A DNA stretch of 64,000 nt from Methanococcoides methylutens (lineage in GTDB: Archaea; Halobacteriota; Methanosarcinia; Methanosarcinales; Methanosarcinaceae), in assembly GCF_000765475.1 (NCBI RefSeq), contig NZ_JRHO01000014.1:279574-343573 (forward strand), written 5' to 3'. The notes below the pieces were generated by a model. The model made no database searches and was not told where the DNA came from. It saw only the letters and a list, made by a program, of their open reading frames with translations. How positions within the stretch are numbered: position 1 is the stretch's first letter; each line of letters begins with the position of its first letter. The translations under genes and the position numbers were made by a program. This document shows positions 1 to 64,000 of the stretch, piece by piece.

Positions 1-214
1 CAAGAACCTCATCAGGGATATCAATATATCTCTCACTGCTCATTTCCTGTTTGATGAGCTCCATCGGGAAAAGAGGAGCTAGGTCCTCTGGATTCAGTGG
101 CTCATTATTTGCAGGATTAAGTGGAGGAGCCAATGGAGTGGGCATATCCGGAAGGATATTATACCATTTTTTTGGCATCTCGTTTTCATCAAGTAGGATC
201 TTAGTCTGTTCCAT
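1..214 (-). CDS. trpB2: Tryptophan synthase beta chain-like TrpB2, N-terminal part (runs off the left edge)
   Basis: The minus strand from ATG at 214 is open to the window edge (71 codons). It shows the TrpB2 N-terminus: [10 protein letters not shown], then PLNP, then [12 protein letters not shown] and a following acidic helix. TrpB2 is the PLP enzyme that joins indole and serine to make tryptophan and may work without TrpA. The PLP lysine and the rest of the enzyme lie outside the window. A GAGGAAT ribosome site lies just upstream of the ATG. The 290 bases between this start and the next gene are AT-rich and hold no gene. The family call is firm; the state of the rest of the gene cannot be seen. 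Confidence 0.88.
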
Positions 215-504
215 AGATATTCCTCATATAATGCACAAATAAGTACTATGATGTAGATTTAATTATGATATATAGATGTTGTGTTCTAAAATGAGCAGAC
301 ATTCCAAGAAACGACTGCATAATAACTAAAAATATCACAGAAAAGATAGCATTAAAGGCATTAGCAGAACAAAAAAATCAGAAAAACTAAATTGTTTATC
401 TGAAGTTATCTACCTGAAACCGGATAATGATATTGCCATCATGATTTATGATTAGATATTATGGTTATATATTGGTTAGATGTTGTTGAGGATCTAGTTA
501 GAAA

Positions 505-1071
505 TTAGGGTTTACATCCAAGAGATATCCGTTCTTCAGGAGAAAGTGACAGATAAAAATCAATTACCTGAAAATCATTGAATTCATTTTCATGCAATGA
601 GTCAAAGAACCTGTCAAGAGTTTGGATGGTCTTTTTATCCATTGGTTCCGTCGAAGCAAGTTTTTGTGCCTCTTTTTCCAGACCGATCTTGCTCAGACTT
701 GAGGTTATGCGTTCGATTGCCTCATTGTCATGTTTAATAAAATCCTTTCTGATCCTGTCAAGGTCGCCATATCCGGGATTAATGCTGAAACCTGAACCAT
801 TGGAATTGCTAAGTTCCATTTCCCTGCAATCCTTTGCAGTTATGTCAGAATAAAGATTATTATACCTACGGGTCAGATCACTATGCTTTTCAAGATACCA
901 AGCCCAAAAACCATTGGTATTATTATGGTCAGTCATCTCCTGATAGACTTCTAGCTGCCTGGACTTCGCATTTTCTACGATCCATTCCTTGCGCCATTTA
1001 TTGAACTCCTCTTTAGAATTGGAGTCTAACCTGGCAACATGACCCATTGTAAGACTGTTCGAATTAATCAT
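505..1071 (-). CDS. Hypothetical protein, 188 aa
   Basis: I do not recognise this protein. It is soluble, mostly alpha-helical and rich in charged residues (for example KEEFNKWRKEW near residue 20), with no signal peptide or membrane segment. The start at 1071 is backed by AGGTGGT five bases upstream; a second ATG eight codons in is possible. It stands alone, divergent from hmgA, with about 290 bases on the trpB2 side. The clear ribosome site and an uninterrupted frame make it a real gene. The ORF on the opposite strand (578-853) is a shadow. Confidence 0.65.
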   Translation of the reverse strand: MINSNSLTMGHVARLDSNSKEEFNKWRKEWIVENAKSRQLEVYQEMTDHNNTNGFWAWYLEKHSDLTRRYNNLYSDITAKDCREMELSNSNGSGFSINPGYGDLDRIRKDFIKHDNEAIERITSSLSKIGLEKEAQKLASTEPMDKKTIQTLDRFFDSLHENEFNDFQVIDFYLSLSPEERISLGCKP

Positions 1072-1511
1072 TCAATACCACCTATGTAAACACATGCCCT
1101 GAATTCTCTATAAAGAACACATAGACAAGTGCAATTAATCCTTGAATGACAACAACCAAACCGCTGAATTACGGTTCGTTTCATCCCTCTCTTGTGAACC
1201 CATACCAGAGATATGGCTTCCTTAAAAATATTGGTATTTTAATATTTAAGCTTATCTGCACTTCAGTTAATACTAATCATCATCATTATAGATAGAGGAA
1301 ACTATTTAACCAATTTACAAAAGAGGATAAAACAGAGAAAGAAGTCGTTTGATGCTGATTTACGGAATATGAACCTATAAATATCATCAAATACTATAAT
1401 CAGCGACCAATAACAGGAATTTATTGAACATATTTTTACCGAACTGCGGAAAAATATTCATTCTAAGATCATCTGGCATTAACAATCTACATCATACAAA
1501 AGGGGAATACC
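1072..1511. other. Intergenic region between divergent genes, hmgA promoter side
   Basis: This 440-base AT-rich stretch separates two divergent genes, and I find no plausible gene in it. A TATA-like CCTATAAATA at about 1373-1383 could drive hmgA with a leader of about 110 bases. On the other strand an AT-rich GCTTAAATATTAAAA at about 1238-1252 could serve the 188-aa gene. Both promoter calls rest on sequence likeness only. Confidence 0.4.
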
Positions 1512-2756
1512 ATGGCATCAAACACCGAACCCACATTTAACGAAGAGGAATTGATTGAGAAAATCGTATCAGGAGAGATCCCCCTAAGGAAGATCGATGC
1601 ATATACAGACAAGGATACTGCGATCAGGCTGAGGAAATGTGCGATCGAGAAGATGGCAGGTGTCCAGTTCGAACATGTTCAGAACTATACAATTGATGCC
1701 GAATCAGTTACAAAGCGCAATATTGAAAATATGATCGGTGCCATACAGATCCCCCTTGGAGTTGCAGGAGCCATTAAAATAAACGGCGAATATGCTAACG
1801 ATGAGTTCATGCTTCCACTTGCCACCACCGAAGGAGCACTTGTTGCAAGTACCAACCGCGGATGTTCTGCCATTACAGCTTCCGGCGGTGCCACTGTCAG
1901 GATATTCCAGGATCAGATGACACGTGCACCTGTTTTCAAAATGGACAATGTTGCACATGCAAGGAAATTCGTGGACTGGATAAGAAAGCCTGAGACATTT
2001 GAAAAGATGAAGGAAAAGGCCGGCGGAACAACACGCTTTGGTGAACTGCTCAGCGTTGAACCATACGTTACAGGAAACACCGTTTTCTTAAGGTTCGCCT
2101 ATGATACAAAAGATGCAATGGGAATGAACATGGTAACCATTGCCACCGATGCGATACTCAACCTCATCTCCGATGAATTCGGAGCTTACCCAATATCCCT
2201 TTCAGGGAACATGTGCACTGACAAGAAACCTGCAGCCATCAATAATATACTTGGCAGAGGAAAGACAGTTGCAGCCGATGTAACGATCCCAAAGGAGCTT
2301 GTCGAGAAAAAACTAAAGACAACTCCGAAAATGATGGAAGAGGTGAACTACAGGAAGAACCTCCTTGGTTCTGCAAGAGCAGGAGCACTTGGTTTCAATG
2401 CACATGCCGCTAACATCGTAGCAGCATTATACCTTGCATGCGGACAGGATGCAGCTCACGTCGTGGAAGGCAGTACCGCCATCACAACAATGGAAGTAAA
2501 TGAATATGGAGACCTCTATTGTGCAGTTACCATGCCATCCGTGCAGGTAGGTACAGTGGGAGGAGGAACAAGTATCGGCACCCAGAGAGATTGTCTGAAC
2601 CTATTAGGAGTTGCAGGAGCTGGCGAAGTTCCAGGCGAGAACTCAAAGAAACTGGCAGAAATAGTAGCAGCAGCAGTCCTTGCAGGCGAGATATCACTGA
2701 TAGGCGCACAGGCTGCCGGACATCTGGCAAGAGCTCATGCCGAGCTCGGCAGATGA
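1512..2756 (+). CDS. hmgA: 3-hydroxy-3-methylglutaryl-CoA reductase
   Basis: The enzyme reduces HMG-CoA to mevalonate with NADPH, the committed step to archaeal isoprenoid lipids. The 414 aa match the catalytic core of class I reductases, without the eukaryotic membrane domain. Visible marks are ENMIGAIQIPLG near 72-83, the catalytic Glu in TTEGALVASTNRGC (about 107), DAMGMNM near 200 with the catalytic Asp, a Lys in CTDKKPAAIN, GTVGGGT in the dinucleotide region and a C-terminal catalytic His in AAGHLARAH. The ATG at 1512 follows an AGGGGAA site. The gene is single, with its own promoter region, and converges on lig. Confidence 0.97.
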   Translation: MASNTEPTFNEEELIEKIVSGEIPLRKIDAYTDKDTAIRLRKCAIEKMAGVQFEHVQNYTIDAESVTKRNIENMIGAIQIPLGVAGAIKINGEYANDEFMLPLATTEGALVASTNRGCSAITASGGATVRIFQDQMTRAPVFKMDNVAHARKFVDWIRKPETFEKMKEKAGGTTRFGELLSVEPYVTGNTVFLRFAYDTKDAMGMNMVTIATDAILNLISDEFGAYPISLSGNMCTDKKPAAINNILGRGKTVAADVTIPKELVEKKLKTTPKMMEEVNYRKNLLGSARAGALGFNAHAANIVAALYLACGQDAAHVVEGSTAITTMEVNEYGDLYCAVTMPSVQVGTVGGGTSIGTQRDCLNLLGVAGAGEVPGENSKKLAEIVAAAVLAGEISLIGAQAAGHLARAHAELGR

Positions 2757-2831
2757 ACTTTTTTTAATACTAAATAAAAAATAACTTAACCCGATCATAA
2801 TTTAATATCATCATATTAAATTATGATTTGG

Positions 2832-2870
2832 CTTTGATCTTTAGTTTTGATCTTTAGTTTTGATCTTTAA
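2832..2870. repeat. Three tandem copies of a 13-bp unit over the end of lig
   Basis: The 13-bp unit YTTTGATCTTTAR is repeated three times (2832-2844, 2845-2857, 2858-2870). The last copy contains the stop codon of lig. It lies between the convergent hmgA and lig genes, most likely a slippage product. Confidence 0.75.
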
Positions 2871-4552
2871 CTTCTTTGAGCAAGATAGATACTCTCGATA
2901 CGCTCAAGGGTCTCGGCTTCTTCAGGGGACTTGTCTTCCCTGACATTCACAAGCCTTGGGAACCTCAATGCATATCCGGATTCATAATTAGTGCTCTTCT
3001 GGATCTCCTCGAAGGCGACCTCGAACACTACTTCTGGTTTTAGCTCGATCTCCCTTCCGGATTCAACAACGATCAGATCGGACAGAAGCTCTGTCAGTTC
3101 TGCAAGTTGTTCATCTGAAAAACCGGTAGCTACCTTTCCTATTGGAAGAAAAGTGCCTGCATCTGGATCAAAACATGCCAGTGCATAGGAACCAATAAGG
3201 TTTGCACGCCTTCCATAACCCCATTCCGCACCAATGACCACAAGGTCGAGAGTTTCCATGATAGGTTTCTTCTTTAACCAGTTCTTGCCCCTTTTGCCGG
3301 GTGAATAGGGAGCATTTGGATTTTTGATCATGACACCTTCATGACCTGCAGCCAGTGCCGCAGAGTAGATATCGTTCACTTTTTCGGCATCATCGGTAAG
3401 CACCTGCTCATCGACCATTATACTACTTGTGTTTTCAACACATCCTACCAGAGCATTTCTCCTGTCGGAAAGTGACATATCGATCAGCACTTCACCATTA
3501 AGATAGAGAATATCAAAAAGGTTCAGCTTAAGAGGGATCTCACGAACCGTGGTATCAACATCATACTTCCTCCTGAAGCGCTTAAGGATATCCTGAAATG
3601 CACGAGGATTTCCATCCTCATCCACAGCAACAGCCTCACCCTCAAGAATTGCAGAATCTGCCTTTACATTATTCTTCACAGCTTCAACGATATCTGGTAA
3701 TGAACCTGTAACATTCTCAAGACGTCTTGAGAAGATGTTGATGTTATCCCCATCCTTGTGTATCTGCACCCTGGCACCATCGAACTTCCATTCAACAGCC
3801 ACAACACCAAGATCATTGATAGCGGTTTCAATACTTGGCGTGACCTGTGCCAGCATCATCTTGATCGGTCGGTTCAGTTCCATACCAAGCTTTGAAACAG
3901 CCTCCAAACCACCTTCTTTTGCAGCAATTGCCACAAGGCCGAGATCATTTGTAAGCATAAAGCCACGTTCAATATCCCCTGCAGGCACTCCGAATGCTTT
4001 GGAGATGGCATCCCTTACGATACCTTCACCAACACCAATTCGAAGATCTTCTATTGCCAGCCTTGCGAGATAACGGGCCTCCTCCGGAGTTGCTGAATTG
4101 AAAAGATACTGCAAATTCTTTATCTTGGTCGTCTGTGAACCTTTTCCGTTTGTCCTTGAAATGTTGTTGAACCTCTCAAATACTTCCATGATAGAAAGCG
4201 ATGGAGTATCATCCATGAAAGCAGAGAAAGTTGCCTGATTCTTAGTTTCTTTTTTCAGTGCTGCAATTGCAGTCTCACCGATATCCCCGGTATTTCGCAC
4301 GAGGTTCTCGATCTCTTTTTGCGAGAGACCTGACGATCTGGACAGAGCTGTGTAAAGAAGACTCGGACCAACTCCAAGCTGCTCTGTGCTCCATGCAGGG
4401 AAAACATCGCCCATAACAAAATGAGCAACAACCGGAAGTTCTTCACTGGAAACCGAATATAACATCTCAGAGACGATATCCGTCATATCCAGTGAGCCTG
4501 CAGTATGTTCTATTTTCTTACATACATCAGCGAATTCTTTGAAATCAGTCAT
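2867..4552 (-). CDS. lig: ATP-dependent DNA ligase
   Basis: This is the replicative archaeal ATP-dependent ligase that seals nicks between Okazaki fragments. Its 561 aa are the usual length. An N-terminal DNA-binding domain (about 1-230) is followed by the adenylation domain with the nucleotide-binding Lys in VEWKFDGAR (Lys256), motif III-like [27 protein letters not shown] and the motif V region [11 protein letters not shown], then the OB domain. The gene starts 50 bases after hom ends on the same strand and may share its transcript. The C-terminus reads AQRS and stops inside a tandem repeat. Confidence 0.97.
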
Positions 4553-4602
4553 GCAGATAACTTCCTGTAAATATTCCCCAATAACAGCATGGAAAGAATT
4601 TC

Positions 4603-5598
4603 TTATTCCCTGTAAATGGATATGACATCACTCAATATCGCACTTGCAGTTTCAATGGAACCTGCACCCCTTCCGGCAACCGTGACGGTGCCTGCAAGAT
4701 CGGTACGTACTGATGCAACATTAAGTGTCCCGCCAACCGCCAGCGGATGGGAAGCCGGTACAAGACGTGGTGATACACGGAGGCGATCCTTCCTGACCTC
4801 TCCAATGAGCTTGATAACATAGCCCTCATCATACGCAAGAGAAAGTGATTCAGGTGTTATCTTGGTAATTCCGGTGACCTCAACGTCCTGGAAAGTGGCA
4901 TTCTGCCCAAAGATTGAATTTGAAAGAATTACCAGCTTGCATGCAGCATCGATACCCTCTACATCGTAGGTAGGATCGGTCTCAGCAATGCCCAGTTCCT
5001 TGGATTCAGCCAGCATTTGCTCATATGATGCTTTTTCTTCCATCATACGCGTAAGTATGTAATTGCACGTACCATTAAGGATACCTTCGATGCTCTGGAT
5101 CTCGTTACCGGCAAGTGTGCCTTTTATAAGATTGATGATAGGCATTGCACCGCCTACGGTAGCCTCAAACATGAACTTACAGTCTGCATCACTTGCAGCC
5201 TTCATAAGCTCCTGGTATTTCAGTGTAAGAGGACCCTTGTTAGAGGTTACAACGTCCCTGCCATTTTCAAATGCTGCAAGCATATTGACAAGTCCGGTAC
5301 CACCGGTCTCAATATCGGTAGGTGTCGTCTCGATGACAAGATCATGATCAACATTCCTGATGACGTATTCACCGGTGAGATCTTCAACGGCCACAGTACC
5401 GGTTTCATTTTTCCTTGCAAGAGCAGCATTAAGATCGATGCCTTCGGAGTTGACCTCAGCCCCCCTAGAATCGGCTATTGCAACAACATCAAGGTCGATA
5501 CCAAGAGACTTCAGTTCATCATCCTTTTGCAGTATGACCTCTGCAACACCCCGTCCCACTGAACCAAATCCAATAATGGATGCGCGTACTTTTCTCAT
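4603..5598 (-). CDS. hom: Homoserine dehydrogenase
   Basis: The enzyme reduces aspartate semialdehyde to homoserine, leading to threonine and methionine. The 331-aa protein has an N-terminal NAD(P)-binding loop [13 protein letters not shown], the catalytic-region motif [14 protein letters not shown] and the downstream stretch [17 protein letters not shown]. It lacks the C-terminal ACT domain of many bacterial versions; here the ACT protein is the separate gene just upstream. I chose ATG 5598 because AAGGTGAT stands eight bases before it; the frame extends seven codons further but without a ribosome site. It begins 13 bases after the ACT gene ends, so the two are surely one operon. Confidence 0.96.
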
Positions 5599-5611
5599 TG
5601 AAATATCACCT

Positions 5612-6118
5612 TTATGCAACTTCGGCCTCTATTGGCTCTATGACCAGAAGGTCCTTTTTCTCTGCTACTTTCTTTAAGACAGCCATTGCTTCATGAAGCT
5701 CTTTCCTGCCAACAGCATCGATCTTCAGGGAAGCGGATGACCGCTTGTCGATATGAGGCATTGAAAGACAAATGTCCACAACTTCTGCAAAACCTGTCTT
5801 GTCAATAGTATCGATAGTGTCCTGTATATCGGTATGTACAATGTGACCTATCAAAATGACCGCACCATGTTCCATAAAGCGCTTTTCATCAACCCTGGCA
5901 ACACCGATACCGTTCTCTTCAAGACGTGAAATAATAGGATCGAGGTTCTCATGTTCCACCTCGAACACAAGCTGAACAGGAATAGTACTTCTTGGAGTAC
6001 GATCTTCATGGTGGTGTACGATGGACTTAAGGTTCCCTTTTAGCTCTGAGATCGGATTCAGAGCCAGAAGCAACTGTCCCGGAGCATCCTTTAGTTCGAT
6101 ATCCATTGAAACTCTCAT
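5612..6118 (-). CDS. ACT-domain amino acid-binding regulatory protein
   Basis: This 168-aa protein appears to hold two ACT-like folds (about 1-85 with [20 protein letters not shown], and about 90-168). ACT domains bind amino acids to control enzymes. It lies immediately before hom on the same strand. From that I infer that it supplies feedback control of homoserine dehydrogenase, the role the fused ACT domain plays in bacterial ThrA/Hom. A GAGGGA site precedes the ATG. The function in detail is inferred from neighbourhood. Confidence 0.8.
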
Positions 6119-6274
6119 GTGTTCCCTCTTAGTTATTTCTCATATAAATGTATTGATAAGAAAAGTCCATAGCTTTAGAAATAAGGGAATTGCGCAGGAA
6201 AACATCCGAAAAACATCCCATGATCGATCCAGAGATCCATCATGGAAAAGGATTCGGGAAAATTGTATCCAGGA

Positions 6275-7129
6275 TCATCTCTGGTCATCAGGAATTATTA
6301 TGATATTGCCCCTTCCTTTTTTGAACTTCTCCACAAGTCCCCGGTTCTCAAGGTCTGAAACGATCAGACTTACTTTTGCTTCAGAATAGCTCACCTTTGA
6401 ACGCAGGTCTTTCTGAGTGATCCGCCCGCCACCTGACCGGATTATATCAAGCACTTCCTGCAGGTCCGAAGGCAATGATTCCACATCTACCACACCGGAA
6501 GTTTCTGGTTCCGATCTTTCGGACCCATCCATTTCACCGGAAGGGACCTCATCCTTATTTTCCATAGACACACCATCTGTCACAGCAAGGATTTGCTCCC
6601 CCTCCTCAGCTTTTTTATTTCCGTTCTTCTTTGAGAACAGATAAAGACCGGTTCCGGCCACTAAAAGAACGATAAGAACTGCAACATAGTATAGTGTGCG
6701 ATCATCTGCTCCATTTTCAATTGCTTCAGAGTCAGCTTCCAACGAAGTGGTGATGTTCAAAAGATCAGGATCTTCGGTAAGGTCACTATCATACGAAGGA
6801 AGAAGTATCAGGTCTATAATATAGTCACCATCATCAGTTATTGTAATAAGTTCCTGAGTAGAGGCCGTCAAAGTGTTGTTCTCGTAATAACTTGCAGTTA
6901 CCACGTACTCACCAGGGACCAGGTTCATGGAATACACACCATATTTTGCCACAATGGACTGTGGGGGTGTGGAGTTTACCTCAACGATAACATTTTCCAT
7001 CAGCTCAAAAGTGTCCCATTCATAGATGGCACCATGTATGGTCGCCGTTCCTTCGGCACTGACCGGAGCTATTGATAAAAGACATGCAGAAATACAAATG
7101 CTGAAAATAAATAATGTCCTGATCTTCAC
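6275..7129 (-). CDS. Membrane-anchored winged-helix (MarR-like) regulator with extracellular beta domain
   Basis: Domains in order: a signal peptide (1-25, ending PVSA), an extracellular carboxypeptidase-regulatory-like beta-sandwich (about 28-110, GTATIHGAIYEWDTFELMENV), one membrane helix (about 146-163, LYYVAVLIVLLVAGTGLYLF), an acidic linker, and a cytoplasmic winged helix at the C-terminus (VLDIIRSGGGRITQKDLR to KGRGNIIII). The layout suggests a one-component sensor carrying an outside signal to DNA. The start is GTG at 7129 with no strong ribosome site. It diverges from the secreted protein at 7486, a likely target. A truncated copy lies at 9291-9476. Confidence 0.8.
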   Translation of the reverse strand: MKIRTLFIFSICISACLLSIAPVSAEGTATIHGAIYEWDTFELMENVIVEVNSTPPQSIVAKYGVYSMNLVPGEYVVTASYYENNTLTASTQELITITDDGDYIIDLILLPSYDSDLTEDPDLLNITTSLEADSEAIENGADDRTLYYVAVLIVLLVAGTGLYLFSKKNGNKKAEEGEQILAVTDGVSMENKDEVPSGEMDGSERSEPETSGVVDVESLPSDLQEVLDIIRSGGGRITQKDLRSKVSYSEAKVSLIVSDLENRGLVEKFKKGRGNIIIIPDDQR

Positions 7130-7485
7130 AGTGTAATATTACCGGATTCAACTATTATAGTTTGTTGTTTACCCCGAACCTATTTTTCGATCATTTTCAT
7201 ATAACATCGCAATACATGACACACATCAAAGGAAACAGAACATCGTAAAGACAAAATAATCGATAAAAAAATAATCATATGCTTTTAATTCCAATTAAAA
7301 GACATATTAATTTTTATTTTTGACAAATAAACAATAATCAAGTTTTATTAAAAATATTATGCTTGAATATATCCCGAAATTACAGGTACAGATTATCTGA
7401 AAGAATTATTTCTAAAGTAAGCTTATATTCAAAGATACCAAATATTATTTTGTAAGTTTATTTCAGATTAATGGAGGGATCAAAG
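7130..7485. promoter_or_regulatory. Divergent promoter region, copy A
   Basis: These 356 AT-rich bases separate the regulator (-) from the secreted-protein gene (+). The last ~75 bases are nearly the same as those before 9834: both share TTCTAAAGTAAG, TTATATTCAAA, CCAAATATT and TTTGTAAGTT, then a GGAGG ribosome site. Conserved non-coding blocks in both copies mark the likely promoter and operator. No gene is present. Confidence 0.6.
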
Positions 7486-8997
7486 ATGAAGAAAGGAACA
7501 ATAAAAGGTTTGGCATTAATTGCTGCTGTGCTCATGGTAGCAAGTATTCTGCCGATCACTGCACTTGCAGACAGTGGAAATAGCCCAGAGACTGCACCAG
7601 GACCATTGGAAAAGAATAATCCCAGTGACACTTTTGACCCTGTACTAGACAGGGACAGAGATAGTGGCGTGGACATGGATATGGAGAGAGAGAGGGACAG
7701 AGATAGTCTAAATACCCAGAAAAGGACGAATATCCAGGATGCTAAGAATGACTATAATAAGATGACATCTGAATTCCAGATGATAAAGGACAAGCAGGCA
7801 AGGGGTCAGCTGACATCTGAAGAGATGTTCGATGAATCTAAAGACTACCTCAATGGTACTATCGACTATATGATCATACGCCTTGACGATCTCAAAGAGA
7901 GTGGAGATTATTCACAAGAGGTGAACGACACTATTGATGATCACATTGCAGAACTCGAAGAGATCAGAGTAGATGTTAAAGACGCCGAAACTAGAAATGA
8001 CCTTTCCGATGCAAGCAAGGATATCAGGAATGTCTGGAAAGATGCTATCAAGGATATTAAAAACTCCAGCGCCATTAACGTCAACAATGGACTTCAGAAT
8101 TATCTTGCTAAAACCAATCGTGTATCCGAACGCTTACAGAACGAAATAAATCGCATGGAGCAGAACGGACAGGACACCGATGAACTTCAGAAGATGCTCG
8201 ATGATTACAATGCCCTGATACAGCAAGCTAACGAAGAGCAGGAACGTGCAAGGATAGCATACCAGAACGGTGATCCTGAAGCAAGGGAATACCTTGGAGA
8301 ATGCGTTCAGACAACCAATGAAGCAAACAATGTCCTCAGAGAGCTCTTGCAGGAGATGAAGCAGTCCAGGCGTGGTTTTGTGAACATGGAAGGCGAGGGA
8401 CCACTTAATGCAGAAGGCGACGGTACTATCGTCCTTTCCGGACAGCTTAATGTCACCATCAATGCAACAGAAGCAAGGCTTGTGATCAAAGACCTTGCAG
8501 GAGATGCGGAGATAAATATCACCGGAGAATATGAACTGGTCAATGAGGACAGGAAAACAGACGAATGCTGCTCCTTTGTATATGACGACTTTACAGGTGA
8601 TGCCTTCATTAACGGAACAAGACTTACCATCATGGTGCGCGGAGAGGATATAAAAATCTTCGCAGAAGGAACCGGAAGTGCTTCACTCTCAGGAGAGGGA
8701 TCATACCTGATCGGTGAAGGTGACGATGCGCTTGAGATGGAGTTTGCAGATGATGACAGCTCAGACGACGACAGCTCAGATGATGACAGCTCAGAAGACG
8801 ACAGCTCAGAAGACGATAGCTCAGAAGACGATAGCTCAGATGATGACAGCTCAGAAGACGACAGCTCAGAAGACGATAGCTCAGAAGACGATAGCTCAGA
8901 AGACGACAGCTCAGAAGACGATAGCTCAGAAGACGATAGCTCAGACGATGACAGCTCAGACGACGACAGCTCAGACGATGACAGCAAGGGGGTGTGA
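7486..8997 (+). CDS. Secreted acidic protein with C-terminal DDSS repeat, copy A
   Basis: A 503-aa exported protein of unknown function. It has a signal peptide (cut after about residue 29, ITALA-D), a charged helical region (about 75-285, coiled-coil-like), a beta-rich domain (about 295-415, GEGPLNAEGDGTIVLSGQLNVTI) and a tail of about 16 five-residue units (D/E)DDSS. The tail is extremely acidic and should lie outside the cell. I chose ATG 7486 because GGAGGGA lies seven bases before it; the in-frame ATG at 7471 precedes that site. It is followed within two bases by the lipoprotein gene. The paralogue at 9834 is alike in the first ~410 residues but has a different tail. Confidence 0.85.
   Translation: MKKGTIKGLALIAAVLMVASILPITALADSGNSPETAPGPLEKNNPSDTFDPVLDRDRDSGVDMDMERERDRDSLNTQKRTNIQDAKNDYNKMTSEFQMIKDKQARGQLTSEEMFDESKDYLNGTIDYMIIRLDDLKESGDYSQEVNDTIDDHIAELEEIRVDVKDAETRNDLSDASKDIRNVWKDAIKDIKNSSAINVNNGLQNYLAKTNRVSERLQNEINRMEQNGQDTDELQKMLDDYNALIQQANEEQERARIAYQNGDPEAREYLGECVQTTNEANNVLRELLQEMKQSRRGFVNMEGEGPLNAEGDGTIVLSGQLNVTINATEARLVIKDLAGDAEINITGEYELVNEDRKTDECCSFVYDDFTGDAFINGTRLTIMVRGEDIKIFAEGTGSASLSGEGSYLIGEGDDALEMEFADDDSSDDDSSDDDSSEDDSSEDDSSEDDSSDDDSSEDDSSEDDSSEDDSSEDDSSEDDSSEDDSSDDDSSDDDSSDDDSKGV
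8749..8985 (+). repeat. 15-bp tandem repeat coding for (D/E)DDSS
   Basis: About 16 units of 15 bp, mostly GAHGAYGAYAGCTCA, encode (D/E)DDSS at the C-terminus of the secreted protein. Units differ mainly at the first codon and at synonymous third bases. The array is missing from the paralogue at 9834, so it expanded after the duplication or was lost there. Confidence 0.95.
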
Positions 8998-8999
8998 TC

Positions 9000-9251
9000 A
9001 TGGCCAATATTAAACACATTGGAATTATCGCCATCCTTCTGATCGGACTTGCTTTCTCAGGTTGTGTAGATGACCAGGTTGCAGATGATGAGGTAAATGC
9101 CGAAGCACCAACTGCAGACGAGATACTTGCAGAGGAAGGCGTTGGACTGACCGATTCAGAAATAGAGGATCTCGAAAGTGAACTTGATGAGCTGGAAGCC
9201 ACACTTTCAGAACTTGATGAGGACGAGAACCTTACTATTGAAGAGGTCTGA
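9000..9251 (+). CDS. Small secreted lipoprotein, copy A
   Basis: This 83-aa protein has a lipoprotein signal (HIGIIAILLIGLAFSGC, lipid-modified Cys near residue 22) followed by a very acidic helical segment ending TIEEV. Start ATG 9000 is preceded by AAGGGGG; the GTG two codons earlier overlaps the stop of the secreted-protein gene, so the two are translated together. I infer that it is a membrane-anchored partner of that protein, because the pair is kept in both copies of the duplication. Function is unknown. Confidence 0.8.
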   Translation: MANIKHIGIIAILLIGLAFSGCVDDQVADDEVNAEAPTADEILAEEGVGLTDSEIEDLESELDELEATLSELDEDENLTIEEV

Positions 9252-9285
9252 ACTGATAACAGTTCAGGCCTATTTTTCTTTTTCT
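9248..9285 (+). terminator. Hairpin plus T-rich tract after the copy A lipoprotein gene
   Basis: CTGAACTG, loop ATAA, CAGTTCAG (9248-9267), then GCC and a long T/C-rich run. The stem overlaps the lipoprotein stop codon. The matching element follows the second copy at 11587. Confidence 0.8.
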
Positions 9286-9290
9286 TGTTT

Positions 9291-9476
9291 AGCCACGATA
9301 GATTGTGGTGATGGTGGCGTTTTCACTTCAACGATAACATTTTCCAGCAGTTCAAAAGTGTCCCACTCGCAGATGGCACCATGGATGGCAGCCGTTCCTT
9401 CGGCACTTAACGTAGCTGCTGAAAAGAGGCATGCAAAAATACACATGGTGAAAACAAATAAACTCCTGATCTTCAA
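9291..9476 (-). pseudogene. 5' stub of the membrane regulator, copy B
   Basis: Read on the minus strand from TTG 9476, this encodes the signal peptide and first ~62 residues of the regulator at 6275-7129 (MKIRSLFVF to ENVIVEV and PQSIVAK, versus MKIRTLFIF in copy A). After that the frame runs into the T-tract of the copy A terminator and likeness stops at once. The beta domain end, membrane helix and winged helix are missing. It is what remains of the regulator after tandem duplication, with the breakpoint at about 9290. Confidence 0.85.
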
Positions 9477-9833
9477 AGTGTGATATTATCGGATTAAACG
9501 ATTATAGTTTATTGTTACCCTATAACTTATTTTACAATCATTTTCATTAAGACCGCAATACATGATAAACATCATAGGGAACTGAACATCGAAACAACAT
9601 TATCATGTGTCGAAATACTATCTTAAAGTCTTAATTCAAATTAAAAAGCTTTTAAAAACTTATTACTAATAAATAAGCAGTTATAAAGTATCATTCCAGA
9701 TATTATGCTTTAAAGTTCTTGTAATTTTTATGAAGCCGGAGTCCTGAACGATCAAGTTCTAAAGTAAGTTTATATTCAAATATCCCAAATATTGCTTTGT
9801 AAGTTAATTTCATGATAATGGAGGAATCCGTAA
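9477..9833. promoter_or_regulatory. Divergent promoter region, copy B
   Basis: This 357-base AT-rich spacer matches 7130-7485 in patches: TTCTAAAGTAAG, TTATATTCAAA and TTTGTAAGTTAATTTCA near its right end, and GATATTATCGGATTAAACGA versus the corresponding bases near its left end. It lies between the regulator stub and the second secreted-protein gene. No gene is present. Confidence 0.6.
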
Positions 9834-11336
9834 ATGAAGAGAGGAACGATGAAAGGTTTTGCAATTATCGCTGCTGTGCTGATGGTAGTCAGCTTACTTC
9901 CAATGACAGCACTTGCGAATAATGGAAATGGGTTTGAGAACGCACCCGGACAGATGAAGAAAAATGCTACCGGAGAGACAGTAGGTATACAGGACCAGGA
10001 CAGGTTAAGGACAAATTACCAGGAAGCTAAGAATATACAGGCTGCCAAGAACGACTACAACAAGATGACATCTGAGTTCCAGATGATAAAGAGGCAGCAG
10101 GCAAGAGGTAATCTTACAACTGAAGAAATGGTCAACGAATCAAAGATTTACCTCAATAGCACTATCGACTACATGATCATTCGCCTTGAGAATATCAAAG
10201 ACGAAGGCGGCTATTCTGATGAAGTGAATGATACAATTGACGATTACATTTCACAATTTGATGATATTAAAGAAGACGTTGGAGATGCTGAAACAAGAAA
10301 AGACCTATCAGATGCACTGAAGGACATCAGGAAGCTCTGGAAAGATGCAATAAAGGACATTAGAAAAAGCACAAGAGAGAGAGTGGGCGATGGACTTGAA
10401 ACATACCTTGAGAAATCCGATGATGTTTCCGAAAGTCTACAAGATGAAGTCGACCAAGTGGAAGATGAAGAGCAAGCTGCCGAGCTTCAGGAACTTCTCG
10501 ATGAATACAACCGCCTGATAGCTGAAGCTAAGGCACTGCTGGAAGAAGGAAACCTTGAGGATGCAATCGATAAAACCAAAGAAGCAAACGAGGTTCTTAG
10601 AGAAATTCTGGATGAAATGAAGGAATCCAGAGACGGTTATGTTAACATGGCAGGCGAGGGTGCTCTCAATGCAGAGGGTGACGGGACCATTGTTCTTTCC
10701 GGACAGTTTAACGTTACCATCAATGCAACAGATGCAATGCTTGTGATCAAGGACCTTGCAGGGGATGCAGATATTGATATCAGCGGAGCATCATACGATG
10801 TCGTGAATCAGCAGACAGAAGACGGATATCGTGCCTCTGTATATGATAACTTCACAGGTGACGCCCTCATTAATGGAACAAGGCTTACCGTCATGGTAAG
10901 TGGAGAGGATATAACAATCTTCGCAGAAGGAACCGGAAGTGCTTCACTCTCAGGAGAAGGAACATATCAGATCGGCGAAGGTGAAGAGATGCAGTTTGCA
11001 GAAGTCGAAGAGGATGAAGAAGTCACTGCAACAACTGATTCCACTGAAGAAGAAACCGATGAAGAGGATGAAGAAGACGATGAGATCGAAATCGAGATTG
11101 AAGTAAAGATCTTTGAAATCAACTCATCTGCAACAGTGGAGATCAATGATACTGTAACCGAATACATATTCGAGACCATCGATGAAGAAGAGATCAAGAA
11201 CGAGATCGTGAACGAAACTTCATTGACATATGAACAGGTGAACAACACCATAAAGTTCGAGATAGAGGATTTTACCTCATCTTCAGCAAGTGATGCAGAA
11301 GAAGATGATGAAGAGACTGAAGAGCAGGAGGACTAA
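9834..11336 (+). CDS. Secreted acidic protein, copy B
   Basis: A 500-aa paralogue of the protein at 7486. It has the same signal peptide plan (MKRGTMKGFAIIAAVLMVVS, cut near residue 28), charged helical region, and beta-rich domain (about 277-385, GEGALNAEGDGTIVLSG). In place of the DDSS tail it carries a Glu/Asp-rich segment and a longer beta-like piece (EIEIEIEVKIFEINSSATVEIN), ending in an acidic tail. ATG 9834 follows a GGAGG site. The next gene starts three bases after its stop. Function is unknown; surface binding of cations or cell-wall interaction would suit the charge but is only a guess. Confidence 0.85.
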   Translation: MKRGTMKGFAIIAAVLMVVSLLPMTALANNGNGFENAPGQMKKNATGETVGIQDQDRLRTNYQEAKNIQAAKNDYNKMTSEFQMIKRQQARGNLTTEEMVNESKIYLNSTIDYMIIRLENIKDEGGYSDEVNDTIDDYISQFDDIKEDVGDAETRKDLSDALKDIRKLWKDAIKDIRKSTRERVGDGLETYLEKSDDVSESLQDEVDQVEDEEQAAELQELLDEYNRLIAEAKALLEEGNLEDAIDKTKEANEVLREILDEMKESRDGYVNMAGEGALNAEGDGTIVLSGQFNVTINATDAMLVIKDLAGDADIDISGASYDVVNQQTEDGYRASVYDNFTGDALINGTRLTVMVSGEDITIFAEGTGSASLSGEGTYQIGEGEEMQFAEVEEDEEVTATTDSTEEETDEEDEEDDEIEIEIEVKIFEINSSATVEINDTVTEYIFETIDEEEIKNEIVNETSLTYEQVNNTIKFEIEDFTSSSASDAEEDDEETEEQED

Positions 11337-11338
11337 TC

Positions 11339-11590
11339 GTGGTCAGCTTTAAACACATTGGAATTGTCGCCATCCTTCTGATCGGATTAACCTTCTCAGG
11401 TTGTGTGGGCGACCAGGCAGCAGATGACGAGGTTGAAGCAGAAGCACCAACTGCAGATGAAGTACTTGCAGAGGAAGGGGTAGGGCTGACCGATTCAGAG
11501 ATAGAGGACCTCGAAAGTGACCTTGACGAACTGGAAGCCACGCTTTCAGAACTTGATGATGACGAGAACCTGACCATTGAAGAAGTCTGA
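11339..11590 (+). CDS. Small secreted lipoprotein, copy B
   Basis: An 83-aa paralogue of the lipoprotein at 9000, starting with GTG three bases after the copy B secreted protein ends. The lipobox LTFSGC places the modified Cys near residue 22. The acidic body (DSEIEDLESDLDELEATLSE) is nearly identical to copy A, so this partner has been kept more strictly than the C-terminus of the large protein. Confidence 0.8.
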   Translation: MVSFKHIGIVAILLIGLTFSGCVGDQAADDEVEAEAPTADEVLAEEGVGLTDSEIEDLESDLDELEATLSELDDDENLTIEEV

Positions 11591-11624
11591 GCTGCTCGCA
11601 GTTCAGTCTTCTTTTTTCTTTTTC
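11587..11624 (+). terminator. Hairpin plus T-rich tract after the copy B lipoprotein gene
   Basis: CTGAGCTG, loop CTCG, CAGTTCAG (11587-11606, one G-T pair), then a T/C-rich tract. It is the counterpart of the element at 9248. Confidence 0.8.
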
Positions 11625-11659
11625 TTATTAGCCTTGTTTCTTTTTTGTCTTCTGATATA

Positions 11660-11725
11660 TTGTAGTAGCATTGTAGTAGCATTGTAGTAGCATTGTAGTA
11701 GCATTGTAGTAGCATTGTAGTGGCA
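11660..11725. repeat. Six tandem copies of an 11-bp unit
   Basis: TTGTAGTAGCA is repeated six times without spacers; five copies are exact and the last reads TTGTAGTGGCA. It lies between the copy B terminator and htpX. The period is one helical turn, so the copies present the same face of DNA. Confidence 0.95.
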
Positions 11726-11873
11726 GAAGTATAGATAGAATAGATAGCCGTTCTTTAAATAATGCACCAATTCGTTTATATAGAATTACAATTCAATGGA
11801 TTACAGGGTATGTGTGGACATATTAATGGTAGTTAATTCGATCAAAAACATCCACCCCAAAATGAGGTAGAAA

Positions 11874-12731
11874 ATGAAAAATATGTTTAAGACCACATTA
11901 TTGCTGGCATCCCTGACAGGACTGCTGGTCATTGTAGGTAACCTTATTGGCGGCACTAGCGGAATGATCATAGCTTTTGCTTTTGCTGTCATCCTGAACT
12001 TCGGTAGTTACTGGTACAGTGACAAGATCGTCCTGAAGATGTACCATGCAAAAGAAGTAACAGAATCTGAAAGTCCTAAACTTTATGAGATTGTCCGCAA
12101 GCTTGCAATGCGTGCAGACCTTCCAATGCCTAAAGTTTACATTGTGGAAACATCCATGCCAAATGCATTCGCAACCGGAAGAGACCCAAAACATGCAGCT
12201 GTTGCGGCTACTACAGGCATCCTTAATCTTCTGACACCGGAAGAGATCGAAGGTGTACTGGCACACGAGCTTGCACACGTAAAGAACCGAGACACACTTA
12301 TCAGTGCAGTTGCAGCGACCATTGCAGGTGTTATAACAATGCTTGCAACATGGGCAAGATGGGCTGCTATCTTCGGAGGTATCGGAGGAAGGGACGACAA
12401 TGGAGGAAGCAATATCGTAGGATTCATTGCACTCGCAATTGTGGCACCACTCGCTGCGACCATAATCCAGCTTGCGATCTCCCGTTCACGTGAGTTCGCA
12501 GCAGATGCAGAAGGAGCACGCATATCACAGAAACCATGGGCACTTGCCAGCGCACTCTCCAAACTGGAGTCAGGTGCACAGAACTACCACCCTCGCAGGA
12601 ATGATGTACAGCCATCCGAGAATACGGCACATATGTTTATCGTCAACCCTCTGAGAGGTAGCAAAATGATGAATCTTTTCAGGACACATCCAACCACAGA
12701 AGAAAGGATCCGTCGTTTGAACTCAATGTAA
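11874..12731 (+). CDS. htpX: HtpX-like membrane zinc metalloprotease
   Basis: A 285-aa M48-family protease. Two N-terminal membrane helices (about 6-45) precede the catalytic domain with the zinc site HELAH near 133-137, a further hydrophobic pair (about 145-205), and the downstream Glu in [13 protein letters not shown] that gives the third zinc ligand. The family degrades misfolded membrane proteins. ATG 11874 follows GAGGTAG. It stands alone and converges on the DUF488 gene. Confidence 0.93.
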
Positions 12732-12747
12732 GCACAAGCCAATACAA

Positions 12748-13194
12748 TTAGAAACTGAAAAGGTCTGCCTGACCGGGATTGGTCAGGTGGATAACTCTTA
12801 TTCCACTGGATTCCAGTTCATTTGACAGCTTATACCTGTGGCAGTTCTTCGGATTTTTCTCAGCACACATAAGGACAACATCAGAGCCGTTGCTATTTAC
12901 TTCTTTTATCTTGCCGATCAATTTTGTGAAAAATTCCCGGAACTCATCCGTTCCGATATAATTGATATAGCTTTCTTCCCGCAAACCTCCAAGCCCGGGA
13001 CAATGGGAATAAGCAATATCATATTTCGGCAATACGATCTCGAGGTTCTCCTTATTGAACTCTTCACGTACCGAATGCGGATAGCTGCGAATATCAACCA
13101 GATATGAGAGGTCATACTGTTGTAGTATATCGATAAATTCTTCCAGTGACCTGTTTCCATATCCAACGGTATAGCATCGGGCATCTTCATCCAT
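12748..13194 (-). CDS. DUF488 family protein
   Basis: This 148-aa protein carries the DUF488 pattern: TVGYGNRSLEEFIDIL near the start, LVDIRSYPHS, PGLGG, and near the end the CAEKNPKNCHR block with two Cys and a His. The biochemical role of the family is not settled. The ATG at 13194 matches where homologues usually begin but lacks a ribosome site. A TTG at 13281, with AAGGGGAT just before it, would add 29 residues. It ends 16 bases from htpX on the opposite strand. Confidence 0.82.
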   Translation of the reverse strand: MDEDARCYTVGYGNRSLEEFIDILQQYDLSYLVDIRSYPHSVREEFNKENLEIVLPKYDIAYSHCPGLGGLREESYINYIGTDEFREFFTKLIGKIKEVNSNGSDVVLMCAEKNPKNCHRYKLSNELESSGIRVIHLTNPGQADLFSF

Positions 13195-13373
13195 CGGGAT
13201 GACTGAATGGATGTGAAGTTTATTACTTTTTCTGTGTTCATTATCAGCAAAGCTTAGTTCAGCGATTGAGCAGAAATACAAATCCCCTTCGTGACGATTC
13301 CCGGATTATTTTTAAATAGATAGCTATATTAGAGGATAATGCTTACTTTAGTACACTATAGGGAGAATTTGTC

Positions 13374-14027
13374 ATGACGCAGGATGCGGCAATTGGAAGG
13401 ATCATAAAAGCTCAGACCATCAGTGATGCATGGTACCGCGGACTCAATGTAATATGGAATCACGGTAAGGTCATTACAGATGAGAGAGGAAGCCAGATAC
13501 GAGAGTTCATGAACCTGATGGTCGTGATAGAGGATCCGTACAGGGATGAGATCCCTGCAGATATAGCATGGAACCATGAAAGGCTGGAAGAATATGCAAA
13601 GCAGCTTATCACCGGTGAAAATGCACAGGATTTCGAGTATACATACGGCCAGAGGCTTCGCAACTGGGATGAAAAAACAGACCAGATCGCCTATGTAATT
13701 GAAAAACTGAAGAACAACAAAACAACACGAAGGGCTACAGCAGTCACATGGATCCCAACTGTGGATACCCATGTTGATGAAGTACCCTGTATGATACTTG
13801 ACGATTTTAAGATCAGGGATGAAAAGGTCCACCTGACAACAGTATTCCGCAGCCACGACTTTGCAGGGGCTTATCCCGCTAATCTCTATGGCCTTTCCAA
13901 GCTTCTTGAGTACGTTGCCGAACATGTGGGACTGGAAGCTGGAACCATCACCACGATGAGCATCTCTGCACACATATATGACCATGACTGGGACAAGATC
14001 GAGAACATTGTAAAAGGAGTGCAATAA
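13374..14027 (+). CDS. thyA: Archaeal thymidylate synthase
   Basis: The enzyme methylates dUMP to dTMP. At 217 aa it is the short archaeal form. It shows YGQRLRNW near 102, a basic RRATAVTWIP segment, the catalytic Cys in DEVPCMILDD (about 141) and the FRS.D..GAYPANLYGL nucleotide-binding block. The stop codon TAA is followed at once by the ATG of aroA. The large ORF on the opposite strand (13356-14060) is a shadow. Confidence 0.92.
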   Translation: MTQDAAIGRIIKAQTISDAWYRGLNVIWNHGKVITDERGSQIREFMNLMVVIEDPYRDEIPADIAWNHERLEEYAKQLITGENAQDFEYTYGQRLRNWDEKTDQIAYVIEKLKNNKTTRRATAVTWIPTVDTHVDEVPCMILDDFKIRDEKVHLTTVFRSHDFAGAYPANLYGLSKLLEYVAEHVGLEAGTITTMSISAHIYDHDWDKIENIVKGVQ

Positions 14028-15311
14028 ATGAAAGTAACAGTTGGAAGATCCGATGTGCATGGAGAGGTATTCGCACCTCCTTCAAAGAGCTATACCCACA
14101 GAGCCATCACCATAGCCGCTCTTTCAAGAGAGGCAACCATCCACAGACCACTGCTATCTGCAGATACACAATCCACCATTCGCGCTAGTGAGATGTTCGG
14201 TGCATATATTGAAAAGGATGGAGAAGACCTTCTGATCAGCGGTGTCAATGGAGTTCCGCAAATCCCCGAGGATATAATAGATGTAGCAAACTCAGGAACC
14301 ACACTTAGGTTCATGACCGCCATCTCTGCACTTACAGAAGGAACTACTGTGCTCACAGGCGACAATTCCATAAGGTCAAGACCAAATGACCCCCTCCTAA
14401 GGGTCCTGAAGGATCTTGGTGTTGATGCCTATTCTACCCGTAACAACGGCTGTGCACCAATTGTGGTCACCGGTGGACTTACAGGCGCTATCGTCAAAAT
14501 AGACGGGTCCATCAGTTCACAGTTCATATCAGCATTACTGCTTGCATGCCCGCTTACAAGGAACAGTACAACCCTCTCTATCAAGGGCGAACTAAAATCC
14601 AAACCTTACATTGATGTCACACTGGATGTCATTGAAAAGGCAGGTGTTGAGATCCTAGTTGAAGATCATAACAACCCTAAGTTCATAATTCCCGGTAACC
14701 AGAGCTATAACCTTGAGGAATACACAGTACCGGGTGATTTCTCATCTGCATCATACCTTCTTGCAGCCGCTGCAATGACGAACTCCACCCTGACGGTCAA
14801 GAACCTGTTCCCTTCAATGCAGGGCGATATAGCCATCATAAACATACTGAAAGAGATGGGGGCAAATATATACTGGGACATGGAAGAAGGAACAGCCACC
14901 GTAAGAGGCGGAGACCTCCACGGGATAACCATGGATGCAGGTGCCACCCCTGATCTCGTACCAACAATTGCCGTCCTTGGAGCTATGGCAAAAGGTGATA
15001 CCATAATAACCAATGCTGAGCATGTGCGCTACAAGGAGACGGACAGACTTCATGCAATGGCTGTGGAACTTGAGAAGATGGGAATATTCTGCAAGGAAGA
15101 AAAGGATAGCCTGACCATAAGAGGAGGGGAATTCAAGGGTGCAGAAGTACACGGATGGCACGACCATCGTATCGTAATGGCTTTGACACTCGCAGGTATG
15201 GTGGCCGGAAATACCATTATCGATACCGCAGAATCTATCTTCATTTCATACCCTAACTTCTTTGATGCAATGCGTTCAATAGGTGCTGACGTCATACTTA
15301 GTGAGCAATGA
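14028..15311 (+). CDS. aroA: 3-phosphoshikimate 1-carboxyvinyltransferase (EPSP synthase)
   Basis: The enzyme joins phosphoenolpyruvate and shikimate 3-phosphate in the pathway to chorismate. The 427 aa show the PPSKSYTHRA substrate motif near 17-26, NSGTTLRFM with SIRSRP, DGSISSQFISALL, the catalytic Asp region DLVPTIAVL and the RYKETDRLHAM and WHDHRIVMAL blocks. All active-site segments are present. It is translationally coupled to thyA. Confidence 0.97.
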   Translation: MKVTVGRSDVHGEVFAPPSKSYTHRAITIAALSREATIHRPLLSADTQSTIRASEMFGAYIEKDGEDLLISGVNGVPQIPEDIIDVANSGTTLRFMTAISALTEGTTVLTGDNSIRSRPNDPLLRVLKDLGVDAYSTRNNGCAPIVVTGGLTGAIVKIDGSISSQFISALLLACPLTRNSTTLSIKGELKSKPYIDVTLDVIEKAGVEILVEDHNNPKFIIPGNQSYNLEEYTVPGDFSSASYLLAAAAMTNSTLTVKNLFPSMQGDIAIINILKEMGANIYWDMEEGTATVRGGDLHGITMDAGATPDLVPTIAVLGAMAKGDTIITNAEHVRYKETDRLHAMAVELEKMGIFCKEEKDSLTIRGGEFKGAEVHGWHDHRIVMALTLAGMVAGNTIIDTAESIFISYPNFFDAMRSIGADVILSEQ

Positions 15312-15359
15312 GAACGAAACATTGTTCATTTTATTCTTTTTACTTTTTGAGTTGTCCTC

Positions 15360-16559
15360 ATGATCTATGATGTTGTCGTGGTCGGAGCCGGGCCTACGGG
15401 ATCCACAGCTGCACGTTATGCTACCAGATACGGTGCAAAGGTGCTCATGATCGAGGAACATTCATCCATCGGCACACCCGTAGAATGCACCGGACTACTG
15501 AGTACACGTGCTGTGGCGGAATGTGATATTAAGCCAGATGACGAATTCGTACTGAACAGTGTACGTGGTGCTTTTGTCCATTCACCAAATGGAACCTGCC
15601 TTCCCATAGACGGCAGGAAGACAAAGGCATATGTCGTTTCCAGGAAGATCTTTGACCGAGACCTTGTTTCAATGGCAGTGGATGCAGGTGCAGAACTGAT
15701 GCTAAAGGGACGTGTGACCGGCCTTCTGGAAAAGGATGGAATCCAGTTTCTTTCAGTAATGCATATGGGAAGACCAACCACCATAAAAGCCAGGGTTGTC
15801 ATCGGAGCAGACGGTGTAAAGAGTACTATCGCCAGATCTGCAGGCCTTGGAAGAGTTGACAGGGTCCTGTCAGGAGTACAAATAGAAGCACCTTACAGAT
15901 CAAGAGGTGATGATTTTGTAGAGCTTTTCGTGGGATCGAATGCACCTGGTTTTTTTGCATGGACCGTACCCGTCAGCGAGAAGATATCAAGAATAGGACT
16001 TGCTGTTGAACCAGGCAACGAACAAAATGCAATTAACTATCTCAAAGGAGTTATTTCTTCAAATCCTCAGCTTTCCACCGGTCACTCCGGATGTATGCTT
16101 GATCTTGTGGTGGGTGGGATCCCCATCGGTCCCCTTAAGAGAACTTACGGTAATGGCGTACTCATTGCAGGAGATGCTGCAGGACAGGTAAAACCTACTT
16201 CCGGAGGTGGCATATATACCGGAGCTGCCTGTGCGAAGATCGCAGGAGAGGTTGCAGCAAAAGCCGCACTTGACGGTGATGTTTCCGGGGAGAGGCTAAG
16301 TTCATACGAAAAACGATGGAAGGCCGAACTTGGACGTGAACTTGGCATCGGGATGAAGATACATGATTTTGTCGCCGGACTAAACGATGATCAGCTGAAT
16401 GAACTGATAGGATCGATGAACAATCCTGCCATACTTGAAATGATAACAAAGTATGGGGATATGGACCATCCCTCGATACTGGTCAAAAAGTTATTGAATC
16501 CAATGAACTCAAGACACCTGATAGGTGTTTTCAGAGCATTTGCAAAAGCAGTACTGTGA
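15360..16559 (+). CDS. Geranylgeranyl reductase family flavoprotein
   Basis: This 399-aa FAD enzyme has the Rossmann loop VVVGAGPTGSTAARYA near 6-21, a second FAD contact GDAAGQVKPTSGGGI near 270-285, and the PVECTGLLS segment typical of this family. Members saturate the isoprenoid chains of archaeal lipids or of the respiratory quinone-like carriers, so digeranylgeranylglycerophospholipid reductase is a likely role. The exact substrate cannot be read from sequence. The ATG lacks a clear ribosome site. Confidence 0.88.
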   Translation: MIYDVVVVGAGPTGSTAARYATRYGAKVLMIEEHSSIGTPVECTGLLSTRAVAECDIKPDDEFVLNSVRGAFVHSPNGTCLPIDGRKTKAYVVSRKIFDRDLVSMAVDAGAELMLKGRVTGLLEKDGIQFLSVMHMGRPTTIKARVVIGADGVKSTIARSAGLGRVDRVLSGVQIEAPYRSRGDDFVELFVGSNAPGFFAWTVPVSEKISRIGLAVEPGNEQNAINYLKGVISSNPQLSTGHSGCMLDLVVGGIPIGPLKRTYGNGVLIAGDAAGQVKPTSGGGIYTGAACAKIAGEVAAKAALDGDVSGERLSSYEKRWKAELGRELGIGMKIHDFVAGLNDDQLNELIGSMNNPAILEMITKYGDMDHPSILVKKLLNPMNSRHLIGVFRAFAKAVL

Positions 16560-16587
16560 CCCTTTTATGTCTTTACTTTTTTAATTT

Positions 16588-17091
16588 TCAGTATATGCTG
16601 ACACCTTTGACACCTTGAAGATCAAGGATGTCACTAACAAGTTCACCAGGGATCTTTGAGTCGGTGATGATAGTCAGTTTTGCTTCATTATTAAAATAGG
16701 GATCATCGGATACTGCCTGCCTGATACTGAGACCGTGGTCGGAAATTACTTTTGAAACGTTAGAAAGGATACCTACATTTGCAGCATCATCCGGCGTGAT
16801 TATGATAACACCAAGACCCAGGGACGGAGCAACATCACGAAGGAATGGTATAGATTTTACATTCTGGAAAATGTTAGTCAAAAGTTCATCTGTGAGAATG
16901 GTATCCGTAGTAGCATCGACCACCCTGCGGTCCACGCCTGCTTCCTTTGCAAGTTGTGTGTGAGGGATCTCAATTGAACCTGATGTCACTTTTCCCTCAT
17001 CATTCACCTGAAATCCACGTTCAAAAAGGATCTTTATGACCTTTTGCTGTGCAGGATGTTTTTCGAACTTTTTGAGTACTGTGCTCCACAT
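16588..17091 (-). CDS. Amino-acid-metabolism regulator with HTH and ACT domains
   Basis: A protein of about 167 aa with an N-terminal helix-turn-helix (HPAQQKVIKILFERGF, then LAKEAGVDRRVVDAT) and a C-terminal ACT domain (LGVIIITPDD to LQGVKGVSIY). This is the archaeal HTH-ACT arrangement thought to control amino acid genes. I use ATG 17091 (MWSTVLKKF); an ATG three codons upstream at 17100 and a TTG at 17112 are also possible, and none has a strong ribosome site. It converges on the reductase gene. Confidence 0.83.
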   Translation of the reverse strand: MWSTVLKKFEKHPAQQKVIKILFERGFQVNDEGKVTSGSIEIPHTQLAKEAGVDRRVVDATTDTILTDELLTNIFQNVKSIPFLRDVAPSLGLGVIIITPDDAANVGILSNVSKVISDHGLSIRQAVSDDPYFNNEAKLTIITDSKIPGELVSDILDLQGVKGVSIY

Positions 17092-17100
17092 GATTACCAT

Positions 17101-17422
17101 CTTGTTTCCCAAATTATAAAGATTTAAGCTCTAACCCATACTAAAAGGCAGTTAATAAATGTTCCGTTATTAAAGAAAGTTGTAAACTATATGACATTTA
17201 CTCAAAACTATTTTGATGAAGAAAAAGAAAGACATTTTAAGGATAAAGTATTACAGGAGCTAAATCAAAGAGAACACTCAATCAGATGATGATGTTTTTT
17301 ACAAGCAGGTTCTGTTCAGAAAACGGACTGTTCTTAAACCGTTTTGTCACTAAGAAATATAAAGGACCTGTGATAGCTTTAACCACATATTTCGCAGTTG
17401 ATTACGTCCAAGGAGGTATTTT
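17101..17422. promoter_or_regulatory. Intergenic region with promoter of the synthase gene
   Basis: This holds no gene. A TATA-like GAAATATAAAGG at about 17353-17364 and a strong AAGGAGGT ribosome site (17410-17417) lead into the gene at 17423. The left half holds the promoter of the divergent HTH-ACT gene, which I cannot place. Confidence 0.5.
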
Positions 17423-18700
17423 ATGAATATATACAAAACTTATGAAGATCTTCCAAAGATCAAACTCCCACTGGGACAGGAAGTAAGCATAAGTGACAGT
17501 ACCATTCGTGATGGAGCACAGATGCCTGGTATTGTCTTAAAAGCAGATCACAAGCTCCAGATATACGAGTATCTGCATCAGATAGGAATTGAAAAACTGG
17601 AAACATTTGTCTACAATGAGCGTGACAGGAACGCAGTTAAGATGATGTTCGACAGGGGCTATGAATCACCCGAGATCACCGGCTGGGCAAGAGCCGTACC
17701 TGCAGATATAGACATGGTTTTGGATATTGAAGAAATTGAAGAGACCGGAGTATTGATGTCAGTCTCCGATGCCCATATCATAGATAAGATGGGACTTCCA
17801 AACAGGGAAGCAGCAGAAGAGAAGTACCTGAACGCACTCCAGTATGCAGTGGACCATGGTCTTCGCACCCGTGCACATATCGAGGATATGACACGAGCTG
17901 ACAATACTTATTTCGTATACCCACTTATCGAAAAGATACTTGAGATCGATCCGAATTGTACGATCCGTCTTTGTGACACCATCGGTTTTGGAGTTCCATT
18001 TATAGATGTGGATGAACCTTTCGGCATACCCGAAATGGTGAAACATTTGAAAAATGACCTTAATGTAAAGAACATTGAGACTCATTGCCACGATGATTTT
18101 GGCCTGGCAGTTGCCAACTCCATTGCAGGATACTGGCACGGTGCAAACTGGTCCAATGTAACTTTCCTCGGAATTGGAGAAAGGGCTGGAAATGCGGAAA
18201 TGGAAAAGTTGTTGCTTTTCCTTAGCCGCCGTGTTGAAGGTTTTGACAAATATAACCTTGAATGTCTTGCAGAGTTTGCAAAATTCATGCAGACGGAAAT
18301 TGGTATCAGGATACCAAGGAACAAGTCTGTCGTCGGGAAAAATGTTTTCGCCCACGAGTCAGGCATCCACACTGCAGGCGTCATCAAGAACCCATTCACC
18401 TACGAACCATACCCACCAGAGATCGTAGGCGGAACCAGAGCTTTCCTTATAGGCGATTCATCAGGTATCGAAGTACTTCGTTTCAAAGTACAGGATACAC
18501 TGAACGAACTTATTGGCGTTCAGATAACCGTCGAAAAGAACGACTCACGCCTGAGGTCGATACAGAACGATATACACGCACTTTATGACAAGGAAAAGCG
18601 TGTTTCCTGCATCTCTGATGAAGAGATACAAGCATACGTGGAGAAGTATTTCCTCTTCGAGCCTATAGTCGAGAAGAACATGGGCAGAAAAACGGCCTGA
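17423..18700 (+). CDS. DRE-TIM metallolyase, citrate/homocitrate/isopropylmalate synthase-like
   Basis: A 425-aa member of the LeuA/NifV/Re-citrate synthase family, which condenses acetyl-CoA with a 2-oxo acid. The family signature is present in altered form (DSTIRDGAQMPGI near 27-39 rather than DTTLRDGEQ). It also has the ETHCHDDFGLAVANS metal-binding block and FAHESGIHTAGV. It is short and lacks the LeuA allosteric domain. With isocitrate dehydrogenases nearby and no isopropylmalate genes around it, a Re-citrate synthase or homocitrate synthase role is possible, but I cannot decide between them. Confidence 0.78.
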   Translation: MNIYKTYEDLPKIKLPLGQEVSISDSTIRDGAQMPGIVLKADHKLQIYEYLHQIGIEKLETFVYNERDRNAVKMMFDRGYESPEITGWARAVPADIDMVLDIEEIEETGVLMSVSDAHIIDKMGLPNREAAEEKYLNALQYAVDHGLRTRAHIEDMTRADNTYFVYPLIEKILEIDPNCTIRLCDTIGFGVPFIDVDEPFGIPEMVKHLKNDLNVKNIETHCHDDFGLAVANSIAGYWHGANWSNVTFLGIGERAGNAEMEKLLLFLSRRVEGFDKYNLECLAEFAKFMQTEIGIRIPRNKSVVGKNVFAHESGIHTAGVIKNPFTYEPYPPEIVGGTRAFLIGDSSGIEVLRFKVQDTLNELIGVQITVEKNDSRLRSIQNDIHALYDKEKRVSCISDEEIQAYVEKYFLFEPIVEKNMGRKTA

Positions 18701-18702
18701 AG

Positions 18703-18738
18703 CTTGTCCGCTTTTTAGCGGATAAGTATCTCTTTTTT
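18703..18738 (+). terminator. Hairpin plus T tract after the synthase gene
   Basis: CTTGTCCGC, loop TTTTTA, GCGGATAAG (one G-T pair), followed by TATCTCTTTTTT. It begins right after the stop codon. Confidence 0.8.
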
Positions 18739-18832
18739 AATATCAGTTATTGATTTTTTATGCAATCTCGGTTTTGAAGTGCTACTTATATCACAGGAAA
18801 TGCCCATTAAAGATTTTTGTTGAAGAACAAGA

Positions 18833-20272
18833 TCAAGCATCATTCGAATTAATAATAACATCTTCACCCAGAATCTTTCTTTCGGTTTCACGTTTTGAGT
18901 GTTCAAAGCGTTCTTGCATTGCTGGTTTCTTGCTGCCCACCCATTTATCCATGATCACACAGGTTACAAGATCCCCGGTGACGTTCACAGATGTGCGGCA
19001 CATGTCAAGGATCCTGTCCACACCAATAATAAGTGCAATACCTGCAGTCGGTATGCCAACACTGCTCAGTATCATTGCAAGTATAACGATACCAACCCCC
19101 GGAGTGGAAGGTGTACCGATAGAAGCACCCACCACGGTGATCATGATCAACAGAAGAGCACCAAATCCAAGTTCCACACCAAACACTTGTGCAAGGAAAA
19201 CTGCTGCTATGCTCTGGTAAAGAGCGGTTCCATTCATGTTTATAGTTGCACCAAGTGGGATGACAAATTGAGAAATAGAAGGTCTGACACCTAATTTATC
19301 CTCAGCGGTCTTAATGGACAAAGGCATGACAACAGCAGAGCTGGATGTTGAGAATGCAAGTAACAGTACATCCCTTACAGATCTCAGGAAATCAATCGGA
19401 CCTTTTCTTGAAATAATGAAAACTACCAGCAAGTAAAAAATAAGTAGTGACAGGAGCCCAAAAAGTACAGTACCCACATAGACCAGCATTCCCAGAAGCG
19501 CAGCGAGCCCAAGATTCAGCGTGAACTTGCTTATAAGACCAAAAACAGCAAGAGGAGCAAGTAACATACTCCATCGCACAACTGTCATGCTCACTTCCTG
19601 AAGCGAACCCAGCAGATCAAGTAAAGGTTTTGACTGTGTGGGTGACATCGAAACCAGAGCCAAGCCTATTATGACAGAGAACACAACCACTTGAAGCATC
19701 TGTCCGGTAGCTAGTGATCCGAGCGGATTCGTAGGCAGGATCGTTGTGATCATACCCGGAACATCTGCAATGCCAGGAGTTGTAACAGCAGCTTCATTGA
19801 CTTGAGGAATTTCCGACCCCATTGTACTCTGGACCAGTTCACTGCTGATATAGCTACCCGGGTTTATCATTAAAGCAAGGCTGAGACCGATAATTATGGC
19901 AAGTGCTGTGGTTGCGATGAAATAGCCAACGGTACGTACCCCGATCATTTTGAGCTGCTCCATATCTTCCCCGGAAGCAATACCCCTGATTATAGATGCA
20001 AAAACAAGAGGAACAACTATCATCTGCAGCAGTGCCAGGAATATGTATCCCGGTAATGCAAGCCATTCACCTATCGCATATGAAACATTTTGACTTACCA
20101 TTCCAGTCGATGGTCCAAGTATCAGGCCGGTAACGATTCCCAATGCCATTCCGATAAGTATCTTGAGCCAGAGTCTGCCCCTAACGAATGTCTGAAGCTG
20201 GAAGCTAAGATGCTTTAATGAACGTGGATGTATCAGAGATAGGGGTTCAGGAATGCGATATATTCTTGACAT
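18833..20272 (-). CDS. Dicarboxylate/amino acid:cation symporter (DAACS family)
   Basis: A 479-aa membrane protein of the GltP/GltPh family, which takes up glutamate, aspartate or C4-dicarboxylates with Na+ or H+. It has about eight membrane segments and two re-entrant loops. The signature pieces are FSTSSSAVVMPLS (hairpin 1), NMNGTALYQS, GASIGTPSTPGVGIV (hairpin 2) and DRILDMCRTSVNVTGD. ATG 20272 (MSRIYRIPE) is the best start; the frame opens 16 codons earlier. A TATA-like CTATAAAAATA at about 20333-20343 lies ~60 bases upstream. Confidence 0.93.
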   Translation of the reverse strand: MSRIYRIPEPLSLIHPRSLKHLSFQLQTFVRGRLWLKILIGMALGIVTGLILGPSTGMVSQNVSYAIGEWLALPGYIFLALLQMIVVPLVFASIIRGIASGEDMEQLKMIGVRTVGYFIATTALAIIIGLSLALMINPGSYISSELVQSTMGSEIPQVNEAAVTTPGIADVPGMITTILPTNPLGSLATGQMLQVVVFSVIIGLALVSMSPTQSKPLLDLLGSLQEVSMTVVRWSMLLAPLAVFGLISKFTLNLGLAALLGMLVYVGTVLFGLLSLLIFYLLVVFIISRKGPIDFLRSVRDVLLLAFSTSSSAVVMPLSIKTAEDKLGVRPSISQFVIPLGATINMNGTALYQSIAAVFLAQVFGVELGFGALLLIMITVVGASIGTPSTPGVGIVILAMILSSVGIPTAGIALIIGVDRILDMCRTSVNVTGDLVTCVIMDKWVGSKKPAMQERFEHSKRETERKILGEDVIINSNDA

Positions 20273-20604
20273 GATCACAACTTTGCTTACGTTTTTAAGG
20301 ATTTGAGCGTTAACTAGCACACATCGTGATCCATATTTTTATAGATCCCTTCTGAAAATGATTTTTTGCATAATTAACCGTTATAATATTGAAGCACTGC
20401 CCGGTATAAATGCCTATTGTAGAGGAATATGGAAATAATTAGCAAAGATTGAAGTCGATATATTATTGGTACATGGATCGAGAAATTTTATTGTGACTTC
20501 GAAAAAACACCGTTGTAAAATAAATTCAAAATATGAGGAGTAGCATTTGGATTAAATTATGACCCCACAATTTACCAAAGGCATGAGATAAAAAGAAAAG
20601 AATA
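20273..20604. other. Intergenic region upstream of the symporter
   Basis: An AT-rich stretch of about 330 bases. Apart from the symporter promoter near its left end (TATA-like sequence at about 20333-20343 on the minus strand), I see no gene, repeat or RNA in it. Confidence 0.5.
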
Positions 20605-20632
20605 GTGTAAAGGATCCGCAGATCCTATACAC
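20605..20632 (-). terminator. Hairpin and T-rich tract after the icd 3' remnant
   Basis: GTGTAAAGGATC, loop CGCA, GATCCTATACAC: a 12-bp stem with one mismatch. On the minus strand it is followed by TATTCTTTTCTTTTTATC. It lies about 50 bases beyond the stop of the icd remnant and is presumably that gene's original terminator. Confidence 0.7.
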
Positions 20633-20682
20633 CTCAAGTCCCATTCTCGCCAGAGTCGGGCTTACTTACGTATAATATTGTT

Positions 20683-20832
20683 TTACAGTTTTGCGATGAT
20701 AGCATCAGTCATTCCGCTAAGGGATGCATCTCCACCCATATTATAGGTAAGATACTTGCCTTCTCCAATGACATCTTCTGTTGCCTTGAAGATAGCATCT
20801 GCCTTCCCAACCCAAGCAGAAGCTTTAGCTGC
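20683..20832 (-). pseudogene. icd: 3' remnant of a homodimer-type isocitrate dehydrogenase gene
   Basis: The minus strand encodes 49 residues ending in a normal TAA, with the pattern WVGKADAIFKATEDVIGE, LTYNMG and SGMTDAIIAKL. This matches the C-terminus of isocitrate dehydrogenases of the IDH/IPMDH superfamily (E. coli Icd: ADLIVKGMEGAI, VTYDFERL, CSEFGDAIIENM). The frame breaks upstream at 20833, where the foreign segment begins. The matching 5' piece is at 23852-24186; about 250 codons between them are gone. Confidence 0.82.
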
Positions 20833-20860
20833 CTAATCACATTGCTTATTTAGATACTAA

Positions 20861-20886
20861 AAAGCCCCGGCCGAAACCGGGGCTTT
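20861..20886 (-). terminator. Bacterial-style intrinsic terminator of the monomeric IDH gene
   Basis: AAAGCCCCGG, loop CCGAAA on the plus strand, CCGGGGCTTT: a perfect 10-bp stem, GC-rich in its centre and ending in a short T run on the minus strand. It lies 21 bases after the IDH stop codon. Other terminator-like hairpins in the window are AT-rich, so this one stands out as imported with the gene. Confidence 0.85.
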
Positions 20887-20907
20887 CCTTTTGTTTCCAA
20901 AATAAAA

Positions 20908-23145
<2,238 letters not shown>

Positions 23146-23188
23146 CTATGTAAATTAATAATATTTTATCGAATCGAAGCGCTTTATT

Positions 23189-23359
23189 CTATATAAAGAG
23201 ACCCCATCCCTTTTTACCCAGGAATTCGTCATTTTGCACAATGATCTCTCCGCGGCTCATTGTCATCTCCGGCCAACCTGTTATTTTCTGGTTTTTATAG
23301 GGTGTCCATTGAGCTTTTTCATGAAGTGTCTCTTCGGTAAGTATTTCGAGATCCTTCTT
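23189..23359 (-). pseudogene. 3' remnant of a hydantoinase/dihydropyrimidinase-type gene
   Basis: The minus strand reads about 56 codons with the C-terminal pattern of this amidohydrolase family: DLEILTEETLHEKAQWTPY, then KITGWPEMTMSRGEIIV and FLGKKGWGLFI, ending in TAG. Homologues end with the same RGE(V/I)IV and (V/F)GKKG(S/W)G.FI blocks. The frame is closed by a TGA at about 23365 and the active-site part is missing. It lies directly upstream of IDH in the same direction, so it was probably its neighbour in the bacterial donor. Confidence 0.7.
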
Positions 23360-23847
23360 ATGTCAAAAGGGATGTTAAAACCAACACAAAGGGTTTCTAG
23401 CTCAAACACTTCTGGATAAAATACCTTATCAATAAACTCATTTAGAAGGTAAAGAGAGATCTCATTTTTTCTTGCATAACTTAAAAAAGCCTCTTTTTCT
23501 TTTTCAGCGAGCATTGAAGGATCATAGAATAACCCCTCATGTTGAATGAAACCTTCATGATATATCTGGAAAGAACCGATCTTGAAATTCTGGTATTGAT
23601 CCATTGTTGTTTCAGTATCAAAGACCAATACCCTATCATGCCTTAATGGATCTTCTCTTGGTTTGAAGAAGGAGTTACTTGTAGGCCCTTCAACCTCCTG
23701 AGTATATTCCCTTACAGCGATCTTAGACATCTTCCCCATCTCCCATCCAAGAGTGATTAAACGCTGTCCTAGTTCCTTTAACAAAGCTCCAATTGAAATG
23801 ATATTGTAAGCTCTCTTGTTATGAGAAGATGTTTTGCTAGATCTTAT
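23281..23847 (-). pseudogene. 5' fragment of a DnaQ-like 3'-5' exonuclease gene
   Basis: The minus strand is open here and encodes exonuclease motif I (LVFDTETTMDQYQ) and motif II (VGFNIPFDIRRIS), but nothing of motif III. A natural start would be ATG 23739 (MGKMSKIAVREY). At about 23355 the sequence passes into the hydantoinase remnant in another frame, so the last ~25 codons of the ORF are not native to it. At 23847 the frame continues into the icd 5' remnant in a meaningless frame. I treat it as a truncated gene caught between two rearrangement joints. Confidence 0.65.
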
Positions 23848-23851
23848 TTTA

Positions 23852-24186
23852 GCCGAGTGGTGGGTTGGTGTTAGGAAAGGTCTTGACAGGACGGACATTT
23901 GCATAAAGGTTGTATTTCTGCCTGATGGATACTGCCACACTTCTTGGGGAACCTGCTCCGCCAGGTGTTGTGGTAGGACCCTTGTAACATGCATCTGCTT
24001 CGTCAAGGATAGACCATGTCTCATCAGGAACAAGGGAAGTTCCACCGTTCTTCTCCCACCATTCTGCTCCTGCTTCACATTTCACGAACTCGACATTTGT
24101 GCCAATGGCCTCTGCCACTTTAAGCATAGCATCTACGAGTTCCGGTCCGACTCCATCTCCTTCAATTACTGCTCAGTTTTGCTCAT
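23852..24186 (-). pseudogene. icd: 5' remnant of a homodimer-type isocitrate dehydrogenase gene
   Basis: From ATG 24186 the minus strand reads MSKT, then slips by one base (apparent 1-nt loss) into AVIEGDGVGPELVDAM and on through WWEKNGG, CYKGPTTTPGGAGSPRS and YANVRPVKTFPNTNPPLG, where it stops. The GPTTTPGG.GSPRSVAVSIRQ block corresponds to the E. coli Icd isocitrate-binding loop [20 protein letters not shown], with the Ser kept. Two lesions (frameshift and truncation) show that the gene is dead. Its 3' end is at 20683-20832. Confidence 0.85.
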
Positions 24187-24365
24187 ATTATTGATTCCAT
24201 TTTGTCGTTTAGAATAGTATTAAAATTAAGCTAATTGTGTTATCTATGTAACACATCGTCTGGTTGCCTCTTAATCCCACATACAATATATAAGGCATGG
24301 AAAATCAAATTCCTGACATATATTCACCAAGGATATAAAATTGATGGAAAAAAGGAACATAAGGG

Positions 24366-26066
24366 TCAAACCATTGAACTATCCACAGTATGTATCGAAG
24401 GTAGCTCAATTACAAAAGAAGCTCCTTTTGGAATATTATCCGATACAGATACAGTACCATTGTATCTTTCAATTGTCTTTTTTACAATATAAAGTCCAAG
24501 ACCAGTATTGCCGGTACCACCGTACTTGAAACCCTCACCGAAAATATACGCTTTGATCTTATCCGGAATCCCGACACCATTGTCCATGATGCAGATCTTA
24601 CAATTGATTTGGTCATCATCTATGGTTACATGAATACTATCTGCTTTACCGTGGACCTGTGCATTCCTTATTATGTTCTCGATAACTGAGGGCAGAGCGT
24701 TGTCTGCCATAATGAGGGCATTACCTTCTATCGAACTTTTAATATCGAAATGCATGCATGCACCTTTAATTAAATCGTGGACATGATAAGGTAAAAGATC
24801 CTGGCTATCTAATAAGAATTGACTTTCAATATCTTTCATATTCCTGATCGTTTCTACACTCCGATGTGCAGAACTCTGTGCCATTTCAAGGAACTTCGCA
24901 TCATTTTTGAGGTTATATAGCTCGATCGCATTTATTTCCACATTCAGATTATTTGCAATATCATGCCTCAGGATCTTGTTAACTACCTTCAGGGTATCGG
25001 CAAGGTCTTGTTGTCGCTTCCTGGATTCAAGTATCTCCTGGTACCTTCGGATATTAGACACTACAAGAGATGAAGCATTTGCAATGATAAGAGCTGTATT
25101 CAGGTATTCGTTTATATCCCCGGGATAAGAAAATCCTTTAACTTCAACAGTTGCCATGACATCTGCCTGATTTTTTATCTTCAACAAGAAACCATCTCGG
25201 TTCTCGCTTATCAGGTATTTTTTATCTGTTTTTAGGAAATCCCTGTTCAGCTCATTATCAGGATCAGAGCTTGTCGAAAATTCCGATTGAACAAGTCCAT
25301 CATCTAATGAGATATAACTGACCTTTTCTGGTGCAAACAGGACATTGTACATCTGAGTTATTTTCTCTGCGACTTCTTTCTCATCCTTAAGTTCCACAAG
25401 TTCCTTTATGATCTCAATGGACATGGAAAAGGAAGCCATCTTCTCTGTTGCCTCTTTTAACTTCCGGGTCTTACTAACGCAATCATGTTCAAGAACAATA
25501 TTTTCCAGACTCAGCCCCATGAAATCAACATCCACATGCATCGTCCTGAATGGTTTTCCCACTGCCTCAGAAAATTTCTCTAAATTCTTAGAACTACCTT
25601 CATAGAATCCAGTCTCAAGATGAAGGATGGAGGAACAAGATGAATCAATGCATTTCCTGATCCTTTCAATCCCCAGTTCATCATTTTCTACCTGGCTTAG
25701 GATCTTATCAAGCCATCCTGATGAAATTATGAACTCACTATTGTACTCTTCCAGTTCTCTGCTACTTAACATCAGCTCGTACAGGTTCTCCATTCCATGA
25801 GTATAAAGTGTCCCTTTACATTCAGGAGACTTTATTATATCAGGACATTCAGAACCATGGATCAGTAAAGCCTTGTAAAAACATTCAGAGCTCTCAAGTG
25901 CCTGTTGGATCAAACCGCAGTTCACATAATCACATTTCTGTTCGAGGAGATCAGTGTAAGGCACCCCAATCACATTGACATTTTTAAAAAGGTCATTATT
26001 GCCTGCAATATACTCGACCTCCCTGATGATACCTTCAGGAACAAGTAAACACATATTATCGATCAA
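24366..26066 (-). CDS. Sensor histidine kinase with DUF1638-like N-terminal domain
   Basis: A 566-aa soluble kinase. Residues ~1-200 resemble DUF1638 (Cys- and Gly-containing NCGLIQQAL, ALLIHGSECPDII and a FIISSGWLDKI block), a domain often found near corrinoid methyltransferases. A GAF-like middle (~215-340) follows, then a phospho-acceptor segment ILRHDIANNLNV (His368) and an ATPase domain with NIIRNAQVHG, DNGVGIPD and GGTGNTGLGLYIV. The TTG start at 26066 has AGGTGA seven bases upstream, inside the end of the methyltransferase gene, so they are coupled. I infer that it senses a methylated compound or corrinoid state. No response regulator is nearby. Confidence 0.8.
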   Translation of the reverse strand: MIDNMCLLVPEGIIREVEYIAGNNDLFKNVNVIGVPYTDLLEQKCDYVNCGLIQQALESSECFYKALLIHGSECPDIIKSPECKGTLYTHGMENLYELMLSSRELEEYNSEFIISSGWLDKILSQVENDELGIERIRKCIDSSCSSILHLETGFYEGSSKNLEKFSEAVGKPFRTMHVDVDFMGLSLENIVLEHDCVSKTRKLKEATEKMASFSMSIEIIKELVELKDEKEVAEKITQMYNVLFAPEKVSYISLDDGLVQSEFSTSSDPDNELNRDFLKTDKKYLISENRDGFLLKIKNQADVMATVEVKGFSYPGDINEYLNTALIIANASSLVVSNIRRYQEILESRKRQQDLADTLKVVNKILRHDIANNLNVEINAIELYNLKNDAKFLEMAQSSAHRSVETIRNMKDIESQFLLDSQDLLPYHVHDLIKGACMHFDIKSSIEGNALIMADNALPSVIENIIRNAQVHGKADSIHVTIDDDQINCKICIMDNGVGIPDKIKAYIFGEGFKYGGTGNTGLGLYIVKKTIERYNGTVSVSDNIPKGASFVIELPSIHTVDSSMV

Positions 26067-26072
26067 TAATTT

Positions 26073-27116
26073 TCACCTGTTTATTGGATAATTCCCATAC
26101 TTACGAACTGCATCAGAAATAGCCATAAGAACTTCGTGTGGCACCTGACATGGGATCTCACCATGGTTGTCCGAAAGGATGAAACCTCCCCCTTTTGCAG
26201 CTTTATCAATGGCTTCTCTTACACTATATTCTGTTGTTTCAACAGTCCAGTTCCTCATATCGATACCATTCAGATTTCCAAGTACAGACATTCTTCCTTT
26301 GCATGCTGCTTTGACCTCTGCAAGGTCCTCCGTTGCACTTGTACAGACAACTGAAGCTCCTGTATCTGCAATATCATCTATGATCGGTAAAGCACTTCCT
26401 GATGCAAGATGCACCGCAGCAGGCCCTTTTAAGCTGGAGATCACCTTTTGCTCTACCAGTTTTCCAGTTTCCATATACAGCTCCTTTGGAACTATTGTTG
26501 GTGAAGATATAGGATCAAAATAACAAATAGTCGTAGCACCTGCTTCCAATTGTGCATTTGCCCATTCGATGCAGAAATCAGTATTTAATCCCATGAGTCT
26601 GTTGAACAATTCACGGTTTTCATACATGAGATCAAAATATTTGCTAAAACCAAGCTGCATAGGTGGTACAGAAAATGGAGACATGACCACTCCAATTATA
26701 GGCACATCCTCTCCGGAATCTTCTTTTAACAATTCAATGGTTTTTAGGACCTTAAGAAGCTGAGGACTATCCCACACATCGGGAGCTTCGAGACTTTCTA
26801 TATCTTCCATACTCTTAATGAAAGGTGCCCCTGCATTAGCGGGTCCGTCCTCGTAGAATATAGTCTTGCCCCCCCAGGCTTCGGTCTCAAGTGACGCATA
26901 ATAGAAAGGATAATAACAATCATGCCCGTATCTTTCCCTCATACGAATCTGCCCTTTAGCTACATATTCAGGCCTGGAAAAATATTCCTTAATTGACATA
27001 CCCAGCTCTTTGGCACCATGCATGGTAAGTAAAAGGAAGTAAGGCACCCTGTCAGGTTCCTCCTGTCCAAGTGTGGTAAGTACACGTTCCATAGATGTCA
27101 TTTCTTCGTTGACCAT
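26073..27116 (-). CDS. UroD-family (MtaA/MtbA-like) methyltransferase with altered zinc motif
   Basis: A 347-aa protein of the uroporphyrinogen decarboxylase/methylcobamide:CoM methyltransferase family. MtaA-type enzymes bind zinc through His-X-Cys and a later Cys. Here the first is HLASGS (His236, Ala238 in place of Cys) and the second region reads SDNHGEIPC (His318 at the usual Cys place, Cys323 nearby). So the methyl acceptor may not be coenzyme M, or zinc is held differently. The ATG at 27116 overlaps the stop of the corrinoid-protein gene (TGATG). It forms an operon with corrinoid protein and kinase. Confidence 0.85.
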   Translation of the reverse strand: MVNEEMTSMERVLTTLGQEEPDRVPYFLLLTMHGAKELGMSIKEYFSRPEYVAKGQIRMRERYGHDCYYPFYYASLETEAWGGKTIFYEDGPANAGAPFIKSMEDIESLEAPDVWDSPQLLKVLKTIELLKEDSGEDVPIIGVVMSPFSVPPMQLGFSKYFDLMYENRELFNRLMGLNTDFCIEWANAQLEAGATTICYFDPISSPTIVPKELYMETGKLVEQKVISSLKGPAAVHLASGSALPIIDDIADTGASVVCTSATEDLAEVKAACKGRMSVLGNLNGIDMRNWTVETTEYSVREAIDKAAKGGGFILSDNHGEIPCQVPHEVLMAISDAVRKYGNYPINR

Positions 27117-27760
27117 CAGAATTCCCCAATAAGTTCCTGAGCTATATGCATACCTTCCACAGCAGTTCTGGCCATTGCACTGGCATTGACCTCTTTCCAT
27201 AATTCATCATCAAAAAGGAAAGGTGCACCACCTACTATGACCTTTGTGCCGTTTTTTTCCTTTTCTATGAACTCGGTAACCTCTTTTACTCTGAGTGCGT
27301 GGTTCAGCATAAGGGTGGAAATAAAAAGAACTTCGACTTTGTCAGATGCTATCTTTTTCTTGATCTTTTCAATAGACATACTGCCATAATCGATGAAATT
27401 GAACCCCATTGAACTGATCAGGGCCTTTAGGATCTGTTTTCCAAGCATGTGTTGGTCTTCAAGGGTCGTGATACCTATGACAGCTCTTGAAGTCCTCTGC
27501 GAACTTTCAACTGGAAGCGTTTTACTGGTTAACTCTTCTGCGATCTTGCTTGCCATATATTCCTGTGAAAGTGCGATGTCACCATGTTCCCACTTATATC
27601 CAATGCTTTCAAGTGCAGGTGAGATGATAGTATCAATTACCTTAAAAATATCTCCATTCTCATCAGCTAAAGCTTTTTTAATGATGTTCTCTGCTGCTAT
27701 CCTGTCAATATTAAGCAAAGCATTCTCAAACCCTATAGCTAATCTTTTGTCAATACCCAT
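27116..27760 (-). CDS. Corrinoid (B12-binding) methyltransferase protein, MtaC/MtbC-like
   Basis: A 214-aa protein with an N-terminal helical cap (~1-85) and a B12-binding Rossmann domain. The lower axial ligand motif D-X-H-X-X-G is present as DQHMLG (His104), followed by a GGAPF loop near the end that substitutes for the usual GG.P. It carries a methyl group between a substrate enzyme and the UroD-type partner in the overlapping next gene. I use ATG 27760 with AGGGA eight bases upstream; a TTG two codons earlier is possible. No substrate-specific methyltransferase (MtaB/MtmB-like) lies beside it. Confidence 0.9.
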   Translation of the reverse strand: MGIDKRLAIGFENALLNIDRIAAENIIKKALADENGDIFKVIDTIISPALESIGYKWEHGDIALSQEYMASKIAEELTSKTLPVESSQRTSRAVIGITTLEDQHMLGKQILKALISSMGFNFIDYGSMSIEKIKKKIASDKVEVLFISTLMLNHALRVKEVTEFIEKEKNGTKVIVGGAPFLFDDELWKEVNASAMARTAVEGMHIAQELIGEF

Positions 27761-27980
27761 ATTCAAGTCCCTGAAATGTATTAATCCTAGAACTCATCAT
27801 TCTACCAATATTAATAATAAATTTAAGAATTGAATCATATTAAGCATATCGCTATGATCCAAACCTATCGGCAAATATAGATTTTTCAATCAAAATAAGA
27901 GCAACTATAATTACATTGGGAGAACAATGCACATTTGGCACACCTAAATGAGTCCTTGTTGCCAATAAATATCTCATTTT

Positions 27981-29900
27981 TCATCGCCCCATTGGAATTG
28001 TAAATGTGAACTTGCTACCTTTGCCCGGTTCACTCTCGACCCAGACATCGCCGCTATGCATTTTAACATATTCCTTAACAAGCATGAGACCAAGTCCGGT
28101 ACCACCATATTTACGAGTAGTTGACCCATCTAACTGCACAAAGGGCTTGAATATAGTTTCCAAATCCCCTTTTGAGATACCAATACCAGTATCAGTAATT
28201 GATATTTGTACATGATCTGTTTTTCGGACAGCATTGATAGTCACCATCCCACCAGTCGGTGTAAACTTAATGGCATTATCTACAAGAGCAGAAAGGATCT
28301 CTTTGACCTTGAACGCATCAGCAACAACCTCCGCTATCTGTGGGTCAACATGTGCCTCCAATAGTATACCTCCCCTCGATGCCATGTCAGCTTTTGAATC
28401 TTTTACTTCCGCAATGGCATTTTGCAGATCAAAAACATCACGTTTAAGACTCACATTACCAGATTCGATCTTGCACAAATCGAGTATATGATTGATGAAC
28501 TCCAGCAGTTGGACACCATTACGTTTGATATTAGAAGCATATCTTTTCTGCTTCTTGCTAAGCTCACCAGCCATTTCATTGGCCAGGATGTCTGAAAATC
28601 CAATGATAGGATTAAGAGGTGTTCTTAGTTCATGACTAATATTCGCAATAAATTCTGATTTTGCCTTATTTGCATCTTCAGCTGCAATCTTAGCATTTAT
28701 CAATGCCTCCTTTGCTTCCATCCAAATTGTGACGTCCCTGAGAATTGCCATCGTTGCCGGAAAACCCTGATACTGTATAATAGATGCACTTACATTTACA
28801 GGAATAGCAGTCCTATTTTTAGAGATTATATCTACATCATAATGATTTGAAATTCTTTCCCCATTTAATCTTCTCTTATACTTTTCCATTATAAGATCGA
28901 TATATTCAGGTGAAACAAATTCAATAAAACTCTTATCGACTATTGCTTCATAAGAATATCCAGACATTTCCTGCATTGTTTTGTTCGCATATTTGATCGC
29001 ATCACCCTGAAGGATAATTATCCCATCATTACTATTTTCCACGAGACTTGAATACTTTTTCTCACTCTCATACAGTTTTATATCGGCCTTTTTGCGTTCA
29101 GTGATGTCAAGTCCAGTAAAAGTAACTCCTTTTAATAGATCGTCCGGGTCTATAGGTGATGAACTAAGTATTAAGTCAATTATCTTGCCATCTTTTCTCT
29201 TCCATTGAGTTTCTACAGTTCCGATGCCCTGTTTTTGTATCTGGGAATATTTTTCCCTCCCGACATACTCAAATTCATCATCTGTAGGATAGAGTATCCT
29301 TGAACTCTGACCAAGCAATTCATCTCTTGAGTATCCTGTCATTTTACAAATCCGGTCATTAACTTCCCTGAGGATCCGCTCCTGAACAACACCTACACCA
29401 GTAGGTACAGCCCTGAAAATACTATTAAATCGATTTTCCCTTTCGCGGATATGTTCTTCTGCAACTTTGCGATCAGTGATATCAATATGCTGTAAAAGAA
29501 CATTTGAAGGATAAGTTTTCGAAAGTGGTGTGACCTTCAGCAAAAACCAGCATTTTTCATCAGGACTGTGACAGGTGTACTCAATTTTAAAAACATTTTT
29601 TGTCCCATTTATGACATCAATTATACCTTTTGTTGCAGTAGAAACATCAATTGACTAATTACCATTTGGCCCATCGCATACTTTCAAGTAATTAGTGCCT
29701 TCATTGTATTTTACCGGATCAAAACCATTGTCTTTAGCAAACTGTTTCCAACTTTGATTCGTATAAATAAGAAGGCCATCGGGAGAGATGATTGCAATAT
29801 GATCATCCCACATATCAAACAAAGAAGCTGTCTTTAAAATATCTTCAAAACCAGATCTATAAGTGTTAACCCCTGATGAATTATGGTCGTATTTTGTCAT
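27981..29900 (-). CDS. Triple-PAS sensor histidine kinase with in-frame UAG (probable pyrrolysine at codon 82)
   Basis: Read through one TAG (29655-29657), the frame from ATG 29900 to TGA 27981 gives a 639-aa kinase. The first PAS domain (~20-150) spans the TAG: ITSPDGLLIYTN-type residues and NYLKVCDGPNGN lie before it, CHSPDEKCWFLLKVTPLS after it. Methanogen PAS domains have NYL.VC and CHSP.E.RWFL.RVTPL in that order, so both sides belong together. PAS 2 and 3 (~150-270, ~277-395), the His423 box FIANISHELRTPLNP and an ATPase domain follow. GGTGG precedes the ATG. Methanosarcinaceae read UAG as pyrrolysine. A recent nonsense mutation is the alternative. Confidence 0.75.
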
Positions 29901-30192
29901 TAGCCACCAAACAAATATTATTGAAAATAAAATATAAGCAGTAATTTAATCATCACATATAATTTTTACTACAATATGAAATTATCCATATAAAACTAAT
30001 ATAAAATTATACGAATGGCATAATTATATAGCAACCAGAGAATTTCCATACAAGTTTAATAGAGCTGCGAAATTAAATAAATTCATTTAAGTTTTTAAAA
30101 AACTACCAAATATATTGAGAACATTTTCCCGACAAAAGTACCAACTCTTAAGAAACAGTAACATTATTTGCCTTCACCACATCTATTAACAC

Positions 30193-31041
30193 ATGAACAC
30201 GTCACCAAAGATGCCTATAACCGATGAGCACATGCACATCGACCCCCGCGCAAAGGGACTGAAAGCTGTCAAAGAGTTCCAGAATGCAGGGGGAACCCAC
30301 ATCATTCTCGTTACAAAACCCACATGGACCATCGGCGTGGAGGTCACAAGACCGGAGGACTACAGGATCGTCTTCGATGAGACCGTTGACCTTGCCAGAC
30401 AGATCAACGAGACCGGCGTGAAGGCGTTCCCGGTACTTGGTGTACACCCTGCTGAGATCACAAAACTGACCGAACGCATGGAACTTGAAAGGGCTGTTGA
30501 GCTTATGAAGAGTGGTCTCGAGATAGCTGCAAAGTACGTCGATGAAGGCCTTGCCGTGGGACTCAAGAGCGGGCGGCCTCACTACCCCGTTTCAGATGAG
30601 ATATGGGATGCATCCAATGTCATCATGGAACATGGATTTATGCTTGCTAAGGAACAGGACTGTGCGATCCAGTTGCACACAGAGAGTGTCGAGGAACCGG
30701 AACTTATCGATATTACAGAAAGGGCAAAGAGAACAGGCATCCAGCTGAATAAGGTGGTTAAGCATTACGCCCCCCCTCTTGTAAATGTTTGTGAGAAGCT
30801 GGGTATCTTCCCGGGAATACTTGCAGGCAAAGGTGCCATCGAGCAGGCCCTTGAAGAGGGAACACGTTTCATGATGGAGACCGATTACATTGATGATCCT
30901 GAAAGACCGGGGGCTGTACTGGGACCAAAGACGATTCCCCGAAGGACATTGAAGCTTGTGGAATAGCACGGTGAAGAGCCGTTCTGGAAAATTCACAAGG
31001 AAAATGTTGAAGAGGTCTATGAAGTGGAGATCGAGCTATGA
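30193..31041 (+). CDS. TatD-related TIM-barrel metal-dependent hydrolase with in-frame UAG (probable pyrrolysine at codon 258)
   Basis: This is a predicted metallohydrolase of the TatD-related COG1099 group. The first metal site is DEHMHIDP (His13, His15). LGVHPAEI, a LHTES segment, KHYAPP and METDYIDDP supply the others. A TAG stands at 30964-30966. Beyond it the same frame gives 24 more codons, EEPFWKIHKENVEEVYEVEIEL, ending in TGA. WKIHKEN..(K/E)VY is the normal C-terminal end of this family, so the UAG is most likely read as an amino acid (282 aa in all). Substrate unknown. It converges on the superoxide reductase gene. Confidence 0.75.
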
Positions 31042-31087
31042 AGCTTGAATATTAAGTATTAAATCCCAAACTTTTTATTTTTAATTT

Positions 31088-31516
31088 TTAAACCCCGAAA
31101 CCTTCCTGCAGACATTTTTCCCTTCTGCATCCGGCTGTTAACCTTAGCTCCTCACGTATCTTGATACAATTCTGCCACACCCCGTGGACATTGCAGTATG
31201 CAATGGCACAGAATTCCCGGTACTTACCAAAATTCACCAATCCGAACACAACCTCCGGTTTTACTCCCGGACCGAAGGTTGCTCTTCCGATGGTGACAGT
31301 ATTCATCATCTTGGTGCGACCATACAGTTCAATGTATTCGATATGATGTTCCGGAGTGTTCGGATGTTTCACGTTTTCCCCCACAACAACCCGAATGTAT
31401 TCCCTCCCTGTATTGTCGTAATTCCTGAGGACATCGATAGTGGGGATGTGTCTTTCTTTTGAACGGTCATCGACATTGTTTGTGTCTTCGGATCTTATGA
31501 TGTCACTAAATTCCAT
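31088..31516 (-). CDS. Superoxide reductase (desulfoferrodoxin/neelaredoxin family)
   Basis: A 142-aa protein that reduces superoxide to peroxide at a mononuclear iron. Iron ligands are visible: ERHIPTID (His23), VKHPNTPEHHI (His51, His57) and AYCNVHG (Cys108, His111). The N-terminal desulforedoxin iron domain is absent, so it is the one-iron type, with a Cys-containing tail. ATG 31516 follows AGGTGA. The frame continues 23 codons upstream but without support. The protein is suited to an anaerobe exposed to oxygen. Confidence 0.92.
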   Translation of the reverse strand: MEFSDIIRSEDTNNVDDRSKERHIPTIDVLRNYDNTGREYIRVVVGENVKHPNTPEHHIEYIELYGRTKMMNTVTIGRATFGPGVKPEVVFGLVNFGKYREFCAIAYCNVHGVWQNCIKIREELRLTAGCRREKCLQEGFGV

Positions 31517-31612
31517 GATGTCACCTGCTGGTTGTTGTGTTGTATTTTTTGGATCAAGGGCTATATGTAGGTGATTGCTGGGCACTGGAAATTACAAGCC
31601 CTACTCGTAAAT

Positions 31613-32866
31613 TCAGATTCTCTTTTTTCTTTCAAGAGAAAAGGTCATGGCTAACATGAGCACTGCAATAACTACACTAAATCCGGGTGTTTTTTCAGGA
31701 GGAGATTCTGGCACAGATGCTAATGATGATGCAGGTCTGGATACCAGTTCTTCATCAAGAACAATTACTGATATTGCTAATCTGTCGCCCTTTATTGCTG
31801 TCGAAACAATTTTGTCCCCTTTTGGTGACCACTGAAGCATCAAACCTTCACCAATTCGAATCTGGTCAGTTCCATCACTGTTCATGATCCAGATTCCATA
31901 TTCTCCAATGCTCCCGGAATTGAAAACAATTTTACTTCCATCAGGCGACCAGTCTGGATAAGACTGTGATACAAAATACTCGGAATTATTGGTAAGAGGT
32001 TTTTTATTACTACCATCACCATCTATTACCCATATGCTTGATGTATAATTTTCATGATCACCCTTTACATAAACTATTTTTGTACCATCAGGGGACCAGT
32101 CAATATTGTAAGCAGATCCGTCTACAAGTTGTATTTTATCGGATCCGTCTTTGTTCATTACCCAGATTCCACCATTGCCGGATTCATTTGATACAAAAGC
32201 TATTTTTTCCCCATCTGGTCGCCATGTTGCCCCGATATTATCTTTTCCACTGGTGGTGAGCTTTAGATTATTACTACCATCGTGATCAACAATCCAGATA
32301 TCGTAATCTTTAGAAACTTTAGAAATATTGAATATTGGTTCTTTTTTGCCATTTATTTCTACGGTTTCCCAAACATTCCTGTTTTCAGAAGATGCAGAAA
32401 CATAAACAATCTGTGAACTGTCTGGACTCCACGAAATGCCCCATCTGCCCGTCAATCCAAGCAAATTGTTTTCAAGATGTGCTCCGTGAGTTAATTGTTT
32501 CTTATTTGAACCGTTGACATTCATGATCCAAAGCTCATGATCACCTGTGCTGTTTGAAATGAACAGGAATTGTGTTCCATCGGGAGATAAAGGATTATTA
32601 AATCCAAGTCCGAGTATAGTATCTCCAGACGTGAGTTGAGTTTTGTTACTTCCATCAGCATCCATCATCCAAAAATCTACAACCCAATCTCCTGACGTTA
32701 TGGTTTCGAGATCCGATGAAGTGTAAATGATCCTGTCACCATCAGGAGACCATTGAGGGAATCCGATGGATTCGGTGTCATTGGTAAGTTGCAATATTTC
32801 ACTTGCATCAACAATGTTGATTGTGAAAAAACAAAGAAAGAAGATCAAGACGAGTTTTGTTTTCAT
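31613..32866 (-). CDS. Secreted TolB-like beta-propeller surface protein with PGF-CTERM anchor
   Basis: A 417-aa exported protein. A signal peptide (MKTKLVLIFFLCFFTINIVDA) is followed by about seven TolB/PD40 repeats, each with a W(S/R)PDG..I.(Y/F)(V/T/N)S core and a following (W)(V/I)M(D/N).DGSNK strand, forming a propeller. The C-terminus is EKTPGF, a hydrophobic segment and ERKKRI: the PGF-CTERM signal cut by an archaeosortase to attach a lipid. I prefer ATG 32866 because it begins the signal peptide; an ATG 12 codons upstream is possible. Ligand unknown. Confidence 0.85.
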   Translation of the reverse strand: MKTKLVLIFFLCFFTINIVDASEILQLTNDTESIGFPQWSPDGDRIIYTSSDLETITSGDWVVDFWMMDADGSNKTQLTSGDTILGLGFNNPLSPDGTQFLFISNSTGDHELWIMNVNGSNKKQLTHGAHLENNLLGLTGRWGISWSPDSSQIVYVSASSENRNVWETVEINGKKEPIFNISKVSKDYDIWIVDHDGSNNLKLTTSGKDNIGATWRPDGEKIAFVSNESGNGGIWVMNKDGSDKIQLVDGSAYNIDWSPDGTKIVYVKGDHENYTSSIWVIDGDGSNKKPLTNNSEYFVSQSYPDWSPDGSKIVFNSGSIGEYGIWIMNSDGTDQIRIGEGLMLQWSPKGDKIVSTAIKGDRLAISVIVLDEELVSRPASSLASVPESPPEKTPGFSVVIAVLMLAMTFSLERKKRI

Positions 32867-33358
32867 AGCTTCATATCCAAGAGATAATTCTTTGAATTTC
32901 ATTTTATAGATTTAACTAAGAATTTATATAATTATATGTATAAATTGTGATAATCAATGATATTATTTTAAATGATATGATTCAAATTATGAATTTGAGA
33001 ACTGTTCCCGAGATGTTTAAGCAGAATTGGTATTGTCATCAATAACACAACATAACACGAATTAGAATTACATGATTTTTCCATACTGAGCTTTATTTTA
33101 TAGAATTGATAGTTGCATTTATTGTAAAAAGTATGAAAAGACCTTTGATTAATATATTCTGAAAACTACATCCAGTGAAAATGAAAAAATGAACTTAAAA
33201 ACATTGCTACATGATATACTATAAAGTGAGAACGTATAAGGCGTACAACTGCCGAATCAAATTCCGGTAATATTTCACCTCAACAGCAAACCTTTAATCC
33301 TGTCACCCAAATATCTCAAATCCGAACATATCCTTAAAAATACTACTTTCCACAAAAC
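32867..33358. promoter_or_regulatory. Intergenic region with uvrA promoter
   Basis: An AT-rich stretch of about 490 bases without a gene. Near its right end a TATA-like CCTTAAAAATAC (33332-33343) lies only ~16-27 bases before the uvrA ATG, and there is no ribosome site. This spacing suggests that the uvrA mRNA starts at or next to its start codon (leaderless). The left part must hold the promoter of the propeller gene. Confidence 0.5.
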
Positions 33359-36184
33359 ATGTCCCTCAAAAATATAATCGTCAAAGGTGCCAAAGAGCAC
33401 AACCTCAAGAATGTCGACCTAGTCCTACCCCGTGATAAACTGATAGTCATCACAGGTCTCAGCGGATCAGGAAAATCATCCCTTGCTTTTGATACCATAT
33501 ATGCAGAAGGGCAGAGGCGATATGTTGAATCGCTCTCAGCTTATGCAAGGCAATTCCTGGGACTTATGGAAAAACCGGATGTTGAGTACATAGAAGGACT
33601 TTCCCCTGCGATATCCATCGAGCAGAAGACCACCAGCAAAAACCCTCGTTCCACAGTGGGAACAGTTACCGAGATCTATGATTACCTGAGGCTGCTCTAT
33701 GCAAGGATAGGCATCAGGCACTGCCCTAAATGTGGCAAGGTCATCGAACCTCAAAGTGTCGACCAGATCGTTGACAGCATCATGAAAATAGAGGAAGGCT
33801 CAAAGGTCCATATCCTTGCACCTCTTGTGCGTGAGAGAAAGGGAGAGTACAAGAAACTGCTCACGGACCTCAGGGGAGAAGGATTTGCACGTGCAAGGGT
33901 GGATGGCGAGATCGTTGAACTGGATGATGCCGAAACCATCGAACTGGGACGCTACTACAAACACAACATCGAGGTAGTGGTAGACCGGCTTGTCATAAAG
34001 AAAGGAATGGAAGAAAGATTATCGGATTCCGTGGAAACCGCACTTGAGAAAAGCGGCGGGACACTGATGGTACATGTCCTTGACGGCGAAGAGATGGTGT
34101 TCAGTGAAAACCTGGCATGTACGGACTGCGGGATCGGGTTCGAGGAAATGGAACCTTCTGCATTCTCATTTAACAGCCCGCAGGGTGCCTGTGAAGAATG
34201 TCATGGACTTGGGACTTCAATGGAGTTCGACCCTGAACTTATCGTCCCTGACCCCACCCTTACATTGAGAGAAGGTGCAGTTGAGACCTGGAACAAGAAA
34301 GACGGTTACTACATGCAAGCCCTGGAGTCCGTGGGGAAGCGTTTCGGATTCTCACTCGATGTGCCCTTCGAGGAACTTGGACAGGAGCACAAGGATATAA
34401 TCTTCAACGGCACCACCGAAATGGTCGATTTCGTGCATGTCGGTAAGAACGGTGGCATGTGGAAGCACAAAGGACGTTTCCGGGGAGTCATCTCCAACAT
34501 CTCAAAGACGTATGATAATACTGAGTCAGAGAACACAAAGGACAGGCTGAGGAAGTACATCACCACCAAACCCTGTACGACCTGCACAGGCAACAGGCTA
34601 AAACCTGCCAGCCTTGCTGTGAGCATCAATGAAAGCAACATCATTGAGGTCACGCAAATGTCTGTGGAAACTGCATTGCATTTCTTTGAAGAACTTGAAC
34701 CAAACCTTACGCCTCGCGAATATTCCATCGCAAGGCTGATCCTTAAGGAAATAAAGGCAAGGCTCGGGTTCCTCATGGACGTCGGACTTGATTACCTTAC
34801 ATTGAGCCGCTCGGCTGCGACCCTTTCAGGAGGAGAGGCACAGCGTATAAGGCTCGCAACACAGATTGGATCCAGTCTTATGGGCGTGCTGTATATTCTG
34901 GATGAGCCCAGCATAGGGCTGCACCAGAGAGACAATCTCAGACTTATCAATACATTGAAACATCTTCGTGATATCGGCAACACAGTTGTGGTTGTGGAAC
35001 ATGATGAAGAGACAATCCTCAATTCCGATCATGTGGTGGACATGGGACCAGGGGCCGGCATTCATGGTGGAGAGGTTGTAGCAGAAGGCACACCTGAACA
35101 GATCATGGAACACCCGGATTCACTTACCGGACAATACATGAGCGGAAAACTTGAGATAGCCGTCCCAAAGAAAAGACGCAAGCCCACAGGCAAACTGATC
35201 CTCAGGGGTGCATCACAGAACAACCTCAAAGGCATAGATGTGGAATTCCCACTCGGGGTCATGGCATGTGTCTCAGGCGTATCAGGTTCAGGAAAAAGCA
35301 CCCTCATCAATGAGACCCTCAATAAGGTGCTTGCCCAGAAATTGCATCGTGCAAGGGACAGACCGGGCAAATATAAGGACATAAAGGGTCTCGACCAGAT
35401 AGACAAGGTCATAACCATCGACCAGTCGCCTATCGGAAGGACACCACGTTCCAATCCGGCCACATATACTAACCTTTTCACACCCATACGGGAACTCTTT
35501 GCACAGACAAAGATGTCAAAATCCCGCGGATACAAACCTGGAAGATTCAGCTTCAATGTGCGCGGAGGCAGATGTGAGACCTGTTCAGGTGACGGAATCA
35601 TAACTATTGAAATGCACTTTTTGCCTGATGTTTATGTGCCCTGTGAGGTCTGCCACGGGAAGCGATACAACCGTGAGACACTTGAGGTCACCTACAAGGA
35701 AAAGACCATCGCTGATGTACTTGATATGACCGTAGAGGAAGCAGTGGAATTCTTTGAAAATATTCCAAAGATAAAGAACAAGCTTCAGACACTCTACGAT
35801 GTTGGTCTTGGTTACATCAAACTTGGCCAGTCCTCGACAACCCTCTCAGGAGGAGAGGCACAGCGTGTGAAGCTTGCAACAGAGCTTAGCAGGCGTTCCA
35901 CCGGAAAGACAGTTTATATTCTTGATGAACCGACAACGGGACTACACTTTGACGATGTGAACAAGTTACTTGACGTGCTCCAGCGACTTGTGGATGCAGG
36001 CAATACGGTCATTGTCATAGAACACAACCTTGACGTTATCAAGACAGCAGACTGGGTGATAGATCTGGGTCCGGAAGGTGGAGAACGTGGTGGCAGTATT
36101 ATTGCCAAAGGTACACCCGAGAAAATAGCAAAGAGCAAAGTATCCTATACAGGAGAATTCCTGAAAAGAGTGCTCAAAAAATAA
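33359..36184 (+). CDS. uvrA: Excinuclease ABC subunit A
   Basis: The damage-recognising ATPase of bacterial-type nucleotide excision repair. The 941 aa have the full plan: Walker [15 protein letters not shown] near 32, zinc modules (CPKCG; CTDCG.. [14 protein letters not shown].. CEVCHG), two ABC signatures [10 protein letters not shown] and [10 protein letters not shown], a second Walker [11 protein letters not shown] and two Walker B ILDEP. UvrB and UvrC are not in the window. The gene stands alone, without a visible ribosome site. Confidence 0.98.
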
Positions 36185-36243
36185 GTTTAAAACTTAAAAG
36201 TGATTAAAAAGTAAAGAACTTGGAAACTTAAAGAGTTAAAAAA

Positions 36244-36267
36244 GATATCTGACCAACGTCAGATATC
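36244..36267 (-). terminator. Perfect 10-bp hairpin at the end of the FmdE-like gene
   Basis: GATATCTGAC, loop CAAC, GTCAGATATC, followed on the minus strand by TTTTTTAAC. The stem overlaps the stop codon of the FmdE-like gene and faces the end of uvrA, so it may act for both. Confidence 0.75.
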
Positions 36268-36843
36268 ATGACCTTCAAAGCAGGAAAGACAGACCATATT
36301 CCCATCTTTTACACGAAGGCGTGTTTCCATAGTTTCCTCACCGCACTCCGTACATGCAATGGAACGATATACCATTGCTTTTTCAGGCGGTTCTATCTCA
36401 ACCCTTGTTGCAGTGAACAACTCATCAGCTGGAATATCAAGAATTGCAAGACCTCTTTCAGCATGCCTTTTCCTGAACTCTTCCTGTTCCTCATCTGTTG
36501 CAGTGCCATTTCTTACTTTGGGGAAAAGCTCATTGTAACGTGGGTCTTCCCGGCGCTGGCGCGGATTGATCGATATCCGAAGTGCTTCGCTCTCTCCCCT
36601 TTTGAAGAAAGTATATACGTGCTTGCCGAGGTCCTTGAAGACAAGGTTTCCTTTTCCAAAGGTACATCCATTGATTACCTGAATGGCATCCACGCTGCAT
36701 GACTTGTTCTCAACGACAGCCACAAGTTCCTCATCCTCTGAGCGGTCCTTGAACTGCTCGGCTGCATAGGTTGCAACCCTGTAACCAATAACAAGTCCCG
36801 GGCAGAGGTGCCCATGGAACTTTATTGCATCTTCCAGTTCCAT
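36259..36843 (-). CDS. FmdE-like protein with C-terminal zinc ribbon
   Basis: A 194-aa protein of the family named after formylmethanofuran dehydrogenase subunit E. The N-terminal core has FHGHLCPGLVIGYR and ENKSCSVDAIQVINGCTFGKGN, with Cys/His likely to bind metal. A C-terminal CTECGEETMETR..CLSC four-Cys zinc ribbon follows. It is not next to other formylmethanofuran dehydrogenase genes, so a direct role in that complex is not shown. AAGGTGA upstream of ATG 36843 overlaps the purB stop codon, so it is translated with purB. Confidence 0.88.
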   Translation of the reverse strand: MELEDAIKFHGHLCPGLVIGYRVATYAAEQFKDRSEDEELVAVVENKSCSVDAIQVINGCTFGKGNLVFKDLGKHVYTFFKRGESEALRISINPRQRREDPRYNELFPKVRNGTATDEEQEEFRKRHAERGLAILDIPADELFTATRVEIEPPEKAMVYRSIACTECGEETMETRLRVKDGNMVCLSCFEGHDI

Positions 36844-36852
36844 GATCTCACC

Positions 36853-38193
36853 TTAGAACTGGCTTCTTATCTTTGCAGCTACGTTCTCGACCTGCTCCAC
36901 AGCAGTACCGATGTACCTATCAGGGTTCACCAGGTCTGTGATATCGGATTCACTTAAGTATTGTGTGACTTCCGGTTTGCCAAGAAGAACATCCTTAAGG
37001 TGCATTCCTGATTCGTGTGCCTCCATTGCGGAGCTTCTGACGATCTCATGAGCTTCCTGCCTGCCGACACCACGCTTTGCAAGTTCGATCATGACAGACT
37101 CACCCATGTTAAGTCCACGAAGGAGATCAAGGTTCTTGCGTATGTTCTCAGGATAGAACCTGAGGTTCTCGATAACGCCAATAGCCAGTTTGAGAAGGTG
37201 ATCTGTCAGCACACAGCTTTCAGGGAAAACGATCCTTTCGCATGAGGAGTTAGTAAGATCACGTTCATCCCATAGAGTGTTGTTAAGCAGTTCAGGCTCG
37301 ACCATTGAGCGAACGATACGTGCCAGACCACTTATCTGCTCTGACTTGATCGGATTCCTCTTGTGAGGCATGGTGGAAGAACCTACCTGTTTCTTGCGGA
37401 AGCTCTCCTCTACCTCTGCGATCTCGCTCCTCTGGAGGGATCTGATCTCCACTGCGATCTTATCCAGAGTTGTTACTGTATTCGCCATCCACATAACGAA
37501 TTCTGCATGACGGTCACGCTGGATGATCTGATTTGAAACATCAACGCTGCCAAGACCAAGATATTCCATTGCGTACTTTTGTATTTCGATACCGTCTTTT
37601 CCGAATGCTGCCTGTGTACCTACAGCTCCGGTCATCTGGCCTACCAGAAGACGTGGTGTAAGCTGGCCCAGACGTTCAAGGTGTCTTGCCATCTCACTTG
37701 CCCAGATCGCAAATCTGAGACCATATGTTGTTGGTACACCTATCTGACCATGTGTCCTTCCTGCACAGACAGTGTTCTTGTGCTCTTCTGCCTTTGTGAG
37801 CAAGACGTCCAGAAGTGTACGTACCTTATCCTCAAGGATAGCAACAGCATCCATCATCTGAAGTGCAGTAGCTGTATCCAGGATGTCGTTGGATGTTGCA
37901 CCAAAGTGCACCCACTTAGCAGCATCCTCTGTACACTGCTCAGATATCGCAAGAACGATAGCCATCATATCATGGTGGATCTCATCTTCTATCTCTGTTA
38001 CCCTTTCAAGTTTTACCTGATTTATGCTTTTCTCGATCTGTGCTGCAGCTTCAGCAGGAACAACACCGATCTTTGCTTCAGCTTGTGAAAGTGCTGCTTC
38101 GGTCTTTAGGAGCTTTTCAAGGCGATTTGCCTCACTCCAGACATATTTCATTTCGTCAGTACCGTAACGATATTCAATAGGATGGATTGCCAT
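36853..38193 (-). CDS. purB: Adenylosuccinate lyase
   Basis: The enzyme acts twice in purine synthesis, removing fumarate from SAICAR and from adenylosuccinate. The 446 aa show the superfamily blocks: VHFGATSNDILDTA (about 94-107), AGRTHGQIGVPTTYG with the catalytic His, and the flexible signature loop GSSTMPHKRNPIKSEQ near 273. AAGGAG lies ten bases before ATG 38193. It leads an operon with the FmdE-like gene. Confidence 0.97.
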   Translation of the reverse strand: MAIHPIEYRYGTDEMKYVWSEANRLEKLLKTEAALSQAEAKIGVVPAEAAAQIEKSINQVKLERVTEIEDEIHHDMMAIVLAISEQCTEDAAKWVHFGATSNDILDTATALQMMDAVAILEDKVRTLLDVLLTKAEEHKNTVCAGRTHGQIGVPTTYGLRFAIWASEMARHLERLGQLTPRLLVGQMTGAVGTQAAFGKDGIEIQKYAMEYLGLGSVDVSNQIIQRDRHAEFVMWMANTVTTLDKIAVEIRSLQRSEIAEVEESFRKKQVGSSTMPHKRNPIKSEQISGLARIVRSMVEPELLNNTLWDERDLTNSSCERIVFPESCVLTDHLLKLAIGVIENLRFYPENIRKNLDLLRGLNMGESVMIELAKRGVGRQEAHEIVRSSAMEAHESGMHLKDVLLGKPEVTQYLSESDITDLVNPDRYIGTAVEQVENVAAKIRSQF

Positions 38194-38390
38194 ATATTTT
38201 GGTCTCCTTGGATTATGAAACTAAATTTACCAATGAACTATATGGGGTAGATAAACAACAAACCCATAAATAAGCTTTGAGCATGGAATCCCATTCTGCC
38301 TTAGAATGAGGTACTTAAGGACCATCAAGAAGGTAATATTTATCTATTGATAGACACCATAAATTATATTGTAGACAGGGGGAAATGATC

Positions 38391-38804
38391 GTGGAAAAAT
38401 TATATGTATTTCTTGAAAAGCTCGACAAGAATGAATTTACCGGACAGGATATCGCCCTACTTTTAAAACAAATGGAAGAAGATTCAAGGCAGGGTATCAT
38501 TGCATTAACAAAGGATGACATGCAATGGCTCGAAACATACGCATTCGGGTTGCAGCAATTTGAAGTTATGTGTAGCAAGGATCCATCCAAAATGAGAGCT
38601 GGTGACTGGAGACAGGTTGTTCATGATTTCAGCAAGGTCAGATTCTTTGTGGATGACATGGAAGAGAGAGGCCTGGTTAAGAACGTATTCTGGAATGTGG
38701 AAGGAATTGTTACATTTGATATTCCCGACAACTTCGGTTACAGGAATTTTATATATTGCAGGATAAAAAGCTATCTTGAGAAACTCTACAATCTACAAAA
38801 ATGA
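38391..38804 (+). CDS. Hypothetical protein, about 137 aa
   Basis: I do not recognise it. It is a small soluble protein, mostly helical in the first half (EKLYVFLEKLDKNEF), with WRQVVHDFSKVRFFVDDMEERGLV in the middle and a Tyr/Phe-rich end (FGYRNFIYCRIKSYLEKLYNL). AGGGGG stands eight bases before GTG 38391 and only two before ATG 38385, so the GTG is the more likely start. It stands alone between purB and tRNA-Arg. Confidence 0.65.
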   Translation: MEKLYVFLEKLDKNEFTGQDIALLLKQMEEDSRQGIIALTKDDMQWLETYAFGLQQFEVMCSKDPSKMRAGDWRQVVHDFSKVRFFVDDMEERGLVKNVFWNVEGIVTFDIPDNFGYRNFIYCRIKSYLEKLYNLQK

Positions 38805-38873
38805 TCAGAATAATTGAATATGAATTGATTATAAATTGATTCGTTAATATTCAATTCAAGTAGATTATAGAAC

Positions 38874-38944
38874 GGGCCTGCCGGGAATCGAACCCGGGTT
38901 CTAAGCTCCGGAGGCTAAAGTGATATCCACTACACCACAGGCCC
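38874..38944 (-). tRNA. tRNA-Arg (CCG)
   Basis: The minus strand folds into a full cloverleaf: acceptor GGGCCTG/CAGGCCC, D arm with GTGGATATCAC, anticodon loop CTCCGGA giving CCG, and T arm CCGGGTTCGATTCCCGG. The anticodon stem has one T-T mismatch at pair 28-42. No CCA is encoded. A TATA-like GACATATATTAC about 20-30 bases upstream is a likely promoter. Confidence 0.95.
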
Positions 38945-39326
38945 ATAAACATAACTATGTGTAATATATGTCATCACGTTAGTGACAAAAGTAACTGATT
39001 GTAGGATAAACCAATTATTATATTATTGTTTTGGGATTAGAACCTGACAAATGAACATATTTTCACAAAACACTCATATTTTGGAACACTTCAAGCATAA
39101 TTATCAAGAATATACTCTTAAATGAGAAGCTTTCTGCATAATAAGAATCAAACTTCTCAATCAGGAAGTAGTTCATTGGTATAATAGTATCCCATGGAAT
39201 AGAATATATCATTGATATAACATTATTTTTGAAAACATATTAATACACATTTTAATACATTAAAGCAAAGGTATAATTTGAACTAAACCCAACATCATTG
39301 CAAAAACGACTCCAGTTTACAGAAAA
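38945..39326. other. Intergenic region between tRNA-Arg and a PAS kinase
   Basis: About 380 AT-rich bases. The tRNA promoter lies at about 38958-38972. I see no gene or repeat in the rest, which must contain the kinase promoter. Confidence 0.5.
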
Positions 39327-40943
39327 ATGACAATGGAAAATAAAGATATAGGTTCTGAAAAGATCAACGATCTGAAACAGACTATCAAGGACCTCAGAAA
39401 TGAGATCGAACTGGTCAACAAGGAAGCCAGGGAAAAAGAAGATTTTTATAAGCTTCATGTTGAGAATCTCAATGATGTTATCTTTAGTGTCGACAAAAAC
39501 GGAAACTTTACATATATAAGCCCGGCTATTGAAATTTTTACCGGCTACATGCCAGAAGAAGTAATCGGCACATCTTTTATGAAATATGTACACCCGAAGG
39601 ATCTTCCGGGTCTTCTTGAAGATATGAACCTGACCCTTAAAGGTGAACACAAGCCATATATGTTCAGAGTTATTGCAAAATCAGGCAAGGTAACACACGT
39701 ACACACATCTTCCAAAGGAATCATCAGGAACGGAGAAGTAATTGGTCTAAATGGGATCATGGTAAATATCGACCAACTCAAGAAAGTTGAGTTCGAGCTG
39801 ATGAAAGAAAAAGAAAAAGCACAGCATTATCTTAATGTGTCTAATGTTATGTTCGTTGTTCTTGACAAGAACCAGAAGATCAAACTCGTGAATAAAAAAG
39901 CTGCAGAGACCGTTGGTTATTCCGAAAAGGAACTAATTGGCAGGAACTGGTTTGACATCTTCATACCTGAAAACATTCATGCAAATGTAAAGGCTGTGTT
40001 TAACAAAATTATTTCAGGAGATTCCAAAACATTTGAATATTACGATAATTCGATCATCACAAGATCTGGTGAAGAAAAGGTTATTTCCTGGAATAATTCG
40101 ATACTTTATGATCAGGATGGAAATGTCAGTGGTTTACTTTCTTCAGGAATCGATGTTACTGAAAAGAAGATTGCAGAAAGGGCGCTAATATCTGCAAAAA
40201 ATGAGGCTGAAACTGCAAATCAAGCAAAGAGCACATTTATTGCAAACATGAGCCATGAATTGCGGACACCTCTTAACTCAGTAATCGGATTCTCTGAAAT
40301 TCTTCTTGAAAAGAAGTTCGGAGATATTAATGAAAAACAGGAAAGATACCTTCACAATATATTCTCCAGTGGTAAACACCTTCTTGACGTTTTTAATTTA
40401 ATGCTGGAAGTTTCAAGGATTGAGTCCGAAGTGCTTGAACTTAATTATAGGAAAGTAGAATTAGTCGGATTTATGGAAGATATCCGGAAATATGTGGTTC
40501 CACAAGTTCAGGATAAAGAGCAGAGAATATTATTTAACATCAACACAGATATCAAATATGTTGTAGCAGATATCAAAAAGGTAGAACAGAGCATCACTCA
40601 TCTGATTGAAAATGCCAGCAAATTTTCAGAAAATGGTAGCCCCATTACAGTTGAAATCAGGAGTACTGATAAGGATCTGGTTTTTAATGTATCAGATAAT
40701 GGGATAGGGATCTCAGAGAAAGATATTGATACACTTTTTAGCCCCTTCACTCAGATCGATTCATCTTCAACAAGAAGCCATGGAGGAATTGGAATCGGAC
40801 TATGCCTTGCCAAAAAATACTCCGAATTGCATGGTGGATCCCTGTATGTCAGAAGTAAGATAAACGAAGGTAGCAGCTTTTACCTTACAATACCACTAAA
40901 CCCTGACATAGAAAAAGATAATTTATCAAAAAAAGAGAATTAA
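39327..40943 (+). CDS. PAS-PAS sensor histidine kinase
   Basis: A 538-aa soluble kinase: an N-terminal coiled coil (~10-40), PAS 1 (~43-150, VIFSVDKNGNFTYISPAI), PAS 2 (~165-280, VMFVVLDKNQKIKLVNKKA), a HisKA domain with FIANMSHELRTPLNSVIGF (His310) and an ATPase domain (DNGIGISEKD, GGIGIGLCLAKKY). There is no membrane segment, so the signal is internal. The start may also be ATG 39333. The next gene, on the opposite strand, is a small HTH protein; no receiver-domain partner is present. Confidence 0.92.
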   Translation: MTMENKDIGSEKINDLKQTIKDLRNEIELVNKEAREKEDFYKLHVENLNDVIFSVDKNGNFTYISPAIEIFTGYMPEEVIGTSFMKYVHPKDLPGLLEDMNLTLKGEHKPYMFRVIAKSGKVTHVHTSSKGIIRNGEVIGLNGIMVNIDQLKKVEFELMKEKEKAQHYLNVSNVMFVVLDKNQKIKLVNKKAAETVGYSEKELIGRNWFDIFIPENIHANVKAVFNKIISGDSKTFEYYDNSIITRSGEEKVISWNNSILYDQDGNVSGLLSSGIDVTEKKIAERALISAKNEAETANQAKSTFIANMSHELRTPLNSVIGFSEILLEKKFGDINEKQERYLHNIFSSGKHLLDVFNLMLEVSRIESEVLELNYRKVELVGFMEDIRKYVVPQVQDKEQRILFNINTDIKYVVADIKKVEQSITHLIENASKFSENGSPITVEIRSTDKDLVFNVSDNGIGISEKDIDTLFSPFTQIDSSSTRSHGGIGIGLCLAKKYSELHGGSLYVRSKINEGSSFYLTIPLNPDIEKDNLSKKEN

Positions 40944-40954
40944 AAAGGAAAGAA

Positions 40955-41155
40955 TCATTCCTTTGAAACATCGTAGTAGCATCTTTTAGGAGAGTAAACA
41001 AGACCCTTTTTCTTTAGTGATGCAATTGTTTTACTAACCAGTTTACTGTCCAGACCAGTAGACTCTGCAATATCACCAGGCCTCAAGGATTTGTCAGAGC
41101 CTTCCAGAGCATTTAGTACTGTTGATTCATTTTCAGTTAATGTTTCTTCACTCAT
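40955..41155 (-). CDS. Small winged-helix DNA-binding protein
   Basis: A 66-aa protein that is nothing but a helix-turn-helix with a short wing: STVLNALEGSDKSLRPGDIAEST, then SKLVSKTIASLKKKGLV and YSPKRCYYDV. It is probably a one-domain archaeal transcription regulator. Its stop lies 12 bases beyond the end of the convergent PAS kinase gene. Confidence 0.78.
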   Translation of the reverse strand: MSEETLTENESTVLNALEGSDKSLRPGDIAESTGLDSKLVSKTIASLKKKGLVYSPKRCYYDVSKE

Positions 41156-41298
41156 GATATAACCTCACATTGATATGAAATGTGTAAGATATAAACATTA
41201 TCAATAGATAAATAGAGTACTGACCAATAATCAATAGCATTGGAACTCAGTTTAAGATTTAAAGTTTAAAAATAATTAAAGAAATAGGGAGGAGAACT

Positions 41299-41320
41299 GT
41301 TACAGATCGAAATCTGTAAC
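41299..41320 (-). terminator. Hairpin at the end of the rpo-str operon
   Basis: GTTACAGAT, loop CGAA, ATCTGTAAC: a perfect 9-bp stem about 36 bases beyond the rpsJ stop codon. On the minus strand a T/C-rich stretch (CTATTTCTTTAATTATTTTT) follows further on. It is the likely end of the long operon. Confidence 0.65.
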
Positions 41321-41355
41321 ATAGTCCCAGGTCCTTTTGAATAATATCGAAGTAC

Positions 41356-42968
<1,613 letters not shown>

Positions 42969-43077
42969 ATTATATTCTCCTTTATTTTTGATTGTTAGAT
43001 GTAATATCTATAATTTTGACCTAAATTGTTGTTTCTACTCTTAAACCTTTCCAAAGGATAGGATATTTCATAAAAAT

Positions 43078-43100
43078 AAGATGGATAAAATATCCACCTT
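43078..43100 (-). terminator. Hairpin between fusA and tuf
   Basis: AAGATGGATA, loop AAA, TATCCACCTT, one mismatch, followed on the minus strand by ATTTTTATG. It overlaps the fusA stop codon. It may end some transcripts or protect the fusA 3' end, with tuf 130 bases further having its own leader. Confidence 0.55.
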
Positions 43101-45291
43101 ACATGCTCATGAAGTCCTGTGCCTGTGGGAGGTCCTTCTTGAGTCCTTTTCGCTCACGGATGCCAGAAACAACTTCGGTGATCATGTTAGTTGGAAGTGG
43201 TTCAAAGCCTACGAACTCTGTACTCCACATAGCACGACCCTCTGTTGCGGATCTGATATCGCCGGCAAATCCGAACAATTCGGACACTGGTGCCTTGGAT
43301 TCGATGATCGTTGTGTCACCCTCGGATGTCATATCAATAATGATACCACGGCGACCCTGGATCTCCTTTGTAGCTCCACCCATCTGTTCCTGTGGTGTCT
43401 GGATGAATACCTTCTGGTATGGCTCAAAGAGCGTATCGTCTGCCATGAGCATTGCTGCCTGGATTGCCTGCCTGGATGCAGGAATGACCTGTGCAGGACC
43501 TCTGTGGACAGCATCCTCGTGGAGCTTTGCGTCCATGAGCTTTACCTTTACACCCATGCATGGTTCTTTTGAAAGCGGACCTGCTTTCATAACTTCGACG
43601 AAACCTTCAAGGACCAGTTCCATTGTCTCGTTCAGGTGCTGGATACCTTTGGTCATATCAAAGTAAGCATTGCTCTCAAAGATGTCTGCGATCCTCTTTG
43701 CTTCATCCTTGTCAAGACCTGCTGCAATAAGCTTCTCCCTTCTCTCAAGTTCAGGCATCCTCATGGAGATCTCGCCCTCACGGATAAGCTCACGTACTTC
43801 AGGCTCGAGTGGCTCGACAACAACATAGAATCTGTTGTGCCTGTTAGGGGACTTTCCTTCAACAGGACCTGCTGTTCCTGTGATGGTCTCACGATATACC
43901 ACAATAGGAGGTGTTGTTGAGATCTCTACACCCTTGTCACGCTCGATCCTGTGAGCAATGACCTCAAGGTGAAGTTCACCCATACCTGCCATCAAGTGTT
44001 CACCGGTCTCTTCGTCCAGTGTGATCTTAAGTGTTGGGTCTTCCTTTGCGACCTGACGCAGAACCTCAACAAGCTTTGGAAGGTCTTTCATGTGCTTTGC
44101 TTCCACAGCCACGGTCACTACAGGCTCACTTGCGTGTCTGATGCTCTCGAATGGAGACATGCCATCGAGGGTTGTTACAGTAGAACCTACAATAGCATCC
44201 CTAAGACCTGTAACTGCAGCAATGTTACCTGCAGGGATCTTATCCACTTCAAGTCTCTCCGGACCCATGAAAACACCAACCTGCTGGATCCTGTTCGGCT
44301 TTGCTGCACCTGATACGTAAACTTCCATACCACGTGAAAGTGAACCACTGAAAAGTCTTCCTGTTGAAACTTCTCCTGCATGTGGGTCCATGGAAATATC
44401 AGTTACCATGAATGCAAGGTCGCCCGTCGCATCAGCAACAGCCATCTGCTTTCCAATACCAGCCTCAAGATCGCCGTGCCAGATGACACCGACCCTGTCT
44501 TCCTGGGCATCGATAGGACTTGGAAGGAACCTGATGACCATGTCGTTTACAGCTTCGTGGAGTGGACATTTCTCACCAAGTGATTTCATATCTTCAGCAC
44601 GGCAGTAGTCAAATACCTCACCAAAGCTGACACCGGTCTTCTGCATCATAGGAACACTGATAGCCCAGTTGTAAAGTGCTGAACCGAATGCTACTGTACC
44701 TTCTGCAGCGTCAACTCTCCAGCCCTGGTTATAGCGTTCTTCGTTCATACCTTTGATAAGCTTGTTGACGTGGTCAATGAGCTTACCGAGCCTTATCTGC
44801 ATCTCCTGTGCATCGACCTGTAACTCGTTGATAAGACGGTCTACCTTGTTAATGAAAAGTACTGGTCTTACGTGCTCTTTCAGTGCCTGTCTCAGAACGG
44901 TCTCGGTCTGAGGCATGGTACCTTCTACAGCATCAATGACTACAACTGCACCATCTACTGCACGCATAGCACGTGTAACGTCACCACCAAAGTCAACGTG
45001 ACCTGGTGTGTCGATAAGGTTGATGAGGTACTCTTCATCCTCGAACTCGTGCACCATTGAAACGTTTGCGGAGTCGATCGTAATACCTCTTTCCTGCTCC
45101 TCTTCATCAGAGTCCATGAACAACTGGCGACCTGCAAGGTCCTTGGAGATCATACCAGCGCCTGCAAGAAGATTATCTGAAAGGGTAGTTTTTCCGTGAT
45201 CGATGTGAGCAATAATTGCGATGTTCCTGATCATTACCGGGTTGCTCATCAGCGCTGTTACACGCTCAACCATTTTTTTCCTTCGTCCCAT
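43099..45291 (-). CDS. fusA: Translation elongation factor EF-2
   Basis: The GTPase that moves tRNA and mRNA through the ribosome. The 730 aa have G1 [10 protein letters not shown] near 28, switch residues [23 protein letters not shown] and NKVDR. The C-terminal block contains [14 protein letters not shown], whose His is the one modified to diphthamide in archaea. It follows rpsG by 48 bases. Confidence 0.99.
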
Positions 45292-45339
45292 AATAAAACC
45301 TACAATTGAATATTTATGAAAAAATAAAGAACAACACGA

Positions 45340-45900
45340 TTAACGTGCTGCCTTTGCGACTCTTTCCTTTCCGTCCTTTCTGTTAATAGAGAAGCACTTT
45401 GCATCACGGTTGGAAGCTGCGATCAGCTCGGATGCAAGGCATTCGGATGCAGAGCGCTTTGATTTGAATGCTGACTGGTTTGCACCTATTGCGATATGCC
45501 TCAATGCAGTGTCAATACGCCTCTGTGGTGCAGTATCTACTGCTTTTGGTACAGAGATACCACCGTATTTGAGTCTTACAACTTCTTCCCTTGGACCAGC
45601 ATTACCAATGGCTTCCACAAGTACCTGGACAGGGTTCTTTTGTGTCCTCTTATTGATCACATCAAACGCATCGTCCACAATACGCATAGCGATCTGCTTC
45701 TTACCAGTGTTCTGCGCATTGCGCATCACATTGTTGACAAGACGCTCAACGATACATAGATCAGATTTGTTGAACTGCTGTCTTGCGTGCTTACCTGATG
45801 TGTGTGGTATGATCACAGGATCAAGGTTCACGTATCTCTTGATACCAGCATCATTAACTTCTACCTCTGAAAGGTCCCATTTTCCGAATAACTTATACAT
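45340..45900 (-). CDS. rpsG: 30S ribosomal protein S7
   Basis: A 186-aa protein with the S7 blocks [42 protein letters not shown] and the end [21 protein letters not shown] use ATG 45900 (MYKLFGKWD) because AAGGAGA lies before it; the longer frame has no support. It starts four bases after rpsL ends. Confidence 0.97.
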
Positions 45901-45904
45901 GGAA

Positions 45905-46333
45905 TTATCTCCTTGGCTTTTCCTTTCTTCCAATGACCATTTCTCTCAAACAAACATTGTTAACTGCAGTAACCTTGAAGCGCACTCCGGGAATATCACC
46001 CATCGCACCACCCATGCGGCCACCGATCCTTTCCACGGTCACTTCATCGTGCTCATCAATGAAGTTGATAGCACCGTCACCCGGACAGAATGCTGTTGCC
46101 TGACGGCCATTCTTGATCAACTGGATCCTTACACATTTCCTGATAGCAGAGTTAGGCTGTTTTGCCTCAACACCTACCTTTTCAAGTACAATTCCACGAC
46201 CCTGTGGCGCGCCACTGAGCGGGTCAGATTTAACGTCCAGACCTAAGGTACGTCTGCTGTAGCTGGTGTCTTTCCACCTGGCATCTTTGCGAACCTGTTG
46301 AAGTCTGTGAGCTGCATATTTTCCATTTGGCAT
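45905..46333 (-). CDS. rpsL: 30S ribosomal protein S12
   Basis: A 142-aa archaeal S12 with the decoding-centre segments [19 protein letters not shown] and [15 protein letters not shown] and the [14 protein letters not shown] block. GGGAGG precedes ATG 46333. The N-terminus ([12 protein letters not shown]) has the archaeal extension. Confidence 0.98.
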
Positions 46334-46401
46334 ATATTATCCTCCCAATAGTGTTCCGTACATAATGAGTTGAAATTATTAATCATTTAGCGAACGAAAG
46401 T

Positions 46402-46827
46402 TCACTCTAAGATCACATCATCGATATCGTGATGGCGACTAACTACCATTTTTACTTTTTCAATGTTGCTTCCATTACGTCCGATAGCAAGCCCTTTATC
46501 ACTCGCGGATACATCCACATAGGCGATTTTTTTGTCACCCTTACTGGATATATTGACGGACTTTATAGACACAGTACCGAAAGCATTCTTTATAAATGTA
46601 ACCGGCTCATCCGAGTATTCGATAAGTTCTATGTGTTTATCAACGGACCTTTTGACCCGATTAATGTTGTCTCCACGTTTCCCAATAGCAGCACCCATGT
46701 CACCAGTATTCACGACATAGATGACCCTGCCATCATCGATAATACAATCCTTAATTGAAGCGTCGGTCATACTTTCAAACAGTGCAATATATCTTACACA
46801 TTCAGTTGAAAGCCTGATCTCGCTCAA
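46402..46827 (-). CDS. nusA: Archaeal NusA-like KH-domain transcription factor
   Basis: A 141-aa protein with two KH RNA-binding domains (GAAIGKRGDNINRVK near 51-66 and KGLAIGRNGSNIEKVK near 110-126). It lacks the S1 and N-terminal domains of bacterial NusA, as archaeal forms do. The most likely start is TTG 46827 (leading into SEIRLSTECVRY), with AGGAG about nine bases before it; a TTG three codons upstream overlaps the site. Confidence 0.95.
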   Translation of the reverse strand: MSEIRLSTECVRYIALFESMTDASIKDCIIDDGRVIYVVNTGDMGAAIGKRGDNINRVKRSVDKHIELIEYSDEPVTFIKNAFGTVSIKSVNISSKGDKKIAYVDVSASDKGLAIGRNGSNIEKVKMVVSRHHDIDDVILE

Positions 46828-46845
46828 ATAATACAACTCCTGATC

Positions 46846-47133
46846 TTAAGCTACTGCAAGTATATCAGATTCTCCTACATCCATTATAGCCATTGCAGCA
46901 ATAGTGAATGGCTTACCGCATGCAGGACCAAGATCTACACTTGTCCCAGTATAGTTCAGGACCGGCACTTTTGTTGCTTCGATCTGTTCCCTCACGTGTG
47001 CAGGACAATTGGATGCAAGAACTATCATCTTTGCCTCGTTCTTGACAGCTGCATCAATGGTGCGGTTTGCCCCGATGATAACAGAGCCTGTCCTGATAAC
47101 TTTGATCAGTGCTTTATCAACATTAATATCCAT
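46846..47133 (-). CDS. rpl30e: 50S ribosomal protein L30e
   Basis: A 95-aa protein with the L7Ae/L30e fold: [23 protein letters not shown], then [14 protein letters not shown] and a C-terminal [16 protein letters not shown]. It lies between rpoA2 and nusA in the normal archaeal order. Confidence 0.96.
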
Positions 47134-47213
47134 TTTACATCAACTCATATATATTGTCAATTTGAGATTTGTATTCTAATAACTGATTCCTTATATCTAC
47201 TTTCTGGTTGTAC

Positions 47214-48383
47214 TTACTCTTCATCAAGTTTAGCAAGAGGATTTCTAGCCACCAGATGAACGTCACCAGTACCAAGTTTTATAGGCTGACCAACAATGAT
47301 GTTCTCAGTAACACCATTGAGTTCATCAATGTCACCGCGCATTCCCGCATCAAGTAAGTGGTTAACAGTAACCTCGAATGCAGCACGGGCGAAGACACTG
47401 GCCTTCTCTCCGGAAATTCCATGACGACCGATCTGTTTTACTTCACCATCACAGGTCATGATATCTGATACAAGCATTATGTGACGAATATCCACAGTAA
47501 GACCCTGCTCACGCAGAGTATCACTTGCTTCTTTTATGATGGAATTACGAGCAGCTTCGATTCCGAATACCTCATAGATCTCACCAATGTTGTTGGTGTA
47601 CGTCCTTGTAATATCCACACCTTCAACATTGAGAACTTCCTTCAGTACTGAGCCTTCTGTATAGAGGGTATATTCCTCACCATCTTTCCTGATAACTACC
47701 CTCTTGATACCTTCAATACCTTTGAGAGTGATAGTATGGATCTTCTTGGCAAGCTGAAGAAGCTCCCTGTATGATGGCTCGTTTGGCTGAGCAATTATCT
47801 GATTGCTCACAGCACCTGAAACCTTAACTGAAACTCCAAGCTCCTCCTCGAGCTTCTCTGCAATATCATCCACAGCGATAGCCCTCTGGACGAGCATTTT
47901 TTCGTTAAGGTCAATAACAAGGTTCATGTTGGCAAGATCAGTGGTCACATCTGCAAGATGTGCAATGTGAGTTGCTTCGATCTCCCATGCGACCTTCCTT
48001 GCAAGATCCCTGTCATTTGCATGGTCTTTGTCAAGTGCAACTGTCATCATAGGAGTACTTGGAGTCTTTCTCGCATCCACGATCTCGATAAGACGTGGCA
48101 AACCCAATGTAACGTTGATCTCAGCGACACCAGCGTAGTGGAAAGTACGCATGGTCATCTGAGTGCCCGGTTCACCAATGGACTGAGCAGATACCACACC
48201 CACGGCTTCACAAGGTTCAACACATGCATATTCATAATCCGTCATGACACGTTCGATGATCTCTTCCAGCTCTTTCTTGGTTACTCCGACCTTCATTACA
48301 TCATCTTTGAGGGTCGCAAGCGTAGTCATTGGAAGTGGAAGACCACCTATCATTGAATCAATAGTAGCTTCACTGATGGACAT
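47214..48383 (-). CDS. rpoA2: RNA polymerase subunit Rpo1C (A'')
   Basis: The C-terminal third of the largest polymerase subunit, a separate gene in archaea. The 389 aa contain [25 protein letters not shown] of the bridge/trigger region and [19 protein letters not shown] near the end. Its ATG overlaps the stop codon of rpoA1 (TAATG). Confidence 0.98.
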
Positions 48384-51028
48384 TATGCCACCTCCTTTCC
48401 CGTAACAGCCCTGACAACACGGTGTATTGCCTCAGGCTTACTGTAATCACTCTTAGTGGAGTCAATACCATCTTCCCCATATTTGAACTGTACAATGACC
48501 CCTCTGGTCTCGCGTACAGATCGGTCATACTGGACCTCAAGGTCCTGAAGTGCATTCACAAGACGCCTCTGCAGGTAACCTGACTGGGAAGTACGTACCG
48601 CAGTATCCACAAGACCTTCACGACCTCCAATTGCGTGGAAGAAGTATTCAGTCGGATTCAGTCCGCTCTTGTAACTTGCTTTGACGAAACCGTGTGCATC
48701 TGCAGCAAGGTCACCCTTATAGAAGTGAGGTAATGTCCTTCCGGCATAGCCCCTTCTTATACGCTCACCACGAACAGCCTGCTGTCCGACACAAGCAGCC
48801 ATCTGAGTCAGGTTCAAAATAGAACCACGAGCACCAGACCTTGCCATGATAACCGCAGAGTTCTCCAGACCAAGCTGGTTGTCAGCGATCCTACCAGTAT
48901 CATCTCTTGCCTTACCCAGGGTCTGCATGATCCTCATTTCAATGGTCTCTGCAAGGGTCCTACCTGGCAATGGTTCAAGTTCCTTGGCCTCATATGCACC
49001 GATAAGTTTAGAGACCTCTTCTTCAGCTTCCTTAAGCCTTGCTGCGATCTCGACCTTAGCATTTTTAGGAATATCCTCATCACTTATACCGAAACTCAGC
49101 CCGGTATGCATTACACCCCTGATAGCAAGCCTTGTGAAATCATCTACGAACTTAGCACCAGCTGCAGGGCCATATTCCTTGACCACCTTATCAAGAATCA
49201 GACCTTTGAAAGCACCAATGGACTGTTCATCAATGGTACCCTGAAGCAGTTCACCATCTTCAATAACAACATAAGCATCGTTTTCACAGCCTGCCTTCTT
49301 ACAAACGTCACACTTGGAACAGACCTGAGCAGGGAATTCTACGTAAAGACCCTTAGGAAGGATCTGACTGAAGATCTGTTTACCGTTCCAGTAAGGAGCA
49401 CCATCTTCAAGATGTCCTGCAGGTTCTGGGAGCTCACGTAACTCAGCCTTGCGGAGAAGTTCCAGAGCATCATTCTTGCTGATGAAATTCTCATTCCTTG
49501 TCAAAAGGAACAGACCTGAAATGTGATCGTGAATACCACCTATGATCGGACCACCGAAACGTGGAGAAAGAATGTTCTCCTGTACCTGCATGAGGATACT
49601 TGCCTCTGCACGAGACTCCTCGGTCTGGAGTACGTGCATGTTCATCTCATCACCATCAAAATCAGCATTGTATGGCGGACATACTGCCGGATTGAGCTTA
49701 AAGGTCTTTCCAGGAAGTACCTTTATGCGGTGTGCCATGATACTCATCTTGTGAAGAGAAGGCTGCCTGTTGAACAGAACGATATCCCCGTCCTGCATTT
49801 GCCTTTCAACTACCCATCCTGGCTCAAGTTTCTCCAGAAGTTCCTCAGTGTTGAGATCGGTCACCTTGATACGGCGACCATCCTCACGAATAACATAGTT
49901 CGCACCTGGATGGACCTTCTTCCCACGACGGACATATTCCTTCATGAGCTCGAGATTCCTGGAGATAACCCTTACAGGGATCGTCATATGCTTTGCAATT
50001 TCAAAAGGCACACCAACTTCATTTATACTAAGGTTAGGATCCGGGGAAACTACCGTACGTGCAGAGAAATTAACACGCTTACCGGACAGACTGCCTCTGA
50101 AACGTCCTTCTTTACCCTTAAGACGCTGGGTCAGTGTCTTAAGAGGCCTTCCTGACCTGTGCCTTGCAGGAGGTACACCTGAAACTTCATTATCGAAATA
50201 TGTTGTAACGTGATATTGCAACAGCTCCCACAGATCCTCAATGATAAGCTGTGGAGCACCTGCATCCCTGTTCTCCTGGAAACGCTGGTTGATACGTATG
50301 ATATCTACAAGCTTATGTGTCAGGTCATCTTCACTTCGCTGACCGGACTCAAGTGTAATAGAAGGTCTCACCGTGACCGGAGGAACCGGAAGTACAGTCA
50401 GTATCATCCATTCAGGCCGGGCAGTATCAGGGTTCATACCCATGACACGAATATCATCATCAGAGACGTTCTCGAACCTGTCACGGATTTCAGTAGGAGT
50501 AAGTTTGTGACCATCTTCGATATATTCACTTGGCTTCTCGAACTTGATATCAAGTTGTGCCTCGCCACAATATGGACAGACCTTTGGCTTTCTTGCCTCT
50601 TTAAAAACATCATTGATGACATCATCAGGAAGATGTCCCATATCCTTATACTTGGAAAGCTGTTCGAGGTAATCCTTCTTCTTGCTCTCTTCAAGCATTA
50701 GAGCGCTGCATTTGCAACAAACTGAACGTAAGATCTTACGAATGGTCTTGTTAAAGCCTACATGTATCACAGGGGCCACAAGTTCAATGTGACCGAAGTG
50801 ACCAGGGCATTCCCCAGCGCGGCTTCCACAGCTCTTACATTTAAGACCCGGGTCAATAACACCAAGGCGCAGGTCCATGAGACCCATATCGATAGGGTAC
50901 CCGTCATCATCGTAAGTGTCCGCAGTTATGATCGATGTGACACTCATCTTCCTGACTTCACGAGGGGAGATCAGACCGAATTTGATCGCACCGATCCTTT
51001 TTGGTATTGAAGGTATCATATTATCCAT
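48383..51028 (-). CDS. rpoA1: RNA polymerase subunit Rpo1N (A')
   Basis: The 881-aa N-terminal part of the largest subunit. Visible are the zinc site [17 protein letters not shown] near 65-81, a second Cys cluster ([16 protein letters not shown]), the lid/rudder region and the catalytic [12 protein letters not shown] with three Asp that hold Mg2+. ATG 51028 ([13 protein letters not shown]) has GGTGAT before it. Upstream in-frame starts overlap rpoB1. Confidence 0.98.
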
Positions 51029-51039
51029 CTGTATCACCA

Positions 51040-52854
51040 TCACACTGCATCATCAAGTCTAAGTCTTGGAGCAACTCCCAGAGATTTGATCTCATCAAGG
51101 AGCAACTTGAAAGCATAGCTCATTTCTACCGGGTGAATATCTGTTTCCGCACCACAGTTCGAACAGTACCTTATGTTACGTGTCCTGTCAAAGGTAGCAA
51201 CCATTCCACAGTGTCCACATACAAGCTCAACAACCTTGTCAGATTCATCAAGCAACCTTTCCTTCAGGGTCATTGCAGCACCGTGTCCGATCAGTACATC
51301 TCTTTCCATTTCACCAAACCTCAGACCACCCTCACGAGCACGTCCTTCTGTTGGCTGACGGGTCAATACCTGTACAGGGCCTCTGGACCTGGCATGTATC
51401 TTTGATGCGACCATGTGATGCAGTTTCTGGTAAAGGATCACACCAACGAACACATCTGCCTGGATCTTCTTTCCGGTTACACCATCAGAGAATACTTCCT
51501 TTCCTGTGTGTGAGAAACCATGTTTCTTCAGACCATCACGAATGTCATCCTCGGTTTCACCTGAGAAAGCAGTTGCATTAATGCGGTGACCTTCGATACA
51601 ACCAACCTTACCTCCGATCATTTCAAGAACGTGAGCAACAGTCATACGTGAAGGGATTGCGTGTGGATTAATAACAAGATCAGGAACCATACCGCCTTCA
51701 GTGAATGGCATATCCTGATATGGAACTATCAAACCGATAACTCCTTTCTGACCGTGTCTTGATGCAAATTTGTCACCGATCTCAGGGATCCTCTGATCCC
51801 TTATCTTAACCTTTGTAAGACGGGTTCCGTTAATAGATTCTGTAAGAATGACAGTGTCCACGATACCTTTCTCGTTGGAACGCATGGTAATTGCACTTTC
51901 CCTGCGCTGCTCAACAGTTATACCGAAATCAGACTGCTCTTCAAGGAACCTTGGAGGACTGGTCTTTCCGATAAGAACAGCGTTTGGACCTACAATGGTC
52001 TCAGGGTTTACAAGACCGTCAATGTCAAGATTTGCATATGCTTCTGCACTGCGGGCACCCCTGAACTCAGAGTCAGGTATCTCGAACTTGTCTTCCTGAC
52101 CACCAGGATAACGTCGTTCTTCACCCTCGAATGTCCTCAGGAAGTGGCTCCTTCCAAGACCCCTCTGAATAGAACCTTTGTTGAAAACAAGTGCATCCTC
52201 AATATTGTGACCTTCGTAGGACATGACAGCAACTACGAAGTTCTGCCCTGCAGGACGGTCATCAAAGTGAATGGACTCACATGTGTGAGTTCGTGTAAGT
52301 GCCTTTTGAGGATAGTGAAGAACGTGTGCGCGCGTGTCTGGCCTAAGCTTGATGTTAGAGGTGGAGACACCGATACACTGCTTGATCATCGCTGCACCCA
52401 TTGTGTTCCTCGGAGAAGCGTTGTGTTCCGGATATGGGACCATACCGGTACAGATACCAAGGATCAGTGAAGGGTCGATCTCAAGATGGGTGTGCTTTGG
52501 AGTAAGGTCCTCTTCGTAAAGACCAATGAAAGCATTCTCCTCTTCTTCAGCATCCAGATATTCAACACATCCCTGCGCTACAAGATCGACAAAGGATATT
52601 TCACCAGCATTAAGTTTCTCTACGTGTTCACCTGTGACCAGAGGAACACCATCTTCTACAACAATGACCGGCCTTCGGGCACGACCCATGTCTGAACTGA
52701 GGATAACTTCATGAATGTCCTCGTAAAGAGTCACATTCAGCTGACTGGACAGCATCCCATTACGACGCTGCTTCCTTATATCTGCGACCAGCTCTACCGG
52801 ATTGTTATGTGTTCCGATAAGTTCTCCGTCAAGGAAGACCTTTGCTTCAGTCAT
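51040..52854 (-). CDS. rpoB1: RNA polymerase subunit Rpo2C (B')
   Basis: The 604-aa C-terminal part of the second-largest subunit, with [31 protein letters not shown] and the C-terminal clamp containing CGHCGM and CSNCG zinc ligands. Its start overlaps the rpoB2 stop codon (52854). Confidence 0.98.
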
Positions 52855-54497
52855 TAAAGAACCTCCCCTGGTTTATCATCGCCGATAGGATCAGCGTTCT
52901 CATCCATAATATCATGATATTCAACCTCTGGTTTTACAGTCTCTTCAGGCACTATATCAAGCTCCTCTGCATAGACCGCATCAACGGAGTAGTCAAGCAC
53001 CTTCTCAGGGACATATAATTCAACAGGAGCAACTCCAACTCCATAAAGGATGTTCTTGATAGCATCAATCTCTTCAGCACCTGTGGAGAGTTCGACCATC
53101 TGGGCAAAGTTCTTCACAAGACCACAGTTTGGACCTTCAGGAGTCTCTGACGGACAAAGACGACCCCACTGGGTTGGGTGCAGATCACGGGCCTCGAAGT
53201 GAGGCTGTGCCCTTGACAATGGTGATATCACACGTCTTAAGTGAGACAGAGTGGAAATATAGTCAGTACGGTCAAGCAACTGTGAAACACCACTTCTTCC
53301 GCCTACCCAGTTACCTGTAGCAAGAGGATGCTGCAGACGGTCAGTAAGTACATCTGCACGAACAAGGGTGGCTACATTCAGTTCCCTGTTTCTCATGTTA
53401 GCTCTCTCGAGCTGGTATTTTACATCGCGTGCAAGACGGTTGAATGCTACCCTGAACAGATCTTCCATCAGGTCACCTGTAAGTTTCAACCTCTTGTTAG
53501 AATAGTGATCCTTGTCATCGCCAGCTCGCCTTCCAAGTGCAAGTTCGAAGCATGATTCTGCCATCCTTCCAAGGAAGTGAGCTTTTGCTATCCTGTCTGC
53601 AGGATCGTTACCCAGATGTGGGAGCAGATAACGGTCAATGACGTAATTTGCACGCTTCATCTGGTATTCCCTTGCCTGACCTGAAGCAACACGGCCACCG
53701 ATCTTCTCGATAGCATCCTCAATGGTGTCCACTTCGGCTTCCTCAAGGTTCTCGAACATGAACTTCATGATCTCCTGATCGGTAGAGACAACTTTCACAA
53801 CATCCTCATCGGTCTCGATTCCAAGAGCACGAATCAATGTGATGAAGTTTATACGACCGGATATGGATGGGAAAGACACTTCCAGAAGGGATTTGCGTCC
53901 TCTTTCCACAACTACCAGAGCTCTGTAACCTCTTCTCTGAGAGAATACTTTTGCAACCTCGATAGTATCACCGTAACGCTCACCGAACTCGGCAAGTATC
54001 TTGTTAGGTGCAAGGTCCTCGAGAGTCATTACAACACGCTCGGTACCATTTACGATGAAATATCCTCCAGGATCAAGCGGATCCTCACCATGTTGGATCA
54101 TTTCAGTGTCATTTATGCCAACAAGGTTACAGATATCCGATTTGATCATTACGGGGAGCTGTCCGATTTTGGCTTCCCTTGGTTCTTGTTCCTCACCATT
54201 CTGTACAACAGACATCTCCAGGAAAAGGGGAGCTGAATAAGAAAGGTTACGTAACCTTCCTTCATTTGGATACAATTTCTCAATTGCACCGTCAGCTTCC
54301 TTAACTACTGGATTTTCCACCCTTATCTTACCAAGTTTTACATAGATATCTTCAAGATCTGTCTCGATTATACCCTGCTCATCAATGATCTTCTGGAGAC
54401 CAGATCTGGTGAACTTGTTGTAAGAGTCAATGTGATGCTGCACAATCTTGTCCTTTGTGAAATAGGCCTCTGATAGTATGCTTGTATCTAATGCGAT
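52854..54497 (-). CDS. rpoB2: RNA polymerase subunit Rpo2N (B'')
   Basis: The N-terminal part of the second-largest subunit, with [10 protein letters not shown]-type [19 protein letters not shown], a fork-loop region and the end [25 protein letters not shown]. The first usable standard codon is GTG 54443, but the conserved [19 protein letters not shown] block begins upstream of it in the same frame. GAGGGTG (54503-54509) is then followed by ATC codons at 54500 and 54497 and no ATG, GTG or TTG. I therefore place the start at ATC 54497 with reserve. The length is about 547 aa. Confidence 0.88.
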
Positions 54498-54684
54498 GAT
54501 AGCACCCTCTTTTAGTTAATTGGATATTTAAGAGAAATAAAGCGATTATGATCATTAGTAGCGTTCAATGGGATGAACACAGTATTGACTAGACCGGCCG
54601 TAATATGGGAAATGTGCAGTATATTGCGACCAAAAAAAGTACGTAAAAAATAAACGAAATGCCTCAAATTTGAAAACCTCGTGT

Positions 54685-54921
54685 TCACTCTATTACATAT
54701 CTGTAATACAGTGCTTCACCTGCAGTCTGACTTTTGCGAGTGATCTTAACAACATCACCAGGCACCGCATCAATCTCCTGTGCAATAGGATCGGTTACTT
54801 TTAATTTTGGCAACTGCTCCCTCTCTACATTAAAGTGCTTCAGGACAGTCCTTAATTCATCCTCATCCATAATCTCATGATTGGGGATCAATTCGTGGTC
54901 AAGCAGGCTGAACTTACTCAA
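54685..54921 (-). CDS. rpoH: RNA polymerase subunit Rpo5 (H)
   Basis: A 78-aa protein matching archaeal subunit H, the C-terminal domain of eukaryotic Rpb5: FSLLDHELIPNHEIM, LPKLKVTDPIAQEI, GDVVKITRKSQTAGEALYYRYVI. The start is TTG 54921 with a very strong AAGGAGGAG six bases upstream. It heads the rpo-str operon; about 185 AT-rich bases with no gene separate it from rpoB2. Confidence 0.97.
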   Translation of the reverse strand: MSKFSLLDHELIPNHEIMDEDELRTVLKHFNVEREQLPKLKVTDPIAQEIDAVPGDVVKITRKSQTAGEALYYRYVIE

Positions 54922-54970
54922 ATATACTCCTCCTTAAAAATATGCAAGCAATTATTCCAGGATTGCTGGC

Positions 54971-55043
54971 GGGCTCGTAGGGATTTGAACCCTAGGCCGT
55001 CTGGTTAAAAGCCAGACGCTCTGCCTGACTAAGCTACGAGCCC
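54971..55043 (-). tRNA. tRNA-Lys (TTT)
   Basis: The minus strand gives a full cloverleaf: acceptor GGGCTCG/CGAGCCC, D arm GCTTAGTCAGGCAGAGC, anticodon stem CTGGC/GCCAG with loop CTTTTAA (anticodon TTT), and T arm TAGGGTTCAAATCCCTA. No CCA is encoded. It lies just upstream of rpoH on the same strand. A TATA-like CCTTAAATAG lies about 65-75 bases upstream. Confidence 0.97.
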
Positions 55044-55447
55044 ATGACGATACATAGTACGAGTGCCACATATTGCATGCCTCGTACGACGGCACAAAGA
55101 GGGACTAATACTATTTAAGGATTTCTATGAAACTGCCTTTGCATTTTGTAATTGACCCATAAACAGTAGAGAGATATAAAAGACATATGATTGCATCAAT
55201 AATCAGGCATGCAATAATTCAATACATATATATAATATAATTTCGGACTTTTACAAAGTTACAAGTCTGAATTAAGTAATCAAAATAATACCGCATTCTT
55301 TTTTTTATAATTAGGCAACTTGTGCCACTAACGCATCATATCCCACTAATGGACATATGCAATTCTAATCCAACCAGACTTAGAGAAGTTTTAAACATTT
55401 GTAAGCCAGATTTAAAAATGAAGGGGAAACACAATCATAAAAAATAA
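55044..55447. other. Intergenic region between tRNA-Lys and ahcY
   Basis: About 400 bases, AT-rich away from the tRNA. The tRNA-Lys promoter (TATA-like sequence near 55108-55118) is at the left. No gene, repeat or RNA could be supported in the rest. Confidence 0.5.
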
Positions 55448-55469
55448 TGCAGGACAATTATGTCCCGCA
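55448..55469 (-). terminator. Hairpin at the end of ahcY
   Basis: TGCAGGACA, loop ATTA, TGTCCCGCA (one G-T pair), followed on the minus strand by TTATTTTTTATG. The stem overlaps the ahcY stop codon. Confidence 0.7.
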
Positions 55470-56693
55470 CTCCCAGCCTTCCATGTATTCAGTCTGATGG
55501 GATTCAAGTTCATCGATCTCGATTCCGAGTGACTTAAGCTTCAACTCAGCAACATAAATGTCAAGATCACGAGGAACAGGGTGTACTCCAGCCTCCAGCT
55601 TGTTATCAGCAATATACTTAACGCACTGTGCCTGGTTCGCGAAGCTCATGTCCATTACCTCTGCAGGGTGGCCGTCACCTGCTGCAAGGTTCACAAGCCT
55701 TCCATCAGCAAGTACATTGATCTTCCTGCCGGCAACATTATACTCCTTGATGTTCTTCCTGACGATATTGATAGAATCTGCCATCGCAGTGAGCTCTTCA
55801 AGGTTGATCTCCACATTGAAGTGACCGGAGTTTGCAAGAATTGCACCATCCTTCATAACTTCAAAGTGCTTTCTTGTAAGGACATCCACGTTACCGGTAG
55901 TTGTCACAAAGATATCACCATATTTTGCAGCTTCTGACATTGACATCACACGGTGGCCATCCATACGTGCCTCGAGTGCCCTTATAGGATCGATCTCGGT
56001 CACAACGACGTCTGCACCAAGTCCGGATGCGCGCATTGCTGCACCCTTTCCACACCAGCCATATCCACCAATGACAACAGTCTTTCCTGCAACAAGCAGA
56101 TTAGTGGTCCTCATGATACCATCCCATGAAGACTGACCGGTACCATAGCGGTTATCGAAAAGGAACTTGGTCATTGCATCGTTGACAGCAATTACCGGCA
56201 TCTTCAGAGCACCGTCCTTTTCCATTGCCTTAAGCCTGTGGATACCAGTCGTGGTTTCCTCACAGCCACCAAGGATCTCAGGAAGCATGTCCTGACGTTC
56301 GGTGTGAAGCTTGAAAATAAGATCTGCACCATCATCAATAGTGATGTCAGGTTTCATATCAAGTACTTTGTCAATGGCTTCATAATATTCATCGCCACAG
56401 CAATCGTATTTAGCATAACAATCAATGTTGTCCCTTGTATTGAGAGCAGCTGAGACATCATCCTGTGTACTCAGTGGATTGCAGCCGGTAATAGCTACTT
56501 CCGCACCACCTATTGCAAGGGTCTCAACAAGAGCGGCGGTCTTTGCCTCGACATGAAGCGCCATTGCGATCTTATGTCCTTTAAGAGGCTGCTCGCGCTC
56601 AAAGTTCTCCCTTATGATAGATAGCACAGGCATGTGATTACGCACCCAGCCGATCTTCATATCACCGGATTCTATCAGTTCTTTTTCACTCAT
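55458..56693 (-). CDS. ahcY: Adenosylhomocysteinase / S-inosylhomocysteine hydrolase
   Basis: A 411-aa NAD-dependent hydrolase that frees homocysteine from the by-product of SAM methylation. The NAD loop GGYGWCGKGAAMRA, DDGADLIF and the substrate segment YGTGQSSWDGI are present; the family's C-terminal NLAAGDGHPAEVMDMSFANQA is complete. In methanogens the partner deaminase makes S-inosylhomocysteine first, and such a deaminase is the next gene upstream (68 bases away). So the true substrate may be the inosyl compound; that part is inference from known methanogen pathways. GGAGAT precedes the ATG. Confidence 0.93.
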   Translation of the reverse strand: MSEKELIESGDMKIGWVRNHMPVLSIIRENFEREQPLKGHKIAMALHVEAKTAALVETLAIGGAEVAITGCNPLSTQDDVSAALNTRDNIDCYAKYDCCGDEYYEAIDKVLDMKPDITIDDGADLIFKLHTERQDMLPEILGGCEETTTGIHRLKAMEKDGALKMPVIAVNDAMTKFLFDNRYGTGQSSWDGIMRTTNLLVAGKTVVIGGYGWCGKGAAMRASGLGADVVVTEIDPIRALEARMDGHRVMSMSEAAKYGDIFVTTTGNVDVLTRKHFEVMKDGAILANSGHFNVEINLEELTAMADSINIVRKNIKEYNVAGRKINVLADGRLVNLAAGDGHPAEVMDMSFANQAQCVKYIADNKLEAGVHPVPRDLDIYVAELKLKSLGIEIDELESHQTEYMEGWECGT

Positions 56694-56761
56694 ATTCGAA
56701 TCTCCAATTTAAAGCGTAAAATATAATTTAATATGAACAATGTAATTGAACAAATGACAAA

Positions 56762-58066
56762 TTATTTCTTCGCATCCACGCGGGACATCAGTTTCTCTGC
56801 TGCATCCCGACCCTCATCGATGACCTTCTGCTCATCCATGCAAAGGACCCTGTAATCATCCATAAGCACTCTACCATTTACAATAGTGGTTCTCACATCA
56901 CTGCTACCAGCCGAGTACACAAGGTGAGAAGGAACATCATACAATGGATTCAAATGTGCTTTGTTCATGTCAACAATAATAACATCTGCATTATAATCTT
57001 TCCTTATCATTCCGCTGTTGAGGTCAAGTGCCTTTGCACCGTTGACTGTGGCCATCTCAAGCACCTGCCTTGCAGGAAGTGCCATCGGATCCATGGTCTC
57101 GACCTTCTGGAGCAAAGCTGCGGTCTTCATCTCCTCGAACATGCCAAGATTATTGTTGGAAGCGCATCCATCCGTTCCAAGACAGACATTCGCCCCGCGA
57201 TCAAGCAACTTCGTAACAGGAGCAATACCTGATGCCAGCTTCATATTGCTTACAGGATTATGTGAAATATTGACATTATTGTTACGGAGAATATCCATAT
57301 CACCATCAGAGAGCCATACACAGTGTGCAGCAAGGACATCGGGACCAAAGAAATCGATCTCGTCCAGCATGTTAACAGAGCACATACCATACTGATCTTT
57401 CATCTGGTTAAGTTCCGCTTCTGTCTCAAGAACATGGATGTGGATCTTTGCATTGTCCTCGGTTGCCTGCTCCCTTACCTTCATAAGGAACTCTTTTGAG
57501 CAGGTATTTGGAGCATGCGGACCATACATGGCAGATATCCTGCCATCGGCTTTTCCATCCCACTCATTAATGAATGCTTTGCCTTTCTTCAGCTCAGCCT
57601 TGCCTTTTTCTTCATCCCATAGCTCAATCATCCCATAGGACAGGGCAGCACGAAGACCTGAATCTTCAACCACCTTTCCAACCTCTTCCATGAAGAAGTA
57701 CATATCAGCAAATGCAATAGTCCCGCTTTTAATCATTTCAAGGCATGCAAGACGAGTGCCTGCATAAACATCAGAAGCTGTCAGTTCAGCTTCTGCCGGC
57801 CAGATATGGTTCTCGAGCCAGTCAGAAAGAGCAAGATCATCAGCATATCCCCTGAAAAGTGTCATTCCTGCATGGGTGTGAGTGTTCACAAAACCAGGCA
57901 TCACAACGCTGCCCTGCGCATCTATTACAGTATCAGCAGTCTCCTCTGTATTTTCGCATACATCCGTGATCCTGCCATCTTCTATAACAACAACACCATT
58001 TTTGATGCTCTCCAACGAAGGATCCATCGTCAGAATATAACCGTTCTTTATTATGATATCAGCCAT
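56762..58066 (-). CDS. dadD: 5'-deoxyadenosine/S-adenosylhomocysteine deaminase
   Basis: A 434-aa amidohydrolase with the metal sites of the MtaD/DadD deaminases: VNTHTHAGMTLFRG (near 59), the IHIHVLET segment, AAHCVWLSDGD and the catalytic GTDGCASNNNLG. Members deaminate 5'-deoxyadenosine, methylthioadenosine and S-adenosylhomocysteine. The ahcY gene downstream fits a SAM-recycling route. AGGTG precedes ATG 58066, and the gene begins 17 bases after the HD gene. Confidence 0.92.
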   Translation of the reverse strand: MADIIIKNGYILTMDPSLESIKNGVVVIEDGRITDVCENTEETADTVIDAQGSVVMPGFVNTHTHAGMTLFRGYADDLALSDWLENHIWPAEAELTASDVYAGTRLACLEMIKSGTIAFADMYFFMEEVGKVVEDSGLRAALSYGMIELWDEEKGKAELKKGKAFINEWDGKADGRISAMYGPHAPNTCSKEFLMKVREQATEDNAKIHIHVLETEAELNQMKDQYGMCSVNMLDEIDFFGPDVLAAHCVWLSDGDMDILRNNNVNISHNPVSNMKLASGIAPVTKLLDRGANVCLGTDGCASNNNLGMFEEMKTAALLQKVETMDPMALPARQVLEMATVNGAKALDLNSGMIRKDYNADVIIVDMNKAHLNPLYDVPSHLVYSAGSSDVRTTIVNGRVLMDDYRVLCMDEQKVIDEGRDAAEKLMSRVDAKK

Positions 58067-58083
58067 TATGACACCTGTAAATG

Positions 58084-58731
58084 TTATCTTAAGGACGTCT
58101 CGTCCTCCAATGCATTAAGATATTGATGCATTATCTTAAGCCTATCCTCTGCGATCTCCCTTGCAGCGGCAGTATTCAATCTGTTTATTATTTTAAAAGG
58201 TTTCATTTCCATATATTCGGCAAAGCCATCCAGAGGGTCTTCTGCATATGCATTCTTTGAAGAGCTTTTCTCAACACCGCTGGCATGCTTCAGGCATCGC
58301 AATGCACCCATGGACATAACTGCCCTGAATACACCAATAGCGCCAAGGGCATCGATACGATCTGCATCCTGCAATATTTGCCCCTCAAGGGATTCCGCCT
58401 TATGCCCACGGCTGAACCTGTGAGTTATTATGCAGGATACCACGTGGTCGATCGTGGACCTATCCAAACCTTCACTAAAAAGAAAATCACGGGCGATCTC
58501 TGAACTGAATTCAGCATGGTCGCCACCCTCACGATGTTCCCTTACGACACCAACATCATGAAGCAAGGCTGCAAGCCTGATGACCTGAAGATCACCACCT
58601 TCCTCTGCCTGTATCTTCATGCAAGTGGATTCCACACGCTCGATGTGTGACATCTCATGAGAACTCGGTTCATCTGCAAGCACGCAAGCAACAAATTCCC
58701 GAGTCCTGTCGATCAGATCCATGAGATACAT
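58084..58731 (-). CDS. HD-domain phosphohydrolase
   Basis: A 215-aa protein with the HD metal-binding set: MSHIERVE (His), LAALLHDVG (HD), GGDHAEFS (His), a THRFSRG block and LQDADRIDALG (Asp). These enzymes split phosphate esters, often of nucleotides, but the substrate is unknown here. The ATG at 58731 overlaps the stop of the phosphopantothenate synthetase gene (TGATG). It lies between CoA and SAM-recycling genes. Confidence 0.85.
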   Translation of the reverse strand: MYLMDLIDRTREFVACVLADEPSSHEMSHIERVESTCMKIQAEEGGDLQVIRLAALLHDVGVVREHREGGDHAEFSSEIARDFLFSEGLDRSTIDHVVSCIITHRFSRGHKAESLEGQILQDADRIDALGAIGVFRAVMSMGALRCLKHASGVEKSSSKNAYAEDPLDGFAEYMEMKPFKIINRLNTAAAREIAEDRLKIMHQYLNALEDETSLR

Positions 58732-59483
58732 CACGTATCTGAAAGTTCTTCAAGTTTTCTTATCATCTGCCGTACTGCATCGGAAAGTGTACGAGAATTG
58801 TCATAGTCATTGACAATTTTTCGTAGTTCAGCCTCATCAAGCCCTTTCAGCTCAGAGGAAAGGTCTATCATATTGTCCACAGCACGGACCACATTATCCA
58901 CAATTGTCACTGTGGCAGTACGGGATGTCCGCGATAGCGGATTAAGGTCGATCGTGATAACACTTTTACCCATATCCACAAGCGCCTGACATCGGTCACC
59001 ATCTTCAAGCGGGACAAGTACCACATCCGCATTGTAGATGCCCTCGCTGTCAACGATCCCCCTGCTGTGCTGTAATTCAAGACGGGCATCTGCCTTGCTG
59101 CCAAGAACCTCTGATGCACCGTTGTCTTTAAGGTGGTCGATTATCCGGTTGACACGCTCCTCAGTCCTGTGGAACAGATTCACCTCAAGGGGCGCACCGG
59201 TCACGTCAGAGAGCTTTACAAGAGAATCGGGAACAAGTGCAGCAGCATTGCCATTCACCGATAGTACCGGTCGCTCTGCAAGGAGCAACATGGCAACACT
59301 AACCTTCTCTGCCAAAAAAGCAGAGGCAGTGGTCTGCTCACCGGTCAGGTAATCGAAGCATTCACCCCGACCCTGTGCGACCAGACCCTGCTGACTTGTG
59401 ATTCCAATTTCAACACCTTCGACTATCTTCTCCCTTGTTAAGAGGGAAGCATATCTTGGATGATCTTTCGGGATCTCGCTCAT
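58731..59483 (-). CDS. 4-phosphopantoate--beta-alanine ligase (phosphopantothenate synthetase)
   Basis: An archaeal CoA-synthesis enzyme that joins phosphopantoate and beta-alanine with ATP, in place of bacterial PanC/CoaA. The 250 aa show IPKDHPRYASLLTREKIVEGVE at the start, GRGECFDYLTGEQT, SVNGNAAALVPD and the C-terminal SRTSRTATVTIVDNV block. I use ATG 59483 (MSEIPKDHPRY), where homologues begin; a TTG seven codons upstream overlaps the SPFH gene. Together with pantoate kinase and CoaBC two to three genes away it makes a CoA cluster. Confidence 0.93.
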   Translation of the reverse strand: MSEIPKDHPRYASLLTREKIVEGVEIGITSQQGLVAQGRGECFDYLTGEQTTASAFLAEKVSVAMLLLAERPVLSVNGNAAALVPDSLVKLSDVTGAPLEVNLFHRTEERVNRIIDHLKDNGASEVLGSKADARLELQHSRGIVDSEGIYNADVVLVPLEDGDRCQALVDMGKSVITIDLNPLSRTSRTATVTIVDNVVRAVDNMIDLSSELKGLDEAELRKIVNDYDNSRTLSDAVRQMIRKLEELSDT

Positions 59484-59500
59484 ATTACATACCGCACTGA

Positions 59501-60451
59501 TCAAGCAGTAGCATCCAGGATAATTCCCTGGTCAGAAGGAACTACCAATGTCTGAACTTCCTGTCCCTCGAGCATCTGGATATACTTGTAGTTGATAAGT
59601 TTCGGATTCTTTGCAAGTTCCGCATTAATCAGACGCAAAGCCTCTGCTTCTCCGGTTGCCCGAACAATGGTCGCATTAGCAGCACCATTAGCCTCGATTA
59701 TTTTCCTTTCAGCTTCAAGCTGTTCCTTCTGCTTCACAAAGACCATCCTCTGAGCTTCCTGATCCGCCTGAAGTTTGGACTCGATAGCATCAGCCACCTT
59801 TTCCGGCAACCTGACGTTCCTTAGAAGAACCTCTTCAACGATTATACCATCCTCAAGAAGAGCAGCTTCCATCTCCTCAACCATTTCGGTTGCGACCAGT
59901 TCTCTTTGTTCACCATACACTTCCATGGCAGTATTTCTGGAAACAACTTCCCTGATAACGGACTTTATCGTAGGTCTGATGATCTTTTCTGCATAGCCGG
60001 TACCAAGCTTTTTGTGGACCTCACTTGCATCCTCTGCAACAAGCCTGTACCTTACACTGATATCGAGACCAAGGGTCAATCCTTCATTTGTAAGTGCATT
60101 GATCTGGTCATCGCCCACAACTTCACCTTCTGAAGTCCTTGCACTCATTGTGTAAACCTCGCTCCTTACAGAATACTTGGTAACACTTACCCACGGAGGT
60201 ACAATATGTAGACCTTCACCAAGTTCGTCATCCTGGACACCACCGAACTGGCTGAATTTTACACCAACTTCACCAGCACCAATAGACACGAATATCGATC
60301 CAAAAACTACAGAAAAGATGATCAATATCGTTAAAACAATAGCTGCCCCACGAAGAGCCACTACTGCAATTGGAGGGATCTTAATTTCAGGCATAGGGGA
60401 TTCCTTGCCCTCACTGGGACCTTTAATGTCCCATTCATCTTCCATTACCAT
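59501..60451 (-). CDS. SPFH-domain (prohibitin/stomatin-like) membrane protein
   Basis: A 316-aa protein with one N-terminal membrane helix (~28-55, ALRGAAIVLTILIIFSVVFGSIFV), a prohibitin-type SPFH domain (~57-225) and a helical tail rich in Ala, Glu and Lys (AERKIIEANGAANATIVRATGEAEALR). Such proteins form ring-like scaffolds in membranes. AGGAGT precedes ATG 60451. It sits inside the CoA gene run, overlapping the frame of the next gene. No NfeD protease partner is present. Confidence 0.9.
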   Translation of the reverse strand: MVMEDEWDIKGPSEGKESPMPEIKIPPIAVVALRGAAIVLTILIIFSVVFGSIFVSIGAGEVGVKFSQFGGVQDDELGEGLHIVPPWVSVTKYSVRSEVYTMSARTSEGEVVGDDQINALTNEGLTLGLDISVRYRLVAEDASEVHKKLGTGYAEKIIRPTIKSVIREVVSRNTAMEVYGEQRELVATEMVEEMEAALLEDGIIVEEVLLRNVRLPEKVADAIESKLQADQEAQRMVFVKQKEQLEAERKIIEANGAANATIVRATGEAEALRLINAELAKNPKLINYKYIQMLEGQEVQTLVVPSDQGIILDATA

Positions 60452-60561
60452 AATAATTTACTCCTGATTTGTATATAATGATCTAACTGAATTAAAGAAT
60501 ACATCCTATTTATTAATAGTCTTTCGTATCATTGCGAACAAATGCGATGAGAAACTTAAAA

Positions 60562-61437
60562 TTATCCAGGATGTTGATAACACGAAGTAACATTATAAGT
60601 AGTAACCTCTGCAAAAGTTGAAAGTGCTTCCAAAACGTCTTCTTTTACACTTCCATCCGAGCAGGCAAAAACGGTCTCACCCAACATTGCCTGAGAAGCC
60701 ATGCCACCTGCTGCACCTACTGCCTCGATAGCATCAATTACACGATCACTTGCAAGCCCACATTTCAACGTGAACTGCTTCGAAAGCTCCATGAAATTCG
60801 CAATTGTAGGACGTGAAAGTAAAGAACGCAACGCGGACCTACCTGCAGAATTGATCTCCCTCATAAATCCCCCATCATTTAGCACCGAACCTGTAGAAAG
60901 TTCACCAAGTACGATACAATGAACCTCAAAGGAAGGCGAAGGTACACGGTCAAGAACACCATAAGGAGGACAACCCGGAACTTTCCTGATCGGGACACCA
61001 CCGAAATACTGAGCTTCAACATCCCCCATACCACTGCCGTTGCTGACCTCTGCGATATGAACAGCTTCCACAAGCTGATTGGAAGTCAATCCCAGTGAGA
61101 AGGCATCGTTGAGCGCATAAGCAGTACTGAGAGCACCAGCAGCGGATGCACCGAATCCGCAACCTATTGGAATTGAAGAGGTGCATTCCACATGGACAGG
61201 AAGATCCACGATTTGTTCTATCAAAGAGCGAGTGGTGTCTGCATTAACAGAAACACCATCGAGAGAGATCTCGGTCTTTTCCTCGCCCGGAGTGACAATG
61301 GCAGCAATGCCACCATCAATGACAACACCACAACCAGTTGATCCTTTCCTGCGTGGATCAGGATCATCATGAATCTCAAAAAAACCTGTAATATGACCAG
61401 GAGCAAAGGCTTTACCAACAGAACTTTCAATTGACAT
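60562..61437 (-). CDS. Pantoate kinase
   Basis: An archaeal GHMP-family kinase of 291 aa that phosphorylates pantoate, the step before phosphopantothenate synthetase. It shows GKAFAPGHITGFFE near 8-21, GSTGCGVVIDGG, the phosphate-binding PIGCGFGASAAGALS and a C-terminal motif EAVGAAGGMASQAMLGE. Its ATG overlaps the end of coaBC by 11 bases, so the two are coupled. The neighbours confirm the pantoate call against other GHMP kinases. Confidence 0.92.
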   Translation of the reverse strand: MSIESSVGKAFAPGHITGFFEIHDDPDPRRKGSTGCGVVIDGGIAAIVTPGEEKTEISLDGVSVNADTTRSLIEQIVDLPVHVECTSSIPIGCGFGASAAGALSTAYALNDAFSLGLTSNQLVEAVHIAEVSNGSGMGDVEAQYFGGVPIRKVPGCPPYGVLDRVPSPSFEVHCIVLGELSTGSVLNDGGFMREINSAGRSALRSLLSRPTIANFMELSKQFTLKCGLASDRVIDAIEAVGAAGGMASQAMLGETVFACSDGSVKEDVLEALSTFAEVTTYNVTSCYQHPG

Positions 61438-62671
61438 CGGAATCTCTTTTCCTGAAAATAGCTTCTACATTATCTGCCAGTGTTTCAGCGATCAGCCTCT
61501 TATTTCCACTGACATGGGCGATCCCACCATCCATTGCAGATATTATATGAACGTCATTCTCCACAGTCCCCATCCCGGTGATGCTTACCTCGTTTGCAAC
61601 CACCATGTCAAGTTCAGCGGCATTCAGGGACTCCTTTGCGCGTGTGATCAGCTCATCCTCTGTTATGCCGGCCTCTGCCTTGAATCCAACAATAGAAATA
61701 TCAGGATAAGCATCACGCACTTCCCTTATCAGTTTACGCGTACTCCTGAATTTCAGATTAAGGTCACCACCTGACTTGATCTTATTGTCCTGGGCATCAA
61801 GGGTGTAATCAGAGATCGCCGCTGCACTTATCAGCATGTCATAGCCATGTTCAAGTTCCCTGAGAGTTGCATCGATCATCTCCCCTGCACTTTCGACCAG
61901 TATCTCGTTAACACCTTCCGAGTCAAGCCTGCCATTGTGGACCACTGTGACCTCTGCACCCCTGCGATAGAATTCAAGAGCGATCTCCCTGCCGGTACGA
62001 CCTGATGCACGATTGGTTATCACCCGGATAGGATCAATAGCCTCTGCAGTTGCACCACTTGTTATGAGCACTTTTTTCCCTGCAAGTGTACTGCTGCCAA
62101 GGGAACGTTCTACTGCAAGTACGATCTGCTCATTGGATGCTATCTTTGCAATTCCTTCATTGAGATGCGGACCTACAAATGTTATGTCCCAATCCTGAAG
62201 CTTGTTTATATTTTCCATCACGGCCGGATGTTCATACATTGAATTGTGCATTGCAGGAACAACGATCACAGGCGTACCTTCCCCCATGGCAGTTGTTGCG
62301 AAGGTCGTTACAGGAGTATCATCTATCCCACATGCCATCTTACCGATGGTATTGGCAGTTGCAGGTGCAACCAGGAGAAGATCTGCACATCCTTCCGAGC
62401 CGAAGAACTTCACATGCTCGACCTCACCGGTGATCTTAATGATAACATCGTGACCGGTGGCATAATGCAATGCATAGGGATGAAGGATATGCTGTGCCTC
62501 TTTGCTCATTACAGCATAGACCTCTGCACCATTGCGTATAAGCTCACGTGCAAGTTCAACAACACGTACTGCAGCGATACTGCCGGTAACAGCAATAACA
62601 ATGACCTTTCCGGAAAGGGAAGCACTGCTCTGCCCTTTTATCCACATAGTAGGATGACGTGACATTTTCAT
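61427..62671 (-). CDS. coaBC: Phosphopantothenoylcysteine decarboxylase/phosphopantothenate--cysteine ligase
   Basis: A bifunctional CoA enzyme of 414 aa. The N-terminal flavin decarboxylase half has IAVTGSIAAVRVVELAR, LLVAPATANTIGKMACGI and VPAMHNSMYEHP with its active-site His. The C-terminal ligase half has VLITSGATAEAIDPIRVITNRASGRTG and SAAISDYT. I use ATG 62671; ATG 62665 is equally likely, while the frame opens 20 codons further upstream without support. It starts the minus-strand CoA/SAM gene run. Confidence 0.96.
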   Translation of the reverse strand: MKMSRHPTMWIKGQSSASLSGKVIVIAVTGSIAAVRVVELARELIRNGAEVYAVMSKEAQHILHPYALHYATGHDVIIKITGEVEHVKFFGSEGCADLLLVAPATANTIGKMACGIDDTPVTTFATTAMGEGTPVIVVPAMHNSMYEHPAVMENINKLQDWDITFVGPHLNEGIAKIASNEQIVLAVERSLGSSTLAGKKVLITSGATAEAIDPIRVITNRASGRTGREIALEFYRRGAEVTVVHNGRLDSEGVNEILVESAGEMIDATLRELEHGYDMLISAAAISDYTLDAQDNKIKSGGDLNLKFRSTRKLIREVRDAYPDISIVGFKAEAGITEDELITRAKESLNAAELDMVVANEVSITGMGTVENDVHIISAMDGGIAHVSGNKRLIAETLADNVEAIFRKRDSDVN

Positions 62672-62931
62672 CAAAACCACTTTGTGTTCTAATGATAAGT
62701 AGCTTACTGAAAGTTTTTCGAAAAAAGGCATTCATTTTATTCTACGCTGTTTGAACACATCGGTTAAAAAATACCCAAAACTTAAGATAGGGTTTATCAG
62801 ACTAAATAAAAAAGAGAAATCCCGATATCTCCCCAGCATAGTCTTTGGGAGAATAATGCAAATAAAATATGTGATGTGGAAATTCACAGATCACGAAACG
62901 TGATAACCAATGACAAAACAGATGGACAACG

Positions 62932-63141
62932 TTACTTTAGTACGTCTTCCTTTGTTGTTCTTTGTTTCCACTCACCACAATACAGATCTTTAGTAGTAAC
63001 GGGAAAATATAGGTTACCAGTTCTAAAATGTTGTTCACTCTCAGCACAGGGAGGATATCGCCTACACTCACCACGATCCCCACCTAATTCATTTTCGACT
63101 CTCCAATAATAACATGTTGAACATTTTACCTGACTATCCAT
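62932..63141 (-). CDS. Small Cys-rich protein
   Basis: A 69-aa protein with CSTCYYWR, GECRRYPPC and FPVTTKDLYCGEW. The C-X2-C, C-R-R-X-P-P and C-G-E-W pattern recurs in small proteins of unknown role and probably binds zinc or an iron-sulfur cluster. GGGGT stands eight bases before ATG 63141 (MDSQVKCSTC); an ATG nine codons upstream has no ribosome site. It stands alone. Confidence 0.7.
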   Translation of the reverse strand: MDSQVKCSTCYYWRVENELGGDRGECRRYPPCAESEQHFRTGNLYFPVTTKDLYCGEWKQRTTKEDVLK

Positions 63142-63477
63142 GTAATGTACCCCATTGAACAGATTCATTTTAAATATCTTTAACCTTTCCTTTCGCCATT
63201 AATTTATTCATTAATTCACTGCAACAATGCATAGCAAAGCAACTTATTTTCCATCAACACAGACGAAACAACCCCATCATAGAACAGATGGTCGCAGTTG
63301 ATCCCACCCTTGTAGAACTCACCTTTTACAGTGATCGTTCTAATTACTAAATAACCGGGCACTCATAAACAGCTACATGCCCATAAAATTATTTTACATA
63401 TATCGAGAAAATACTAAATAGTTAGCACGTGCTAACAGAAGTATTAATAGCATCCTGAAACACTTAACTTGAGATTA
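63142..63477. other. Intergenic region upstream of the coiled-coil gene
   Basis: About 335 bases without a gene. The right part holds an AT-rich promoter-like stretch (ACATATATCGAG at about 63395-63406) followed by a perfect palindrome. The short ORFs here are not convincing. Confidence 0.5.
63421..63436. promoter_or_regulatory. Perfect 16-bp palindrome, candidate operator
   Basis: GTTAGCACGTGCTAAC is its own reverse complement. It lies 41 bases before the ATG of the coiled-coil gene and about 20 bases after a TATA-like sequence, so it covers the likely transcription start. No loop or T-run is present, which argues for a protein-binding site rather than a terminator. Confidence 0.6.
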
Positions 63478-64000
63478 ATGGCTGGAACAAAGAAAGTCGC
63501 AGGAAACCTGAACACGTTTTTCAAAAAGTATTCAGGAAAGGAAAAGCTGGAGGAAGAGATCGACAAGCTCCAGTCACACATACTTGAGCTGGAGATCGAC
63601 AGGAAGAGGTTTGAGAAGAACGAGACCAATGCAAAACGTGCCCTTGCTGCAAAACAGGAAGCAGAGGAAAAACTCAAGGCTGCCAACGTAAAGATCGAAA
63701 CACTCACACACCAGCTTGAGGAGAAGAAAGAAGAAGTCTCAGAAGAGATCTCATTTGCCCTTATCGAAGAGGTCACACCTTCACAGATGACATCCTACAT
63801 TGACCAGCTGAGATCCATAAGATCTGATCGCGAATCACTCCTAACTGCATACATTACTGAAAAAGAGATGAATTTGAACTCAGGGTTCTCAAAGGATGCC
63901 ATGAAAGACCTGGACCAGAATAGCCAGTACCTTATACAGAAGATCAAAAGCGACACAGGGTATGCACTTTTCTATGACAGTATGCAGATGCTAAAGGAGG
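63478..64000 (+). CDS. Coiled-coil protein, N-terminal part (runs off the right edge)
   Basis: The first 174 codons are open from ATG 63478. The protein begins MAGTKKVAGNLNTFFKKYSG and has a long Glu/Lys-rich coiled coil (~18-100, KEKLEEEIDKLQSHILELE), then FALIEEVTPSQMTSYIDQLRSIRSDRESL, where a globular domain seems to begin. I do not recognise the family with any confidence; an archaeal release-factor-like protein with a coiled-coil head is one thought. The minus-strand ORF opposite it (63444-63776) is a shadow. Confidence 0.75.
   Translation, partial: MAGTKKVAGNLNTFFKKYSGKEKLEEEIDKLQSHILELEIDRKRFEKNETNAKRALAAKQEAEEKLKAANVKIETLTHQLEEKKEEVSEEISFALIEEVTPSQMTSYIDQLRSIRSDRESLLTAYITEKEMNLNSGFSKDAMKDLDQNSQYLIQKIKSDTGYALFYDSMQMLKE

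Follow-up and report, generated by a model that had tools for sequence, protein, structure and literature searches.

The in-frame TAG at positions 30964..30966 (+ strand) of the window, i.e. the whole 64,000-nucleotide stretch analysed here (contig C14, 279574-343573, of a 2.5 Mb Methanococcoides genome), is very probably a sense codon for pyrrolysine, which would be read through to the TGA at 31039 and would have been acquired neutrally; this reading is based on comparative sequence analysis. The codon is located in a gene for a TatD-family TIM-barrel metal-dependent hydrolase (30193..31041, + strand), which has 282 codons when UAG is taken as sense. The protein was matched by the Pfam profile TatD_DNase (PF01026) over residues 10-276 (E=3.8e-28, 99 bits, cut-off 27), and its COG1099 type is a label taken over from the initial annotation. 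The TAG is codon 258 and the sole interruption of the frame, and the gene carries no other lesion. As described in the initial annotation, the frame continues after the TAG for 24 codons (30967..31038, +), reading HGEEPFWKIHKENVEEVYEVEIEL, and is terminated by the TGA at 31039..31041 (+). The tail contains no in-frame Met for re-initiation, and no recoding-type RNA hairpin was found 3' of the UAG (downstream structure z = -1.1).

Of 60 relatives searched, 56 gave a match, nearly always at full length, and an orthologue was present in most of the Methanosarcinales genomes searched; a stop within a full-length orthologue was found in the window's genome only. One family fragment in another genome also contained a TAG. 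The family was read at 110 loci, corresponding to 95 distinct proteins, some of the loci being the same gene taken twice. At 109 of these loci position 258 is a sense codon and the frame continues into the tail, and none of the 109 homologues ends after residue 257. The earlier claim that the TGA is the true end of the gene was upheld. The same UAG was not found in any of the 109 other loci. The comparison of position 258 among homologues that the initial annotation had proposed gave Glu (38), Thr (16), Arg (13), Lys (9), Gln (7), Ile (5), Val (3), Met (2), Asp (1) and UAG (1) in this set of 110 loci and 95 distinct proteins. With nine residue types, the position ranks 10 of 277 columns by entropy and is among the most variable of the family. 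As judged from this variability, and not from solvent exposure, site 258 is a substitution-tolerant site and not a conserved functional one. In all 10 congeners the codon is GAG or GAA (Glu), and the UAG thus arose by one lineage-specific change, most simply GAG to TAG (G to T).

The protein was modelled with confidence by AlphaFold (pLDDT 92.8). In the model, residue 258 lies where the penultimate helix (247-259) ends, and the last helix (262-276) is formed by the tail, in line with the earlier description of the tail as the final helix of the fold. Six residues of the tail (F264, H268, K269, N271, E273 and Y276) were invariant among 33 diverse homologues. The fold matches of the model in the PDB were TatD structures (TM about 0.6-0.65) and phosphotriesterase-like lactonases, and no close PDB relative by sequence was found. 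The invariant His, Asp and Glu residues of the family are D11, H13, H15, H85, E164, H191 and D231, which by analogy with TatD enzymes are probably metal ligands. The TatD-family protein resembles the TatD-related DNases and other TIM barrels of the amidohydrolase superfamily (PF01026) in its fold and metal-site residues, but it belongs to a distinct archaeal subfamily without a solved relative by sequence.

Relative to G005, the nearest congener, 8 synonymous and 0 non-synonymous changes were counted in the tail, where synonymous sites number about 13 and non-synonymous sites about 59. These counts show constraint on the tail within the genus Methanococcoides, and together with the sense codon at 109 of 110 loci they indicate that the intact frame is more than chance. 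The low non-synonymous count mostly reflects selection before the UAG mutation. Only one change in the tail, a synonymous one, is unique to the window's lineage, where about 0.5 non-synonymous changes would be expected under normal constraint, and this is too little change to tell relaxed from continued constraint after the UAG arose. Since a very young mutation would leave the same picture in the tail, evidence for decoding has to come from elsewhere in the genome.

According to published work (PMC3941956), Methanosarcinaceae avoid UAG as a stop codon. To examine UAG usage here, a 680 kb sample of contig C14, covering about a quarter of the genome, was compared with two closely related congeners, and frames were accepted as coding when at least 55% of the differences fell at third positions. 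When UAG was read through, 429 conserved coding frames were obtained, of which 240 end in TGA and 189 in TAA; only one (C14:249743-250186) looks UAG-terminated, its stop lying just before the read-through end. In a separate count over 380 kb, in which UAG was treated as a stop, 150 frames ended in TGA, 140 in TAA and 6 in TAG, and these 6 include the TatD gene, a CcmF-like gene and several apparent antisense frames. TAG makes up 18% of the stop trinucleotides in the sequence, in contrast to its rare use as a terminator. The count of internal stops was matched to the coding frame; because some rows are still antisense or upstream-of-start frames, real genes were judged by protein similarity. 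One frame with two UAGs (C14:211650-212838) was dropped, because it lies in a stretch classed as antisense to a coding gene. A conserved frame interrupted by TAA (L205, contig C14 position 742336) was also observed, and it is possibly a true pseudogene.

Several conserved genes contain an internal UAG. The second UAG gene of the window, about 1.3 kb from the TatD gene, proved real: it encodes a PAS/HisKA/HATPase sensor kinase (27981..29900, - strand), with the in-frame TAG at codon 82 (29655..29657, -), a position held by Cys, Tyr, Asn or His in congeners. No other conserved gene with a UAG end or an internal UAG was found in the 64-kb window, as had been stated before. The closeness of the two genes, which had been offered as support for read-through, is weak evidence and adds little. 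Outside the window, a second PAS/HisKA_2 sensor kinase (L208:6013-8466, -) has a UAG at a site occupied by Glu in the congener G001, which would be a second lineage-specific Glu-to-UAG change. A QueG/reductive-dehalogenase-like iron-sulfur protein (L139:12668-13477, -) carries an in-frame UAG common to the window's genome and G001, and the internal UAG of the CcmF-like gene is identical in G001 and G005. Furthermore, the chorismate synthase gene of the sister species G005 has an internal UAG 58 codons from its end, where the window's genome encodes Gln. Chorismate synthase supplies the precursor from which the aromatic amino acids are built, and its loss would therefore be costly.

The machinery for pyrrolysine is complete in this genome. 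On contig C9, tRNA-Pyl(CUA), PylS, PylB, PylC and PylD are encoded in a row; PylB, PylC and PylD were assigned by position and sequence, and PylB also by profile. Genes for the dimethylamine (mtbB) and trimethylamine (mttB) methyltransferases are present with their usual UAG. An MtmB homologue without UAG is encoded at C5:118412-119761, and MtmB pieces were found at or near the ends of contigs C1, C3 and C10, probably representing a repeat that broke the assembly. The features expected of a pyrrolysine protein gene were thus found together: tRNA-Pyl(CUA) with PylS and PylBCD, homologous coding sequence on both sides of the UAG, and a stop downstream in all homologues. One full-length release factor, aRF1, is also encoded, so termination competes at UAG.

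On this basis, the following sequence of events is proposed. The GAG codon for Glu258 of a core TatD-family hydrolase gene would have changed to TAG in the lineage of one species. Pyl-tRNA(CUA) would read this codon, and pyrrolysine would be inserted at a variable site close to where the penultimate helix ends, presumably with sufficient efficiency for ribosomes to complete the conserved last helix and finish at TGA 31039. Pyrrolysine at 258 would probably have no catalytic role. Two things would make the mutation tolerable: the site takes many different residues, and this organism hardly uses UAG as a stop. The initial annotation had favoured read-through over chance mutation. Read-through is likely, but the contrast is a false one, because the UAG did arise by a single G to T change, a lineage-specific mutation which would have been tolerated through UAG decoding.

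The main competing explanation, that the UAG is a recent nonsense mutation at which translation stops and leaves a non-functional or impaired truncated protein, is unlikely. It is consistent with the restriction of the UAG to the window's genome, with the full-length aRF1 and with the scarcity of lineage-specific change, which is too little to show selection after the mutation. These points are outweighed by the genome-wide pattern, which is the strong argument for read-through: UAG is almost never used as a terminator and yet is found inside several conserved genes, and also in the chorismate synthase of G005. Moreover, the TatD gene is otherwise intact and is kept by almost all relatives, and over the 680 kb a comparable in-frame TAA was seen only once, and a clear interruption by TGA not at all, when both sides were required to be conserved and in the coding frame. 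A sequencing or assembly error, with G read as T, is extremely unlikely; the change is a single base in a single assembly, but the contig is 1.0 Mb long, the genome is 99.87% complete, the gene is free of further lesions, and the same pattern is met again in other genes, with some of the UAGs common to related species.

Decoding could also be partial or conditional and carry a physiological meaning, in which case forms of 257 and 282 residues would be made in a ratio set by the supply of Pyl-tRNA, as during growth on methylamines. In an amber reporter in Methanosarcina acetivorans, the introduced codon was read as pyrrolysine at 20-30% apparent efficiency with termination in most cases, and both a truncated and a Pyl-containing product were obtained (PMC2933860); the UAGs in two sensor kinases of the genome would also fit such a scheme. 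However, the UAG is species-specific and stands at a variable site, which speaks against a conserved regulation, and a truncated form, having lost the invariant residues in the last helix, would probably be of little use, so that this explanation is very improbable. Neutral acquisition of a pyrrolysine codon that is read through is therefore preferred.

Among the known systems, the MtmB, MtbB and MttB methyltransferases share with the TatD gene an in-frame UAG and decoding by pylTSBCD, but in those enzymes pyrrolysine is catalytic and conserved, whereas residue 258 is among the most variable of the TatD family. A further counterpart is the pyrrolysine of ThgL, the tRNA-His guanylyltransferase of M. 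acetivorans, whose neutral evolution was proposed by Heinemann et al. 2009, as cited in two later papers (PMC3639795, PMC2933860). In both cases the host is a Pyl-encoding methanogen and the UAG, which would be a tolerated mutation, stands in a gene that has nothing to do with methylamines; the TatD UAG likewise occurs at a non-conserved site in one lineage. The protein, the genus and the site are different, and pyrrolysine is only predicted in the TatD-family hydrolase, while for ThgL its incorporation was reportedly examined experimentally. An archaeal genetic code in which all TAG codons mean pyrrolysine is also said to have been described by Kivenson et al. (Science 2025). The genome studied here is alike in that UAG is nearly absent as a terminator and is spread over ordinary genes; it differs in that about a quarter of the genome was covered, by comparison, and that pylB appears to keep a UAG stop. 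No mention of this TatD family was found in the main text of Chaudhuri and Yeates 2005 or of Theil Have 2013. The TatD UAG is most likely a species-specific instance of a known phenomenon. It offers a clean example of how a single base substitution could bring pyrrolysine into an ordinary enzyme, at a position that accommodates nine other residues, and the Glu-bearing congeners and the UAG-bearing species form a natural before-and-after pair for measuring the cost or benefit of pyrrolysine. Standard annotation would miscall the gene as truncated or as a pseudogene.

The ending of pylB was also compared. Among the 23 pylB-bearing genomes of Methanosarcinaceae that were examined, 19 have UAG as the stop of this gene, and every one of the 11 Methanococcoides genomes is among them (L226-L248); in the window's own genome this UAG is at L136:9457-9459 on contig C9. 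In most of those genomes the UAG lies one base before the apparent start of pylC. This ending is striking in Methanococcoides, which otherwise avoids UAG stops; the avoidance was measured in the Methanococcoides sample, while the pylB count also spans other genera. A description of the pylB UAG ending was not found in a narrow search of the literature. The overlap with pylC may by itself constrain the sequence at the end of pylB, or the UAG could serve as a feedback device operated by Pyl-tRNA. A broader and rather doubtful picture can be drawn from these observations, in which UAG in Methanococcoides has in effect become a pyrrolysine sense codon and pyrrolysine drifts into housekeeping proteins (the TatD-family hydrolase, the sensor kinases and the chorismate synthase of the sister species), while the conserved UAG is retained as the pylB terminator before pylC, a possible feedback switch in which abundant Pyl-tRNA would read through this stop and disturb the translation of pylC.
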